A stretch of DNA of 64,000 nucleotides from NCBI RefSeq assembly GCF_000209655.1, contig NC_015458.1:1550001-1614000 (forward strand), read 5' to 3'. Shown in pieces: positions 1-64,000 of this stretch. The stretch comes from Pusillimonas sp. T7-7 (GTDB lineage Bacteria > Pseudomonadota > Gammaproteobacteria > Burkholderiales > Burkholderiaceae_B). The translations under genes and the position numbers were made by a program. Below the pieces are notes generated by a model. That model was not told the DNA's origin, searched no databases, and saw nothing but the letters and a program-made list of their open reading frames with translations. The stretch's first letter is position 1, and every line of letters starts with the position of its first letter.

Positions 1-869
1 GCATCATGTTTGATAACCTCACGCCCTTGCACCCAGACGAGGTCATGACGCTCGAGCGCAATATCAAAAGCGAAGAAAACACCACGGGCCGCATTCTGGA
101 CATCTTCGCACCCATGGGCAAAGGCCAGCGCGCCCTCATCGTCGCCAGCCCCAAGTCCGGCAAGACGGTCATGATGCAGCATATTGCCCATGCCATCAGC
201 GCCAACTATCCCGACGCCATCATGATCGTCATGCTGGTCGACGAGCGGCCCGAAGAAGTCACAGAAATGCAACGCACCGTGCGTGGCGAAGTGGTGGCCT
301 CCACCTTCGACGAACCCGCCACACGCCACGTCCAGGTCGCCGAGATGGTGATCGAAAAAGCCAAGCGGCTGGTCGAGCTCAAAAAAGATGTCGTCATCCT
401 GCTCGACTCCATCACCCGTCTGGCACGCGCCTACAATACGGTCGTACCGGCTTCAGGCAAGGTGCTGACCGGCGGCGTTGACGCCAACGCACTGCAGCGG
501 CCCAAACGCTTTTTTGGTGCTGCCCGCAACGTCGAAGAAGGCGGCTCGCTGACCATCATTGGTACAGCCCTGGTGGAAACCGGCAGCCGTATGGACGAGG
601 TCATCTACGAAGAATTCAAAGGCACAGGCAACTCCGAGGTTCACCTCGAGCGGCGCCTGGCCGAAAAGCGTGTTTATCCGGCCATCAACCTGAACAAATC
701 AGGCACACGCCGTGAAGAACTGCTTATCAAGCCCGAGCTTCTACAGAAAGTTTGGGTGCTTCGAAAGTTCATACACGACATGGACGAAATCGAAGCCATG
801 GAGTTCATCCTCGACAAAATTCGCGCAACCAAAACAAACTCCGAATTTTTTGACATGATGAAAAAATAA
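1..869 (+). CDS. rho: Transcription termination factor Rho, C-terminal part (5' end outside window)
   Basis: Rho is the hexameric RNA-dependent ATPase that ends transcription. The reading frame is already open at the window edge (codons from base 3), and the ATG at base 6 is internal: the protein matches E. coli Rho from just before its ATPase domain, so about 130 N-terminal residues (the RNA-binding domain) lie outside. In the visible part there is a Walker A motif ASPKSGKT (residues 47-54 from that ATG), Walker B DVVILLDS, the Q-loop stretch [14 protein letters not shown] and the R-loop FKGTGN, all intact. It ends FFDMMKK, as Rho proteins usually do. A perfect 11-bp hairpin follows the stop codon. 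Only the missing 5' end limits the call. Confidence 0.98.
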
Positions 870-885
870 GTGGTAAGTCACACCT

Positions 886-911
886 GTAAGCCTCTCTAGC
901 GAGAGGCTTAC
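886..911 (+). terminator. Hairpin after rho, terminator-like but without a T-run
   Basis: GTAAGCCTCTC and GAGAGGCTTAC form a perfect 11-bp stem around the loop TAGC, starting 17 nt after the rho stop codon. No T-tract follows (CTTGCGATG), so it is not a classical intrinsic terminator; it may protect the 3' end or work with Rho itself. Confidence 0.5.
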
Positions 912-1018
912 TTGCGATGCCCTCCCACATCGGACGACCATGGCCGCCCCGGTCCTGAACAACTATTTTTAATATTCACTGAGCCTTGCTTACTCAGTAC
1001 TACAACAGAGCATACTTG

Positions 1019-2362
1019 ATGACACTACCTACTCTTGATCAGTTTCTTGACCAAATCCAGGCCCGCGATCCGCATCAACCGGAATTCATGCAGGCCGTGA
1101 AAGAAGTCATGAACAGTTTGTGGCCCTTCATCGAGCGCAACCCCAAATACGCCGAACAAGGGCTGCTGGAGCGCCTGGTCGAGCCCGAACGTGTCATCCA
1201 GTTTCGCATTTCTTGGGTTGATGACCAGGGTAAAGTACAAACCAACCGCGGTTTCCGTATTCAGCACAGTTCCGCCATCGGTCCGTTCAAGGGCGGCATG
1301 CGCTTCCACCCCTCGGTCAATCTGTCCATTCTCAAGTTCCTGGCCTTCGAACAGACGTTCAAGAATGCACTGACCACACTGCCTATGGGCGGCGGCAAAG
1401 GTGGTTCCGATTTCGACCCCAAAGGCAAATCCGATGCCGAGGTCATGCGTTTTTGCCAGGCATTGATTATCGAACTGCATCGTCACCTGGGTCCCGACAC
1501 TGATGTGCCGGCAGGCGATATTGGCGTGGGTGCGCGCGAAGTCGGCTTCATGGCCGGCATGATGAAAAAGCTCTCGAACTCGTCAGCCAGTGTCTTTACA
1601 GGCAAAGGCTTGAGTTTTGGCGGCAGCCTGATACGTCCGGAAGCCACAGGTTACGGCACAGTGTACTTCGCAGAAGAAATGCTCAAGCACGCCCGTCAGT
1701 CCCTTGAAGGATATACGGTATCGGTGTCGGGTTCGGGCAATGTGGCCCAATATGCAATCCAGAAATGCATGCAATTGGGCGCCAAGGTCATCACGGTTTC
1801 GGATTCTCATGGTTCCGTCGTCGATAAGGCGGGCTTTACCCCAGAAAAACTTGAGACGCTCATACGCATCAAGAACGAACAGCGCGGCCGGGTCGAAGAT
1901 TATGCCAAGCAGTTCAACCTGGTTTACGAGGCCGGTAAACGCCCTTGGCACGTACCTGTAGATGTCGCCCTGCCCTGCGCCACCCAGAACGAGCTTGAGC
2001 TCGAAGACGCCCAGGCCTTGATCCGCAATGGCGTGCGCTGTGTAGCCGAGGGCGCCAACATGCCCACCAGCCTCGAAGCAGTCGACGCTTTCCTTCATGC
2101 TGGCATTCTGTATGCTCCTGGCAAGGCCAGCAATGCCGGTGGTGTGGCCGTGTCGGGCTTGGAAATGAGCCAGAATGCACAAAGACTGCACTGGACCCGC
2201 GAGCAAGTCGACATCAAGCTGCACGCCATCATGCGTGACATTCATGAAAACTGCGTTTTGCACGGCGGCACCCAGGACGACAAGGTCAACTATGTGAACG
2301 GCGCCAATATTGCCGGTTTCGTCAAAGTGGCCGATGCCATGCTGCAGCAAGGCATCTACTAA
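1019..2362 (+). CDS. gdhA: NADP-specific glutamate dehydrogenase
   Basis: Converts 2-oxoglutarate and ammonium to glutamate with NADPH in the cytoplasm. The product from the ATG at 1019 is 447 aa, the same length as E. coli GdhA, and the beginning MTLPTLDQFL lines up with it; a longer frame from a TTG at 986 adds 11 residues with no family support. Substrate-binding KGGMRF (about residues 91-96), the catalytic-lysine stretch PMGGGKGGSD (122-131), the nucleotide-binding GSGNVA and the C-terminal NYVNGANIAGF block are all present. It stands alone between rho and a convergent envelope gene, with a shared terminator behind it. Identity is very secure. Confidence 0.97.
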   Translation: MTLPTLDQFLDQIQARDPHQPEFMQAVKEVMNSLWPFIERNPKYAEQGLLERLVEPERVIQFRISWVDDQGKVQTNRGFRIQHSSAIGPFKGGMRFHPSVNLSILKFLAFEQTFKNALTTLPMGGGKGGSDFDPKGKSDAEVMRFCQALIIELHRHLGPDTDVPAGDIGVGAREVGFMAGMMKKLSNSSASVFTGKGLSFGGSLIRPEATGYGTVYFAEEMLKHARQSLEGYTVSVSGSGNVAQYAIQKCMQLGAKVITVSDSHGSVVDKAGFTPEKLETLIRIKNEQRGRVEDYAKQFNLVYEAGKRPWHVPVDVALPCATQNELELEDAQALIRNGVRCVAEGANMPTSLEAVDAFLHAGILYAPGKASNAGGVAVSGLEMSQNAQRLHWTREQVDIKLHAIMRDIHENCVLHGGTQDDKVNYVNGANIAGFVKVADAMLQQGIY

Positions 2363-2386
2363 GCCAGTAGACCGGCGCGACACTCA

Positions 2387-2419
2387 GAACACTAGTGGGC
2401 TCTGCTACCCCTAGTGTTC
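2387..2419. terminator. Bidirectional terminator between gdhA and the convergent yhdP-type gene
   Basis: GAACACTAG and CTAGTGTTC pair perfectly (9 bp) and GGG/CCC extend the stem across a one-base bulge. The right arm begins at the stop codon of the minus-strand gene. There is no long T-run on either side, so strength is uncertain. Confidence 0.55.
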
Positions 2420-5400
2420 GATCACTGCTTCAGGCTGTCTCGCCGCGTCAGGCTTGGCACCGGCTTCGGGCTCAGGACCTGAACCCGTAAGCTCTTTGAT
2501 TTGCGGATCATCCCACTTACCGTCTATGTGATACTGCACCGTCATGGCTTTGGCCAGCGGCGCCTGCAGCAACCACTGGGTAAGAAAAGCACCCACACCT
2601 ACAATGGGATTGATGGCGATACCAGCCGCAACCGCCGCCCCACTGATATCCAGATTGGGAATGACCACTGCCTGCAAGTCCATCTGTTCGTTGATCAGGT
2701 TGATATCTCCGCCAATCACTATGGTGCCGACCGGCCCGATAACGCGATAGTCGCTTGTACTCATCAAGCCATTGCTCACCTTCACCGTACCGCGCAGATC
2801 GTCGTAGGGGAAGCCCTCGCGGGTCAGTCCAGCCGGATTGAAGTCCAGGCGCGCCAGGCGTTTGACCGACTGCAAGGACAAGAGCTCGAGCAGGCGTGCC
2901 GAGTACGAATTCAGTGAGCTGAAGCGCCCCTTGTGCAAGCTGAATTCAATCTGGCCATTCAAGTCTGCCTTGCTGAAATCCCAGGGCATATTACGCCATT
3001 CGAGCTTGCCTTGAATCGTACCCTCGCCAGCTTTCATCACGTCCTTCTGGCCAATTTGATCCAGATAGTCGCCCAAATTGGTGATATGCGCTTCAGCTTC
3101 GAGCGTCAACCCTCGATTGGCGCCACTCAGGCGCCACATACCCGAACCCGACAGCTCTGCCGATGGGCTTTTGAGTGTCAGGTTTTCAAGCTTCCATAAG
3201 TGACCACGCGCCTGATTGACCCCCACCAGAGACAGCTCTCCGACCTCACGTCCATACAGGCGGAATTTCCTGACATGCAGATTTACCCCAGGAATATCCA
3301 AATCTTCGTCGACTTGAAAGTCGCTTGCAACCCGAGACTTTTCACTGGCCTGCTCACTCCCTAAAGACAAACGGTCAAAATTGGCATCGACACGCCCAGC
3401 CACGCGCCCATTGGCCTCGCGCCAGAACAAAGTTCCGGCTGTTTGTGATGAGGTGATATCAGCGCGCCACTGCTGTGGCTGCGGGCGATGTGCCGTGAAG
3501 GCGAATGTATCCAGCATTACACCTTTGAACAGCACTTTGTCGGCCTGCAGCCGCAATGTCTGGACGGCCGGCAGCAAGGGCTGGCTGCGCGCCTTTTCAG
3601 CGCCTGGCAAGGTGTTGGAAAACCCGTTGACCAGATCGTTCCACGCGTCTATATCAACGACGGGATAGCTCAGGTCCAGGGCAAAGCCCGACTTTGGCAA
3701 GACTGCTTTCTGATTCAGGCCCAGCGCAGCGGTATGAAAGTAGGCGCCCCCCTTCGCATTCTCCCGATGCAGCAGCTTTGCCCGCAGCCACTCGCCTAAT
3801 GAGAGGTTCAGGGCCATATTCTTGCCATCGTCATCGCGTTGCCAGCTGACCTTCAAAGGTAAGCGCTGGTTAGCGGCTTTTTTCAAGGGTGGAGGAAAAT
3901 CCATTGCCAGGCCGATCAGGTCCGATTGAATATCCAGCACGAAAGCCCTGTCTTTACCCTTGCCTTGATGCAGGCTTGCCTGATAGGTCATCTGCCCATC
4001 CAGCCGCTTCAAGCCGTCCAGGCCGGTATATTCGCGCAGTGCGCCGGCCTGAGCCTTACCCTGGAACCGCAAACCCTTGAGGCCTCCGCCAACTCCACCA
4101 TCTATGGCAAGCGGCCCACCAAGAAATTGACTTTTAAGGCCAGGCGTACTGAAGCCGGTGTCGGTGAATTCCAGCGTACCCGTGACTTTGCTGAAGACAG
4201 GCATTTCAGGCGTCAGGCGTAAATCGCCTCCCGAAAAATGAATGGCGCCCTTTACCGTGGTATCGCGACTATGCATCAAGGGAATAGTCAAGGCCAGAGG
4301 CACTGACCACGTGCCTGTGGCACGCGTTTCGTTGAACTGTCCATCCAGCATGCTACCCAAGGGAGTATGCGTCATCAAGGCAAGATAAACACTGCTGTCG
4401 GCCTGGGTCTGGCCAGTGATGCTCAACACGGAATCTTCTGCCAGATTGGGAATCCGTGCCTCAACATCATTCAGCTGTATTGACTGCTCTGGTGTCGGCC
4501 ACATGACAGCCTGGTCAGCATGCAGACGCAAGTCTGCGCCATGCAGGGACAGATTACCCTGCATATCAACCAGGCGGGGCCAGCCCGGGGATTTCTCATG
4601 GGCCGGCAGATAGTCGATGATGGCGCCGGAATACCGGCCCGCTATCCTGAAATCGCCCGCACCCGGGGAATCGTTAAAGGGGAACTCATCAAGATCGCCC
4701 TGCAGGACCAGGCTGGCGTCGCTGATCTGGCCTGCCACCAGGCCGTGCTCCATCCAGTCGCGAGCATCCGGGTTGACGCTGCTGGGCAGATAGTTCTTGA
4801 TCGCCGGGATGGCCAGCCGCGTAATATCGCCCCGCATGTCGATCAAGCCGCTTGAATCGACTCCATGCTGCTGCCAACGGCCTTGCAGGCTGGCCGCCAG
4901 ACTTTGGCCGGACAGATCCAACTGTGCTGCCTCAACGCGCCAGCCTGTATCAGGGCGCTGCACGGTTCCCCGGGACACCAGATGATCAAGCGCCAGAGGC
5001 AACTGAAAAATATTGGGCGCCTGTATTTCCAGTTGTTGCGCCAACAAGCGGTACTCCACGCCTTGATGCTCCGGATTTTCCACAGCATGTCTGGGTTCGT
5101 CTCCGCTCTGATCGAGCAGTCGTGTGTAATCACGCCACGGCCCCGTCATGAACAAACGCACGGCCCGTGCCTTGGCACCATAGCGAGTCGACTCCCAATA
5201 CCCATTCTTGACCGTCACGTCCGAGGTCAGGGATTCGATGCCTCCGGCCTGGAATTTGAGCCAGCTGCGCACCGATACCTGGCCTGACTTCAGGCTTCGT
5301 GGCATATCGACCCACGGAGCCCACCCCAGCGGCTGCATGTTCTCGACATGCGCATACAGCTGCCCCCTGCCTTGGTTCAGATCGAATCTTTCGGAGTCTT

Positions 5401-6073
5401 TCGTGGGGGTATGCAGAAACTCGCCCCGTAAATCCAGTGACTTGCCCAGGGCCTCGGGTATATCAGCCTGCAGGATGAAGCGATGATCCGCCTGGCGATT
5501 GCTCAGCCGCAAAGCCACGCGCTCGAGCACAAGGGGAGGTGCATTGCGTGTTTCGTCTATCCAGCGCAGTGTGGCGGAACGCAGCATAATGTCGCGTTGC
5601 CCCAACAACCAGTCAGCCGCATTCCCGACATCCTCTGGAGAAGACATAGGTTCACCCAGGCTGAAAGAGCGGCCCATGACCCAGACCTGATCATCAAGAT
5701 CCCGACGCAAGGTCAGATCCAGGCCACTGGCCTGAAGCATGACCAACTGCAGATCGCCGCTGAGCAGGCTGCGCCAGCTGATTGTGGCCTGGGCTTCGGG
5801 AACAGCAAGCAGGCGGCGTCCTTGCTCATCAGCCAGTTGAACGTCAAGCGCCTTGAGTTTGGGATTAAGCCCCTTCCAGTCGATGGCGATGGAGCCCAGG
5901 CTAACGTCGGCATTGAGTGCTTGGGACAACTGTCTTTCGATCTGTGGCCGCCATTCATTAACGTTGGGAAAAACCCAATAGCGTGCTCCCAGAAACAGCA
6001 AGCCCAGGACAAAGTACGCAATCAGCGCGATTTTTCCGACAAGCTTGAGGATGAGAGTAGAAAATTGAAGCAC
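2411..6073 (-). CDS. yhdP: YhdP/AsmA-like envelope protein (DUF3971, TIGR02099 type)
   Basis: A 1220-aa protein with one N-terminal membrane anchor (about residues 9-30) followed by a very long periplasmic part rich in beta-strand repeats. Length, the opening region (RYWVFPNVNEWRPQIERQL) and the C-terminal AsmA-like block with IGGDINLINEQMDLQAVVIP are characteristic of the YhdP family (E. coli YhdP is about 1260 aa). In E. coli, YhdP and related AsmA-like proteins help carry phospholipids from inner to outer membrane and maintain the permeability barrier; the same role here is inferred. The start is a GTG at 6073, directly before the membrane helix. It is divergent from glnE, a neighbour pairing common in beta-proteobacteria. 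Confidence 0.85.
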   Translation of the reverse strand: MLQFSTLILKLVGKIALIAYFVLGLLFLGARYWVFPNVNEWRPQIERQLSQALNADVSLGSIAIDWKGLNPKLKALDVQLADEQGRRLLAVPEAQATISWRSLLSGDLQLVMLQASGLDLTLRRDLDDQVWVMGRSFSLGEPMSSPEDVGNAADWLLGQRDIMLRSATLRWIDETRNAPPLVLERVALRLSNRQADHRFILQADIPEALGKSLDLRGEFLHTPTKDSERFDLNQGRGQLYAHVENMQPLGWAPWVDMPRSLKSGQVSVRSWLKFQAGGIESLTSDVTVKNGYWESTRYGAKARAVRLFMTGPWRDYTRLLDQSGDEPRHAVENPEHQGVEYRLLAQQLEIQAPNIFQLPLALDHLVSRGTVQRPDTGWRVEAAQLDLSGQSLAASLQGRWQQHGVDSSGLIDMRGDITRLAIPAIKNYLPSSVNPDARDWMEHGLVAGQISDASLVLQGDLDEFPFNDSPGAGDFRIAGRYSGAIIDYLPAHEKSPGWPRLVDMQGNLSLHGADLRLHADQAVMWPTPEQSIQLNDVEARIPNLAEDSVLSITGQTQADSSVYLALMTHTPLGSMLDGQFNETRATGTWSVPLALTIPLMHSRDTTVKGAIHFSGGDLRLTPEMPVFSKVTGTLEFTDTGFSTPGLKSQFLGGPLAIDGGVGGGLKGLRFQGKAQAGALREYTGLDGLKRLDGQMTYQASLHQGKGKDRAFVLDIQSDLIGLAMDFPPPLKKAANQRLPLKVSWQRDDDGKNMALNLSLGEWLRAKLLHRENAKGGAYFHTAALGLNQKAVLPKSGFALDLSYPVVDIDAWNDLVNGFSNTLPGAEKARSQPLLPAVQTLRLQADKVLFKGVMLDTFAFTAHRPQPQQWRADITSSQTAGTLFWREANGRVAGRVDANFDRLSLGSEQASEKSRVASDFQVDEDLDIPGVNLHVRKFRLYGREVGELSLVGVNQARGHLWKLENLTLKSPSAELSGSGMWRLSGANRGLTLEAEAHITNLGDYLDQIGQKDVMKAGEGTIQGKLEWRNMPWDFSKADLNGQIEFSLHKGRFSSLNSYSARLLELLSLQSVKRLARLDFNPAGLTREGFPYDDLRGTVKVSNGLMSTSDYRVIGPVGTIVIGGDINLINEQMDLQAVVIPNLDISGAAVAAGIAINPIVGVGAFLTQWLLQAPLAKAMTVQYHIDGKWDDPQIKELTGSGPEPEAGAKPDAARQPEAVIEH

Positions 6074-6175
6074 AGATTGAGCCAGGGCCTGTAATATTTG
6101 CGGTATCTTGGGGTTGTAGCTGGTTGGCGGTCAAGCTGCAGCTTTTTTCCGCTTTTTTTCTATTTTTGCATGCTT

Positions 6176-8947
6176 ATGTCTGAAGCCATTATATTAGCGC
6201 CCGCCCTGCAATGGTCAGGAGCGCTACGCCGCAAACTGATTGCCAATGCCTCGTTCGAACAATGGTTGGCCAATGCAGCCAACCACACATTAAACCGTAA
6301 AACCATAGTGCAATGGTTTTACGAGCTAAAAGGCGACGAAACCGATATCGCTCTGCCTGTGGCCGATGTCAGGCGCGTATTGCGCCAGCTGCGCGAACGC
6401 GTCTTTTTCACAACCATGGTACGCGACCTGAATCAGGCGGCTTCTATGCAGGAAGTTGTCGGCGCCATGTCGGTACTGGCTGACCTTGCCGTGACAGAAG
6501 CATACAAAAGTGTGGCCACCAGCTTGGCAGACTTGCACGGTATACCAATGGATCCCAATACCGGTAAACCTCAAGAGCTGCTTATTGTAGGAATGGGCAA
6601 ACTGGGCGGCAAAGAATTGAATGTGTCGTCCGATATCGATCTGATCATGATTTATGGCGAGGAAGGCGAGACCACGGGTCGCCGCAAGATCAGTCACCAC
6701 GAATTCTATGGGCGTGTAACGCAGCGCATGATGCCGGTGCTGTCCGAAATCGACGCCAACGGCCAGGTATTCCGGACTGACCTGCGCCTGCGCCCCGATG
6801 GGGACTCGGGCCCACTGGCCTGGAGCCTGGATGCCCTTGAAAGCTATCTGGTCACTCAAGGGCGTGAATGGGAGCGCTATGCCTGGCTTAAAGGACGGGT
6901 CATCCGTTGTCAGGCTTTTGCAGGCAGCGACCCCCGTAGCCAAATTGAGCAGTTGGAAGCACTACGCACACCTTTCGTCTATCGCAAATATTTTGATTTC
7001 GACGCGCTGGCCGCTTTGCGCGGCCTGCGCGAACGCATACGCCTGGATTGGCAGAAGCGCGCCCTGGCCCGCAACGGAGTAGACACCGTGCACAACATCA
7101 AGCTGGGAGACGGAGGCATACGCGAAATAGAGTTCGTCATACAGTTAAGCCAGTTGATACGCGGCGGCCGCATGCCCTCGCTGCAACAACGCGGGTTGCT
7201 CTCGGCCCTGCATAAACAAGACAAGGCCGGCCTGATTGCTTCCGACGTGGCCGAGCAACTGGCAACAGCCTATGGCTTTTTGCGGCGAGTTGAGCACATG
7301 CTGCAATACCGCGAAGACGAACAAACCCATCTGCTGCCACATGATCCGAAAATGTGTACTGACCTGGCACACGCAATGGGCATGGCGCCAACTGATTTCG
7401 AAAATCAGTTGGCATCGCTACGCGCCTTTGTATCCAGGACATTCCGCAATGCATTCAGGATAGCCGGCATGGGTAGCGACGATAGCGACGATGCACCACC
7501 ATCTCAGGCCGAGCCCCCCTGCGCAGATCTGAATGATCACATTCAACAACGCACAGGCGAACAGGCCCAGGCAATATCCCGACGCGTCGAAGCCTTTCTG
7601 GACAGCCACCGCATCCGCAGCCTATCGGGCACCAGCCGCAAGCGGGTAGAAGCCTTGTTGCCCGTCATCGTCGATATGGCAGCAAGAACAGAAACCCCCG
7701 AAACGACAGCTGTCAGACTGCTGGCATTGGTCGAACACATTGCCCAGCGCAGCGCCTACCTGGCCTTGCTGGCCGAATACCCCGAAACCCTGGCGCGCGT
7801 CACGCGCATCGTCAGCGCGAGCCCATGGGCATCGGAATTCCTGAGCCGCTATCCCCTGTTGCTTGATAGTCTGATTGAATGGCGTTCGCTGCTGGCTCCT
7901 CCCGACTTTGAGCAACTCGCGCAGCAACTGCACGATGACCTTGACGCCTGCGTCCTGGCCGATGGGCTGCCCGATGTCGAGCAGCAAATGAATCTGATGC
8001 GCGACACGCAGCATCAAATCACCTTCCAACTGCTGGCCCAGGACCTGGAGGGCGTGCTGACCGTGGAGCAGTTGGGCGACCGCCTTTCGGCACTCGCCGA
8101 CATGATGCTGACCGAGACCATCAATCGCGTATGGCCTTTGGTACAGCCTCGCGGCAAGCACGACAATCTCACCCCGCCGCGATTTGCCATCATTGCCTAT
8201 GGCCGGCTGGGCGGTAAAGAGTTGGGCTATGCCTCTGACCTTGATCTGGTGTTCCTGTACGATGACCCCACAGACGAGGCTAGCGAACTCTACGCCAAAC
8301 TCGGCCGCCGAATGGCCTCGTGGCTGTCAACCATGACCTCCTCCGGGCGTCTGTACGAGATCGACTTGCGGCTACGCCCGGACGGTGATGCCGGCTTGCT
8401 GGCTGTCTCGGTCGAAGCATTCGCTCAGTATCAGACCCGGCACGCCTGGGCCTGGGAGCACCAAGCCATCACACGGGCCCGCTTTGTGACAGGAAACCCT
8501 GAGATAGGTCAGCGTTTCGAAGATATCCGGCGACAAGTGCTTTTGCTGCCACGAGACAGTCAGGCATTCAAGAATGAAGTGCGCACCATGCGTCAGAAGA
8601 TCAGTGCTGGCCACCCCAATCGCACGCCTGATTTCGACTTGAAGCACGACCGCGGCGGCATGGTAGACGTGGAGTTTGTGACCCAATACCTGGTGCTGTG
8701 CTTTGGCCAACAGCATCCAGCCTTGCTGGAGAACCTGGGCAACATCACATTGCTGCGCCTGGCCGCCGAAGCGGGATTGATTCCATCCGACTTGGCGTCC
8801 CGGTCGGGAGACGCCTACCGGGCATTCAGAAAGCGTCAACACGCCCTGCGCCTGCAAGGCGCCGAGAAAGCACGTGTGCCCAGCGGCCAGCTCATTGAAG
8901 AGCGCGCCTGCGTACAGGCACTTTGGAATACCGTCATAGAAGACTAA
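6176..8947 (+). CDS. glnE: Bifunctional glutamine synthetase adenylyltransferase / adenylyl-removing enzyme
   Basis: GlnE attaches and removes AMP on glutamine synthetase in response to PII, setting GS activity by nitrogen status. Two nucleotidyltransferase domains are visible: an N-terminal one with [18 protein letters not shown] (adenylyl-removing half) and a C-terminal one with [17 protein letters not shown] (adenylylating half), each followed by a DLRLRPDG block. From the ATG at 6176 (MSEAII...) the protein is 923 aa, normal for the family. An ATG two codons upstream (6170) is equally possible, and a TTG at 6098 would add a hydrophobic stretch not typical of GlnE. No Shine-Dalgarno is clear; a T-rich tract precedes the start. 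Together with gdhA this gives two nitrogen-assimilation genes within 9 kb. Confidence 0.96.
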
Positions 8948-9004
8948 AATAGCCCTATCAATGACTCACACTCAGGCGTCTGCCCTTGCCGGCGCCCATT
9001 TGCC

Positions 9005-9685
9005 ATGACCACTGTTCAACGCCCAAAACTCACCCTACCCGATAACCGCAAAAAGGTGCTGCTGCACTCCTGCTGCGCCCCCTGTTCTGGTGAAGTCATG
9101 GAGGCTATGACCGCGTCAGGCATTGACTACGCCATTTATTTCTACAACCCGAATATCCATCCCGATCGCGAATACGAAATTCGCAAGAACGAAAATATCC
9201 GATTTGCCGAGCAACATGGTATTGAGTTCATTGATGCCGATTACGATCGCGACAATTGGTTCGAGCGCGTCAAGGGCCTCGAAGACGAGCCCGAGCGCGG
9301 CCAGCGCTGTACGGTTTGCTTCGACATGCGTTTCGAGCGCACAGCCTTGTATGCCCATGAGCATGGCTACGACACCATTTCAAGTTCGCTGGGTATTTCA
9401 CGCTGGAAAGACATGAATCAAATCAACGGTTGCGGCGAGCGTGCCGCCGCCCGTTACCCTGATTTGGTCTATTGGACTTATAACTGGCGTAAGGGCGGCG
9501 GATCGGCCCGCATGATAGAAATCAGCAAACGCGAAGAGTTCTATCAGCAGGAGTACTGTGGATGTGTGTATTCGCTGCGCGACACCAATCGTCATCGACG
9601 CGAACAGGGGCGCGAGCGCATCAAGATCGGTATCAAGTTCTACGGGAAGGACGAGCTCACGCTGAACCCACCACCCAAGAACTGA
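9005..9685 (+). CDS. queH: Epoxyqueuosine reductase QueH (DUF208)
   Basis: QueH carries out the last step of queuosine synthesis in tRNA, reducing epoxyqueuosine to queuosine; it is a non-homologous alternative to the cobalamin enzyme QueG. The 226-aa product has the family signature: [10 protein letters not shown] near the N-terminus (Cys23, Cys24, Cys27), CTVC in the middle (Cys102, Cys105) and EYCGC near the C-terminus (Cys185, Cys187), which serve the iron-sulfur cluster, the metal site and the redox pair. It begins 57 nt after glnE on the same strand and may be co-transcribed. queF, another enzyme of the same pathway, lies about 13 kb away in this window. Confidence 0.93.
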
Positions 9686-9774
9686 ACCTTACTGTCTGCC
9701 CGAATGCTGAGCCACGGTTCTTGCGCTTAGCCATTTACCGATAAAAGATTACGCCTACGGCAAAATGCGCCCTT

Positions 9775-12369
9775 TTACTGCAAGGTCCGCGAAAACACGA
9801 ACTCGTCGTCCTGCCAATCCACAGGCACCACATCCTTGGGCCCGAACTTGCCTTCCAGAATCAGGCGTGCAATCGGGTTTTCGATGTGTTGCTGTATAGC
9901 CCTTTTCAAGGGACGTGCGCCAAACACCGGATCAAATCCGGTCCGTGCCAGTTGCGCCAACGCCGCATCGGACACCTCGAGCCGCATTTCCTTTTGCGCC
10001 ATGCGCTGCGCCAACCGCTGTATTTGTATCCGTGCAATGGACTCAATATGCTTGGCTTCCAGACCATGGAACACCACCACTTCGTCTATCCGGTTCAGGA
10101 ACTCCGGACGGAAAGACTGCTTGAGTTCATCCCAGATAACCTCTTTAACCACCTCATAGGGCTGGCCAGCCATGCTCTGGATGTGCTGTGAACCCAGGTT
10201 GGAGGTCATGATGATGACGGTATTGCGGAAATCCACGGTACGGCCCTGCCCGTCGGTGAGCCGGCCGTCGTCCAGCACCTGCAGCAACACGTTGAACACG
10301 TCGGGGTGCGCCTTCTCGATCTCGTCCAGCAAGACCACGCTGTAGGGCTTGCGCCTGACCGCCTCGGTCAGGTAGCCGCCCTCTTCGTAGCCCACATATC
10401 CGGGCGGCGCACCAATCAGGCGTGCCACCGAGTGTTTTTCCATGAACTCGCTCATATCGATGCGTATCATGTGCTCTTCGGAGTCGAACAGGAAGTTGGC
10501 CAAAGCCTTGGTCAACTCCGTCTTGCCCACACCGGTAGGACCCAGAAACAGGAAGGACCCGTAGGGCCGCGAGGGGTCGGACAAACCCGCCCGCGAGCGA
10601 CGTATGGCGTCAGCCACCAAAGACACGGCTTCATTCTGACCCACCACGCGTTGATGCAGGAAGTCTTCCATTTTCAGCAGCTTGTCGCGCTCGCCCTGCA
10701 TCATCTTGGCCACAGGAATGCCTGTGGCTCGCGATACGACTTCAGCGATCTCTTCAGCGCCCACTTGGGTACGCAACAAGCGCGGACGCTCATCGTCAAC
10801 TTCCTGCTGCTGACTGGCTTCAGCCGATTGCAAGCGGCTTTCCAGCTCGGGCAGCTTGCCATACTGGAGCTCAGCCAGCTTGTCGAACTGGCCTTTGCGC
10901 TGGAGCTCGGCCATATCGGCACGGACGCGTTCAATTTCCTCTTTGATCGCCTGTGAGCCCTGCACGGCGGCTTTTTCTGACTTCCAGACCTCTTCGTAGT
11001 CGTTGTATTCACGCTGCAGCTTGACGAGTTCGTCCTCGATGGCCTTGAGCCGGCGCTGTGATCCTTCGTCGGTATCCTTGTTGACCGCCTCGCGTTCAAT
11101 CTTCAACTGAATGATCCGGCGGTCCAGCTTGTCCATGACTTCGGGCTTGGAGTCGATCTCCATGCGTATGCGGGCTGCGGCTTCATCGATCAGGTCGATG
11201 GCCTTGTCGGGCAGGAAGCGGTCGGTAATGTAGCGATTGGACAGCTCGGCAGCGGCCACGATGGCCGGATCGGTAATGGCCACGCCGTGGTGCAGTTCAT
11301 AGCGTTCCTGCAGACCGCGCAATATGGCAATGGTCGACTCTACATCGGGCTCGTTGATCAGCACCTTCTGAAAGCGGCGCTCCAGCGCAGCGTCTTTTTC
11401 GATGTATTTCCGGTATTCGTCCAGTGTCGTGGCGCCTATGCAGTGCAGTTCGCCCCTGGATAGCGCCGGCTTGAGCATGTTGCCGGCATCCATGGCGCCT
11501 TCAGCCTTGCCGGCGCCCACCATGGTGTGCAGCTCATCGATAAAGACGATGGTGCGGCCATCGTCCTGAGACAATTCCTTCAGGACTGCCTTAAGGCGCT
11601 CTTCGAACTCGCCGCGATACTTGGCCCCAGCCAGCAAGGCCGCCATATCAAGCGACAGCACCCGCTTGCCTTTAAGCGTTTCCGGCACCTCGTTGTTCAC
11701 AATACGTTGAGCCAGCCCTTCAACAATCGCCGTCTTGCCAACGCCAGGCTCACCGATAAGCACGGGGTTGTTTTTGGTGCGGCGCTGCAGAATCTGTATG
11801 GAACGACGGATTTCATCATCGCGCCCGATGACGGGATCCAGCTTGCCCAGGCGGGCGCGCTCGGTCAGGTCGGTGGTGTATTTGGCCAAGGCTTCCCGAT
11901 TGGACTCGCCTTCAGAGTCGGTCACGGACTCGCCGCCGCGTACCGCCTCGATGGCGGTTTCGAGGGCTTTACGCTGCAGGCCCGCGTCGCGCAGCAGACG
12001 GCCGGTTTCGCCCTTGTCATCGGCCAGCGCCAATAGAAACAGCTCACTGGCAATGTAGGCATCGCCCCGGTTGGACGCTTCCTTGTCTGTACGGGCCAAT
12101 ACGGCCTGCAAATCACGGCTGACCTGTATATTGCCCTCTGCGCCCTGCACCCGGGGCAGGCCTGCTATCAGGGTATCGACGCCCGCAGCCAAACGCTTGA
12201 CAGCGGCGCCCGCCCGCGCCAACAGGCTGGCGGCGCCGCTATCGGCATCGGCCAGGAGCGCAGACAGCACATGGGCGGGTTCTATGTATTGATTGTCGTG
12301 TTTTACAGCTAGACTTTGCGCGTCGGCAATGGCCTGCTGAAACTTCGTGGTGAGTTTATCGAATCGCAT
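9775..12369 (-). CDS. clpB: ATP-dependent disaggregase ClpB
   Basis: ClpB is a hexameric AAA+ chaperone that pulls apart protein aggregates together with DnaK. The 864-aa protein has the expected order: N-terminal Clp repeat domain (about 1-145), first ATPase domain with GEPGVGKT (near residue 205) and the pore-loop [13 protein letters not shown], a long coiled-coil middle domain, then the second ATPase domain with GPTGVGKT and [11 protein letters not shown]. Full length with both Walker motifs intact. The ATG at 12369 follows a weak Shine-Dalgarno. A good sigma-32-like promoter lies about 45-75 bp upstream, so heat-shock control is likely. Confidence 0.98.
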
Positions 12370-12413
12370 AATCGTTTCACTGAGATAATGAGGGGCATGT
12401 GCCCGAATAGTGA

Positions 12414-12443
12414 ATATGTGTGGCCAATATGAAAAATTTCAAG
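12414..12443 (-). promoter_or_regulatory. Heat-shock (sigma-32-type) promoter of clpB
   Basis: On the minus strand CCCTTGAAA (perfect sigma-32 -35 core CTTGAAA) is followed after about 13 bp by CCACACATAT, resembling the CCCCATnT -10 element. The site is 45-75 bp upstream of the clpB ATG, a chaperone gene that is normally under sigma-32. Confidence 0.65.
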
Positions 12444-12530
12444 GGCCGCGGGGGCTTACGCCAAGGTCGACACACCGTTTACACTAAGATCTGATACATT
12501 CCAACCAAGCCATTCTGCAAGGAAACAGCC

Positions 12531-12761
12531 ATGCGCGGTGTAATCAAAAAATGGGGTAATAGCGCTGCGATACGCCTGCCCTCATCCATGCTGAAATCGC
12601 TGAAGCTCAGCGCTGACGACATCGTGGAACTTCGGCTCGAGCGCGGCACGATAGTGATACAGCCCGTACGCTCCGAAGAATATCTGCTTGGGCAATTGTT
12701 AAGCGGCATCAAGCCAAAGAACATACATCCTGAAATAGATTTTGGCGCAGCCAGCGACTAA
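12531..12761 (+). CDS. mazE: MazE-like antitoxin (AbrB/SpoVT fold)
   Basis: Predicted antitoxin that binds and neutralises the MazF ribonuclease encoded next and represses the pair's promoter. The 76-aa product opens with the MazE DNA-binding pattern KKWGNSAAIRLP, then LKLSADDIVELRLERG, and ends in an acidic, probably disordered tail (IHPEIDFGAASD) of the kind that wraps the toxin. AAGGA lies seven bases before the ATG. mazF starts 27 nt downstream on the same strand. The pair sits between clpB and fnr, a typical small accessory insertion in otherwise core DNA. Confidence 0.9.
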   Translation: MRGVIKKWGNSAAIRLPSSMLKSLKLSADDIVELRLERGTIVIQPVRSEEYLLGQLLSGIKPKNIHPEIDFGAASD

Positions 12762-12788
12762 AACCTGCCAACGCCAAGGAAACACGTC

Positions 12789-13127
12789 ATGAACAAGCGC
12801 TATACGCCAGATACCGGCGACATCATCCACCTGCACTTCGACCTGCCTGGCAGCAGTACCGAAAGCAGCTATAAGCCCGCATTGGTGCTCAGCCCCATGG
12901 CCTACAATAAAAAAACCGGGCTTGTGGTCTGTTGCGCCATCACAAACGATATCAAGGGCTACCCATTTGAAGTTCAAGTTCAATCCGAGCAGCCTCTGGC
13001 CGTGCTGTCGGACCAGGTCAAAAGCATAGATTGGGCCCATACCCGGATCAGCCAGCATGGCCGAGTCAACGCCGCCGAACTAGCACAAGTGCGCGCCAAG
13101 CTGCTGGCCCTGATTTCCAAGACCTGA
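12789..13127 (+). CDS. mazF: MazF-type endoribonuclease toxin
   Basis: A sequence-specific mRNA interferase held in check by MazE. The 112-aa protein closely follows E. coli MazF: RYTPDTGDIIHLHFD at the start, KPALVLSP, the KGYPFEV motif and DQVKSIDW, including the conserved Arg-Pro-like substrate region (here YKPALVLSP) and the DQVKSI core of PemK-like toxins. The frame is intact with no sign of decay. AAGGA precedes the ATG with an eight-base gap. Activity and cleavage site cannot be read from sequence. Confidence 0.93.
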   Translation: MNKRYTPDTGDIIHLHFDLPGSSTESSYKPALVLSPMAYNKKTGLVVCCAITNDIKGYPFEVQVQSEQPLAVLSDQVKSIDWAHTRISQHGRVNAAELAQVRAKLLALISKT

Positions 13128-13187
13128 CATGCAAACCACACCGTAGCTCGCCTTACGCTCCCTTTTTGCATTAACCATACGCCCAAG

Positions 13188-13230
13188 TCAACAAATTAAT
13201 CCGCGCTACCGTATACTTGATGTAAATCGG
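13188..13230 (+). promoter_or_regulatory. fnr promoter with overlapping FNR box
   Basis: A -10 hexamer TATACT (13212-13217) has a weak -35 TCAACA (13188-13193) 18 bp upstream. Immediately overlapping its downstream edge is TTGATGTAAATCGG (13217-13230), matching the FNR consensus TTGAT-N4-ATCAA at 8 of 10 positions. A site at the transcription start suggests negative autoregulation, as for E. coli fnr. Confidence 0.5.
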
Positions 13231-13311
13231 TTGTTCGCAAATGTAAGGGTTAACCCTTGGCGCACATCCTCTCATTCAATTGGTTGATATTTTCGTCCTC
13301 AGGGCGATCGC

Positions 13312-14040
13312 ATGCAAAAAAGAATCTCTGTAACACCTGACTCTACCCGCTGCTCGACCTGCATGCTGAATGAAATATGCTTGCCGTTGGGCATGCAGCG
13401 CGGAGACATCAACAAGCTTGATGAGCTCATTAAAGAACGCATACGTGTTCCCAAAGGTTCCGCACTGTTTCAGCTGGGAGACCCCACCGAAGCCGTCTAT
13501 GGCATACGGTCCGGTTCTCTCAAAACGCAGCTGGAAGACTCATCCGGCCAGGTGCAAATCACCGGCTTCCTGCTACCCGGCGAAATTATTGGTATGGACG
13601 GGCTGCTCGACAACACGCAGGTCTCGAATGCCATAGCGCTCGAAGACAGCGAAGTCTGTGTCATTCGCATCGACGAGCTCGACGAGTTATCGCATCACCT
13701 GCCCGTGCTGCAACAGCAGCTGCGCCGCCTCATGAGCAAGGAAATCAGCCGCTCCCACCAGTTGGTGATGGCGCTGGGCGCCTTGCGCTCAGAACAAAGG
13801 CTGGCTGCCTTCCTGATCAACCTGTCGCAGCGTCTGACGACGTTGGGGTACTCATCCAGTGAATTCATTCTGCGCATGAGCCGTGAGGAAATCGGCAATT
13901 ATCTGGGCTTGACCCTGGAAACCGTCAGCCGCCTGTTTTCGCGCTTTGCCCGCGATGGCCTGATACGGGTCCGCCAACGAGAGGTGCATATTCTTGATAT
14001 GCAGGGCCTGCAGGTGTTGTCGGGTACCGACTGCGGCTGA
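13312..14040 (+). CDS. fnr: Oxygen-sensing transcription regulator FNR (CRP/FNR family)
   Basis: Global regulator that holds a [4Fe-4S] cluster and activates or represses genes when oxygen falls. The 242-aa protein has the three N-terminal cysteines Cys14-X2-Cys17-X5-Cys23 and a central Cys116, matching E. coli Cys20/23/29/122. The cyclic-nucleotide-like beta barrel follows, then a dimerisation helix and a helix-turn-helix with Glu203, Ser206 and Arg207 in TLETVSR, the residues that read TTGAT half-sites. It is convergent with the cbb3 oxidase cluster, whose upstream regions carry FNR boxes, so it probably controls its neighbours as well as distant genes. Confidence 0.95.
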   Translation: MQKRISVTPDSTRCSTCMLNEICLPLGMQRGDINKLDELIKERIRVPKGSALFQLGDPTEAVYGIRSGSLKTQLEDSSGQVQITGFLLPGEIIGMDGLLDNTQVSNAIALEDSEVCVIRIDELDELSHHLPVLQQQLRRLMSKEISRSHQLVMALGALRSEQRLAAFLINLSQRLTTLGYSSSEFILRMSREEIGNYLGLTLETVSRLFSRFARDGLIRVRQREVHILDMQGLQVLSGTDCG

Positions 14041-14092
14041 CATACCGCAGCACAGCCGCCCCCTCAGCCTGGGGCGAAATGGTCTTTATGAA

Positions 14093-14347
14093 TCAACCCT
14101 CTACCGGATCGCCGAATTCGTCCACAATGCGCCCACGCGGCGCCATATGCAGGGTCAGTGCGCTCGATAGCGCCGCCATCAACCAGAACAGAAAAAAGCC
14201 GCCGGCATAAACCTGCTGCCTGCTGGCTTGCAGATGCCCCAGAAAGGTGATGTCAAGCGGATCGACCAAGGCAAAAACCGTTGCGCTGGTTGCCGCGCCT
14301 ATCAGGAAGGACGGCCATAAAATCCACATTAACGAACGATGCCGCAT
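14093..14347 (-). CDS. Small two-helix membrane protein at the end of the cco cluster
   Basis: I do not recognise a named family. The 84-aa product has two hydrophobic segments (about residues 6-28 and 45-67), a loop with DPLDITFLGHLQ, and a charged tail (RGRIVDEFGDPVEG). It starts 29 nt after the ccoH-like gene and is probably its co-transcribed partner. Position suggests a role in cbb3 oxidase assembly or membrane environment, but that is inference from context only. The ATG at 14347 is chosen because an upstream extension of the frame would read through the preceding gene. Confidence 0.7.
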   Translation of the reverse strand: MRHRSLMWILWPSFLIGAATSATVFALVDPLDITFLGHLQASRQQVYAGGFFLFWLMAALSSALTLHMAPRGRIVDEFGDPVEG

Positions 14348-14376
14348 GAGCGAGTCTCCGGTTGTATTGAAACAAT

Positions 14377-14616
14377 CTATTTTTGGGGTTCTGGGGCCGG
14401 CGCTTGAACTTGCTTGGTGACAACCAGCCCCCGCTTGACGCCACCGTCTTTGATTGCCTGGTTGCCTGCATTCTGAAACGCCAGCACGATGGTGATGATA
14501 CACCCTACCACTGCTACCGCCGGCCCCGCCATGATTATCCAGGGCCAGGGCTCGCGCCACCAGGGTCCACCATCTTCATTTTTTTGCACGCCGGTTTTTT
14601 CTGTTTTGAACGACAA
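14377..14616 (-). CDS. ccoH: Short CcoH/FixH-like cbb3 oxidase assembly protein
   Basis: The 79-aa product begins with a polar segment, then PWWREPWPWIIMAGPAVAVVG, the hallmark opening of CcoH/FixH proteins, which help stabilise the cbb3 oxidase. One membrane helix is seen (about residues 25-48), followed by only about 30 residues, whereas most FixH proteins are roughly 150-180 aa with a periplasmic domain. The start is a TTG at 14616 behind AGGAG, which is a better start than any in-frame ATG. It follows ccoG by 9 nt. The short form may be normal for this bacterial group; I cannot check. Confidence 0.75.
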   Translation of the reverse strand: MSFKTEKTGVQKNEDGGPWWREPWPWIIMAGPAVAVVGCIITIVLAFQNAGNQAIKDGGVKRGLVVTKQVQAPAPEPQK

Positions 14617-14625
14617 GATGTTCTC

Positions 14626-16125
14626 CTATTTCGGCACAAAGAAGCTGGAGCGTTCGACCACCGTCGCAGCAGGGCCTTCTTGGTACTGGCCAGCCGCTGT
14701 CAGTTCAATATCGTGCAAGCCGGGAGCCGCCTGGCTTACCGGAGCACGCACCACCACAGGCACCATTTTATTCGATGCTGCGTCGATCTCTACCGTTGCT
14801 TCGCCCCCGCCTGCTGTAACGATAGACAATTCCGGGACTCCGCTGGCGGTAAGAGTCAGGGTCAACGGCGACTCAGACGCGTTCATGATCTGCAGGCGGT
14901 ATACGTTTTCTATCATGCCGCCCGGCACTTCCCGCCCCAGGGCGCCACGGTCTCGGATGATGTCCATGCGCAAGGTGGTGCGCGTAGCCAGCGATACAAA
15001 GAAGGCGATGACGATCAAGCCCAGCACGGCTGAATAGATCAATACGCGTGGGCGCAGCATGCGCTTGCGCACCTGGCTCTGGCTCATGCCATCGGTAATG
15101 GCCCGGCCCGAGGTGTAGCGTATCAAGCCCCGCTCATAGTTCATTTTATCCATGACGGTGTCACAGGCGTCGACACAGGCCCCGCAACCTATGCACATGT
15201 ATTGCAAACCATCGCGGATATCGATGCCTGTGGGACACACCTGCACGCACAAGCTGCAATCAACGCAATCGCCCATGCCTGCTTCTTTGTGATCAATGCG
15301 GCGCGAGCGCCCTCCGCGCGGTTCGCCGCGCACATGATCGTAGGTGACCACAAAGGTGTCGTCGTCCACCATGACGCTTTGAAAGCGGGCGTAGGGACAC
15401 ATATATTTGCAGACCGCTTCCCGCATGAAACCGGCGTTGCCCCAGGTGGCAAAGGCGTAGAACACCATCCAGAACCATTGCCACGGCCCCAGCGACATCG
15501 TCAGCAGGCCCATGCCCAGTTCACGTATAGGCGCAAAATAGCCAATAAAGGTGGAACCGGTCCACCAGGCGATCAGAATCCAGATGATGTGCTTGGTGGT
15601 CTTGAGCCGTATCTTGCGTGCATTCCAGGGCTGTTCATCCAACCGTATGCGTGCAAGACGATCGCCCTCGATACGGCGTTCGACCCACATGAAGATTTCT
15701 GTATAAACCGTTTGCGGACAGGCGTAACCGCAAAACAGGCGCCCTGCCATGGCGGTGAACAAAAACAGTGCGAAAGCGGAAATCACCAGCAGCACGGCAA
15801 GATAGATGACGTCTTGCGGCCACAACACCATGCCGAAAAGGTAAAACTTTCGGGCTGCCAGATCGAACAGCACCGCCTGGCGCCCATTCCATTGCAGCCA
15901 AGGCAAGCCGTAGAAGATCAATTGGGTGACGAACACCATAATGACCCGCCACCGTGCATAGATGCCGCTGACCGAGCGAGGGTATATCTTGGCACGAACC
16001 TCTGAGAGCGCTTTCTCGACCTGGGGAGACGTCCCGCCCGCCTTGCTGACTCTGGGCGGCTGCCAGGCAGGCGCCGCCTCGGCAGACTGCCCTTGATCCA
16101 ACTTGACGGGTGGTTCGCTACTCAT
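14626..16125 (-). CDS. ccoG: cbb3 oxidase accessory ferredoxin-like membrane protein CcoG
   Basis: CcoG/RdxA is a membrane iron-sulfur cupric reductase that supplies Cu(I) for cbb3 assembly. The 499-aa product has about five N-terminal membrane helices (about 60-240), the membrane cysteine motif FCGYACPQT (132-138), and two [4Fe-4S] motifs: Cys287-X2-Cys290-X2-Cys293-X3-Cys297-Pro and Cys311-X2-Cys314-X2-Cys317-X3-Cys321. The C-terminal Ig-like domain of FixG is present. It lies 10 nt behind ccoP in the same operon. No anomalies. Confidence 0.95.
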   Translation of the reverse strand: MSSEPPVKLDQGQSAEAAPAWQPPRVSKAGGTSPQVEKALSEVRAKIYPRSVSGIYARWRVIMVFVTQLIFYGLPWLQWNGRQAVLFDLAARKFYLFGMVLWPQDVIYLAVLLVISAFALFLFTAMAGRLFCGYACPQTVYTEIFMWVERRIEGDRLARIRLDEQPWNARKIRLKTTKHIIWILIAWWTGSTFIGYFAPIRELGMGLLTMSLGPWQWFWMVFYAFATWGNAGFMREAVCKYMCPYARFQSVMVDDDTFVVTYDHVRGEPRGGRSRRIDHKEAGMGDCVDCSLCVQVCPTGIDIRDGLQYMCIGCGACVDACDTVMDKMNYERGLIRYTSGRAITDGMSQSQVRKRMLRPRVLIYSAVLGLIVIAFFVSLATRTTLRMDIIRDRGALGREVPGGMIENVYRLQIMNASESPLTLTLTASGVPELSIVTAGGGEATVEIDAASNKMVPVVVRAPVSQAAPGLHDIELTAAGQYQEGPAATVVERSSFFVPK

Positions 16126-16135
16126 GGTAATGCCT

Positions 16136-17059
16136 TTAGTTTGCTGTGGTGCTGCTGCCTTGGTTGGTCAAACCCCATACCCACGCAGTAAGCATGCGGA
16201 TCTGATCTTCAGTAAGAATGCCTTCTTGCGCAGGCATGATGTTTACACGGCCATTGAGTATGGTTTCCACAATAGCGGCTTCGGAGCTGCCATACAGCCA
16301 CACGTTGTCGGTAAGGTTGGGGGCGCCCAAAGCGGTATTGCCCTTGCCTTCCACGCCATGACAGGCCACGCAGAACGTATCGAAGCCGCGCTTGCCAGGC
16401 ACTACCCGCAGGGAGTCGGCAGCCAAGCCGGACAGGGACCGCACATACTGCGCAATGTCGGAGGCTTCCGCCGGTTTGATCTGTGCTCCCCAGGCCGGCA
16501 TCATGCCATGACGACCTTTAGTGATGGTTTGCAGAATCTGTTCAGGATCACCGCCATACAACCAGTCGCCATCGGCCAGGTTGGGAAAGTTGGCTGCGCC
16601 ACGAGCGTCGGAACCGTGACATTGGGCGCAATTGTTCAGAAACAGCCGCTGCCCGATTTGCCGGGCATCGGCGTCTTGCGCCACCTCGGGGATGGACATT
16701 TTCTGGTAGCGCTCATATACCGGCCTGATGCGTTCATTGAGCGCCTCTTGCTGGGCCTTTACCTGACCAGCCGACGTATAGCCCAAAGACCCTTTGTATG
16801 TACCCAGACCGGGGTACAGAAAGAACAGCGCCAGGGCCGCAACACAAAGGCCGATATAGAAAACCGTCCACCAGCGCGGCACCGGCGTGTTCAGTTCGGT
16901 CAGGTCGCCGTCCCAAACGTGCCCGGTCTCTTCGACTACCGGAGCATTCTGCTTCAGCCAGGCTCGCTGCGTATACAGCAGCCACAAACAGAAGGCCACC
17001 CCTCCCAGGGCGATGATGCTGATGAAGTAGGTCCAGAAACTGCTGACGAAATCACTCAT
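16136..17059 (-). CDS. ccoP: cbb3 cytochrome c oxidase, di-haem subunit CcoP
   Basis: Passes electrons from soluble cytochromes to CcoO/CcoN. The 307-aa protein has two N-terminal membrane helices (about 8-30 and 63-84), then two cytochrome c domains with CAQCH (144-148) and CVACH (230-234); methionine ligands fit GRHGMMPAWG and NIMPAQ. The ATG at 17059 lies inside the last codons of ccoQ (8-nt overlap), indicating translational coupling. Confidence 0.97.
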   Translation of the reverse strand: MSDFVSSFWTYFISIIALGGVAFCLWLLYTQRAWLKQNAPVVEETGHVWDGDLTELNTPVPRWWTVFYIGLCVAALALFFLYPGLGTYKGSLGYTSAGQVKAQQEALNERIRPVYERYQKMSIPEVAQDADARQIGQRLFLNNCAQCHGSDARGAANFPNLADGDWLYGGDPEQILQTITKGRHGMMPAWGAQIKPAEASDIAQYVRSLSGLAADSLRVVPGKRGFDTFCVACHGVEGKGNTALGAPNLTDNVWLYGSSEAAIVETILNGRVNIMPAQEGILTEDQIRMLTAWVWGLTNQGSSTTAN

Positions 17060-17225
17060 GAGAACCCCCTTCTTTTTTATCTGTTGCACTCTCGTCAGGG
17101 ACGGAGAAAGGCAGCATGGACGCTTCGTAGTTGGCCTGGGCCCGGCCGCGTGAAAATGCCCACCAGACAATTCCAAGGAAAGTCAGCATGGCGAAGATCG
17201 TCGCCACTGCGTTGATCATGGCCAT
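17052..17225 (-). CDS. ccoQ: cbb3 oxidase small subunit CcoQ
   Basis: A 57-codon gene. The protein is MAMINAVATIFAMLTFLGIV followed by WWAFSRGRAQANY, a single helix and a positively charged border typical of FixQ/CcoQ, which stabilises the CcoNOP complex. Its ATG follows the ccoO stop codon with no base between, and its 3' end overlaps ccoP by 8 nt. Position, size and topology together make the call safe. Confidence 0.92.
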   Translation of the reverse strand: MAMINAVATIFAMLTFLGIVWWAFSRGRAQANYEASMLPFSVPDESATDKKEGGSHE

Positions 17226-17882
17226 TTACAGTTCTCCTTCAGCGACGGCCTTGGCAGCTGCCGCGCGGCCAGCCACGCCCAGCCCCTGCAGATAGGCGAC
17301 CAATGCATCTTCTTCGTTCTTGCCCTTGAGCTGCTCGGGCGCTTTTTCGATCTGCTCGTCGGTATAGGGCACGCCCAGCGTGCGCAGTGTCTTCATGCGT
17401 GCCTGCACGTTTTCGTTCGCAACCGAATTGTGCTGCAACCAGGGGTAGGCAGGCATGTTGGACTCTTGCACGACATCACGCGGATTGCGCAAATGCAAAC
17501 GGTGCCAATCATCAGAATAGCGTCCGCCGACACGGGCCAGATCGGGCCCGGTACGCTTGGAACCCCACAGGAAGGGATAGTCGTAAGTCGACTCGCCCGC
17601 CAGTGAGTAGGGGCCGTAACGCTGCACTTCCGAGCTGAGCATGCGGATTTGCTGCGAATGGCAACCCACGCACCCTTCGCGTATGTAAATATCGCGCCCA
17701 ATCAGGTTCAGCGGTTCGTAGGGTTCCACACCCGGCGTTGGCTGAGTTGTTGAATGCTGGAAGAACAGCGGCACAATCTGGGCCAGGCCGGCAAACGAAA
17801 TCACGGCAATGCTCAGGATGATCAGCAGGCCAACATTGGTTTCAATCATCTTGTGAGAAAAACCGGTACTTTTCTTGGTCAT
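17226..17882 (-). CDS. ccoO: cbb3 cytochrome c oxidase, mono-haem subunit CcoO
   Basis: Membrane-anchored monohaem cytochrome c that feeds the catalytic subunit. The 218-aa product has one N-terminal helix (about 17-40) and the haem motif CVGCH at 71-75 in [13 protein letters not shown], followed by the family blocks YGPYSLAGE and NMPAYPWL with the axial methionine. AAGGAG precedes the ATG. It starts 11 nt behind ccoN and abuts ccoQ. Confidence 0.97.
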
Positions 17883-17893
17883 TTATGCTCTCC

Positions 17894-19378
17894 TTATGCC
17901 GTCGCAGAAGCCGGGCCGATAAAAGCGGGATCACGCGCATCGGGACTATACAGCGGCACAACGGGGTTGACCTTGGGCTGCCCTTTCACGGTTCTCCAGG
18001 TATTCCATGCCATGATGCACATGCCCGACAGGAACAACAGGCCGCCCATCAAGCGTATGACATAGAAGGGGTAAGTTGCCTTGACTGCCTCGACAAAGCT
18101 GTAGGTCAGCGTGCCGTCTTCGCCCGTGGCGCTCCACATCAGGCCTTGCATGACCCCGGCGATCCACATCGAACTGATGTACAGGACCACGCCCAGGGTG
18201 GCGACCCAGAAGTGCAGCTCAACCAGCTTCATGCTGGCCATGGAGGTGCGGCCATACAAGCGCGGGATCATATAGTAGAAAGAGCCAAAGGTAATCATTG
18301 CAACCCAGCCCAGCGCGCCCGAGTGCACATGACCTACCGTCCAGTCGGTATAGTGCGACAAGGCATTGACCGTGCGGATGGACATCATCGAGCCTTCGAA
18401 AGTCGACATGCCGTAGAAAGACAAGGCCACCACCAGGAATTTCAGGATGGGGTCGGTGCGCAGCTTGTGCCAGGCGCCCGACATGGTCATGATGCCGTTG
18501 ATCATGCCGCCCCACGACGGAGCCAGCAGAATCAGCGACAAGGCCATACCCAGCGTTTGGGTCCAGTCAGGCAAGGACGTATACAGCAAATGGTGCGGGC
18601 CCGCCCACATATAGGTGAAAGCCAGCGCCCAGAAGTGCACGATGGACAAGCGATACGAATAAATGGGCCGCTCTGCCTGCTTGGGTACGAAGTAGTACAT
18701 CATGCCCAGAAAGCTGGTGGTCAGGAAGAAACCGACGGCATTGTGCCCGTACCACCATTGCACCATGGCATCCTGCACGCCAGCGTATGCCGAGTACGAT
18801 TTCCACATACTGACCGGCAGCTCAAGATTGTTGAAGATATGCAGAACGGCAATAGTCAGGATATACGAGCCAAAAAACCAGTTGGCCACATAAATATGCT
18901 TGACCCTGCGCTTGGCTATGGTGCCGAAGAACACCACGGCAAAAGTTATCCAGACCAGGGCGATGAGGATATCAATAGGCCATTCGAGTTCGGCATATTC
19001 TTTGGTGCTGGTATAACCCAGGGGAAGGGTGATGACCGCAGCAACCAATACGACCTGCCAGCCCCAGAAGGTAAAGGCCGCCAGCTTGTCGCTGAACAGG
19101 CGCGCCTGACAGGTACGCTGCACGACATAATAAGAGGTGGCAAACAGGGCGCTGCCCCCAAACGCAAAAATCACACCATTGGTGTGCAGCGGACGCAGGC
19201 GTCCGTAGCTGAGCCACGGTGTGTTGAAATTCAATTCCGGCCAGATGAGTTGCGCGGCGATCAGTACACCGACCCCCATGCCGACTACACCCCAAAATAC
19301 CGTGGCGATCGTAAATTGCCTGACCACTCGGTAATTGAAGACTTCGGCCTGCGCGTCGGCAGTGTCGGACGTGCCCAT
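17894..19378 (-). CDS. ccoN: cbb3 cytochrome c oxidase catalytic subunit CcoN
   Basis: The high-affinity oxygen-reducing subunit with haem b, haem b3 and CuB. The 494-aa protein has about 12 hydrophobic helices and the conserved histidine-bearing blocks: [13 protein letters not shown] (haem b ligand), [13 protein letters not shown] (CuB and cross-linked Tyr region), [11 protein letters not shown] and [12 protein letters not shown]. It starts behind AGGGGA. An FNR box lies about 70 bp upstream, and ccoS and the ccoI-like gene are immediately upstream on the same strand. Confidence 0.98.
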
Positions 19379-19446
19379 GAGCTTCCCCTAAAACAAATAA
19401 ACAATGCGAGATGCCAGCATCTTGCTGCAAGGCCGGCTTCGCCTCT

Positions 19447-19460
19447 TTGACTTGCATCAA
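19447..19460 (-). promoter_or_regulatory. FNR box upstream of ccoN
   Basis: The plus strand reads TTGACTTGCATCAA (minus TTGATGCAAGTCAA), 9 of 10 matches to TTGAT-N4-ATCAA. It lies about 70 bp before the ccoN ATG; the spacing fits activation with a start site around 35 bp before the gene, though the -10 (about CAAGAT) is poor. Confidence 0.65.
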
Positions 19461-19515
19461 GAAGAGCCCCTTGCGTGGAATACTGACGCTTTCGCGCCAC
19501 ACTTTTTTTAAAAAC

Positions 19516-19668
19516 TCAACTGTCAGTATCGTTATCGTGCAGGATGGATTCGGCCGCCTGGTTGGTATCGTCGAATTGTCCTGAAAAAATAGCCCACCAG
19601 AACGCAGCTCCTATAAAAATCACCAGTAACAGAGAAATCGGCAGCAGCAGGAACAAAGATGCTTCCAT
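19516..19668 (-). CDS. ccoS: cbb3 oxidase maturation protein CcoS
   Basis: A 50-aa protein. It begins MEASLFLLLPISLLLVIFIG, then AAFWWAIFSGQFDD, the CcoS signature: one helix followed by WAIxSGQFDDxxxxA. CcoS is needed for inserting haem and copper into CcoN. The ATG follows the stop codon of the ccoI-like gene by 3 nt, so the two are translated together. It ends 137 bp before ccoN. Confidence 0.92.
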   Translation of the reverse strand: MEASLFLLLPISLLLVIFIGAAFWWAIFSGQFDDTNQAAESILHDNDTDS

Positions 19669-19671
19669 GGC

Positions 19672-20634
19672 CTACCCCTGCGCTGCCGCAGCCTGCCAGC
19701 CACCATGCGGACGCGTGTACTTGCGGTACAAACGCCAGGAATTGGCCGCAACGGCAAGCGAGGAAAGCAGCATGGTGATGGCCGCCAGCCACGGCGCGAC
19801 CAGGCCGAATGCCGCCAACGGCGTCATCAGCAGATGCCAGGCTACCGAACCATACAAATTCTGTCGGGCAACCTGGCCGGTTGCCTGAATCAATTGCAGC
19901 GGATCAAGATGGGCCGCATCGGGAGCGGCGGAATAACTGGCGTGCGCAGCAGCAACGGCGGTGGGCACGGCCATCGCCATGGCACAGGGGCAGCTCATGA
20001 CCAGCAAGGCCACCATCACTCCTATTGCACGTTCAGGTGCATAAACATACCAAACCGCCCCGACCAGAAATGCCAGAACCAGTTGCACCAGTACAAACCA
20101 GAAAGCCACCCGGTTGGCGCGGATGGACACTGAGGCACGGAACTGCTCAATGAATTGATGTACTTTGCCGCCTCCCACGGACTGTCGCGCACAGAGCTCA
20201 AGATAGCGCGCAGTCAATAGAAAGGCTACGAACATGGTGACGGAGTCGAAATAGACTTCGCCCCGTGCCGTCCAGGTGGTGACCGCGCTGGGGATGAAGG
20301 CGGCGACAATACCCAGAGCAACAGGCACGTCCATGCCTACCCGAGCATGCCGCAAACTGCTGAACGCGCCGCGCCACACCGGCCAGGCACAGTACAGCAT
20401 GACTGGCACGGTCAGGATCAGGCTGATCCAGTTCATCAGGAAAATAGCCTGATCGAGCAATTCGAGATTGTCGGGAACCATGCTTTCCGAGCGCAGATAG
20501 CCCGGGAATGCAAACATCATGACTTGCATCATGGCGAGCCACCCCAGCCCCATGCGGGCAAGCATGTGACGCCGTTTTTCGCGGTCGCCGTCAGACAAGC
20601 CACCCGGAGTGGAGAAAATTGAAAATGCACGCAT
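19672..20634 (-). CDS. CcoI/CopA-like P-type ATPase membrane core lacking all catalytic domains
   Basis: The 320-aa protein aligns by eye with the membrane part of CcoI/FixI copper ATPases: MLARMGLGWLAMMQVMMFAFP (first helix), MDVPVALGIVAAF, YFDSVTMFVAFLLTARYLE, ANRVAFWFVLVQLVLAF, the copper motif CPC at 215-217, and a last helix with MxxSS at 288-292. About eight helices are seen, the full P1B set. The N-terminal metal-binding domain, the actuator domain (TGE) and the phosphorylation/nucleotide domains (DKTGT) are missing; about 23- and 25-residue linkers stand where the two large loops should be. The usual Tyr-Asn pair of the next-to-last helix is Trp266-His267. The frame is continuous, so it is not a frameshift. 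It cannot hydrolyse ATP. Possible roles: passive copper path or assembly scaffold for cbb3. The ATG at 20634 is favoured over a TTG at 20643 by promoter position. Confidence 0.85.
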   Translation of the reverse strand: MRAFSIFSTPGGLSDGDREKRRHMLARMGLGWLAMMQVMMFAFPGYLRSESMVPDNLELLDQAIFLMNWISLILTVPVMLYCAWPVWRGAFSSLRHARVGMDVPVALGIVAAFIPSAVTTWTARGEVYFDSVTMFVAFLLTARYLELCARQSVGGGKVHQFIEQFRASVSIRANRVAFWFVLVQLVLAFLVGAVWYVYAPERAIGVMVALLVMSCPCAMAMAVPTAVAAAHASYSAAPDAAHLDPLQLIQATGQVARQNLYGSVAWHLLMTPLAAFGLVAPWLAAITMLLSSLAVAANSWRLYRKYTRPHGGWQAAAAQG

Positions 20635-20641
20635 GCGTGGC

Positions 20642-20682
20642 AATATAACAAACGGGTCGGAAGAGGGCTTGATCTAGATCAA
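20642..20682 (-). promoter_or_regulatory. Class II FNR promoter of the ccoI-like gene
   Basis: TTGATCTAGATCAA (20669-20682) is a perfect FNR box. Its centre is 41.5 bp from the A of the ATG at 20634, and a -10 hexamer TATATT (minus strand, 20642-20647) lies at the matching place. This is the standard class II layout, with the transcript predicted to begin at the start codon. Confidence 0.75.
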
Positions 20683-20724
20683 GATTTTGAAAATACAGGG
20701 TTTTATCGGCTTGTTAAGCCCTAA

Positions 20725-20769
20725 GAAAAAAGGAGTAAAAAACATCGAGAAGCGATGCTTTTACTCCTT
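20725..20769 (-). terminator. Intrinsic terminator of aceA
   Basis: On the minus strand AAGGAGTAAAA pairs with TTTTACTCCTT (11 bp) and an inner CATCG/CGATG stem caps it; a TTTTTTC run follows. It lies about 90 bp after the aceA stop codon. A separate 10-bp palindrome CCTCCGGAGG (20770-20779) touches its base. The rest of the gap to aceA shows nothing else. Confidence 0.85.
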
Positions 20770-20856
20770 CCTCCGGAGGCCCGTAGCAACGGCGACAAAA
20801 ACGCCTGCTCTGGCTTTTCTGCCGCCCATGCATCCGGGCTTGCATTTCTATTACTG

Positions 20857-22182
20857 TCAGGCCACCTTTCGATCAGCCGCGCCCTGAGTTTCGAACTGGG
20901 CCTCTTCGGTCGAGCCGCTCAGTGCCGTTGTAGACGATTGCCCTCCCTCGATGGCCTGGGTCACGGCGTCGAAGTAGCCGGTACCGACTTCACGCTGGTG
21001 CTTGACCGCGGTAAAGCCCAGTTCGGCGGCAGCAAATTCTTTCTGCTGCAGCTCGACGAATGCACTCATCTGGCGACGCGCGTAGCCATGGGCCAGCTCG
21101 AACATACCGTAGTTCAAGGCGTGGAAACCTGCCAGAGTAATGAATTGGAATTTATAACCCATGGCACCGAGCTCTCGCTGGAACTTGGCTACCGTTGCGT
21201 CATCCAGGTTCTTCTTCCAGTTGAAAGAAGGCGAGCAGTTGTAGGCCAGCAGCTTCCCGGGGAACTGGCGATGTATGGCCTCGGCGAACTGGCGGGCGTA
21301 CTCGAGATTGGGCGTTGACGTTTCGCACCACAACAAATCTGCGTAAGGCGCATAGGCCAGGCCGCGTGAAATACCCTGCTCGATACCGGCACGGGTGCGG
21401 AAGAAACCCTCAACCGTCCGTTCACCGGTAATGAAGGGGCGATCGTTTTCATCGATGTCGCTGGTAACCAGATCGGCAGCATCGGCATCGGTGCGCGCCA
21501 GCAGCAGCGTGGGTACGCCCAGTACATCGGCCGCCAATCGGGCTGAAACCAGCTTGGCAACCGCGTCACGCGTAGGCACCAGGACTTTACCGCCCATGTG
21601 GCCGCATTTTTTAACAGAAGCCAGCTGATCTTCGAAGTGCACTCCGGCAGCACCCGCTTCGATCATGGCTTTCATCAGTTCGAAGGCATTCAGCACTCCG
21701 CCAAAGCCTGCTTCAGCATCCGCGACAATGGGCGCAAAATAGTCCAGGTAGTCGGGATCTTGAGGATTCTTGCCTTCCATCCATTGAATTTGATCGCAGC
21801 GGGCCAATGCATTATTAATACGCCGTACCACTTGCGGCACAGAGTTGGCCGGATACAAGGACTGGTCGGGATACATTTCGCCAGCGCCGTTGGCGTCGCC
21901 GGCGACCTGCCAGCCAGAAAGATAAATAGCCTTGAGCCCTGCCTTGACCTGCTGCATGGCCTGGTTGCCCGTCAAGGCCCCTAAAGAATTCACAAAGGGC
22001 TCGGAATGCAACAAGCCCCACAACTTCTCGGCGCCACGGCGTGCCAGGGTATGCTCGACCTGCACCGACCCGCGCAGGCGAACAACATCTTCAGCGCCAT
22101 AGCCGCGTTTGATGCCCTGCCAACGGGCGTCCTCGGCCCAGGCTTTCTGCAAATTGCGCATTTCGTTTTCTCGTGTCGTCAT
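20857..22182 (-). CDS. aceA: Isocitrate lyase
   Basis: First enzyme of the glyoxylate shunt: splits isocitrate to glyoxylate and succinate for growth on acetate and on compounds degraded to acetyl-CoA. The catalytic KKCGHMGGK is at about residues 191-199 (Cys193; E. coli Cys195), and the metal/substrate blocks [13 protein letters not shown] and [10 protein letters not shown] are intact. The ATG at 22182 (441 aa) lies seven bases after AGGAG; an ATG one codon earlier is also possible, and a longer frame upstream is not supported. It could process acetyl-CoA and succinyl-CoA-linked carbon from the phenylacetate pathway in this window. Confidence 0.97.
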
Positions 22183-22509
22183 CATGCTGCTCCTAGAAAG
22201 TAAAAAAAGAACCAGAAATCCATGAGAAAAGTCTACGCTTTTGCTGCGTGGCACATAACACTTTTATCTTATATAAGACTAAAAATATTAATTTTGTAAA
22301 ACAACGAGTTATAAATATATTTTTATAATATGGAACAATATTCTTTGCTATGAAATTTGATATCATGCAATGCAGCAGTTGTATTTCATAATGCAAAATA
22401 TGTTTTTCACCATGCGGTATCAACATGCCAGGAAGTACAATCAGACATGGTCGCTGGCTCAGGCCTACCCATTACGCCTACTTTTATTTTTATTTGGCAA
22501 TCAAACATC
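22183..22509. other. AT-rich divergent intergenic region between aceA and queF
   Basis: These 327 bases are much richer in A/T than the genes around them (22255-22345 above all) and must hold the divergent promoters of aceA and queF. Several TATAAT-like words occur (for example TTATAATATG near 22323) but none pairs with a clear -35. ATGCAA-type words recur at 22365-22400, perhaps part of an operator. I see no gene and no convincing preQ1 riboswitch. Confidence 0.5.
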
Positions 22510-23334
22510 ATGCATGATCCTGCTCTCGTCAAGGCACCGCTGGGCCGCGAAACCTCCTACCCTGACGGCTACGACGCCAGCCTGCTATTTCCTATTGAAC
22601 GCGCTACCAATAGGGCTGCGCTCACCATCCCTGGTACATGGTATGGCGCCGATGTCTGGAACGCCTACGAGGTGTCATGGCTCACCCCCAAAGGCAAGCC
22701 CGTGGTTGCCTTGGCACGCTTTACCTTTCCGCATGACAGCCCGCGACTGGTCGAATCCAAGTCGTTCAAGCTGTATTTGAACTCCTTCAGTGAAGAGCGT
22801 TTTGCCAGCACCGACGCCGTCAGCAAAATCATGAAAGCCGACCTTGCCCAGGCGGCCGGGGCAAGCGTAGGTATTGAGCTTTGCGTTATTTCGCACCAAA
22901 CAGCACAGGAATATGGCTCCCTGGAAGGCATCTATATCGATGACGCCGATATTGAGATTTCCACCTACGAGCCCGCACCCGGCCTGCTGCAATGTCTGCC
23001 ATCGGCCACAGTAATCAGTGAAACACTGGTGTCCAACCTATTGAAGTCCAACTGCCCGGTAACCGGCCAACCCGACTGGGGCAGCGTGCAAGTACGCTAT
23101 ATCGGCCCGCAAATTGACCGCAATGCACTGCTGCGATACGTCGTGTCGCTACGCCGGCACACCGAATTTCACGAACACTGCGTAGAAAAAATGTATTGCG
23201 ACATCTGGCAGGCCTGCAAGCCGCAGTCATTATTGGTGTATGCCCGCTATACGCGTCGTGGCGGCCTGGACATCAACCCTTGGCGCAGTAGTGCGCCCGC
23301 CAGTGTCTGCCATGCCAGGACGGCAAGGCAGTAG
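22510..23334 (+). CDS. queF: NADPH-dependent 7-cyano-7-deazaguanine reductase QueF
   Basis: Reduces preQ0 to preQ1 in queuosine synthesis. The ATG at 22510 gives 274 aa, the size of the long (two-fold) QueF type such as E. coli's 282 aa; an upstream extension of 51 residues lacks family similarity. The QueF motif ESKSFKLYLNS is at 82-92, the catalytic cysteine is Cys182 in SNCPVTGQPDWG with Asp189, and the second-half block HEHCVEKMYCDIW is present. With queH in the same window the pathway's middle and last steps are both represented. Confidence 0.95.
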   Translation: MHDPALVKAPLGRETSYPDGYDASLLFPIERATNRAALTIPGTWYGADVWNAYEVSWLTPKGKPVVALARFTFPHDSPRLVESKSFKLYLNSFSEERFASTDAVSKIMKADLAQAAGASVGIELCVISHQTAQEYGSLEGIYIDDADIEISTYEPAPGLLQCLPSATVISETLVSNLLKSNCPVTGQPDWGSVQVRYIGPQIDRNALLRYVVSLRRHTEFHEHCVEKMYCDIWQACKPQSLLVYARYTRRGGLDINPWRSSAPASVCHARTARQ

Positions 23335-23373
23335 TGTAATCGGCAAGAAGCAGGCTTAGTGTAAAGAACCGGA

Positions 23374-24666
23374 TCAGGCTCGAACCGGGGTGGCAGGCAA
23401 GACACTGCGGCTGGCCGCCTTGGCCACCAGCACAGCCAGGCCAGCGGCCAGCACAAAGCCCACTGCCGCACCAAACCAGGGGCCTTGGGTGAACCCGGCA
23501 TCGAGCATCAGGCCGAAGCCTACCGGAGCCAGCGACGAGCCGACATCCATGCCGGAATAAACCAGCCCATACACTGTGCCGGTAGCCCCTTTGGGGGTTA
23601 CGCGTCGTATGAGCATGTCTCGTGATGGCGCGGAAACACCGGAGCAAAATCCCGCCAGGCCCACCAGCACCATGGCGAACGAAGGGGGTACGCCCCCAAT
23701 GGCCAATACCACCAGCAAGCCACCGGCCAACAGCAATGAAATGGCTACGGTACGCTCGGTATTGGGTGTAGCCCCTACCAGAAAACCACCCGCCAGCATT
23801 CCGACCGCAGCGGCAATCATGTAGCCGGACAAAGTCGTGCCTGCCAGTACCTTGTCGATGCCATAGACATCACCCAACATGGGTATGGTGTAGTTTTGCA
23901 CCGCCGACAATGCCATGGAAGTAAAGGCAAAAAACAGAAAAGCCCCCCAAAGCGCCGGTTGCACCAGCAGCGTGGCCAGTGTCTGCCCCACTGTCTGCTG
24001 AGACAGGTCGGTTTGCGATGAGGCGCCGGTATCGGCATTGGCCGTCTGGGCAACGGCGTTGTTCTTGCCGGCCAGCAGGTCACGGCCCAGCCAAGTAAAG
24101 AACAGCACAAGCGCCACCAGCGCGGACGCGCCAAATGCGGCCACCCGCCAGTTGGCCAAGTAGATCAGGGTCGCCATGAAAACCGGAGTCAAGGCCCAGC
24201 CCAGATTGCCGGTCAAGCCGTGCGTACTGAAAGCATGACCCAGCCGCTGCTGGCTTACGCGATGATTGATAATGGAGTAATCGACGGGATGAAAGACGGA
24301 ATTGCCAATACCGCCTATGGCGGCAGCCAACAGCAGCATGGTGTAGCCGCTGGACGTGGCGATAAGCACGCCCGACAGCACAAAGCAGGCCAGCCCGAAA
24401 CGCAGCACCGGGGCCGGGCCAATGCGGTCGACCACAAAGCCCGATGAGGCCTGGCCAAAGCAGGACACCAGGAAAAACACCGTGGCAAGCAGCCCCAGCC
24501 TGGCGAAGTCGTAGCCATATTCGTGGGCCAGCGACAAATAGAGCGTAGGGAACACCAGCTGGAAAAAATGCGAAGAAGCATGCGCCGAACCGATCAAACT
24601 GATGATTTTCCAGTCTTTGCGCTTTAATGCCTGGCTGTCTTCGACAGCCTCCAGGTTTGCTGCCAT
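23374..24666 (-). CDS. Major facilitator superfamily transporter
   Basis: A 430-aa protein with 12 predicted hydrophobic helices and a hydrophilic central loop (about residues 205-225). The opening SAHASSHFFQLVFPTLYLSLAHEYG and GFVVDRIG resemble the fosmidomycin-resistance (Fsr) type of MFS exporters, but substrate cannot be assigned. It lies 54 nt behind pgsA on the same strand and is convergent with queF. The annotation as an exporter is an inference from the Fsr-like N-terminus. Confidence 0.8.
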   Translation of the reverse strand: MAANLEAVEDSQALKRKDWKIISLIGSAHASSHFFQLVFPTLYLSLAHEYGYDFARLGLLATVFFLVSCFGQASSGFVVDRIGPAPVLRFGLACFVLSGVLIATSSGYTMLLLAAAIGGIGNSVFHPVDYSIINHRVSQQRLGHAFSTHGLTGNLGWALTPVFMATLIYLANWRVAAFGASALVALVLFFTWLGRDLLAGKNNAVAQTANADTGASSQTDLSQQTVGQTLATLLVQPALWGAFLFFAFTSMALSAVQNYTIPMLGDVYGIDKVLAGTTLSGYMIAAAVGMLAGGFLVGATPNTERTVAISLLLAGGLLVVLAIGGVPPSFAMVLVGLAGFCSGVSAPSRDMLIRRVTPKGATGTVYGLVYSGMDVGSSLAPVGFGLMLDAGFTQGPWFGAAVGFVLAAGLAVLVAKAASRSVLPATPVRA

Positions 24667-24720
24667 CGTCTTTATATCTCGAAGATCTTTCTGCTGCCTT
24701 GAAAATTTACCGCCTTGACG

Positions 24721-25293
24721 TCAGTCGGAGCGGGCACGGATTTCCGGCCATGCTCGGCGCAGGTAATAAAACATGGACCAAACCGTTAAAATGGCGGCAA
24801 TCACGATCAGAATCTGCCCCAGCAACTGCAGCGAGACCCCATACAGAGGTTGCCAATACAGCAGGCAGGGTATGGCGATCATTTGCGCTGCCGTCTTGAA
24901 CTTGCCAAGGCGATGCACGGCCACACTGCCGCTGGCGCCAATCTTGGCCATCCATTCGCGCAGCGCTGAAATGGTGATTTCACGGCCAATGATAATGAGA
25001 GCGATAAAAGAGTCGACACGGCTCAGATCAAGCAAAATCAGCAGCGCTGCGCACACCATCAGCTTGTCGGCGACCGGATCCAGAAAAGCGCCAAACGAAG
25101 AGGTCTGGTTCCAGCGCCGGGCCAGCCAGCCATCGAACCAGTCTGTCAGGGCGGCAATAATAAACGCTAGCGCGGCCACGGCGTCGCGTACCGGAACAGA
25201 AATCCAGTCGACGGGGATATAAAACAGCCCCACGATCAGCGGGATCATGGCGATACGCAGCCAAGTCAGGGCAATAGGCAAATTCATAGGCAT
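24721..25293 (-). CDS. pgsA: Phosphatidylglycerophosphate synthase
   Basis: Inner-membrane enzyme joining CDP-diacylglycerol and glycerol-3-phosphate, the committed step to phosphatidylglycerol and cardiolipin. The 190-aa protein has four or five helices and the CDP-alcohol phosphotransferase motif D-x2-D-G-x2-A-R...G-x3-D-x3-D in LTDWFDGWLARRW and GAFLDPVADK. An ATG two codons later (25287) is an alternative start. It follows uvrC by 15 nt, a usual beta-proteobacterial order. Confidence 0.95.
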   Translation of the reverse strand: MPMNLPIALTWLRIAMIPLIVGLFYIPVDWISVPVRDAVAALAFIIAALTDWFDGWLARRWNQTSSFGAFLDPVADKLMVCAALLILLDLSRVDSFIALIIIGREITISALREWMAKIGASGSVAVHRLGKFKTAAQMIAIPCLLYWQPLYGVSLQLLGQILIVIAAILTVWSMFYYLRRAWPEIRARSD

Positions 25294-25308
25294 AAGCTGA
25301 ATACTACC

Positions 25309-27132
25309 CTATCGGAGCGCCTGATAGATACGTTCTGCCAGCTCATCTGAAATTCCATCCACAGACCGAAGGTCGTCGATGCTGGCGTCGACGACACCCG
25401 TAAATCCGCCAAAGCGCGCCAGCAGCTTTTGACGCCGTCTGGCGCCTATGCCTTCGATCTCTTCCAGACGCGACACATTGCGCGCCTTGGCACGCTGCGC
25501 ACGCATCCCGGTAATGGCAAATCGGTGCGCTTCGTCGCGAATTTGCGCCACCAGCATGAGTGCCGCCGACTCGATGCCCAGAGCTACGGGTTCCCTGCCA
25601 TCAACAAATACCAGGGTTTCCAGCCCTACTTTTCGGCCTTCACCTTTTGCCACCCCGACAATAGTGCGCGTATCCAGACCCAACTCTACAAAAACCTGGC
25701 GGGCGACCTCGACTTGCCCTTTTCCGCCATCGATCAGGACGACACCGGGCATCTCGGCCTGCCCATCAGCGACACGGCTGAAGCGACGCGTCAGCACCTG
25801 CCGCATGGCAGCGTAATCATCGCCTGGCATAATGCCGGCAATGTTGTATCGGCGATACAAAGAAGGCTGCATATCATGATGCTTATACACCACACATGAA
25901 GCCTGGGTAGCCTCGCCCGCCGTATGACTGATATCGAAGCACTCTATGTGCATGGCATCCAATGCGGCTTCGTCGGTATCCATATCCAGTGCCGTAGCCA
26001 GCGCCAGGCTGCGCGCCACCCTTGCACTGGATTCGGTGAGCAGGCGTGCCAGGGCCAGCTCCGCATTTTTCACTGCCTGTTCAAGCCAGATTTTGCGCAG
26101 TCCCTGGGGCCTGATCAATACTCTGGCCCTGACTCCGGTCTGCTCGGACAGCAGTTTAATCAGGTCGGGATCAGGCAAGGCATGCGAACAAACCAGAACC
26201 GCAGGCATGCCACTGTCGAGATAATGCTGTGCCACAAAGGCCGCCAAGACATCAGCAGGGCTATCATCGAGCGTATGTGTGGGAAAGAAAGGCTTGTCGC
26301 CCAAATGACGACCGCCCCGTATCATGGCCAGGTTTACACAAACCCGACCACCCGCCGAGGCGACGGCAATGACATCGACGTCATCATTGCCGACTTTTTC
26401 CATAGACTGCTGCTGCAAGACTTTGGCCAGCGCACCCACCTGATCACGCAACACAGCGGCTTTCTCGAATTCAAGCGCCTCGGACGCCTGATGCATGCGC
26501 TGTTCAATATCGCGCATGACCTCATTGGCCCGACCATCCAGAAACTGCACAGCCCGATCGACATCGGCTTGGTAATCAGCGGCAGAAATCAGGTTTACGC
26601 AAGGCGCCGAGCAGCGCCCAATCTGATAGAGCAAGCAGGGCCGTGAGCGATTGGCGAATACACTGTCTTCACAGGTACGCAGGCGGAATACCCGCTGCAG
26701 TATTTGTATGGTTTCCCGTACAGCCCAGGCATTGGGATAAGGCCCGAAATATCGCCCCTTGCCGCTGGTGCTGCCACGATAGTAGGCGATGCGTGGCGTC
26801 TGGTGACCGCTGAACATCAGGTAGGGATAAGACTTGTCGTCCCTGAACAAGATGTTGTAGCGCGGCTTCAGGCGCTTGATCAGATTATTTTCGAGCAACA
26901 AGGCCTCGGCCTCGGAGCGTGTGACGGTCACTTCCAGCCGCTCTACCCGAGCCACCATATGAGCTATGCGTGGACTGCTGGGTGTTTTCTGAAAATACGA
27001 GCTGACGCGTTTTTTAAGATCGCGCGCCTTGCCAACATACAGCACCGTGCCCTCGGCATCCAGATGCCGATAGACACCTGGAAGGTGCGGCAGATCAGCC
27101 AGAAACGATTTGAGATTGAAGTCTTCTGGCAT
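25309..27132 (-). CDS. uvrC: Excinuclease ABC subunit C
   Basis: The dual-incision nuclease of nucleotide excision repair. The ATG at 27132 gives 607 aa and matches the E. coli N-terminus; upstream ATGs at 27147 and 27162 lie further inside nagZ and are less likely. Domains: GIY-YIG nuclease ([20 protein letters not shown], about 17-36), cysteine cluster [13 protein letters not shown], UvrB-binding UVR motif, RNase H-like second nuclease with IECFDISH and VLIDGGKGQ, and a C-terminal helix-hairpin-helix pair ([15 protein letters not shown]). Its first 38 bases overlap nagZ. Confidence 0.97.
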
Positions 27133-28153
27133 ATTGATACCGTTCATCAGCCTGCAAAGCATCCCAGTCCGGCGCGGCGCTGGCGGGCATCAGGCGGCGT
27201 ATGCGCTGAACCGAAGCTGCGCCATGCTCGATGCGAAGGCGTGACAGCAGATCGTCGGCCAGATCAGGCCGGTTGCATACCAGCACCATGTCGCACCCTG
27301 CACCCAGGGCAGCCTCGGCCCGGGCCAGGATATCGCCCGCCACGGTAGCGCCTTCCATCGTCAGGTCATCGGAAAACACCACGCCGTCGTAAGCCAGGTC
27401 CTGGCGCAAGACTTTTTGTATCCAGTGGCGCGAAAAGCCAGCCGGCTGCGGATCCACCTGCGGGTAAATGACATGCGCCGGCATCACCGAAGGCAATACC
27501 ATATCGCCCAGCCAGCCATAAGGCGCCGCATCTTCCTGCATGATCTGTTCGAAACTGCGCTGGTCGACCGGAATCTCGTGATGAGAATCGGCCTCGACCG
27601 CCCCATGGCCCGGAAAGTGCTTGCCGCAAGACGCCATACCCGACAGCATCAAGCCTTGTATCAAGGCCCTGGCCAGCATGGCGACCACCCGTGGATCACG
27701 ATGGAAGGAGCGGTTGCCAATGACCTGACTGACACCATAGTCCAGATCCAGCACCGGGGTGAAGCTAAGGTCTACCCCACACGCACGCAACTCGGCCCCA
27801 AGCACATAACCTGCTTCAGACGCCAGCCGCATCGCAGCCAGCGAGTCTTGCGACCAAAGCTCGCCGAAGACGCTCATGGCCGGAATGGACGTAAAGCCAT
27901 CAGTGCGAAAACGTTGTACGCGGCCGCCTTCGTGATCGACGGCGATCAACAGCGGCTCATTGCGTTCGGCATGAATGGCCTGGCACAGGGCCGCAAGCTG
28001 TTCACGGTGATCAAAATTACGTGCAAACAGAATAACGCCGCCCACCAGTGGATTGCGCAGGCGCTCACGCTCATGGTGAGTCAGTACCGTACCTTCCACA
28101 TCCACCATCACCGGGCCGGGCGGCAGGCTCTTGCGCGTAGTGCTGTCTGTCAT
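27095..28153 (-). CDS. nagZ: Beta-N-acetylhexosaminidase (peptidoglycan recycling)
   Basis: Cytoplasmic family 3 glycoside hydrolase that removes GlcNAc from 1,6-anhydro-muropeptides. The 352-aa protein carries the NagZ signatures [21 protein letters not shown] with the catalytic His in its loop, and the nucleophile aspartate in [14 protein letters not shown] overlaps the acpS stop by 4 nt, and its own end runs 38 nt into uvrC, so the three genes are translationally linked. Confidence 0.95.
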
Positions 28154-28605
28154 AGATTAGCTTCCGTTAAGTTCTTGGGTGCCAAGTCCAGTGCTTCGAC
28201 GACCACAAAGGCCGCTACTGTATCAGTTTCGTCGGTGACCGAAATATGGGCTTTGCCAAAGCGCTCAGCATACCAACTGGCCAGCGGCTCTGACAGCTGT
28301 ACACAAGGCTTGCCGCCCGGCTCATTTAGAGTCTGCATGCGCGACCAAGTCATGGGGCTGTGCATGCCCAGGCCTATGGCCTTGGAAAACGCTTCTTTGG
28401 CGGCAAAGCGGGTAGCAAGAAAGCGTATGCCACGCTGCGGATCGCGCTGGCTGCGCAGCCGAAATTTGTTGATTTCCTGTGGGCCCAGAATGCGATGCAC
28501 AAACTTTTCGCCATAACGCGCATACACGCGTTCGATGCGGTCCAGCCGCAGCAAATCCACGCCGATTCCCGCGATGCCCGCAGGCTTTGCCGGATATATC
28601 ATCAT
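28150..28605 (-). CDS. acpS: Holo-[acyl-carrier-protein] synthase
   Basis: Transfers 4'-phosphopantetheine from CoA to acyl carrier protein. [13 protein letters not shown] (metal-binding Asp) and [13 protein letters not shown] (Glu/Lys of the active site) are present. I use the ATG at 28605 (151 aa); a GTG at 28617 and an ATG at 28602 are alternatives, and the family is often about 125-130 aa, so the N-terminus is uncertain. It leads the acpS-nagZ-uvrC-pgsA string. In many beta-proteobacteria pdxJ precedes acpS, but here the phenylacetate genes do. Confidence 0.92.
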
Positions 28606-28634
28606 TGTCCCATTCACAATGCCACCAGAACATT

Positions 28635-28666
28635 GAATGATACCTTGTCGGAATGATACCTTGCCG
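28635..28666. repeat. Tandem duplication of a 16-bp unit
   Basis: GAATGATACCTTGTCG and GAATGATACCTTGCCG stand head to tail with one difference. They lie 30 bp before acpS in the 200-bp gap behind paaK, where I see no gene, terminator or clear promoter. Confidence 0.85.
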
Positions 28667-28815
28667 GATGGGAACAGCTTATGCCGGTGGGGCTTCGATC
28701 AAATGTGTTCAGTTCCGCGACCTGGGCATGACCCCAACCGAACCGGAAGCACCCGCCCGATACGCCTGAAGGACTGCCTCCCGCCATTCGATCACATAAA
28801 AAGCCGTCAAAAAAA

Positions 28816-30132
28816 CTACTTAACCCGCTTATCAACCACCCGCCGCGCCTTGCCCGTCAGCGTGCGTTCCACCAGCCCCGCCGTCTGCACCGTCACCCGC
28901 GCCGAAACACCAATATACGTCTTCACCGCATGCTGCAGCTTATCGGCAATAGCATCACGAGCAGCAACACTCAAGTGATCAAACTCAGGACGAACTTCCG
29001 TCAGAATCTCCAGCTCATCAAGGCTGCCGCTACGCGTCAACACCAGCTGATACTGCGCTGCCAGCTCGGGAATCTTCAAAACGACCTCCTCAACCTGAGT
29101 CGGAAACAGATTCACACCCCGAACTATCAGCATATCGTCGCTGCGGCCCGTAATCTTGTCGATACGGCGCATACTGCGCGAAGTCGGCGGCAGCAAACGG
29201 GTAAGGTCGCGCGTGCGATAACGGATCACCGGCATGCCCTCTTTCGTCAGCGACGTAAAAACCAACTCGCCCTCCTGGCCATCAGCTAGCACCTCTCCTG
29301 TAACAGGATCAATGATCTCCGGATAGAAATGATCCTCCCACACCACCGGACCGTCCTTGGACTCGACACACTCCATGGCCACACCCGGACCCATGACCTC
29401 CGACAAGCCATAAATGTCGACCGCATCAATGCCTGTGCGCTGCTCAATATCTTCGCGCATCCGCCCCGTCCAGGGCTCCGCGCCGAAAATACCTATGCGC
29501 AAGGAAGTCGTGCCAGGATCCACGCCCTGTCGCTGCATTTCCTCGATGAGATTGCAGAAATAAGATGGCGTCACCATGATGATGGACGGCTCAAAATCTT
29601 GTATCAGCTGCACCTGCTTTTCAGTTTGTCCGCCGGACATCGGCACCACACTGCAGCCCAGCTTCTCGGCGCCGTAATGCGCGCCCAGCCCGCCAGTGAA
29701 CAAACCATAGCCATACGCTACATGCACGATATCGCCCGGACGGCCGCCTGCGGCCCAAATCGAGCGCGCCACAAGATTGGCCCAGTTATCGATATCCGTG
29801 GCCGTGTATCCCACCACAGTAGGTTTGCCCGTCGTTCCGCTGGAAGCATGGATACGCACAATCTGTTCACGCGGCACTGCAAACATCTTGAATGGATAGT
29901 TATCGCGTAAATCCTGCTTGGTGGTCAGTGGAAATCGCGATATATCAGACAGCTGCTTCAGATCGTCGGGATGAACTCCCGCCTTATCGAAGGCCTTTTT
30001 ATAATGAGGCACATTCTGATATGCGTGTTTGAGCGACCATTTCATACGCTCAAGCTGCAGGCCCTGCAGCTCGTCCGCGCTTGCATGCTCGATAGCGTCG
30101 CGGCCGGCATTCGATAACTTGGCTTCAGACAT
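28816..30132 (-). CDS. paaK: Phenylacetate-CoA ligase
   Basis: Activates phenylacetate to phenylacetyl-CoA with ATP, the entry step of the aerobic pathway and the inducer for PaaX. The 438-aa protein has the AMP-binding signature IHASSGTTGKPTVVGYT, the YGLSEVMGPG block and the C-terminal hinge RYRTRDLTRLL with SDDMLIVRGVNLFPTQ. Full length. It is the last gene of the paa operon, 75 nt after paaI. Confidence 0.97.
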   Translation of the reverse strand: MSEAKLSNAGRDAIEHASADELQGLQLERMKWSLKHAYQNVPHYKKAFDKAGVHPDDLKQLSDISRFPLTTKQDLRDNYPFKMFAVPREQIVRIHASSGTTGKPTVVGYTATDIDNWANLVARSIWAAGGRPGDIVHVAYGYGLFTGGLGAHYGAEKLGCSVVPMSGGQTEKQVQLIQDFEPSIIMVTPSYFCNLIEEMQRQGVDPGTTSLRIGIFGAEPWTGRMREDIEQRTGIDAVDIYGLSEVMGPGVAMECVESKDGPVVWEDHFYPEIIDPVTGEVLADGQEGELVFTSLTKEGMPVIRYRTRDLTRLLPPTSRSMRRIDKITGRSDDMLIVRGVNLFPTQVEEVVLKIPELAAQYQLVLTRSGSLDELEILTEVRPEFDHLSVAARDAIADKLQHAVKTYIGVSARVTVQTAGLVERTLTGKARRVVDKRVK

Positions 30133-30207
30133 TTTCGGCTCCTACCCTCTTTATTCAAGATGATTTTTTTATGTACGCCGGCATTTCAGCGCATGGATAC
30201 TACTGCA

Positions 30208-30684
30208 TCAGCCACCAACCACCTGACCCTTGATGCGATACGAGCGCCCACGAAAAATGGCAATACGCTTGCCATCCTGATCGGTCACTTGCACGTCGTA
30301 AATACCGGTGCGGCCAGACAATGAATATTCGATGGCATGGGCTATCAGCACGTCGCCCTCGAAAGCTGGCGCCAGATAGTCTATGGTGCAACCCGCAGCC
30401 ACCGTCGCAGCATTGCGTGAGTTGCAGGCAAAGGCAAAGGTGCTGTCGGCCAACGCAAAAATGAAACCACCGTGGCAGGTCTTGTGGCCGTTCAGCATAT
30501 CGGCCCGTACTGCCATGCTCATGCTGGCCTGCCCCGGAGCCATGGACACGACATGCGCCCCCAGAGCCTGCGATGCCGCGTCATTGGCGTACATGGTTCG
30601 CGCCGTCAGTTCCGCCAACGCCTGGGGATCGTCCGGCAAAGCCTCATCAGCCAGACCTTTGGTGCTTGTTGGCACAGAGCTCAT
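30208..30684 (-). CDS. paaI: Hydroxyphenylacetyl-CoA thioesterase PaaI
   Basis: Hotdog-fold thioesterase thought to free CoA from dead-end intermediates of the pathway. The 158-aa product has the family motif NGHKTCHGGFIFALADSTFAFACN with HGG and the active-site Asp, and ends with IAIFRGRSYRIKG. The start ATG shares one base with the paaG stop (TAATG), so translation is coupled. Confidence 0.93.
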   Translation of the reverse strand: MSSVPTSTKGLADEALPDDPQALAELTARTMYANDAASQALGAHVVSMAPGQASMSMAVRADMLNGHKTCHGGFIFALADSTFAFACNSRNAATVAAGCTIDYLAPAFEGDVLIAHAIEYSLSGRTGIYDVQVTDQDGKRIAIFRGRSYRIKGQVVGG

Positions 30685-31469
30685 TAGCTTCCCTTGAAAA
30701 CAGCAGGCCGCTTTTCCAGGAAGGCTGAAACGCCTTCGGCGTAATCCTGGCTGGCGCCCAGTTCCCGCATCAAGTCGCGCTCCAGATCCAGCTGCTCATC
30801 CAGACTATTGCCCAGGCTTTCATTCAAAGCCCGCTTGGTATAGGCCAGACCCTTGGTTGCAGCGCTGGCGAAATGCCTGGCCAACTCATCCAGACGCGAG
30901 TCAAACGCATCGTCGGCCACGCACTCCCAGATCAGGCCCCACTGCTCTGCCTGCTGGGCGCTGAGCTTGTCGCCCAGCAAAGAAAGCCCCATCGCCCTTG
31001 CGCGGCCAACCAGTCGCGGCAAGGCATAGGTGCCGCCGGTGTCGGGCAACAAACCCAGGCGACAAAAAGGCTGGATGAAGCTGGCGCTTTGCTTGGCAAT
31101 GACAATGTCGCCGGCCAGCGCCATGTTTGCGCCAGCACCCGCAGCCACCCCATTGACCCCAACCACAACAGGCATGGGCAAGGCATGCAGGCGACGAACC
31201 AGCGGCGCGTAATATTTGTCTATGGTCTGGCCCAGATCGACCTCACCCACACGGCTCATCTGGCGTTCAGAAAGATCCTGGCCGGCGCAAAAACCACGGC
31301 CATTACCCGTCAGCACCAACACGCGGGCGCCTTGGGCCTGAACCTTGTCCAGGGCATCGGCCAACTCGGTATGCATGGCAACATTGAAGCTATTCAGTTT
31401 GTCGGGACGGTTCAATGTCACGCGGGCAATGCCCTCGTTCAAGCTGAACTCGATGTTTTCATACTGCAT
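30684..31469 (-). CDS. paaG: Phenylacetyl-CoA epoxide isomerase PaaG (enoyl-CoA hydratase family)
   Basis: Isomerises the ring epoxide of phenylacetyl-CoA to oxepin-CoA. The 261-aa crotonase-fold protein has the oxyanion-hole blocks GRGFCAGQDLSE and VNGVAAGAGANMALAGDI, and the catalytic-acid region LGLLPDTGGTY. Start ATG at 31469 behind TGGAG; a longer frame to 31502 would overlap paaN. Crotonase specificity within the operon could also be PaaF-like, but GAGANMALAGD and LPDTGGTY favour PaaG. Confidence 0.88.
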   Translation of the reverse strand: MQYENIEFSLNEGIARVTLNRPDKLNSFNVAMHTELADALDKVQAQGARVLVLTGNGRGFCAGQDLSERQMSRVGEVDLGQTIDKYYAPLVRRLHALPMPVVVGVNGVAAGAGANMALAGDIVIAKQSASFIQPFCRLGLLPDTGGTYALPRLVGRARAMGLSLLGDKLSAQQAEQWGLIWECVADDAFDSRLDELARHFASAATKGLAYTKRALNESLGNSLDEQLDLERDLMRELGASQDYAEGVSAFLEKRPAVFKGS

Positions 31470-31489
31470 GTAAACTCCAGAAATAACGG

Positions 31490-33154
31490 TTATGCGTGCC
31501 AACGAGTTTGCACGACACGGAAACGATTGGCGACATAAGCCGCATCAGATAAAGCGGCGTTGGCGGCGGGGTTGGCCCCGGTACCATGAAAATCGCTGAA
31601 GGCTGCGGTTTGGTTGACGAAAACGGCACCCGTCAGATTCAATGATAGCGATACCCCGGCATGCTCGGCGGCTTTGCGGGCTTGTTCCTGCACCGACTCG
31701 TCTGTGGTATAGGCGGCAAGCGTCAAAGCTCCGTGATTGATCACGACTTGCCGGGCCAGTTCGATACTGTCATCGGTAGAGTCGGTAGCCACCACAAAGA
31801 CAATGGGGCCGAACCATTCGCGCTGGATGGCGGAATGGCTGGCATCGGCTTTGAGCAGCAAGGGCGTGTGCACATTGGCGTTTTCAAACTGAGGGTGTTC
31901 CAGCTGTCGGCTGTCGCACAATACAGCCAAGCCCAACGCACGCGCCTCATCCAGCCGCTGCGTAATTCCGTCATTTTGAATGGCACCGGTAATTTCGACC
32001 GCACGGGCCGGATCAGACACCAGTTTTTCCACGGCCTGAGCCAAGCCGGCAGCAACGTCATCGAAGCTCATGTGACCATCGGCCGTCTTGATGCCATCGC
32101 GTGGAACGTACACATTTTGCGGGGCCGTGCACATTTGGCCGGAATACAGGGCAAATGAAAATGCCAGGTTGCGCGCCACACTTTTGAAATCGTCGACGGA
32201 ATCGATGATGACTTGATTGACGCCCGCCTTCTCGGTATAGACCTGGGCCTGGCGAGCGTTTTGCTCGAGCCAATTCCCATTGACGCTGCTGCCCGTAAAG
32301 TCTATGAGCCTGACGGCGGGATCCAGGGCCAGCGTCTGGGCGGTATCGTCATTTGCCGGATGCGCGGCCAGCTGTACGACGTTGGGATCAAAGCCCGCCT
32401 CGGCCAGCACTTCGCGAGCGATCCCGACAGTAATGGCCAACGGCAGAATAGCGCCCGGGTGCGGCTTCACAATTAAAGTATTACCGGTAGCCAAACTGGC
32501 GAAGAGCCCTGGGTAGCCATTCCAAGTGGGGAAGGTAGAGCAGCCTATCACCAATGCGATGCCGCGCGGCACCACCGTAAACCGCTTCTGCATTTTGATG
32601 GGATCATGCTTGCCCTGGGGTTTTTCCCAACTGACCAAGCCCGGAATACGTGCCATCTCTTGCCAGGCATAAGCCACGGCTTCAAGCCCTCGGTCTTGCG
32701 CATGCGGGCCACCGGCCTGGAAGGCCATCATAAAGCCCTGCCCTGTTGTGTGCTGCACCGCATAGGCCATTTCAAAGCTGCGCCGATTCAGGCGATGCAG
32801 GATTTCCAGCGCCACGCCCACCCAGGCCTGCGGGCCGGCCTCACGCCAGGACTCTAGCGCTGTTTGCGAACTTGCAACCAGGGTCTGGACGGACAACTGC
32901 GGGTAACGGATACCCAGCGCAAACCCGAAAGGCGATCTTTCATCGCCCGTACTGCCGCTTGCACCGTCCTGCGACAGAGGAAAGTCGTTGTTGCAGTAAG
33001 CATCAAAGGCCGTCTTGCCATCGTCGTTGGCGGTTTCACCATAGACACGAGGACTAGGCGACTCGGAAAAAGGGCTCCAATAGCCACGTGTGGCGACTGC
33101 CGCAACGGCCTGTTCCAGGACATCGCGATGAGTCTTGAAAAAATCGATGGACAC
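31490..33154 (-). CDS. paaN: PaaN-type aldehyde dehydrogenase of phenylacetate degradation
   Basis: A 554-aa aldehyde-dehydrogenase-fold protein that lacks the MaoC-type hydratase domain of PaaZ. The N-terminal region (FFKTHRDVLEQAVAAVATRGYWSPFSE) and length fit the PaaN_2 type found in Burkholderiales paa operons; GCSTFPTWNGYP, FTGSSVNGNWLE and a cysteine in SGQMCTAPQNVYVP mark the cofactor site and active thiol. It probably oxidises the ring-opened semialdehyde, with the ring-opening hydratase supplied elsewhere. It lies between paaE and paaG. Confidence 0.9.
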   Translation of the reverse strand: MSIDFFKTHRDVLEQAVAAVATRGYWSPFSESPSPRVYGETANDDGKTAFDAYCNNDFPLSQDGASGSTGDERSPFGFALGIRYPQLSVQTLVASSQTALESWREAGPQAWVGVALEILHRLNRRSFEMAYAVQHTTGQGFMMAFQAGGPHAQDRGLEAVAYAWQEMARIPGLVSWEKPQGKHDPIKMQKRFTVVPRGIALVIGCSTFPTWNGYPGLFASLATGNTLIVKPHPGAILPLAITVGIAREVLAEAGFDPNVVQLAAHPANDDTAQTLALDPAVRLIDFTGSSVNGNWLEQNARQAQVYTEKAGVNQVIIDSVDDFKSVARNLAFSFALYSGQMCTAPQNVYVPRDGIKTADGHMSFDDVAAGLAQAVEKLVSDPARAVEITGAIQNDGITQRLDEARALGLAVLCDSRQLEHPQFENANVHTPLLLKADASHSAIQREWFGPIVFVVATDSTDDSIELARQVVINHGALTLAAYTTDESVQEQARKAAEHAGVSLSLNLTGAVFVNQTAAFSDFHGTGANPAANAALSDAAYVANRFRVVQTRWHA

Positions 33155-33177
33155 TGTGTTTGCTCCTGGTAGTACGC

Positions 33178-33195
33178 GGCTCCGTTTCAGGAGCC
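33178..33195 (-). other. Hairpin between paaE and paaN
   Basis: GGCTCC and GGAGCC form a 6-bp stem with a 6-base loop in the 108-bp gap, just before paaN's ribosome-binding region. No T-run follows. It may modulate read-through or mRNA stability. Confidence 0.3.
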
Positions 33196-33262
33196 ATGGG
33201 CATTATTCAAATTTAAAGGAAAAATCAAGATCGTGATATGGATGTTTCACCTAAACCGATAT

Positions 33263-34345
33263 TCAGGTCTCTTGGTCGAAATCAATATACAAGGTGTCGG
33301 TGACGGGAAAGCTCTGGCAGCACAGCACAAAACCCCGCTCGACCTCGTAGTCTTCAAGCGCGAAGTTGGCATCCATGTCGACCTCTCCCTCTATGACCTT
33401 GCAACGGCAGGTGGAACAGACGCCGCCCTTGCATGAATAGGGCAGCTCTATGCCCTGGGCCAGGGCCGAATCGAGCACACTGTCTTTATTTTTTGCAATA
33501 GTCAGTGTGCGCTTAAGTCCGTCGTGCACCACAGTGACTTCGCACAAGTCATTACCCGGCGCCTTGCGTGCATCGTGGCCTGTATGCAAGGCACGCGGCC
33601 CCTTGGGCGAACCAAAGAGCTCAAACTTGATTTGGGATTTTGCAAGGCCCTTGGCTTGCAAGGCCTGCGTGACTGATTCCGTCATGTCTTGCGGACCACA
33701 GACAAAGGCATAGTCGATATCGGACGGATCCGTCCAGAGCGTCAGTAACTGCTCGACTTTGGCGCCATCAAGACGCCCATTGAACAACTCAATATCCTGA
33801 TGCTCACGGCTCATGACATAAACGAGGGAAAAGCGCTGCATGTAGCGGTTTTTCAAGTCTTCGATCTCTTCACGAAACAACACCGCCGACGATGCACGGT
33901 TACCAAAGAACAGCGTAAAGCTGCTGTCCGGTTCAGTTTCCAGCGCCGTCTTGACCAGCGACAAAATGGGAGTAATGCCGCTGCCTACCGCAAATGCCAC
34001 ATAGTTGCGGGCATGCTCTGCAGAAAAATCAACGGTGAAATGCCCGTCGGGCGGCATCACATCGAGCGTAGCTCCGCCGACCAGATGTTCGTTGGCCCAG
34101 CTGGAAAAAGCGCCATCATTCAAACGCTTGATGGCGACGCGTAGCTGCCGGTCGCCGGGCGCTGCACATATGGAATAGGAACGGCGCAGCTCCTGGCCGT
34201 CCAGCAGCGTGCGCAAGGTCAGGTATTGACCAGGCCGGAACAGGAACTTGTCATGCAGCTCGCCTGGCACGTCGAAGGTAACCACCACCGCATCACGCGT
34301 ATTTTTGGCAACGGAGGCTACCTTGAGCGGATAAAACTTGTTCAT
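33263..34345 (-). CDS. paaE: Phenylacetyl-CoA epoxidase reductase subunit PaaE
   Basis: Delivers electrons from NADPH to the di-iron epoxidase PaaABC. The 360-aa protein has a FAD domain (RPGQYLTLR, RRSYSICAAP), an NAD(P) domain (VGSGITPILSLV, FVCGPQDM) and a C-terminal plant-type [2Fe-2S] ferredoxin domain with YSCKGGVCSTCRCK and a fourth cysteine in VLCCQSFP. It starts immediately after the paaD stop codon. Confidence 0.96.
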   Translation of the reverse strand: MNKFYPLKVASVAKNTRDAVVVTFDVPGELHDKFLFRPGQYLTLRTLLDGQELRRSYSICAAPGDRQLRVAIKRLNDGAFSSWANEHLVGGATLDVMPPDGHFTVDFSAEHARNYVAFAVGSGITPILSLVKTALETEPDSSFTLFFGNRASSAVLFREEIEDLKNRYMQRFSLVYVMSREHQDIELFNGRLDGAKVEQLLTLWTDPSDIDYAFVCGPQDMTESVTQALQAKGLAKSQIKFELFGSPKGPRALHTGHDARKAPGNDLCEVTVVHDGLKRTLTIAKNKDSVLDSALAQGIELPYSCKGGVCSTCRCKVIEGEVDMDANFALEDYEVERGFVLCCQSFPVTDTLYIDFDQET

Positions 34346-34858
34346 CTAGTGCGCTTTAAAGTAATCGAATGGCTCGCCACAGGCCTGGCAGCGATACAGG
34401 GCCTTGCACGAGGTTGAGCCAAACTGGCTGATGGCCCGTGTATGCGTCGAACCACATAAAGGGCAGGCAACGACTACATCGGTCTTTCTGCGAGTCAGGC
34501 CCGAAACGTCAATGGCTTTTTCAGCGGGCGGCGCAATGCCATAACTTCGCAATGCCTCGCGGCCTTTCTGGCTCATCCAGTCTGTTGTCCAGGCGGGCGA
34601 CAAGCTTGTATGAATGCGCAGATGCTCTATACCGTGGCTCGCCAGGGTATCCCGTATGCCAGTGGAAATTTCCTGCATGGCCGGGCATCCTGAATAAGTA
34701 GGGGTAATGGTCACCACACAGGTGTCGCCGTCCCAGGCGATAGCGCGCACGAGCCCCAGGTCGACGATGGACAATACGGGAATTTCAGGGTCGGACACAT
34801 CAGCCAGCCATTGCATGAGCTGGTCGACACTGGGGCGCTGAATGATTGCATTCACCAC
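34346..34858 (-). CDS. paaD: PaaD, MIP18-type metal-sulfur assembly protein of the epoxidase
   Basis: Needed for an active PaaABCE complex, probably for Fe-S/iron-site maturation. The 170-aa protein has a DUF59/MIP18 N-terminal domain (DPEIPVLSIVDLGLVR, TYSGCPAMQ) and a C-terminal zinc-ribbon-like part with CPLCGSTH and CQACGEPFDYF. The start is a GTG at 34858 (a second GTG follows directly) overlapping the end of paaC. Confidence 0.94.
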   Translation of the reverse strand: MVNAIIQRPSVDQLMQWLADVSDPEIPVLSIVDLGLVRAIAWDGDTCVVTITPTYSGCPAMQEISTGIRDTLASHGIEHLRIHTSLSPAWTTDWMSQKGREALRSYGIAPPAEKAIDVSGLTRRKTDVVVACPLCGSTHTRAISQFGSTSCKALYRCQACGEPFDYFKAH

Positions 34859-35616
34859 GAAGCTCCCGGATAGCTGCGCTGCAAATGCTGCATTTCAGCC
34901 AGCAAATAACCCAAAGCCTCGGTGTGACGGCCATGCATACCTCCGGCGTGGGCGGGATGCGTGGCTTCATGGGGGTCGGGCATGACAAGCGTGGCTTCTG
35001 TCAGAACAAGGTTTACGTGTTCGACCCAAGCCTGCCACAAGCCGGCATGCCTGGGCGCAACACCCTGCCCTGCCAAGGCCACGGTAATGTCATCATCAAC
35101 AAACAGTTCACCACAGAAACGCCAGGCATCGTTGACGGCATCCTGCATACGGGCGTGGCTTTCAGCGGTGCCGTCACCCAGCCTGACCAGTATGTCGGAC
35201 GAGCGCCGAACGTGGTAGCTGACTTCCTTGATGGATTTTTCGGCAATGGAGGCAATACGCTCATTCGTCGACGTACAGAGGGCCTGCAGAAGCAAGTAAT
35301 GCCATACGTCAAACAAGAACTGGCGCGCAACAGTATTGCCGTAGTGGCCATTATCGCGTTCCACCAGCAGGTAATTACGGTATTGGGGCGCATCACGCAA
35401 GTAGGCAAGCTGATCTTCGTCGCGCTCAGCGCCTTCCAGCTCGCCGGCCAAGCTCAACCACAGCCGGGCCTGGCCAAGCAGATCCAGCGCCACATTGGTC
35501 ATGGCCAGGTCCTCTTCCAGCGCCGGCCCACGTCCGGTCCATTCTGACAGGCGGTGCGAAAGTATCAACGCAGTATCGCCCATGCGTAGCGAATATTGAA
35601 ACAAGGCTTGATCCAT
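34852..35616 (-). CDS. paaC: Phenylacetyl-CoA epoxidase structural subunit PaaC
   Basis: Ferritin-like partner of PaaA that holds the complex together without its own complete iron site. The 254-aa helical protein shows the family blocks LILSHRLSEWTGRGPALEEDLA, LDLLGQARLWL and STNERIASIAEKSIKEVSYH. It lies 8 nt behind paaB and its end overlaps the paaD start. Confidence 0.95.
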   Translation of the reverse strand: MDQALFQYSLRMGDTALILSHRLSEWTGRGPALEEDLAMTNVALDLLGQARLWLSLAGELEGAERDEDQLAYLRDAPQYRNYLLVERDNGHYGNTVARQFLFDVWHYLLLQALCTSTNERIASIAEKSIKEVSYHVRRSSDILVRLGDGTAESHARMQDAVNDAWRFCGELFVDDDITVALAGQGVAPRHAGLWQAWVEHVNLVLTEATLVMPDPHEATHPAHAGGMHGRHTEALGYLLAEMQHLQRSYPGASW

Positions 35617-35624
35617 GCATTTTC

Positions 35625-35912
35625 CTACATATGCTTGATTTCGTCGGGCATGGGGAAAAAGGTCGGGTGACGGTAGACCTTGCTATTGGCTGGCTCGAAC
35701 AAAGGTTGTTTATCATCGGGGCTGCTTGCAACAATATCGGCTGCCCTGACGACCCAGATACTCAGGCCTTCATTGCGCCGCGTGTAGACGTCACGCGCAT
35801 TGTTGATGGCCATTTTCGCATCGGGTGCATGCAGGCTGCCCACATGCTTGTGGGCCAGGCCATGCTGGCTGCGTATAAATACTTCCCATAAGGGCCACGC
35901 TTTTTTGTTCAT
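35625..35912 (-). CDS. paaB: Phenylacetyl-CoA epoxidase subunit PaaB
   Basis: Small subunit that bridges PaaAC pairs. The 95-aa product (WPLWEVFIRSQHGLAHKHVG, NARDVYTRRNEG, SKVYRHPTFF) has the same length as E. coli PaaB when started at the ATG at 35912, which has GGAG six bases before it; an upstream ATG at 35927 would add five residues. Confidence 0.95.
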   Translation of the reverse strand: MNKKAWPLWEVFIRSQHGLAHKHVGSLHAPDAKMAINNARDVYTRRNEGLSIWVVRAADIVASSPDDKQPLFEPANSKVYRHPTFFPMPDEIKHM

Positions 35913-35978
35913 GCTCGTCTCCGTCATGCCATGCCTGCCCAGGGCATTTTGGCAATATCTATCTATAAAGTGCTGGAA

Positions 35979-36971
35979 TCAGGCCACGGCCCGCGTCGAC
36001 TCGTGTTTATCGGCATAGGCTGAAAAAGCGTCTCGCACCCATTGGCCCTCTTCGTGCGCACGAACCCTGGCATCCAGGCGTTCGCGATTGCAAGGACCGT
36101 TGCCTTTGATCACCGCATAAAACTCACTCCAGTCGATGTCGCCGAAGTCGTAATGGCCACGACCTTCGTTCCATGCAAGGTCGGGATCAGGCACTTTCAG
36201 ACCCAGGTACTCAGCCTGAGGGACGGTTTGATCGACCATCTTCTGGCGCAGCTCGTCGTTGGAGAACAGCTTGATGCGCCATTGCATGGACTGTGCGCTA
36301 TTGGGCGATTCGGCATCAGAGGGGCCGAACATCATGAGTGCCGGCCACCACCAGCGGTTCAAGGCTTCCTGACACATGTCTTTCTGGGCTTGCGTGCCAT
36401 ACAGGCACATCTGGATGAGCAAATCGTAGCCCTGGCGCTGATGAAAAGACTCTTCTTTGCAAACACGCACCATGGCACGCGCATAAGGGCCGTAGGAGCA
36501 CCGGCACAGAGGTATTTGATTGATGATGGCCGAGCCATCGACCAACCAGCCTACCATGCCGATATCAGCCCAAGTCAGCGTTGGGTAATTGAAGATGCTG
36601 GAATACTTGGCCTTGCCCGAGTGCAGGTCATCGACCAGATCATCGCGCGAGACACCCAGCGTTTCGGCGGCGCTATATAGATACAAGCCGTGCCCCGCTT
36701 CGTCTTGCACCTTGGCCATCAAGATGGCCTTGCGCTTGAGCGTTGGCGCCCGCGTGATCCAGTTTCCTTCTGGCAGCATGCCCACGATTTCGGAATGGGC
36801 GTGCTGCGAAATCTGCCGGACCAGTGTTTTGCGATAGGGCTCGGGCATCCAGTCTTTGGGTTCGATGCGTATGCCTTCGTCTATGCGTTGCTGGAACGCC
36901 TGCTCGGCCCCCGTCAGTTGGTCAGCGGAACGGACGGTTTTGACTCCGGTTTCAACAAGCTGCGCATACAT
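35979..36971 (-). CDS. paaA: Phenylacetyl-CoA epoxidase catalytic subunit PaaA
   Basis: Di-iron subunit that epoxidises the aromatic ring of phenylacetyl-CoA. The 330-aa protein has the iron-ligand helices [17 protein letters not shown] and [11 protein letters not shown], and [20 protein letters not shown] near the N-terminus. Start ATG at 36971 behind GGAG; the longer frame to 37004 has no family support. First gene of the operon, 66 nt before paaB, transcribed from the strong promoter at 37034-37062. Confidence 0.97.
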
Positions 36972-37029
36972 GATGACAGTCTCCTTTTTTACATGCGGCA
37001 TCAAGAACCCGCCGCCTGCATTGCTTTAA

Positions 37030-37085
37030 CCTTATTATTTAATACAAAAATATTGATGTCAATTAAATTTTAGTATCAAATAAGG
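37030..37085. promoter_or_regulatory. Divergent paaA/paaX promoters within a long inverted repeat (PaaX operator candidate)
   Basis: Toward paaA: TTGACA (37057-37062, minus) - 17 bp - AATAAT (37034-37039). Toward paaX: TTGATG (37053-37058) - 17 bp - TCAAAT (37076-37081). The two -35 elements overlap in the palindrome TTGATGTCAA. Outside it, 15-base arms at 37039-37053 and 37065-37079 match in 12 positions, and CCTTATT (37030-37036) mirrors AATAAGG (37079-37085). Such symmetry over both promoters suits repression of both genes by one dimer, presumably PaaX released by phenylacetyl-CoA. Confidence 0.7.
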
Positions 37086-37163
37086 CATATGGCGCTGCCA
37101 CCCAATACAGATTCTTATAATTCAGTTTCCACATAAAGCCGCTCACCATGGCGGCACAAGGCC

Positions 37164-38117
37164 ATGCACGATACGCAGCAATCCCTACAATGCCAGCTAA
37201 ACACCTTGCTTGAGCGGGACCCGCCTCGGGCGAAGTCACTCTGCGTGACTTTGCTGGGCGACACCATAGAACCCCATGGCGGCAGCATCTGGCTCAGCAA
37301 GCTGATTGAACTGGTGGCGCCCCTGGGTATCAACGAACGGCTGCTGCGCACCAGCGTGTTCAGGCTGGTGGCGCAAGACTGGCTGCAATCGGAACGGCAC
37401 GGCCGCCGCAGCCTATATCGTTTGAGTACGCATGGGCGTGAGCTGACCGAGCAGGCATCAGGACGTATTTACGATGGCCCTTCACCCGCATGGCAAGGAA
37501 ACTGGACGCTGGTCGTGCTGCCTCGCTTTGGCAACTCCAGCCTGAGCAAGCGCGGCGAAGTGCGCCGCGAACTGATTTGGGCCGGCTTTGGCGCCATCGC
37601 CCCGGGTATTTTCGCCCTGCCTCGCAATCAGACGGTTGCGGCCCACAAGGTGCTGGGCAAGCTTAAGCTCAAAAATCATGCACTGGTGCTGGGCGCCCAT
37701 GAAATGAATGAAAGCAAGGGATTGCTGATCACCGATCTGATCACGCAATGCTGGGATCTGGACGGTGTTGCCAGGCAATACCAGAATTTCCAGGACACTT
37801 TCAACCCCATGCTGAGCGCCATCAGCGACGGCATGAGTCCTTTGCAGGCCTACATGATCCGGGCACTGACACTGCACGAATGGCGCCGAATAGTGCTTCA
37901 CGACCCGCAGTTGCCCAAGCAGATGCTGCCGCAAGACTGGCCTGGTCATGGGGCACGCACGCTATGCGCTACCTTGTACTGGCGGGTATTCGACCAGGCT
38001 GAAACGTTTCTTGATGAATTGCTGGGCCAGCACCCTGAACACTACCAACCCCTCAAGCCCTGCGTATACAAGCGCTTTGGCGGGCGGAGCAAGCCTCAGG
38101 GAGCGCAGGCGGCATGA
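37164..38117 (+). CDS. paaX: PaaX-family repressor of phenylacetate degradation
   Basis: The 317-aa protein has an N-terminal winged helix (about 20-95: AKSLCVTLLGDTIEPHGG, LRTSVFRLVAQDWL), the central PaaX domain (LIWAGFGAIAPGIFALPR) and the C-terminal part with LHEWRRIVLHDPQLP typical of GntR-like PaaX regulators. In E. coli PaaX represses the pathway until phenylacetyl-CoA binds. It is divergent from paaA and shares the operator region, so autoregulation is likely. A weak AAGG lies close before the ATG. Confidence 0.95.
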   Translation: MHDTQQSLQCQLNTLLERDPPRAKSLCVTLLGDTIEPHGGSIWLSKLIELVAPLGINERLLRTSVFRLVAQDWLQSERHGRRSLYRLSTHGRELTEQASGRIYDGPSPAWQGNWTLVVLPRFGNSSLSKRGEVRRELIWAGFGAIAPGIFALPRNQTVAAHKVLGKLKLKNHALVLGAHEMNESKGLLITDLITQCWDLDGVARQYQNFQDTFNPMLSAISDGMSPLQAYMIRALTLHEWRRIVLHDPQLPKQMLPQDWPGHGARTLCATLYWRVFDQAETFLDELLGQHPEHYQPLKPCVYKRFGGRSKPQGAQAA

Positions 38118-38157
38118 GTAATGTTGATCAGGCCGCCGCCCAGGCCCGGCGCCAATG

Positions 38158-38703
38158 CTATATTTTGATGAAATGCTCGCGGTAATGCTTGAGTTCGTCA
38201 ATCGATTCGTAAATGTCGGCCAGGGCTTCGTGCCGGCTTTTCTTGACAAAGCTTCTGTAGACTTCGGGCTTCCAGCGCAACGACAGCTCTTTAAGCGTGC
38301 TGACATCCAGGTTACGGTAATGAAAGAAGGCTTCCAGCCGGGGCATATACTTGACCATGAAACGGCGGTCCTGCCCTATGGTATTGCCACACATGGGCGA
38401 CTTGCCGGACGGCACATGCTGTGCCAGAAACGCCAGCAACTGCTCTTCAGCCTGGGCTTCGGTAAGCGTAGAGGCCTTGACCTTGTCAATGAGCCCGCTC
38501 TTGCCGTGGGTCGACTGATTCCATTTATCCATCGCGTCGAGCAGTGCATCGCTTTGGTGTATAACCAATACAGGACCCTCGGCCACGAAGCTGAGATCAG
38601 GTTCGGTAACAACGACCGCGACCTCAATAATGCGTTCTTTTTCGGGGTCGAGCCCCGTCATTTCCATATCGAGCCACACTAAGCGCTGGTCATTCGACGC
38701 CAT
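38158..38703 (-). CDS. orn: Oligoribonuclease
   Basis: DEDDh 3'-5' exonuclease that removes di- and short oligonucleotides, including pGpG from cyclic-di-GMP turnover. The 181-aa product shows [19 protein letters not shown] (first acidic residues), [11 protein letters not shown] and the C-terminal [14 protein letters not shown]. It is divergent from the M48 peptidase gene. Confidence 0.97.
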
Positions 38704-38752
38704 AACTTTAATCCCTCTTTAAAACAGAGATTCTCTCATACGCCCGCTTCCT

Positions 38753-39997
38753 ATGTTTACATTGCTGTTCATCGTCTTTCTGATTGCGGATATTGTCTTC
38801 CGGTTCTGGCTCGATTCCCGTCAACTACGCCATGTGCAGGCGCACCGCAACAAAGTCCCCGATGAGTTTTCCGATCGCATAGGCCTGCGCAGCCATCAAC
38901 GCGCAGCTGACTACACCATCGCGAAAATCCAGTTCTCCATGGTGGAACGCGTCATCGAAGCCGCTGTTCTGGTGGGCCTGACACTGCTGGGAGGTCTGCA
39001 ATTCATTGATTTGCAGCTCAGCCTGTTGATCGAGAACGAAATGCTGCGCCAATTAGCTTTGATCGGCTGTGTACTGGCCGTACTGGGGGTGATTGGACTG
39101 CCGTTCTCAGCCTGGCGCAAGTTCAAGCTGGAAGCCCGCTACGGCTTTAATCGAGTCACGCCGCGCCTTTTCATTCTGGATGCGCTCAAAACCCTGGCCA
39201 TTACGCTGGTTCTGGGCACCCCGCTGGCCGCAGGCGTGTTGTGGGTCATGGCCAATGCCGGCACGAACTGGGTCTGGTGGGCCTGGGGAATCTGGGTTGG
39301 GTTCAACTTTCTGATACTGTGGCTGTTCCCTACGGTCATAGCGCCCATATTCAACAAGTTCACGCCTCTGGACAATCCCGAGATGGCGGAACGTATCCAT
39401 GCGCTGGCGCGGCGCTGCGGATTTTCACTCGGTGGACTATTCGTGATGGATGGCTCGAAACGCTCGGCTCACGGCAACGCCTATTTCACGGGTTTTGGCA
39501 AGGCTCGGCGCATCGTCTTTTTCGATACGCTGCTGGCCCGCCTGACCATTGATGAAATAGAAGCGGTTCTGGCGCACGAGCTGGGGCACTTCAAGCATCG
39601 CCACATCATCAAACGCATGATCATCAGCTTCAGCCTTGCACTGGTGTTTTTTCTGCTGCTGGGATGGCTGTCCACACAGGTATGGTTCTACGTCGATCTG
39701 GGTGTACTGCCCCAATTGGGCAGACCCAACGATGCACTGGCTTTGATCCTGTTTTTTCTTGCCATGCCTGTCTTTACCTTCTGGGCCACGCCCCTGGCCA
39801 GTTGGATGTCGCGCCGCGATGAGTTCCAGGCCGACCGTTACGCCGCCAGCCAATGTTCTGCCATCAGCCTGATTTCCGCATTGGTCAAGCTCTACGATGA
39901 TAACGCTGCCACACTGACGCCCGATCCGGTACACTCTGCGTTTTACGATAGCCACCCTCCTGCCGTGCTGCGCATACAACAGCTGAAACATGGATAA
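38753..39997 (+). CDS. M48-family membrane zinc protease (Ste24-like)
   Basis: The 414-aa protein has about seven hydrophobic helices and the zinc motif HELGH at 275-279, with the third ligand in RRDEFQADRYAA (about residue 357). The order of long N-terminal membrane domain, then ARRCGFSLGGLFVMDGSKRSAHGNAYFTGFG, is that of Ste24/CAAX endopeptidases rather than of HtpX, which is shorter. Bacterial members probably serve membrane protein quality control; the substrate is unknown. Its end overlaps rsgA by 8 nt. Confidence 0.9.
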   Translation: MFTLLFIVFLIADIVFRFWLDSRQLRHVQAHRNKVPDEFSDRIGLRSHQRAADYTIAKIQFSMVERVIEAAVLVGLTLLGGLQFIDLQLSLLIENEMLRQLALIGCVLAVLGVIGLPFSAWRKFKLEARYGFNRVTPRLFILDALKTLAITLVLGTPLAAGVLWVMANAGTNWVWWAWGIWVGFNFLILWLFPTVIAPIFNKFTPLDNPEMAERIHALARRCGFSLGGLFVMDGSKRSAHGNAYFTGFGKARRIVFFDTLLARLTIDEIEAVLAHELGHFKHRHIIKRMIISFSLALVFFLLLGWLSTQVWFYVDLGVLPQLGRPNDALALILFFLAMPVFTFWATPLASWMSRRDEFQADRYAASQCSAISLISALVKLYDDNAATLTPDPVHSAFYDSHPPAVLRIQQLKHG

Positions 39998-40892
39998 AGA
40001 TCCCGTCCTGCACGGGCGCATTATTGCGGCGCATGGCCGCCATTACACTGTGGAACTGCCAGACGGCAGCCTGCGCAAATGCTTTCCCCGTGGCAAAAAG
40101 GCGGGGGCCGTGGTCGGTGACCGCGTAAGCATCAGCCCACAAGGCGACCAGGAAGGCGCAATCGACCAGATACTTGAGCGCCGCAATCTGCTTTATCGAT
40201 CGGACGATATACGCACCAAGCAGTTTGCCGCCAATGTTGATCAGTTGCTGATAGTGGTGGCGCCTGAACCCCTGTTTTCTGATGATCTGCTGGGACGCGC
40301 CCTGGTTGCCGCCCACAGCGCAGACATAGCACCCATTATTGTCCTGAACAAGATAGACCTTGAAGCCAGCCTGCCCCGTGCCCGTGAGCGCCTGGCCATG
40401 CTCTCAAAAGCCGACGTACGCGTCATTGAGACTTGCGCCACCGAGCCGGAACAAGTGCACGCCACGCTAGGACCATTGCTGCACGGACGCAGCAGCTTGC
40501 TGCTGGGGCAAAGCGGGATGGGAAAGTCCACCCTGCTCAATGTCCTGGTACCGCAGGCACAGGCGCATACGCAAGAACATTCGCAGGCCCTGGGTACAGG
40601 CAAACACACAACCACCAGCACCCGCCTGTACCATCTGCCTGGCGGCGGCGAGTTGATCGACTCACCCGGATTCCAGGCCTTTGGCCTTTATCATTTGAAT
40701 GCAACAGAGATCGAGCAGGGCTTTCCTGAGTTTCGTGCCGGGGTGGAGCACTGTCGCTTTTATAACTGCACCCACCGTCATGAGCCGGGCTGCGGTGTGC
40801 TGGCCGCCTTGGCACGAGGGGAAATCCCTGTCGAGCGCCACGAGCTGTACAAACGAATACTGGCCGAAAATGAGGCTCAGGGCCGATACTGA
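39990..40892 (+). CDS. rsgA: Ribosome small-subunit biogenesis GTPase RsgA
   Basis: Checks late maturation of the 30S subunit. The 300-aa protein has an N-terminal OB fold, then a circularly permuted GTPase domain in the order NKID (G4), GQSGMGKSTLLN (G1) and DSPG (G3), and a zinc domain with CRFYNCTHRHEPGC. The permuted order is diagnostic. ATG overlaps the end of the protease gene, so the two are co-translated. Confidence 0.97.
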   Translation: MDKDPVLHGRIIAAHGRHYTVELPDGSLRKCFPRGKKAGAVVGDRVSISPQGDQEGAIDQILERRNLLYRSDDIRTKQFAANVDQLLIVVAPEPLFSDDLLGRALVAAHSADIAPIIVLNKIDLEASLPRARERLAMLSKADVRVIETCATEPEQVHATLGPLLHGRSSLLLGQSGMGKSTLLNVLVPQAQAHTQEHSQALGTGKHTTTSTRLYHLPGGGELIDSPGFQAFGLYHLNATEIEQGFPEFRAGVEHCRFYNCTHRHEPGCGVLAALARGEIPVERHELYKRILAENEAQGRY

Positions 40893-40901
40893 CCAGTCAG
40901 T

Positions 40902-41657
40902 TTAAAGCCGTTTGATATCTTGAACTTGTATTTCAGCGGCGGCCAGAAAATGATAGAAGTTGCGTATCAGGGCTGCCGTTGCACCCCAGATAAAATACGA
41001 CTTCCAGGTAAGTGAAAAGTAAAAGCGGTGTCCGCCATCGGGCAGATTGGCCTGATGCAGACGATGCAGGCTGGTGTCCATCAATGTCGACAGAGGAACT
41101 TCAAAAACCTCGGCAACCTCGGTAATATCGGGAACAATCGTAAAGCCCGGACGTATCAGGCCAATAACCGGTTTCATGACAAAGCGGGTCGACGTCAAAA
41201 AGCCCGGTTGTGTGCCTATCAATTGGACGTATTCAGGTCCTATGCCGATTTCTTCATGGGTTTCACGCAGAGCTGCGGCTACCGCATCACGATCATCAGG
41301 CTCTATACGACCGCCCGGGAAGGATATTTGCCCGGCATGATCGTACAGGTGCGAAGCACGCCGCGTAAACAGGACGTGCAGGCCGGAAGGCCGCTGCACC
41401 AGTGGAAACAGCACCGCCGCTTGAACGACGTTGTCTGGCTGCATGCTGTCGACTTGAAAAGATTTGGTGAAGACGGGCTCTACCTGCCACTTTACCTGAC
41501 AGGAAAAAGCCGAACGGATGAAATCGGGTTCAAGACTGCTTGGCGCCAATGCCTGCAAAGCTGTGCTCTGGACAATAGGCTGCGTCAGGGGGTCGAAACC
41601 CGCCGCAATAATACGCCTGCTTCGAGAAGGTAATATGCTTTGCGACATAACACTCAT
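40902..41657 (-). CDS. CoA pyrophosphatase-like Nudix hydrolase
   Basis: The 251-aa protein carries a complete Nudix box GGRIEPDDRDAVAAALRETHEEIGI and the NudL-type element LFTRRASHLYDHAGQISFPGG before it, which mark enzymes that cleave CoA and its derivatives. The first 70 residues are less typical. Start is ATG 41657 or 41648. It follows rplS behind a strong terminator and is convergent with rsgA (9 bp apart). Confidence 0.88.
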   Translation of the reverse strand: MSVMSQSILPSRSRRIIAAGFDPLTQPIVQSTALQALAPSSLEPDFIRSAFSCQVKWQVEPVFTKSFQVDSMQPDNVVQAAVLFPLVQRPSGLHVLFTRRASHLYDHAGQISFPGGRIEPDDRDAVAAALRETHEEIGIGPEYVQLIGTQPGFLTSTRFVMKPVIGLIRPGFTIVPDITEVAEVFEVPLSTLMDTSLHRLHQANLPDGGHRFYFSLTWKSYFIWGATAALIRNFYHFLAAAEIQVQDIKRL

Positions 41658-41661
41658 AAAA

Positions 41662-41686
41662 CAAAGGCACCCGCCGGGTGCCTTTG
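41662..41686 (-). terminator. Intrinsic terminator behind rplS
   Basis: CAAAGGCACCC / GGGTGCCTTTG form an 11-bp stem with a three-base loop; on the minus strand TTTGTTTTATG follows. It separates rplS from the Nudix gene. Confidence 0.85.
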
Positions 41687-41711
41687 TTGGATTGTATCGG
41701 GAAGCTGCAGC

Positions 41712-42101
41712 TTATTCTGCTGCGACCTTCTTGGCCGATTTGCGCACCAGTTTTTCTTTAATACGAGCGGCTTTACCCGAGCGGCTACGCAGATAGTAAA
41801 GTTTAGCACGACGGACATCACCGCGGCGCTTGACTTCAATGCTGGCGATTTGCGGGGAATAAAGCTGGAATGTACGCTCGACCGCTTCGCCCGAGGAAAT
41901 TTTGCGGACGATGAAAGACGAGTTAAGACCACGGTTGCGACGGCCGATGACTACGCCTTCGTAGGCCTGCACACGCTTACGGGCGCCTTCAACCACGTTT
42001 ACATTGACAATGACTGTGTCGCCAGGGCCAAATTCAGGTTTGGCTTCGCCGCCGGTCAGGCGAGCGATTTCTTCTTGTTCAAGAAGTTCGATCAGGTTCA
42101 C
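41712..42101 (-). CDS. rplS: 50S ribosomal protein L19
   Basis: L19 lies at the 30S-50S interface. The 129-aa product has the family core [38 protein letters not shown] and [17 protein letters not shown] place the start at GTG 42101 ([11 protein letters not shown]), because GGAG lies eight bases before it and L19 proteins begin there; an ATG at 42122 would add seven residues. Unlike the usual rpsP-rimM-trmD-rplS order, the gene stands alone here with its own promoter region. Confidence 0.95.
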
Positions 42102-42206
42102 GTTGAACACTCCAGGTTTCATCTTGATGCGGGCGAGGACATTATTCTAGGGCTGTAATACCAGAACTTATTGCGCCCGTCAGAGGATGAGTTAGCAAAG
42201 CCGATT

Positions 42207-42212
42207 ATTGTA
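42207..42212 (-). promoter_or_regulatory. Possible -10 element of rplS
   Basis: TACAAT (minus strand) preceded by TG lies about 105 bp before the rplS start, directly behind the upstream small gene; the -35 at 17 bp (TTTTAA) is poor. Some promoter is needed here because no other ribosomal operon genes precede rplS. Confidence 0.35.
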
Positions 42213-42229
42213 CAAGCAATTGATCTTTT

Positions 42230-42406
42230 TTAAAAGCCACCCATTGCGCCCAGCCACATCAGGCCCGGAATGGTCGCACCCCATACCGCCACTAGGCAGA
42301 CATCGGCCACCATAGACCCGCGGGTAAGACTGGCGGATTTTTTCTGGACCGGACGTGCAGGAAAAGGCCATTTAGAAGGTGCATTCTTGGGCTGGTAAGT
42401 TTTCAT
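42230..42406 (-). CDS. Putative SOS-controlled small membrane protein (58 aa)
   Basis: I do not recognise the family. The protein begins MKTYQPKNAPSKWPFPARPV, then QKKSASLTRG, a basic proline-rich N-terminal half, and finishes with one hydrophobic segment (about 32-56: MVADVCLVAVWGATIPGLMW) ending in GAMGGF. This suggests a bitopic inner-membrane protein with a short, positively charged cytoplasmic head. GAGA six bases before the ATG is a plausible ribosome-binding site. Two exact LexA operators lie 79-128 bp upstream over its likely promoter and no other gene is placed to use them. Known SOS-induced small membrane proteins include TisB of E. coli and SidA of Caulobacter; no sequence similarity to either is evident. 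Function is unknown. Confidence 0.72.
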   Translation of the reverse strand: MKTYQPKNAPSKWPFPARPVQKKSASLTRGSMVADVCLVAVWGATIPGLMWLGAMGGF

Positions 42407-42448
42407 TTTTGTCTCGCAAAAAAAGCGGTTAACCTAGGCTTTGTAAGA

Positions 42449-42463
42449 CTGCCCTCAGGGCAG
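42449..42463 (-). promoter_or_regulatory. Hairpin in the leader of the small membrane gene
   Basis: CTGCCCT-C-AGGGCAG is a 7-bp perfect palindrome around one base (about 5 bp plus a 5-base loop in RNA). It lies in the predicted 5' leader, 43 nt before the ATG. No T-run follows, so a terminator is unlikely. Confidence 0.45.
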
Positions 42464-42484
42464 CGTGCCGCGGACCACAAAATA

Positions 42485-42500
42485 CTGTTCAAAAAAACAG
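42485..42500 (-). promoter_or_regulatory. LexA (SOS) box 1
   Basis: CTGT-TCAAAAAA-ACAG, an exact match to the CTGT-N8-ACAG LexA operator of beta/gamma-proteobacteria, with the favoured TA on its left side. It lies about 10-25 bp downstream of the predicted transcription start. Confidence 0.8.
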
Positions 42501-42516
42501 TTAATCCATAGATTTA

Positions 42517-42545
42517 ACTGTACAAAACAACAGTATTTTTTGCAA
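42517..42545 (-). promoter_or_regulatory. LexA (SOS) box 2 over the promoter of the small membrane gene
   Basis: CTGT-ACAAAACA-ACAG (42518-42533) is a second exact LexA operator, 33 bp (about three helical turns) from the first. On the minus strand it covers the -10 candidate TACAGT (42517-42522), which has TTGCAA (42540-42545) as a -35 17 bp away. LexA bound here would block RNA polymerase. Confidence 0.75.
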
Positions 42546-42643
42546 GTATTTATTTTTGTTTGCGACCGCTTTTATGTCTGCTCTACACAACACCCTTCTG
42601 CCGCAAGCCCTGAAACCCGTCTAATTGATCCTCGGCACTCCAC

Positions 42644-42676
42644 AAAAAAAGAGCCTCTTCAAGAGGCTCTTTTTTT
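42644..42676. terminator. Bidirectional intrinsic terminator behind the peroxiredoxin gene
   Basis: GAGCCTC-TTCAA-GAGGCTC with seven A before and seven T after; it works as a terminator on either strand and lies 44 nt after the peroxiredoxin stop codon. It also isolates the LexA-controlled promoter from peroxiredoxin transcription. Confidence 0.92.
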
Positions 42677-42719
42677 GACCGGACAGGCCCGGGAATGGCG
42701 GCCTGCACCAGACAAGGCG

Positions 42720-43361
42720 TTATTTATTGGGCTGGGGTGTTACACGCAGGTAGGGACGTACTTCCGTGTAGCCCTTGGGGAATTTTTCCTTCAGAACCGC
42801 TTCATCTTTCAGGGAGGGCACAATAATGACGTCGTCGCCGTCTTCCCAATTGACCGGTGTGGCCACGCTGTGGCTGTCAGTCAGTTGCAGAGAATCAAGC
42901 ACCCGAAGGATTTCATTGAAATTTCGGCCTGTGCTGGCAGGATAAGTCAGCGTCAGACGCACTTTCTTGGCCGGGTCGATAATGAAAACCGAACGCACGG
43001 TGGCTGTTGTGCTGGCATTGGGGTGAATCATGTCGTACAACGTCGAAACCTTGCGATCTTCGTCAGCCAGAATGGGAAACTCCACCTTGGTGTTCTGGGT
43101 ATCGTTAATGTCTTCGATCCACTTGTTGTGCGACTCGGCGTCGTCTACCGATACAGCGATCACTTTGGCATTACGCTTGGCAAATTCGCCCGACACAATC
43201 GCCGTGTAACCCAGCTCGGTGGTGCATACTGGTGTGAAATCGGCAGGGTGCGAAAACAGAACACCCCAGCTATCACCCAGGTACTCATGGAATTTGATCT
43301 TGCCTACAGAGGAATCTTGTTCGAAATCGGGGGCGGTATCGCCCAAACGCAGTGTGGTCAT
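42720..43361 (-). CDS. 1-Cys peroxiredoxin (Prx6 type)
   Basis: Thiol peroxidase for hydrogen peroxide and organic peroxides. The 213-aa protein has the peroxidatic cysteine in HPADFTPVCTTELG, the Prx6-type LYDMIHPNAS and RSVFIIDPAKKVRL blocks, and a long C-terminal domain (VATPVNWEDGDDVIIVPSL) of the Prx6 group; no resolving cysteine is seen. It starts behind AAAGAGAG and has its own terminator, so it is a single-gene unit. The name could be given as prx6 or lsfA; I leave it open. Confidence 0.93.
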   Translation of the reverse strand: MTTLRLGDTAPDFEQDSSVGKIKFHEYLGDSWGVLFSHPADFTPVCTTELGYTAIVSGEFAKRNAKVIAVSVDDAESHNKWIEDINDTQNTKVEFPILADEDRKVSTLYDMIHPNASTTATVRSVFIIDPAKKVRLTLTYPASTGRNFNEILRVLDSLQLTDSHSVATPVNWEDGDDVIIVPSLKDEAVLKEKFPKGYTEVRPYLRVTPQPNK

Positions 43362-43401
43362 GGCAGCTCTCTTTACGTTGAAACAACAGTCAAAAACAAT
43401 A

Positions 43402-43418
43402 TGCCATATATTGTGGCA
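43402..43418. promoter_or_regulatory. Inverted repeat upstream of the peroxiredoxin gene
   Basis: TGCCA-TATATTG-TGGCA, 41-57 bp before the peroxiredoxin ATG, in an A/T-rich stretch. It is a possible operator; its regulator is unknown and it does not fit the four-part OxyR pattern. Confidence 0.35.
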
Positions 43419-43457
43419 ACATAAGCACGCTATTGGAAATAACTATTCAATATAACC

Positions 43458-45281
43458 TTATGTTGCCTGAATCATACCGGCATATGCGCTAGCAACTCCT
43501 CCCTCGAGCACTGTGCCAGACAGAGCCTCGGCACGCGGCAGTATCTGGACGGCGTAGAAAACACTGGTCGCCATCTTCTGTTTATGAAAATCCGTGGCAT
43601 GGCCGCCGCTGGCATATTCGGCGCACACCAGCGCGGCACGCGCCATTTGCCAGCCTGCATGCACGACGCCCGCCAGCATCAGGTAAGGCACGCTTCCCAG
43701 GAAGACGGCGCGAATATTGTCGGCCGCATTGCCCAGCACAAAGCCACTTGCCTTTTCGTAGGCCTGTATGCCTGCCGCCAGGCGCCGTGCAATCAGCGCC
43801 AACCCTTCGGCATCGCTCTTTGATGCGGCAGCGGCCTTTTCCAGTTGCTCAACCGTGGCACGCATTTCCTGCACCAGAACCTTGACGACGGCGCCGCCAT
43901 CGCGCAGCACCTTGCGGCCCACGAAATCATTGGCCTGGATAGCGGTAGTGCCCTCGTAAATGGGCAATATTCTGGCATCACGATAATACTGGGCCGCGCC
44001 GGTTTCTTCAATGAAACCCATGCCGCCATGTACCTGCACGCCCAGCGACGCCACCTCGATAGACAGCTCGGTGGAAAACCCTTTGACCACAGGCACCAGG
44101 TATTCGTATAAGGCCTTGTTTTTGGCCCGCTCGGCCTGGTCTGGATGGCGGCGCGATTTGTCGCAAGCCGCCGCAGCCACATAAGCCAGTGACCTGGCGC
44201 CCTCAGTGAGGGCTTTCATGGTGAACAACATACGCTGGACATCAGGATGGTTGGCAATGGCGACCGGCCCTGCCGAACCTTCCAGCGCCTGGCCCTGCAC
44301 ACGCTCATGAGCATAAGCAGTTGCCTGCTGAAACGCCCTTTCCGAAAGCGCCACCCCCTGGATCCCGACAGCATACCTTGCGGCATTCATCATGATGAAC
44401 ATGTATTCCAGCCCGCGATTTTCTTCGCCGACCAGATACCCGACCGCACCCTCGCCCACATCGCCCTTGCCCGAACCGTACAGCAGCACAGCAGTCGGGC
44501 TGCCGTGTATGCCCAGCTTATGCTCAAGCGAGGCGCACCAGACGTCATTACGATCGCCCAGCGACCCATCTTCATTGACCAGAAACTTGGGCACGATGAA
44601 CAGCGAAATCCCTTTGACACCCTTGGGCGCATCCGGCGTGCGCGCCAATACAAGATGCACGATATTTTCAGCCATATCGTGCTCACCGTAAGTGATGAAG
44701 ATTTTCTGACCCGAAAGCCTGTAAGAACCATCGTCTTGCCTGACCGCCCGGGTAGCGACTTGCGCCAGGTCGGAGCCGGCCTGAGGTTCGGTCAGATTCA
44801 TGGTTCCCGTCCAGCGGCCTTCGAGCATGGCGGGAATAAATCGTGACTGCTGCTCGTGGCTGCCTACCGCCGCCAGGGCTTCAATTACCCCATCCGTCAG
44901 CAAGGGGCATAGCGAAAACGCCAGATTTGCCGCATTGATGTTTTCGCTGGCGGGCGCGCCCACCAGCTTGGGCAAGCCCTGCCCCCCAAACTCTTGCTCG
45001 TGCTGCAACCCTTGCCAGCCACCCTGCCCGAACTCAGTGAAAGCCTGCTTGAAGCCAGGCGAGGTCGTCACGCTGCCGTCCGACCATTTTGCGGCGGTCG
45101 TATCGCCATTGCGATTCAAGGGCGCGATGGCCTGCTCGACGAAGCGGGCGTTCTCTTCAAGCACCGCATCGACCAGGTCGCTGGACACTTCTTCGAAGCC
45201 GGGCAAGGCAAGAACTCCATCCAGATCGGCCAGTTCATGCAGAATAAAACGGATGTCCTGGACAGGCGCACGATAAGTCAT
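43458..45281 (-). CDS. Acyl-CoA dehydrogenase (large type with extra C-terminal domain)
   Basis: FAD enzyme that introduces a double bond into acyl-CoA and passes electrons to ETF, whose genes are just upstream. At 607 aa it is longer than ordinary acyl-CoA dehydrogenases (about 380 aa) and has the acyl-CoA dehydrogenase C-terminal extension seen in DmdC/AidB-like relatives. Landmarks: NLTEPQAGSDLAQVATRA, GQKIFITYGEHDM, VQVHGGMGFIEETGAAQYYRD and ARILPIYEGTTAIQANDF. Substrate cannot be assigned; 3-methylmercaptopropionyl-CoA or medium-chain acyl-CoA are possibilities. Confidence 0.93.
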   Translation of the reverse strand: MTYRAPVQDIRFILHELADLDGVLALPGFEEVSSDLVDAVLEENARFVEQAIAPLNRNGDTTAAKWSDGSVTTSPGFKQAFTEFGQGGWQGLQHEQEFGGQGLPKLVGAPASENINAANLAFSLCPLLTDGVIEALAAVGSHEQQSRFIPAMLEGRWTGTMNLTEPQAGSDLAQVATRAVRQDDGSYRLSGQKIFITYGEHDMAENIVHLVLARTPDAPKGVKGISLFIVPKFLVNEDGSLGDRNDVWCASLEHKLGIHGSPTAVLLYGSGKGDVGEGAVGYLVGEENRGLEYMFIMMNAARYAVGIQGVALSERAFQQATAYAHERVQGQALEGSAGPVAIANHPDVQRMLFTMKALTEGARSLAYVAAAACDKSRRHPDQAERAKNKALYEYLVPVVKGFSTELSIEVASLGVQVHGGMGFIEETGAAQYYRDARILPIYEGTTAIQANDFVGRKVLRDGGAVVKVLVQEMRATVEQLEKAAAASKSDAEGLALIARRLAAGIQAYEKASGFVLGNAADNIRAVFLGSVPYLMLAGVVHAGWQMARAALVCAEYASGGHATDFHKQKMATSVFYAVQILPRAEALSGTVLEGGVASAYAGMIQAT

Positions 45282-45311
45282 AAAGGTCTCCGGTTTGCAT
45301 CAAGGTAAAAA

Positions 45312-45342
45312 AAAGCCTGTAAGCAATACACTTACAGGCTTT
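45312..45342 (-). terminator. Intrinsic terminator of etfBA
   Basis: AAAGCCTGTAAG / CTTACAGGCTTT make a 12-bp stem with a 7-base loop, and on the minus strand eight T follow. It lies 15 nt after the etfA stop codon and separates it from the acyl-CoA dehydrogenase gene. Confidence 0.92.
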
Positions 45343-45357
45343 ATGCTACATCAAGAC

Positions 45358-46287
45358 TTATAGCGCCTCGACCAGTTCCGGCACAGCCTGGAACAAGTCG
45401 GCGACCAACCCGTAGTCGGCCACGCCGAAAATAGGCGCTTCAGCGTCTTTATTGATGGCCACGATGACCTTGGAGTCTTTCATGCCGGCCAGATGCTGGA
45501 TCGCGCCGGAAATGCCCACCGCCACATACAGCTGAGGCGCCACGATTTTTCCGGTTTGGCCTACCTGCCAGTCGTTGGGCGCATAGCCTGCATCGACCGC
45601 CGCACGCGACGCACCCAGCGCAGCGCCCAGCTTGTCGGCCAAGGGGTCGAGCAGCTTGAAGTTCTCGGCGCTGCCCAGCCCACGCCCGCCCGATACCACG
45701 ACGGCGGCGCCAGCCAGTTCAGGACGATCGTTCTTGGCGACTTCGCGGCCAACAAAAGACGACAGGCCGGAGTCGGCTACGGCGCTGACCGACTCAACAG
45801 TGGCGCTGCCACCCTGTGCGGCAACCGCATCAAAGGCAGTGGTACGGACGGTAATGACTTTTACCGGGTCGGCCGACTGCACAGTAGCGATGGCGTTACC
45901 TGCATAGATGGGGCGAGTGAAGGTATCGGCCGATTCAACCGAAATAATATCGGAGATCTGGGCGACATCGAGCTTGGCGGCCACGCGTGGCGCCACGTTT
46001 TTGCCTGCGGCGGTCGCCGGGAACAAAATGTGGCTATAGCCGGAGGCCAGTGCCAATACCTGCTCGGCTACGTTTTCAGCCAGGCCTTCGGCCAGGGCCG
46101 GGGCATCGGCGAGCAGTACCTTGGTCACACCCGCAGCCTGGGCCGCCCGATCGGCAACAGCCTGAGCTCCACCGCCGGCAACCAACACATGGATGTCGTC
46201 GCCCAGCTTGGTGGCTGCGGCTATCGTATTCAGGCTGGCGCCTTTCAGCTCTGCGTTATCGTGTTCAGCAATTACCAATATTGTCAT
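45358..46287 (-). CDS. etfA: Electron transfer flavoprotein, alpha subunit
   Basis: Binds FAD and hands electrons from acyl-CoA dehydrogenases to the quinone pool through ETF-QO. The 309-aa protein has the C-terminal FAD-binding region [43 protein letters not shown] and the ending [22 protein letters not shown] follows the etfB stop codon directly (TAA then ATG). Confidence 0.97.
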
Positions 46288-47037
46288 TTAAACCACCTTT
46301 GCTTCATTCTTCAGTTTGTCGACCAAGGTTGCCACATCAGGCACAACAATGCCTGCCGAGCGGGTAGGCGGTTCAGATACCTTGAGCGTCTTCAAGCGCG
46401 GAGCGACATCAACACCCAAGTCTTCAGGTGTAACGACCTCTAGCGGTTTTTTCTTGGCCTTCATGATGTTGGGCAGCGTCACGTAGCGCGGCTCGTTCAG
46501 GCGCAAGTCGGTTGTGACAATGGCGGGCAGCTTGAGCGAGAGGGTTTCAAGGCCGCCATCGACTTCGCGGGTAACCGTTACTTTGCCGTCAGCCACTTCC
46601 ACCTTGCTGGCGAAGGTGGCTTGTGGCCAGTTGAGCAGGGCTGCCAACATCTGGCCGGTTTGGTTGGCGTCATCGTCGATGGCCTGCTTGCCAAGAATGA
46701 CCAGTTCAGGCTGCTCCTTGTCGACCAGGGCCTTGAGCAGCTTGGCCACGGCCAGCGGCTGAAGCTCTGCATCGGTTTGCACCAAGGCGGCACGGTCGGC
46801 GCCAATAGCCATGGCAGTACGCAGGGTTTCCTGGCATTGGGCAACGCCGCAAGACACCGCGACCACTTCGGTAGCAACACCTTTTTCTTTCAGCCGGGTG
46901 GCCTCTTCGATGGCAATTTCGTCAAAGGGATTCATGGACATTTTCACATTAGCGATATCCACAGCGCTTTGATCAGACTTCACGCGTACTTTGACGTTGT
47001 AATCAACCACACGCTTGACAGGTACCAGTACCTTCAT
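46288..47037 (-). CDS. etfB: Electron transfer flavoprotein, beta subunit
   Basis: Holds AMP and docks the dehydrogenase. The 249-aa product has [40 protein letters not shown] and the recognition loop [21 protein letters not shown], all typical. It is first in the etfBA pair; GGAGG precedes the ATG. The gap of 53 bp behind the HDAC-like gene allows a common transcript with that gene's stop side but not its start, since the latter lies upstream on the same strand. Confidence 0.97.
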
Positions 47038-47090
47038 CGAGCATCCTCCAAGGGAACTATTAAAAAACCGTAAACAAAATCTTTTATATT

Positions 47091-48014
47091 CTACAACTTT
47101 GCCAGCGCCCTGATGTGGACCTCGGCGCTGCGCCCCAGTGCAGACAAGTTATATCCACCCTCAAGAAAGCTGATGACCCGGCCATGGGCGAATTCATCAG
47201 CCAGCGCAACCACTTGCTCGGTGATCCAGGCATAGTCGGACTCGACCAGGCCCAACTGCCCCATATCGTCTTCACGATGGGCGTCGAAACCGGCCGAAAT
47301 AAAAACCAGTTGAGGTTGAAATGCCCGCAGTCGGGGCATCCAGACATCGCTGACCAGAAAGCGCAGATCATCGCCCTTGGCGTAGGCATGCACCGGTATG
47401 TTTACCATGTTTTCCGCCGGGGGATCCTGGTACTGGTCAGGAAACAAAGGATGCTGAAAAAAACTGCACATCAGCACACGCGGATCGCCGGCAAACGTTT
47501 CTTCAGTTCCATTGCCATGATGAACATCGAAATCGATAATCGCCACGCGCTCGAGGCTGTATTGTTCAAGGGCATAGGCCGCAGCAATGGCAATATTGTT
47601 AAGAAAACAAAAACCCATGGCCTGGGCCGGACGAGCATGGTGGCCCGGGGGCCTCACAGCACAAAAAGCACTGCGGTGTGTTTGCTGCATGACCGCATCG
47701 ACAGCGGTAATACCCGCGCCTGCCGCCGCCCAGGCAGCTTCCAGGGTGTGCGGGTTCATGACGGTATCGGGATCAACCTGAAAATACCCCTCAATGGGAG
47801 CATGCTCACGCAAATACGCTATATACCCAGGCCCATGCACCCGCAGCAGATCGGCATCAGTAGCCGGCACGGCAGTTTGCTCGTTGATGAAATCCATCAA
47901 TCCGCTGGCGACCAGACGGTCGTTGATGGCATCGAGCCTGCCGGGGCATTCCGGATGCCAGCTACCCATTTCATGCAAGTGGCAGGCAGGGTGAGTAATA
48001 TATAGTGTCTGCAT
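47091..48014 (-). CDS. Histone-deacetylase-like (AcuC/HdaH) zinc amidohydrolase
   Basis: The 307-aa protein (ATG 48014, [17 protein letters not shown]) has the class II HDAC signatures: [33 protein letters not shown], the zinc ligands in [16 protein letters not shown], and [11 protein letters not shown]. Bacterial members remove acetyl groups from protein lysines, polyamines or related amides. It ends 53 bp before etfB on the same strand and may be co-transcribed with etfBA, hinting at a link to acyl-CoA metabolism. The frame extends far upstream (to 48266), but that overlaps mltB on the other strand and is not family-like. Confidence 0.9.
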
Positions 48015-48024
48015 AAGGATGATT

Positions 48025-49233
48025 ATGTTCAAACCTGTTCGTATATTGCAAGTCACCTTCTTTAATCTGCTGCTGGCGGGCTGTGCCGCCACACAAAACG
48101 GCCCTGCTGGAAACAATACCGCGCAGACATCTGCCTCGACAAATACCAAAACCACATCAAACGCCCTTCCGCTGTCTACTCCCGAGCCAGCGCCATCCAT
48201 ACAAGCCGGGCGCTCCTTACCTGGCAGTAGCGGCTTTCTACAAGCCAATGGACAACTCACCGACAATATCCAGGCCTATGCCAACGAAGTCGCCCGTGCA
48301 CGCGGCATCCCGTTGGTTCACGTCGAAAACTTGCTGAAACAGGCGCAGTACAACGCAACGGCGGCCAAGTTGATGGCGCCGTCCAAGACCCGAATACGCC
48401 GAAGCTGGGTCACTTATCGCAACCGCTTTGTCGAACCCATACGCATCAATGCCGGCGCGACATTCTGGACAGAAAACAAAGCAGTCGTAGATAGGGTCGC
48501 AAGCGATTATGGCGTACCGCCATCGATAATCGTCGCCATCATTGGCGTCGAAACCATATACGGCAGAATCACCGGTAATTTCAGGGTGCTCGACGCATTG
48601 ACTACTCTTGGATTCCGTTATCCTGATGATAGCCGACCCGAACGCAGTCAGCTGTTTCGAGACCAACTTGCAGACCTGATTCAACTCGACTATGAAAACA
48701 AGCTGGATGCAAGCCAGGTTGAAGGTTCATTTGCCGGCGCCATGGGGCTGCCGCAATTCATGCCTGGCAGCTTGATGCGCTACGCGGCCGATGGCAATAA
48801 CGATGGCCGTATCGACCTGCTCTACAGCACAGAAGATGCCATCGCGTCGGTGGCCCGTTTTCTGCGCTTGCACGGTTGGGTTCCGGGCCTGCCTGTATTC
48901 GCCCCCGTCACCTTACCCCAAAACCCCAAAGCGCTGGTCGTGGGCGGCCTGTATCCCACGTTGGATTGGGCACAGTTACAGGATCAGGGCGCCCGAATTC
49001 GTACCGCAACAGGCAATACAAATACAGCTTCCGAATCAAGCAACAACTGGACGCAGCATAAGCTGGGCATGGTGGATTTGCTGGACGAACCCAGAAACCT
49101 GGCTGAATACCGGGTGGGCACCCCCAACTTCTTTGCCATCACCCACTACAACCGCAGCTATTTCTATGCAACATCGGTGGCCGACCTGGCGCAGGCGCTG
49201 GCCGACCGGATGGGATACGGCTGGCCTAATTGA
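48025..49233 (+). CDS. mltB: Membrane-bound lytic murein transglycosylase B (lipoprotein)
   Basis: Cleaves peptidoglycan glycan strands from the outer membrane. The product (402 aa) opens with a lipoprotein signal ending in LLLAGC (Cys about residue 20). The SLT domain of family 3 follows with the catalytic Glu in IIVAIIGVETIYGRITGNF, EGSFAGAMGLPQFMPGSLMRYA and the closing NFFAITHYNRSYFYATSVADLAQAL. AAGGA lies five bases before the ATG at 48025; an ATG two codons earlier lacks it. The start is only 10 bp from the divergent HDAC-like gene's start. Confidence 0.95.
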   Translation: MFKPVRILQVTFFNLLLAGCAATQNGPAGNNTAQTSASTNTKTTSNALPLSTPEPAPSIQAGRSLPGSSGFLQANGQLTDNIQAYANEVARARGIPLVHVENLLKQAQYNATAAKLMAPSKTRIRRSWVTYRNRFVEPIRINAGATFWTENKAVVDRVASDYGVPPSIIVAIIGVETIYGRITGNFRVLDALTTLGFRYPDDSRPERSQLFRDQLADLIQLDYENKLDASQVEGSFAGAMGLPQFMPGSLMRYAADGNNDGRIDLLYSTEDAIASVARFLRLHGWVPGLPVFAPVTLPQNPKALVVGGLYPTLDWAQLQDQGARIRTATGNTNTASESSNNWTQHKLGMVDLLDEPRNLAEYRVGTPNFFAITHYNRSYFYATSVADLAQALADRMGYGWPN

Positions 49234-50131
49234 ACACGCCTGTAGACAGATAGCGGTCGCCCCGGTCGCACACAATGAAGACGATGGTGGCATTGTTGAC
49301 TTGTGCGGCAACACGGGTAGCCGCAACCAAGGCGCCGGCTGATGAAATACCGCCGAAAATGCCTTCTTCGGCTGCCAGCCGGCGGGCCATGGTTTCAGCC
49401 TCGTCTTGGGTGATCAGCTCGAACTGGTCAACCTGACTGGGCTGATAGATTTTGGGTTGATAGGCTTCCGGCCATTTACGTATGCCTGGAATTTGCGAGC
49501 CTTCGGCCGGTTGGGCCCCCACAACCCGTATGGCCGAGTTCTTTGTGCGCAAATACTGCCCCACGCCCATAATGGTTCCGGTGGTGCCCATGGCGCTGAC
49601 AAAATGAGTGATCTGGCCGTCAGTTTGCTGCCAGAGCTCAGGACCGGTGGTTTGCACATGAGCCAAGGGGTTGTCACTATTGGCGAACTGATCAAGCACC
49701 TTGCCCTTGCCTTCTGCCTGCATCTTGTCGGCCAGATCGCGTGCGTATTCCATACCACCCTGATTGGCCGGAGTAAGGATGAGTTCGGCGCCATATGCCG
49801 TCATGGATGCACGCCGCTCAACCGAGAGGTTGTCGGGCATGATAAGAATCATTTTGTATCCGCGTACCGCCGCCGTCATGGCCAGCGCAATACCCGTATT
49901 ACCGCTGGTGGCCTCGATAAGCGTATCGCCCGGCTTGATTTCGCCACGCGCTTCGGCCTGCCGTATCATGGAACTGGCGGCGCGGTCCTTGACGGAGCCG
50001 GCCGGGTTATTGCCCTCGAGCTTGGCCAAAATGACATTGCCGCGCGGCTCGCCAGAGTCGCCAGGAATACGTTGCAGCCGAACAAGCGGTGTTGCACCAA
50101 TGGTGTCTTCGATAGTCTGGTATTTTTTCAT
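49226..50131 (-). CDS. cysM: Cysteine synthase B
   Basis: PLP enzyme forming cysteine (or S-sulfocysteine from thiosulfate) from O-acetylserine. The ATG at 50131 gives 301 aa; NNPAGSVKDRAASSMI carries the PLP lysine, with EATSGNTGIALAM and the CysM-type MPDNLSVERRASMTAYGAE. The ending FIVCDRGDRYLSTGVFN is typical. Its stop overlaps the end of the convergent mltB by 8 bp. Confidence 0.95.
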   Translation of the reverse strand: MKKYQTIEDTIGATPLVRLQRIPGDSGEPRGNVILAKLEGNNPAGSVKDRAASSMIRQAEARGEIKPGDTLIEATSGNTGIALAMTAAVRGYKMILIMPDNLSVERRASMTAYGAELILTPANQGGMEYARDLADKMQAEGKGKVLDQFANSDNPLAHVQTTGPELWQQTDGQITHFVSAMGTTGTIMGVGQYLRTKNSAIRVVGAQPAEGSQIPGIRKWPEAYQPKIYQPSQVDQFELITQDEAETMARRLAAEEGIFGGISSAGALVAATRVAAQVNNATIVFIVCDRGDRYLSTGVFN

Positions 50132-50188
50132 GCGGAAATCATACACCCAAGCACCTGACAACAACACCACGGCCTGGCAGACGTGAAT

Positions 50189-50599
50189 TTATTTGGGCTT
50201 GGGTTTGGAGGCAGACAGGCCTTTGGCCGCAGGCGGGCTTGCGCCAACAGTCAGGCCCGCGGCCTGCAAGGCAGCCGCCTTTTTTGGTCCTATACCCTTG
50301 ATCCGATCGGACAAGTCTTCCAGCGATTCGTAGCGGCCAGCACGCGAGCGTTCTTCTATGATGGTTTTTGCCGTTTTCGGCCCTATGCCGCGCACGCCAC
50401 GCAACTGTTCTTGCGTGGCCGTATTCACATCAATCGCATGTGCCACATCAGGCAAGACAAGACCAGTAAGCACGCCCAGTGTAAGACCCAGCAATGCACG
50501 CCGCTTGCGACGGCGTGTAGCCACGGCAGCACCATTAAATCGGGAGCATGCGCCTTCGGCCAGCGGTCGTGCCACAGTAGATTCGGTAAACGGATTCAT
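50189..50599 (-). CDS. ComEA-like helix-hairpin-helix DNA-binding protein
   Basis: The 136-aa product starts at ATG 50599 behind GGAGG. A basic cluster (TRRRKRRALLG) leads into a hydrophobic helix (GLTLGVLTGLVLP) ending DVAHAIDVNTA, a Sec-type signal with likely cleavage after AHA. Then comes a double helix-hairpin-helix domain: DVNTATQEQLRGVRGIGPKTAKTII and DRIKGIGPKKAAAL. ComEA proteins bind incoming DNA in the periplasm during transformation; the same role is likely but untested. The cytoplasmic segment before the signal (about 40 residues) is unusually long. Confidence 0.85.
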   Translation of the reverse strand: MNPFTESTVARPLAEGACSRFNGAAVATRRRKRRALLGLTLGVLTGLVLPDVAHAIDVNTATQEQLRGVRGIGPKTAKTIIEERSRAGRYESLEDLSDRIKGIGPKKAAALQAAGLTVGASPPAAKGLSASKPKPK

Positions 50600-50735
50600 G
50601 AACAGCCTCCATAGGTGGAAAAGAACTGTCATGATCGCCACAATACCCGCCAATCGATAGCCACAAGGCGGCAATTGATCCATGCGTACAGCTACCAGTG
50701 GATCGCGGCGGACATTCCGCCACCCACTTGCTAGA

Positions 50736-51731
50736 CTAGAGCCGACCCTGTTCCAGCAGGAACCTGACGTATTCGCCCACACCCTGCTGTACATCACGGA
50801 ACGGCTGCTCGTAGCCGGCTGCCCGCAATTGAGTCAGGTCAGCCTGCGTATGGCTTTGATAGCGGCCTTTCAGATCGTCTGGAAACTCGATATAACGAAG
50901 CAAGCCCTGTTCGACCAGCTCGGGCAAAGACAAGATTGACTTGCCCTTGCTCGCCCGGAACGTATTCACTACCGAACTTGCCACATCATTGAATGGTTGG
51001 GCACGACCTGTGCCGCAATTGAAAATGCCTGTTTTTTCGGGGTGGTCCAGAAAATACAGGTTCACATTGACCACATCGTCGATATGAATGAAATCGCGCA
51101 TCTGACCACCATCGACATAACCATCCCAGCCGCCGAAAAGGCGCACATGGCCTTCTGCCTGGAACTGATTCATGTTGTGGAAGGCCACCGAGGCCATGCG
51201 ACCCTTGTGCTGCTCGTTAGGGCCGTAAACATTGAAATAACGCAGCCCCACCACAGGCGCCCTCAGGGTATGAAGCTGGCGCCGCAGCACCTGATCGAAC
51301 AGGTATTTGGAATAGCCATAGACGTTCAACGGCGACTCGTATAAGGCGTTTTCCACATAAACCGGCCCAGCTCCGTAGACTGCGGCTGACGAGGCATACA
51401 TAAGCGGAATCTTGCCAGCCTGGCAAAACCGGAAGAGCTCAAGCGTGACGCGATAGTTGTTGTCGAGCATATACTGCCCGTTGCGCTCGGTGGTGTCGGA
51501 ACATGCCCCCTGATGGAAGACCGCTTCGATATTGGAAAACTGCCCTTGAGCGACACGCTGCCGGAAATCGTCTTTATCCAGATAGTCGGCAATCTGCCCA
51601 TCGACCAGATTCCGGAATTTATCGCCTTCGGTCAAGTCATCGACCACCAGAATATCGGTATAGCCGCGCTGGTTCAAGCCGCGCACAATATTGCTGCCGA
51701 TAAAGCCGGCGCCTCCGGTAACAATAATCAT
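50736..51731 (-). CDS. rfaD: ADP-L-glycero-D-manno-heptose 6-epimerase
   Basis: Last step in making the ADP-heptose donor for the LPS inner core. The 331-aa short-chain dehydrogenase-like protein has [20 protein letters not shown], the Tyr-Lys pair in [14 protein letters not shown] and [19 protein letters not shown]. Also called hldD. Its ATG overlaps the rfaE stop by 4 nt. Confidence 0.96.
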
Positions 51732-52657
51732 GATAGTTCTCCTGCAGTAACGACAGAGGTGCCCAATTTACCCACCACCAGACCTCCGGCACGGTTGGCC
51801 CATAAAACAGCATCAAACCAGCTCATGCCTGACGCTCTGGTCACGGCCAGGGTAGCCAGCACGGTATCACCCGCCCCGGATACATCAAACACCTCATGCG
51901 CATAGGCGTCGGTATGCTGTCGGCCATCCTGGGAGAAAAGCGTCATACCTTGCTCTGAGCGGGTCACCAGCAAAGCATCCAGCCCCAGTTCCTGGCGCAG
52001 GGCCTGAGCCTGTTGTTCGAGTTCTTCTTCGCTATGCCAGCGCCCAACGGCTTCCTGCATTTCAAGACGGTTGGGGGTGATAATGCTGGCGCCGCGATAG
52101 CGTTGGTATAAATGCCCTTTGGGATCGACCAGCACAGGCACGTTGGCGTCGCGTGCAGCCTGGATCAGGACCTGGACCTGGGACAGCGCGCCTTTGGCAT
52201 AGTCGGACAACACCAGCATATCGTGTTGTGCAATCAGCTGCTTGGCCTGGGCTTCGAGCTTGGCCAGCGCCTGAGCGCCCGGACCTTCTTCGAAATCTAC
52301 GCGCAGCAACTGCTGCTGCCGTCCCATCACTCGCATTTTCAGGGTGGTAGGCGAGTCGTTGTCGACCACCAGGCAAGAGTTGATGCCCGCTTCGCGGGCC
52401 AGATCGCGGACCCTTCCACCCGCCTCGTCGCCACCCACCAAGCCCAACAGGCTGGCCTGCGCGCCCAGGGCAACAATATTACGCGCCACGTTGGCCGCCC
52501 CGCCCAGACGGTCCTCGCGACGTGCTACACGCACCACCGGAACAGGAGCCTCGGGTGAAATACGATCGACTTCGCCGAACCAATAACGGTCCAGCATGAT
52601 ATCGCCAGCCACCAATACTTTGACGCGGCTGACCGCCTCGGCCGGGAACGGCGTCAT
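51728..52657 (-). CDS. rfaE: D-glycero-beta-D-manno-heptose-7-phosphate kinase (RfaE domain I)
   Basis: Ribokinase-family enzyme of ADP-heptose synthesis. The 309-aa product (ATG 52657 behind GGAGG) has [16 protein letters not shown] and the catalytic [15 protein letters not shown]. The nucleotidyltransferase domain present in the fused E. coli HldE is absent, so a separate adenylyltransferase gene must exist elsewhere, as is common in beta-proteobacteria. Overlaps lapB by 4 nt (ATGA). Confidence 0.95.
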
Positions 52658-53907
52658 TTGATTTCCTCCAGGCGGCGGGGAGCGTAGGTTTCCCATGAGT
52701 TGCATCCCGGGCATTGCCAGTAAAAATGCCGAGCCTCGAAACCGCATACGCGGCAGGCATAGCGGTCGAGTCTTTGAGTATGCTTGTGTATAAGCGAACG
52801 CAGCAGGCTCAGGTCGGCGCCAGGAACGATATCGGACTGAATACCGCTGGCCGGCGCTGCGTCGCTTCCGTCGACCTTAGCGGCGTCGTAAACGGCCAGC
52901 TCGGCTTCCAGCAGACGGTCGAGGCCCAGCAACGATGGATGCGCCCGCAACGCCTCGCGCGCAAACGCCCATGCAGGTTCATGCCCTTGCTGAGCCCTCA
53001 GCTCGCGAAACACAACATTGAAGGTATCCAGCGACGGAAAGCGCATATAGTGCGACTGCAGTACTTGCAGGCCTTCCTTTTGCCGACCCATACGTCTATA
53101 GCTCTCAAGCAGGTCAGCCGCCACGAGACTGGCGTATTCCGGAGTAGCTGTCAGGACAGACTCGAGATAGCTGCGCTCGCGTTCGGGTTGATTGCCCAGC
53201 CGGGCCAGATGCGCGCGCAGCATCGCTATACGCGCTTCAGATGCCTGCCCTTTGCTTTGGCCGCGCAAGGCGCCTGCGGCATGATCAGCGGCGTCCAGCG
53301 CCGCATCTGCCGCAACAAGATCGGGCGTCTTGGCCGTCAGGGCGCTGACGGCCCGCTCGCACTGATAATGCACCAATTGTGGTACGGGTTCGTCAACCAG
53401 AGCACGCAGGCGTTTGACCGCCTCGATAGCACGCGACCAATCGTGCTCGGATTCATATATGCGTATCAGGGCGCGTACCGCAGGCACGGCAAAGCGGGTA
53501 TCAAGCACCTGCTCGAAGGCTTGCTCCGCCCGATCAAGCATGCCGGCTTTCAGAAAATCCTGGGCCAGTTCATGCTGCGCATTTTCACGATCGGCTTGCG
53601 GCAGATCGGCACGTGATAGCAAGCTTTGATGCACACGTATGGCCCGCTCCATTTCACCTCGACGCCGAAACAGACTGCCCAAGGCAAAATGCAGTTCTGT
53701 GGTTTCAGGATCAAGCTTGGCGACTTCGACAAAAGCATCAATGGCGCGATCGGGCTCTTCGTTCAATAAAAAGTTAAGTCCTTTGAAATACGAATTCGGC
53801 AGGGAGCGCGTTTCGGAAAGCATTTGCCTGATGTCGACGCGTGCGGCTATCCAGCCAAGCGCGAATAACAGGGGCACAAATATCAGCCACCACGGTTCAA
53901 AATCCAC
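52654..53907 (-). CDS. lapB: LPS assembly regulator LapB (YciM)
   Basis: Anchored TPR protein that links LpxC degradation by FtsH to LPS transport. The 417-aa product has an N-terminal helix (about 5-22), a chain of TPR repeats, and a C-terminal rubredoxin-like zinc domain with CRVCGFEARHFYWQCPGC. It follows lapA by 20 nt and overlaps rfaE, so LPS control and heptose synthesis genes are joined in one operon. Confidence 0.95.
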   Translation of the reverse strand: MDFEPWWLIFVPLLFALGWIAARVDIRQMLSETRSLPNSYFKGLNFLLNEEPDRAIDAFVEVAKLDPETTELHFALGSLFRRRGEMERAIRVHQSLLSRADLPQADRENAQHELAQDFLKAGMLDRAEQAFEQVLDTRFAVPAVRALIRIYESEHDWSRAIEAVKRLRALVDEPVPQLVHYQCERAVSALTAKTPDLVAADAALDAADHAAGALRGQSKGQASEARIAMLRAHLARLGNQPERERSYLESVLTATPEYASLVAADLLESYRRMGRQKEGLQVLQSHYMRFPSLDTFNVVFRELRAQQGHEPAWAFAREALRAHPSLLGLDRLLEAELAVYDAAKVDGSDAAPASGIQSDIVPGADLSLLRSLIHKHTQRLDRYACRVCGFEARHFYWQCPGCNSWETYAPRRLEEIK

Positions 53908-53927
53908 TTATTCAGCCTCGGTGCAAT

Positions 53928-54251
53928 TTACAGGGGAGCCAGTGGCGCGACGGTTTCCGGCGCCACGGAACTTGGAGGCACACTGGATGGCGTCGTTTTT
54001 GTGTCAAGTTTGGCAAGCTCGCGCCTCAAGCGTGCTGCTTCACGCCGCCTGCGCATGATGGCCGGCGCCGCAAGCAAAAACCCAAACAAGGCGCCCAGCA
54101 CGAACACAACCAGCATGACCACAATCAAAGGCACCCCCGTCACCATATGATCGGCAAAAAAGCGTACATCTACTGGCCCGGTGTTCTTGAGTGCGAACAT
54201 CAGCACTACTATAAAGACCACCAGCCTGAGTATCCAAACCAGATAACGCAT
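53928..54251 (-). CDS. lapA: LPS assembly protein A (LapA, DUF1049)
   Basis: Small membrane partner of LapB. The 107-aa protein (ATG 54251 behind GGAG) has two helices (about 4-22 and 43-66), the conserved FALKNTGPVDVRFF between them and a charged coiled region (RRRREAARLRRELAKL). Together these are the LapA pattern. A proline/threonine-rich tail closes the protein. Confidence 0.92.
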   Translation of the reverse strand: MRYLVWILRLVVFIVVLMFALKNTGPVDVRFFADHMVTGVPLIVVMLVVFVLGALFGFLLAAPAIMRRRREAARLRRELAKLDTKTTPSSVPPSSVAPETVAPLAPL

Positions 54252-54300
54252 AACGAGTTCTCCAATAATCCGGGAATTAGGCAATTGTAAGGTGAATCGC

Positions 54301-54319
54301 CTCTCTGCTTCGCAGAGAG
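54301..54319 (-). other. Perfect hairpin between ihfB and lapA
   Basis: CTCTCTGC-TTC-GCAGAGAG, an 8-bp stem with a three-base loop, 50 bp before lapA and just after the ihfB terminator. It would lie in the lapA leader or stabilise a 3' end. Confidence 0.5.
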
Positions 54320-54321
54320 CC

Positions 54322-54364
54322 AAAAAAAAGAAAGCAGACCTTCTTGATAGACGATCTGCTTTCT
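54322..54364 (-). terminator. Intrinsic terminator of rpsA-ihfB
   Basis: On the minus strand AGAAAGCAGA pairs with TCTGCTTTCT (10 bp) around a 16-base loop and a run of T follows. It lies 38 nt after the ihfB stop codon, so lapAB transcripts either read through or begin downstream. Confidence 0.8.
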
Positions 54365-54401
54365 TGCATGCATGGCCTGTGGCGGCCAATGGGCGAATCA
54401 A

Positions 54402-54761
54402 TTAACCGTGCATGATGCGCGTATTGAATTGGCCCAAAGTAAATATAGACTCGTCGGCAGCCGATTCGGCCTCTTGGTCGTAAGCCGAGTCAACGCGCTC
54501 ACGCAACTCTTTGCCAGGCTTGAAGTGCGGCACCTGCTTGCCAGGAACCTGCACTTTTTCACCGGACTTGGGATTGCGGCCTATGCGCGGCGCCCGCTCG
54601 GACAGGGAGAAGCTCCCGAATCCACGGATCTCGATGCGCTGACCGGAGGCCAGGGCCTGAGTCATGGCATCGAGTACCGTCTTGACGGCGTAATCGGTAT
54701 CACGCGCCGCCAATTGCGGGTAACGGCTAGCAAGTATCGCTATCAGTTCCGACTTTGTCAC
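54402..54761 (-). CDS. ihfB: Integration host factor, beta subunit
   Basis: DNA-bending protein that works as a heterodimer with IhfA. GTG start at 54761. The first 90 residues are standard ([31 protein letters not shown], the beta-arm [20 protein letters not shown]), but the protein is 119 aa against about 94 in E. coli, the extra being an acidic tail ([13 protein letters not shown]). It starts 5 nt after rpsA. Confidence 0.95.
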
Positions 54762-54766
54762 GCCAA

Positions 54767-56482
54767 TTAACCGTCGTCGCGCGCCTGGTCAAGCTTGGCC
54801 TTCAGCAAAGCGCCCAGGTTGGTTGTGCCTGACGAAGCGCTGGCGTCGGACATGCGCTGGATAGTGTCGGCAGTGTCGGCATTGTCGCGTGCCTTGATCG
54901 ACAACTGGATCGAGCGCGTCTTGCGATCGATGTTGATGATCATGGTGTCGACCGTGTCACCCACGTTCAGTACGGTGCTGGCGTCTTCGACGCGGCCGGT
55001 CGAGATTTCGGAAGCGCGCAGGTAGCCTTCAACGTCGACCGACAGGGTCACTACAGCACCTCGGGCTTCAACCGACTTGATCACACCAGGAACAACCGCT
55101 CCCTTGTCGTAGGTAGCCACGAAGTTGTTGAAGGGGTCGCCTTCGAGCTGCTTGATACCCAGCGAGATGCGTTCCTTGTCGGTGTCGATACCCAGAACCA
55201 CTGCGTCGATTTCGTCGCCTTTCTTGAAGTTGCGGACGGCTTCTTCGCCGGTTTCGGTCCAGGACAGATCGGACAAGTGAACCAGGCCATCGATACCACC
55301 AGGCAAGCCAACGAACACACCGAAGTCGGTGATGGACTTGATGGCGCCGCGGACTTTGTCGCCGCGCTTGAAGTTGATGGAGAACTCTTCCCATGGATTG
55401 GCACGGCACTGCTTCATGCCCAGCGAGATGCGGCGGCGGTCTTCGTCGATTTCCAGAACCATGACTTCGACTTCGTCACCCAGGGTAACAACCTTGCGTG
55501 GGTCGACGTTCTTGTTGGTCCAATCCATTTCAGAGACGTGAACCAAGCCTTCGATGCCGGCTTCGACTTCAACGAACGCACCGTAGTCGGTCAGGTTGGT
55601 AACCTTGCCGAACAGGCGTGTGCCTTGAGGATAGCGGCGGGCCAGACCGACCCATGGGTCTTCGCCCAGTTGCTTGACGCCCAGCGAGACGCGGCTCTTT
55701 TCCTGGTCGAACTTGAGCACTTTGGCTTCGACTTCCTGACCGACTTGCAATACTTCGGAAGGATGACGGACACGGCGCCATGCCATGTCGGTAATGTGCA
55801 GCAGACCATCGATACCGCCCAGGTCGACGAACGCACCATAATCGGTGATGTTCTTGACCACGCCCTTGACCACAGCGCCTTCGCTGAGGGTTTCCAGGAG
55901 CTTCTGGCGCTCTTCGCCCATGCTGGCTTCAAGCACGGCACGGCGCGACAGCACAACGTTGTTGCGCTTGCGGTCGAGCTTGATGACCTTGAACTCCATG
56001 GTCTTACCCTCGTAGGGGGTAGTGTCCTTGACAGGGCGCAGATCAACCAGCGAACCCGGCAGGAAAGCACGGATGCCGTTGGTCATGACGGTAAGGCCGC
56101 CCTTTACTTTGCCCGTAATGGTGCCGTTGACCATTTCGCCCGATTCCAGGGCTTGTTCCAGCTGCAGCCAGGCCGACAGACGTTTGGCGCGGTCGCGCGA
56201 CAAAATGGTGTCGCCATAACCGTTCTCGAGCGAGTCGATGGCAACCGATACGAAATCACCGGCTTCGACTTCAAGCTCGCCCTGATCGTTCAGGAACTCT
56301 TCGAGGGGAATCAGCGCCTCGGATTTAAGGCCTGCATTGACTACAACAAAATTGTGATCGATACGAACCACTTCTGCCGAAATGACCTCACCGGACTTCA
56401 TGTCCTGGTTTTTGATGCTTTCGGCAAACAGGTCGGCAAAGCTTTCGCCGCCAGCGGCGACAGTGGATGGAATGGTGGACAT
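54767..56482 (-). CDS. rpsA: 30S ribosomal protein S1
   Basis: Holds mRNA on the small subunit. The 571-aa protein (ATG 56482, [21 protein letters not shown]) has six S1/OB repeats; the core [28 protein letters not shown] and its variants recur about every 87 residues. The Shine-Dalgarno is weak, as usual for rpsA, which is under translational self-control. A small hairpin lies in the leader. Confidence 0.98.
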
Positions 56483-56497
56483 TAAATGGAATCCATA

Positions 56498-56511
56498 AGC
56501 CAAAAATGGCT
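56498..56511 (-). promoter_or_regulatory. Leader hairpin of rpsA
   Basis: AGCCA-AAAA-TGGCT, 16 nt before the rpsA start, in an A/T-rich 179-bp leader. E. coli rpsA is repressed by S1 through leader hairpins; a similar function here is inference. Confidence 0.3.
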
Positions 56512-56661
56512 GTTAAAAACACACCAAGGCTATAAAAGTGGCCCCAGTGGAGTAAAAAATAATTTCGGATACAGCCGGCACGCATTAGGCAAAATCGCCC
56601 GCTGTCATGCACCGCACCGAAACCCCAAAACCGTGTATAACGGGTACTACTTCAAAGCAAA

Positions 56662-57342
56662 CTACTCGCTTCTGCAGGCTTCTGACCACAAGTCGAGCAC
56701 CTGCTTGACCGTTTCATCGATACTTAAACATGATGAATCGACCGTTTTGGCGTCATGCGCCGCAATAAGCGGTGCATTGGCCCTGCTGCGATCACGCTCA
56801 TCGCGCGCACGCATGTCCTCTAACAAGCCCGTTAGATTAGCAGAAAACCCCTTTTCCTTCAACTGCTTACAACGCCTTTTCGCCCGGGCCTGCACATCGG
56901 CAACCAAAAACACCTTTAATGGCGCGTCCGGAAACACCACCGTGCCCATATCTCGGCCATCTGCAACCAAGCCTGGCGCCACGCGAAATGCCCGCTGCCG
57001 CTCCAGCAAAGCTTGCCGCACAGGCGCATAGGCCGCGACTTTGGAGGCCAGATTACCCACGCTTTCCTGCCGTATCAGGCTGGCCACATTCTGACCAGAC
57101 AACAACACTTGGTCTGCCTGGAAAGCCACATCAAGCTGTAAGGCGACTTTGGCGACCGCAGCCTCATCAGAAGCATCGACACCTTGCTGCTGCACCGCCA
57201 ATGCGGTCAGGCGGTACAAGGCGCCACTATCGAGCGTATACCATCCCAACTGCTGGGCAACGCGATGAGCAATGGTTCCCTTGCCCGACGCGGTAGGGCC
57301 GTCTATGGTGATCACCGGAATGCCGACAGGATGCTTGCTCAT
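56662..57342 (-). CDS. cmk: Cytidylate kinase
   Basis: Phosphorylates CMP and dCMP. The 226-aa product (ATG 57342) has the P-loop [41 protein letters not shown] and [12 protein letters not shown]. Overlaps the aroA stop by 4 nt. Confidence 0.97.
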
Positions 57343-58664
57343 GCCTGGACCAAGTCCTTGAACACTGAAAAATAGCCCGGAAAAGTCTTGCCCACACAAT
57401 CGGGGTCAAGAATTGTGACCGGCACAGGGCCAAAAGCAGCAAGCGAAAAACACATGGCCATACGATGATCATCGTAAGTTTTAATGACAGCCGCCTTCCA
57501 GGCGGAAGACTCGACCGGATACACCCGCAGCCAGTCGGGTCCCGACTCAACCTGCGCTCCCAGTTTTTCCAGCTCGGTGTGCATCGCATCGATACGGTCG
57601 GTTTCCTTGACCCGCCAACTGGCAATATTGCGCAATGTGCACGGACCGTCGGCATATAAGGCCATGGCGGCGGCCGTCATGGCAGCATCGGGAATCAAAT
57701 TGAAATCGCGATCGAAAGCCTTCAAACGCCCCCCTTCCGCCACCCTGACCCCACTGACAGTCACAGAATCAGCGCGGCGAACTACGGTGGCGCCCATGCT
57801 TTCAACCACATCGGCAAACGCCATGTCGCCCTGTATGCTGTCCGCGCCCGCCCCATGTATATGCAAGGGGCCGCCGCCTATGGCGCCCAGCGCCATGAAA
57901 TAGGAAGCCGTGGAGGCATCACCCTCGATCATGACCGTACCAGGAGAGCGGTAGCGCGCCCCCGCCGGAATGACGAAGCGCTGCCAGCCTTCACGCCTGA
58001 CGGAGACACCAAATCTGCTCATGAGGTTCAGGGTGATGAGGATGTAGGGCTTGGAAATCAGCTCGCCCTCAACTTCGATGACCAGATCAGCAGACTGCTG
58101 TGCCGTGTGAATCGGCGCAGCCATCAGCAATGCAGTCAAAAACTGGCTCGATACCGAACCCTTGATCTTGACCGGATGGTCTGTGCTGATGCCGCCCCTG
58201 CCTATCGTCAGTGGCGGATAGCCCGGCGTGCCGGTATGGCGGATATCTGCGCCCAGCGCAATCAAGGCCTCAACCAGGTCGCCAATAGGACGTTCGTGCA
58301 TGCGTGGCACGCCCGAAAGCTGATAGTCACCCCCCATGAGCGCCAGCGCAGCGGTCAGGGGCCGGAACGCGGTTCCCGCGTTGCCAAGAAACAAGTCGGC
58401 CTGCTTCACAGGAAAAATGCCGCAGCCATGGATCTGCGCACGACCTGCCGCCGCATCCGAATCGACATCAACACCAAGTGTGCGCAATGCATCGAGCATG
58501 ACACGCGTGTCATCAGAATCGAGCAAGCCTTCAAGTGTGGTCACGCCCTCGGCCAGCGCCGCCAGCAGCAACACACGATTGGAAATGCTTTTGGAACCCG
58601 GCAACTGGAACTGTCCGGTCGCAAGCCGAACCGGCGGCAGACATAGACTTGATACATCACTCAT
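57339..58664 (-). CDS. aroA: 3-phosphoshikimate 1-carboxyvinyltransferase (EPSP synthase)
   Basis: Sixth step of the shikimate pathway. The 441-aa protein (ATG 58664) has [36 protein letters not shown] and the EPSP-synthase signature region [15 protein letters not shown]. This is the glyphosate-target enzyme with the class I pattern NAGTAFRP. It overlaps tyrA by 4 nt upstream and cmk by 4 nt downstream. Confidence 0.97.
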
Positions 58665-59569
58665 GACAAACCGCTCCTGCTTCCCCAAAATCTGCGTGCC
58701 AACGCCGCACGCTCCAGAAAATCCTGTAAATCCGTGCCGTCTGCGCTTTGCAGGGCTTGCTCTGCGCGATCCAGCGCGGCCCTGACCTCTTGCAATTCAG
58801 CCAGAATGGCCGGGCGATTGGTCAGAAATATATCGCGCCACACTTCCGGTGATCCTGCGGCAATGCGAGTGAAATCCCGGAAGCCGCTGCCAGCCAGCGT
58901 CATACGCAGGTCGGAATCCGGCGCCGTGGCAACCTGCCACATGAAAACCGACGACAAAAAATGGGGCACATGGCTGACCGAAGCCAGGGCAGCGTCATGC
59001 ACTTCGGGCTCCATAGACATGACCCTGGCGCCGCAACGCTCCCAGATCCGGGTCAATGCAGCTTTATCGGCGCTACTGTTTTCAAGCAATGGCGTCAACA
59101 CAACATTCCGGTGCCGATACAAGGCCGGGTCGGCGGCCTCCGGCCCGGTTTTCTCGGCGCCGGCAATGGGATGCCCGGGAATGAATTGCCTTATGCGATC
59201 ACCCAGCGCTTCACGCGCGGCAGACACCACATTGACCTTGGTACTGCCCGCATCGGTAATCAAGGTGGAGTCTCGCAGGCAAGGCTTCAGCGCAGCAAGC
59301 GTCGAGGCAATCGCCCCCACCGGGGTAGCCAGAAAGATAAGATCGGCTTCATGGGCGGCGCACGCAAGCGTAGTGGCCTCGTCAATAATGCCCAGCTTAC
59401 GCGCCTTGGCCAGAGAGGCCGCACTGCGACCTACACCCAATACCTTTCCAACGGCGCCCGCAGCGCGCAAGGCGGCGGCAAACGACCCGCCGATAAGACC
59501 CACCCCCACAACGGCCAGCACCGGCACCAAAGGCCGTGCTGGCGCAGTAGTGGCACGGGCCGTTGTCAT
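58661..59569 (-). CDS. tyrA: Prephenate/arogenate dehydrogenase
   Basis: NAD(P)-dependent step of tyrosine synthesis. The 302-aa product (ATG 59569) has the Rossmann motif [34 protein letters not shown] and [11 protein letters not shown] with catalytic His. There is no chorismate mutase domain; that is in pheA nearby. Linked by 4-nt overlaps to hisC and aroA. Confidence 0.95.
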
Positions 59570-60705
59570 GGGGCGCCGAGTATTTCTGTGAGCTCTTGCA
59601 GGAAGCGCGCGTTTTCTTCGGGCAGCCCGATCGAAATACGCAGCCATTCGGGCAAGCCATCACCCACAACAGGCCGCACAATCACGCCACGCTTGAGCAG
59701 CTCGAGATTGATGCGTGCGGCGTCACCAACCCGTACAAGCACGAAATTACCGTAGCTGGGTACGAACTCCAGACCCAAGCGGGCAAAACCTTCCGTCAGG
59801 ATCTGCTTGCCACGTTTGTTGAGATCGTAGGACTGCTCAAGAAAAGCCGCATCGTTCAATGCCGCAATGGCAGCTGCCTGTGCCAGGCTGTTCACATTGA
59901 AAGGCTGCCGGACGCGATTGAGCAAGTCGGTGAGCCTGGGTTGCGCAATGGCAAAGCCCACACGCAACCCGGCCAAGCCATAGGCTTTGGAAAACGTACG
60001 GGAAACAATCAAATTGGAGTACTGCTCGACCCAGCGGGCACTATCGACACGCAGCTCTGGATCCAGGTATTCGTTATAGGCCTCATCAAGCAGCACAGTG
60101 ACTCTGTCTCCGTGACGATCATGCACGCGAGCCAGGAAGGCGCCCACTTCGGCAGCAGGCAGAAAAGTTCCCGTGGGATTGTTCGGATTAGCAATGAAAA
60201 CCACGCTGGTATCGTCGGCAATGGCGTCAAACATGGCATTCAGATCATGGCCATAGTCATGTGCCGACACCATGATGTGGCGCGCTCCGCGTGCTTGAGT
60301 GGCCAGCTTGTAGACAGCAAAGGCATGCTGCGCATAAACGCTGGACGAACCCGGGGACAACAAGGCCAGGGACGCCAACTCAAGCAAATCGTTCGAACCA
60401 TTGCCCAGCGTGATCCACTCGGCAGGCACACGATAGTGCGCCGACAAGGCCGCCTTCAGTTCGAAACCGTTAGAGTCGGGGTAGCGCCCCAGCGTTGTGA
60501 TGGCGGCCTCCATCGCGCGTTGCGCCGATGCCGGCAGCCCCAGCGGGTTTTCATTGGATGCCAGCTTCACGATGGTGGCCGGATCAAGCTTGAATTCGCG
60601 CGCCAGCTCTTCAATTGGCTTGCCTGCCTGATAAGGCGCTATGGCCCGCACATAATCAGGGCCGACATCCGTTGTCACGCCCGGCTTAAGTTCATGAGTG
60701 CTCAT
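59566..60705 (-). CDS. hisC: Histidinol-phosphate / aromatic aminotransferase
   Basis: PLP enzyme of aminotransferase class I. The 379-aa protein has NENPLGLPASAQRAM, ANPNNPTGTF, DEAYNEY and the PLP lysine in VSRTFSKAYGLAGLRVG. Its place between pheA and tyrA suggests it also, or mainly, aminates prephenate or aromatic keto acids, as for other hisC2 copies; another hisC in the his operon is usual. Confidence 0.93.
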   Translation of the reverse strand: MSTHELKPGVTTDVGPDYVRAIAPYQAGKPIEELAREFKLDPATIVKLASNENPLGLPASAQRAMEAAITTLGRYPDSNGFELKAALSAHYRVPAEWITLGNGSNDLLELASLALLSPGSSSVYAQHAFAVYKLATQARGARHIMVSAHDYGHDLNAMFDAIADDTSVVFIANPNNPTGTFLPAAEVGAFLARVHDRHGDRVTVLLDEAYNEYLDPELRVDSARWVEQYSNLIVSRTFSKAYGLAGLRVGFAIAQPRLTDLLNRVRQPFNVNSLAQAAAIAALNDAAFLEQSYDLNKRGKQILTEGFARLGLEFVPSYGNFVLVRVGDAARINLELLKRGVIVRPVVGDGLPEWLRISIGLPEENARFLQELTEILGAP

Positions 60706-60716
60706 ACAGCTTGTTC

Positions 60717-61802
60717 CTATTGCCTGGGGTAAGAGCCCAGTACCTTGAAAAAGGCGACTTCTTTTTTCAGATCAGCCAAGGCCTGTGCCACAGCCGGCTC
60801 GTTGCGATGGCCCAGCAGATCGACGTAGAAATAATATTCCCACTGCCCCGTGCGTGCGGGTCGCGACTCAAGGCGCGTCATGGATACACCATTGGCAGCC
60901 AGCGGCGCGAGCATATCGTAGACAGCCCCGGAACGATTCGGCACAGCAAGAATGATGCTGGTCTTGTCGCTATCGGTAGGCAGGGTTTCGATGGCTCCCA
61001 CCGCAAGGAAACGAGTCCGATTCTGCGGATCATCCTGTATGCCCGAGGCCACTACCTGCAGATTCCAGGCCTGCGCAGCAGTGGCGCCGGCAATGGCGGC
61101 CACCGTTGGATCTTGAGACGCAATACGGGCTGCCTCGCCATTGCTGGATGCGGCATCGCGTATCAGCTTGGGGTAATGTTGAGTCAACCAGGCCTGGCAT
61201 TGTGCCAGTGCTTGCGGATGGGCCATGACGCGCGTCACACCGTCCAGCGTTCCAGACTGCGTCATGAGGTTGTGGTGAATTTTGATGGAGCGTTCGCCCA
61301 ACACCTTCAACGGCGAGTTCAGCAACAAATCCAAGGTGCGATTGACCGCACCTTCGGTAGAATTTTCTACGGGCACCATGCCCACATCGGCCTGGCCGGC
61401 TTCCACGGCCCGGAACACCTCGTCAAAAGAATCACAACGCAAACGCGTGACGGCGTGACCGAAATGTTCTAGTGCGGCCTGTTCTGAAAACGAGCCCTGT
61501 GGCCCCAAATAGGCCACCGTCAATACACTTTCCAGCCCACGACAGGTGGAAATGATTTGCGTCCAGACCGCGTCAATAGCCTGTTCAGTGAACGGCCCCT
61601 TGTTCAGGGTCTGCAAACGCCGAATTACCATGGCTTCGCGCTCGGGCTTGAGTACTGGCCCGTCAAGGTCGAATTCCTGTTTGACCTCGCCCACATCCTG
61701 GGCAGCCTTGGCCCTTTGATTAAGCAAATCTAGAATCTGCTCGTCCAACGAGTCGATGCGCTCGCGCAGCGGCAATAAACGGGCTTGCAAAGAGTTATCC
61801 AT
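60717..61802 (-). CDS. pheA: Chorismate mutase / prephenate dehydratase (P-protein)
   Basis: Bifunctional enzyme to phenylpyruvate. From ATG 61802 the protein is 361 aa: AroQ chorismate mutase (about 1-90: [20 protein letters not shown]), prephenate dehydratase (about 95-275: [24 protein letters not shown]) and an ACT domain with [20 protein letters not shown] for phenylalanine feedback. A TTG at 61814 is a less likely start. The beginning overlaps serC by 8 nt. Confidence 0.97.
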
Positions 61803-62922
61803 GGCGGCGCTCAAAATCCTGCAGGTATGAAATAAGGTCCTGAACCGCTTCCAGCGGCACGGCGTTATAAATGGAGGCGCGCATACCCCCCACGCTTTTA
61901 TGGCCTTTCAGCTGCATCAGACCGGCGTTCTCAGCTTGGGCCAGGAACTCGGCATTAAGCGATTCGTCATGCAGGAAAAAAGGCACGTTCATGCGCGAGC
62001 GCGAACCGGGATGCACACGATTGGCATAGAAACCGGAAGCATCCAGATAATCGTACAGCGCTTGCGCCTTGGCAATATTGGCAGCCTCGATTGCCACTAC
62101 ACCGCCTTGCTGTTTCAGCCACTTGAATACCAGGCCGGCCATATAGATGGCATAGGTGGGCGGCGTATTGAACATGGAGCCGGCGGACGCCACATTGGCG
62201 TAATCAAAAGCCGAAGGACATGCCGGCAAGGCATGCCCGATAAGATCTTTGCGCACGATGACAACGGTTACGCCGGCAGGCCCTGCATTTTTCTGGGCTC
62301 CGGCATACACCATGGCCGCTTTCGAAAAGTCGATCGGGCGCGACAGAAAGTGCGATGATGCATCGACCACCAGGGGTACATGGGCGGCGCCCAGCGTGGC
62401 CATGTTCGGCAACTCGGCCAGCTCCAGGCCGCCTATGGTTTCGTTCGAGCACAGATGCAAATAAGCGGCGTCATTGCGCACCGTCCAGTCTTGGGCGAAC
62501 GGATACCAAGTCCAGGGCGCTTGCTCCACGCCGTCAATGACGGTGTCGGCGCCGCTGCTGGCCGCTACGGCGATATCGCCATAGCGCTGGGCCTCTTTGC
62601 ACGATTTGTTCGACCAGATACCCGTCAGGACGTAATCAGCCTTTCCTGCACCGCCACGCCCAATCAGATTCATGGGCACAATGGCATTCTGGGCTGTGGC
62701 CCCGCCCTGCATGAACAGGACTTCGTAATCGTCGGGAACGGCCAGCAATTCACGCAAGTCGGCTACGGCCTCGTCGCGTATCTGTGTGAACTGCTTGCCG
62801 CGATGGCTCATTTCCATCACAGACATGCCGCAGCCGTGCCAATCGGTCATTTCAGCGGCTGCCTGCTGCAGCACCTCCAGCGGCAGGGCCGATGGGCCTG
62901 CCGAAAAATTCCACGGGCGCAT
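61795..62922 (-). CDS. serC: Phosphoserine aminotransferase
   Basis: Serine (and pyridoxine) synthesis. The 375-aa protein has [30 protein letters not shown] and the PLP lysine in [18 protein letters not shown]. Its ATG shares one base with the gyrA stop (TGATG), so it is translated with gyrA. Confidence 0.97.
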
Positions 62923-64000
62923 CAGGACTCCTTGTCGTCCACATCGTCGACGACCTCATCGACATTATCGATCAAGACCTCGACATCATCATCGGCATCG
63001 CTTTCGACAACTCGACGCACGCCCGAGAGCATGCTGTTGTCGTCAACGCTGATCAAGGTAACACCTTGTGTGGCACGTCCCATTTCACGAATCTCGGACA
63101 CACGCGTGCGCACCAACACCCCGCCCGTCGTGATCAGCATGATCTCGTCGGATGGCCGCACCAATACGGCTCCCACAACCTTGCCGTTGCGTGCCGAAGT
63201 CTGGATGGCGATCATCCCCTTGGTGCCGCGGCCGTGACGTGTGTATTCCACAATGGAAGTACGCTTGCCAAAGCCATTTTCGGTTGCTGTCAGGACGCTT
63301 TGGGTTTCATCACCCGCCACCAGCATGGCAATCACGACCTGGCCTTCTTCCAGCATCATGCCGCGCACACCACGTGCGGTACGCCCCATGGGCCTGACAT
63401 CGTTCTCGTCGAATCGCACGGCTTTACCGGAATCGGAAAAAAGCATGACATCGTGAGCGCCGTCGGTCAGGTCGGCGCCGATCAGGAAGTCGTTGTCATC
63501 CAGCGCTACGGCAATAATGCCGGCCTTGCGTGGGTTGGAGAAATCTGACAATGGCGTTTTCTTGACGGTACCGCGTGAAGTGGCCATGAACACATAATGG
63601 TCTTCGCTGAACTCCTTGACCGGCAGCACTACAGTTATTTTTTCATCGTCGACCAGCGGGAACATATTCACGATGGGTCGGCCGCGCGAGTTGCGTGAAC
63701 CCTGCGGCACTTCCCATACCTTCAGCCAGTAGACCCGGCCGCGATCGGAGAAGCACAGCAGGTAATCGTGGGTATTGGCAATGAACAGCTGGTCTACCCA
63801 ATCGTTTTCCTTCATGGCCGTAGCCTGCTTGCCGCGCCCGCCCCGCTTCTGCGCCCGATACTCGGACAGCGGCTGGCTTTTTATATAGCCCGTTTGCGAC
63901 AGCGTCACCACCATATCCATGGGGGTAATCAAGTCTTCGGTATCGAGTTCGGTCGCGTTATGCTCGATCTCGGAGCGGCGTGTATCTTTGGCACTGGTGG
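62922..64000 (-). CDS. gyrA: DNA gyrase subunit A, C-terminal part (5' end outside window)
   Basis: The frame runs to the window edge without a start codon. The visible 359 residues are the DNA-wrapping beta-pinwheel domain; the GyrA box AQKRGGRGK identifies gyrase rather than topoisomerase IV. It ends in a strongly acidic tail ([20 protein letters not shown] and on to the stop). The catalytic domain lies beyond 64000. It leads the gyrA-serC-pheA-hisC-tyrA-aroA-cmk-rpsA-ihfB string. Confidence 0.97.

Follow-up and report, generated by a model that had tools for sequence, protein, structure and literature searches.

The stretch of DNA analysed here, called the window throughout, comprises 64,000 nucleotides of the Pusillimonas sp. 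T7-7 genome. On its minus strand an open reading frame of 58 codons (42230-42406, ATG to TAA, product 58 aa) is found, and the order along that strand is a peroxiredoxin gene, a hairpin, a promoter carrying two exact CTGT-N8-ACAG sites, the ORF and rplS. The ORF listing and a pattern scan confirmed the description given in a first-pass annotation, which had placed a 58-codon gene behind two perfect sites of this type, 33 bp apart (start to start, both on the minus strand), with the ribosomal-protein gene and the peroxiredoxin gene as its neighbors. From upstream to downstream, the features are as follows.

42720..43361, minus strand: peroxiredoxin gene, the upstream neighbor, present in 31/84 homologous loci
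42644..42676, no strand assigned: terminator-like hairpin 3' of the peroxiredoxin gene, which would insulate the SOS promoter (fold of 42636-42682)
42540..42545, minus strand: TTGCAA, a -35-like hexamer retained across nine related promoters
42518..42533, minus strand: distal LexA box CTGTTGTTTTGTACAG, overlapping the -10-like hexamer (pattern scan, promoter alignment)
42517..42522, minus strand: -10-like hexamer TACAGT, inside the distal box and 17 nt after TTGCAA (promoter alignment)
42485..42500, minus strand: proximal LexA box CTGTTTTTTTGAACAG, in the predicted early transcribed region (pattern scan, promoter alignment)
42411..42417, minus strand: likely ribosome-binding site GCGAGAC (GAGA core conserved in the promoter alignment; position from sequence)
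42230..42406, minus strand: ORF of 58 codons for a predicted SOS-controlled membrane microprotein (ORF listing, homologs, dN/dS)
42359..42370, minus strand: WPFP motif of the putative cytoplasmic head, codons 13-16 (WPF in 58/82 homologs)
42233..42304, minus strand: conserved, predicted C-terminal transmembrane stretch, codons 35-58, with D35, P47, W51, G53 and G57 invariant (homolog alignment, composition, model)
41712..42122, minus strand: rplS (ribosomal protein L19), the downstream neighbor, on the same strand in 80/84 homologous loci

The count for the peroxiredoxin gene is to be read with the fact that many of the other loci are too short or carry a radical-SAM gene in its place. As to the insulating terminator proposed by the first-pass annotation, folding supported the hairpin (-24 kcal/mol, z -4.85); a terminator scan of the window did not list it. 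On the other side of the ORF, upstream of rplS, a conserved leader element lies around CATCCTCTG (42175-42200, minus strand). In 63/80 loci an exact ATCCTCTG lies no more than 160 nt ahead of rplS, at a median position of -81; the element gave no Rfam match at gathering score and is possibly an L19 leader.

The promoter has the architecture previously predicted for it, with the distal box covering the -10-like hexamer and the proximal box downstream. Alignment of nine related promoters showed that the conserved stretches are TTGCAA, both boxes and part of the ribosome-binding site. Each hexamer matches at four of six positions, and the promoter was not listed in a consensus promoter scan; the longer, E. 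coli-like 20-nt LexA consensus has no match in the window. Four exact CTGT-N8-ACAG sites are present in the window, a number reached by 0/100 shuffled sequences (mean 0.66). Across the 3.92-Mb genome, 46 exact sites were found versus 30 for the reversed control pattern, indicating that single exact sites often arise by chance and that conservation of the boxes in related promoters has to decide. The pair at this gene is the sole pair closer than 50 bp in the genome-wide listing of exact sites. Among 399 genomes of the order, close pairs occurred in 21 genomes, compared with 10 for the reversed pattern, so that a box pair by itself is a modest signal. These two control comparisons are the evidence in favor of the alternative that a spurious ORF lies beside accidental LexA-like sites.

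In other families, some of the close box pairs stand in front of ORFs that look by eye like lexA (L158, L165, L175) and recA (L176, L177) and are not homologs of the small gene. At four loci of other Burkholderiales (L167-L170, family f7), a 70-aa ORF starting MTTLNSSFGLEYAP lies 52-54 nt after close exact pairs and is possibly another SOS gene. Hydrophobic ORFs of 137 and 146 codons lie 13 and 21 nt after close pairs at L173 and L174 (family f32), and by eye are dissimilar to the small gene.

Homologs of the 58-aa product establish that the reading frame is conserved in relatives. A protein search of 61 genomes found homologs in 28, all among the 37 genomes of the same family and none among the 24 others, and a C-terminal profile matched in 205/268 family genomes, representing 36/43 genera. 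A named genome collection yielded 70 homologous loci, under titles such as Pollutimonas, Pusillimonas, Alcaligenes, Castellaniella, Achromobacter and Bordetella. The ratio dN/dS was 0.06-0.28 in 17/18 pairs, with synonymous sites near saturation, and was lower for the C-terminal half in 10/14 pairs for which both halves could be computed. It is therefore well supported by sequence comparison that the ORF is a real gene under purifying selection. Outside the family, a profile search of 300 genomes of the order gave six matches, all of them own-family, and the C-terminal profile matched only the source genome among 369 genomes of the class. Viral contigs gave 15 pattern stretches and no relative, and plasmids gave no homolog. 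Among the genomes sampled, the gene thus appears to be specific to Alcaligenaceae.

Within the family, 63/268 genomes gave no profile match, among them some that are large and carry lexA; of the nine family genomes with no protein-search match, eight have lexA and the 0.8-Mb genome G010 lacks it. Two of the nine were recovered by other means: G033 contains a diverged homolog, recognized by its position, with an exact box, and G014 encodes a 44-aa homolog, located 13 nt after a LexA-boxed radical-SAM gene, that keeps the helix and little else. With these additions, homologs are present in 30/37 own-family genomes. Three further genomes (G007, locus L180; G017, L182; G025, L179) keep an exact box upstream of rplS with no convincing ORF, perhaps marking decayed or much diverged copies; G024 and G036 lack an exact box at this place. 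One candidate locus, L033, was dropped as a spurious weak match.

To read the promoters of relatives, loci were chosen by protein similarity and not by the presence of boxes; 98 loci were reduced to 84 by removal of duplicates, and 80 of these could be assessed, the remaining four (L074, L076, L078, L084) being cut by contig ends. At least one exact box of the gene's own was present at 48/80 loci: 38 have two exact boxes, nine have one exact and at least one one-mismatch box, and one has a single exact box. Three loci (L043, L045, L057) have a one-mismatch box only. At the other 29, of the Achromobacter/Bordetella type, the gene lies behind a radical-SAM gene that itself carries a LexA box, exact in 24 and with one mismatch in five; for five of these 29 loci the box was read in overlapping loci (L121, L122, L124-L126). 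The refuting outcome named in the first-pass annotation, boxes not conserved in relatives, was thus not observed: all 80 assessable loci have either an own box or a LexA-boxed operon (72 exact, eight one-mismatch only). Congeners account for many loci of this set, the boxes served in part as a guide in choosing start codons, and one-mismatch boxes are common by chance.

Exact pairs are spaced 18-34 bp start to start, with 16/38 at 32-33 bp and 10/38 at 25-26 bp. In 17,953 promoter positions 86 exact sites were found (4.79/kb) versus 22 in 386,172 positions elsewhere (0.057/kb), and all but two of the latter 22 lie in front of the radical-SAM gene. Exact sites also precede ORFs read by eye as RecA and ImuA, and the exact motif was found near lexA in the source genome and in 7/8 relatives, the exception being L109 of G004. 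Taken together, the sequence data make LexA control of the small gene very probable. A chance juxtaposition of spurious ORF and accidental sites is rejected by protein conservation, by purifying selection and by boxes or a LexA-boxed operon at 80/80 loci, and we consider it extremely improbable.

The Achromobacter/Bordetella homologs, which are 88-194 aa long, have no box of their own and begin 11-103 nt after the radical-SAM gene, which belongs to the NCBIfam PA0069 family and carries a LexA box close to its start. Loss of SOS control in this lineage, as the missing boxes might have suggested, is rejected in view of the LexA-boxed gene directly upstream; lexA of the five operon-type genomes tested also carries the usual motif. 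The exact box is a regular feature of this gene in the family, being present at 17/17 radical-SAM loci examined compared with 2/10 in other families. The copy in the source genome (L002, L145) has its exact box at G000:C1:105528-105543. In G016 the radical-SAM match (L134) contains one internal TAG, yet an exact LexA box precedes it. A homolog of spore photoproduct lyase, splB, is described as a predicted SOS-regulated gene in alpha- and beta-Proteobacteria (PMC3323433) and probably belongs to the same radical-SAM family. A literature search for PA0069 together with LexA found nothing.

This operon raises the alternative that the small protein is a repair accessory, anchoring or modulating the PA0069/splB-like radical-SAM protein. 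Its position directly downstream of the radical-SAM gene at 29/80 loci (gap 11-103 nt) and the exact box at every family radical-SAM locus examined are as such a partnership would have it. However, a radical-SAM match was obtained in 16 of the 28 genomes found to carry the small gene by protein search and in none of the other 12, and in the source genome the two genes lie far apart, at about 0.10 Mb (radical-SAM gene) and about 1.59 Mb (small gene). The operon is, moreover, explicable by gene loss between former neighbors: G035 shows the order boxed radical-SAM gene, three ORFs, acyl-CoA dehydrogenase, peroxiredoxin, two boxes and small gene, and loss of the intervening stretch could have created the operon seen in Achromobacter and Bordetella. 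We regard an accessory role in repair as quite unlikely. What the comparison of loci indicates is that the promoter was exchanged while LexA control persisted.

The protein was described at first pass as a basic head followed by a single C-terminal helix and as belonging to no recognized family, and both statements stand. Relative to the end of the protein, D, P, W, G and G at -24, -12, -8, -6 and -2 are invariant in 82/82 homologs, and the terminal residue is F in 79/82. The last 23 residues contain no D, E, K, R, H, N or Q in 80/82 homologs and have a mean hydropathy of 1.5-2.04. The part before them is positively charged in 81/82 (median net +7) and varies in length from a few to more than 150 residues, the short forms of the protein having 44-58 aa. 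Its WPF motif is present in 29/29 operon forms versus 29/51 of the others, being missing in 22/51. An AlphaFold2 model (45 sequences) shows one helix, residues 29-55, with a mean pLDDT of 91 for residues 31-40 and 83 for residues 41-50 (pTM 0.38) and a less certain N-terminus (mean 73). Composition and model together make a single hydrophobic helix well supported. The protein is predicted to be tail-anchored, with a basic N-terminus and one helix that reaches the C-terminus, and the positive-inside rule would place the N-terminus in the cytoplasm. Conservation along the helix has a period of 92-96 degrees, for which permutation tests on three ranges of columns gave p 0.03, 0.12 and 0.07; this weak periodicity hints at one packed face and is suggestive only. 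No credible match was found in Pfam (none for the 58-aa protein, one noise match in a second search) or NCBIfam (one noise match), no solved structure matched in a PDB profile search, PADLOC gave no match for two proteins, and the best PHROGs match for three proteins had an E value of 0.24.

TisB of E. coli is an SOS-controlled small inner-membrane protein with an amphipathic, charged helix and an antisense-controlled leader. The small gene could likewise encode an SOS-induced toxin that permeabilizes or depolarizes the inner membrane and drives dormancy, and the double operator in front of a small hydrophobic protein would be expected for a harmful product. A precedent with one transmembrane segment is DinQ, a toxic SOS-regulated peptide of E. 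coli (PMC3567139), which like TisB resembles the protein described here in being a small inner-membrane protein under SOS control (predicted, in our case). The helix of the homologs, however, is non-amphipathic (hydrophobic moment median 0.10, maximum 0.20), uncharged and highly conserved, and the W, P and G that it keeps almost without exception speak for a specific partner. In several species (L010, L020, L059, L066, L071, L077) only 9-16 nt separate the proximal box from the start codon, leaving little room for an antisense-controlled leader of the TisB type. No antisense RNA was found at the locus: no Rfam family reached the gathering score and the promoter scan gave no plus-strand promoter-like site within 42000-42800, results that are both compatible with an antisense RNA all the same. 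A sub-threshold match to mir-2943 (22.5 bits against a cut-off of 76, E 0.066) is read as noise from the box repeats. A toxin of the TisB or DinQ kind is, on this evidence, rather unlikely, and between this and a SidA-like protein, the two models weighed at first pass, the anatomy leans to the latter.

SidA has 29 aa, and Caulobacter belongs to a different lineage with a different LexA motif. The shortest forms found here are, like SidA, little more than a helix; in contrast to SidA, the helix is preceded by a basic, presumably cytoplasmic head whose length varies. In Caulobacter crescentus, DNA damage induces the small transmembrane proteins SidA and DidA, the former through LexA cleavage, and their targets are FtsW/FtsI/FtsN (PMC4211646). 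YneA, SosA and ChiZ of Gram-positive bacteria share with the small protein a single transmembrane segment and SOS induction (predicted here from the boxes), but they have an extracellular part after the helix (a LysM domain in YneA and ChiZ), whereas the protein described here ends with its helix and varies in its N-terminal part. The transmembrane segment of YneA binds TM7 of FtsW (PMC13396833), and SosA is reset through its C-terminus by CtpA (PMC6851548). SulA of E. coli, which binds FtsZ (PMC13396833), offers a possible functional parallel in SOS-induced division arrest; unlike SulA, the small protein has no Pfam match, and PF03846 itself gave no match in the one genome tested, that of Pusillimonas sp. 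T7-7, with a positive E. coli control. Lineage-specific predicted SOS genes without assigned function are represented in beta-Proteobacteria by the predicted LexA-regulated genes hypA and hypB, which by their descriptions are confined to species with multiple chromosomes and to Burkholderia, respectively (PMC3323433); the small gene differs from both in being found only in Alcaligenaceae among the genomes sampled.

These comparisons led us to propose that the locus is a LexA-repressed SOS gene for a SidA-like membrane inhibitor of division, an explanation to which, taken whole, we assign a probability of about 0.5. In the undamaged cell, LexA on the distal box would block the promoter at its -10 element and LexA on the proximal box would block early transcription; upon DNA damage LexA would be cleaved and the gene expressed. 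The product would sit in the inner membrane by a single transmembrane helix ending at the C-terminus, with the basic N-terminus facing the cytoplasm. This helix may pack against a component of the septal cell-wall machinery, FtsW or its partners being the most plausible, such that septum synthesis would be paused during repair, as by SidA in Caulobacter. Two operators in front of a gene for hardly anything but a helix, and the invariant W, P and G of that helix, argue for a specific partner in the membrane, and the nearly invariant C-terminal Gly-Phe could be a handle for removal by a periplasmic protease. Two features of the SOS inhibitor class are present, a LexA-type promoter, by sequence, and a small size with a single transmembrane segment; searches of Pfam, NCBIfam and PDB gave no credible match to known inhibitor families, in a class that is not one sequence family. 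Repression by LexA and induction by DNA damage are thus suggested by sequence, and inhibition of division by analogy.

A narrower version is advanced more tentatively, as possible: a minimal tail-anchored protein that needs no more than its transmembrane helix to block the septal cell-wall synthase and has Gly-Phe as its removal signal, LexA control having outlasted the replacement of the promoter as the gene came to stand second in a LexA-controlled radical-SAM operon in the Achromobacter/Bordetella lineage. The protein might instead modulate another membrane complex, in transport, respiration or envelope stress, with no direct effect on division, given that a membrane helix and SOS control are all that is established and that no solved structure matches the profile. 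The small SOS membrane proteins of published function cited here, however, mostly act on division (PMC13396833); we judge such a role unlikely.

Literature searches found nothing treating the small gene and no account of how Alcaligenaceae halt division during DNA damage. This family includes Bordetella and Achromobacter, and the microprotein, LexA-boxed and with a helix that hardly varies, is a candidate for the factor that halts their division. That a double-operator promoter gave way to a LexA-boxed operon constitutes a natural experiment and suggests that selection has acted on SOS control itself. If the proposal is true, the small gene would represent a hitherto undescribed SOS checkpoint of the Alcaligenaceae.
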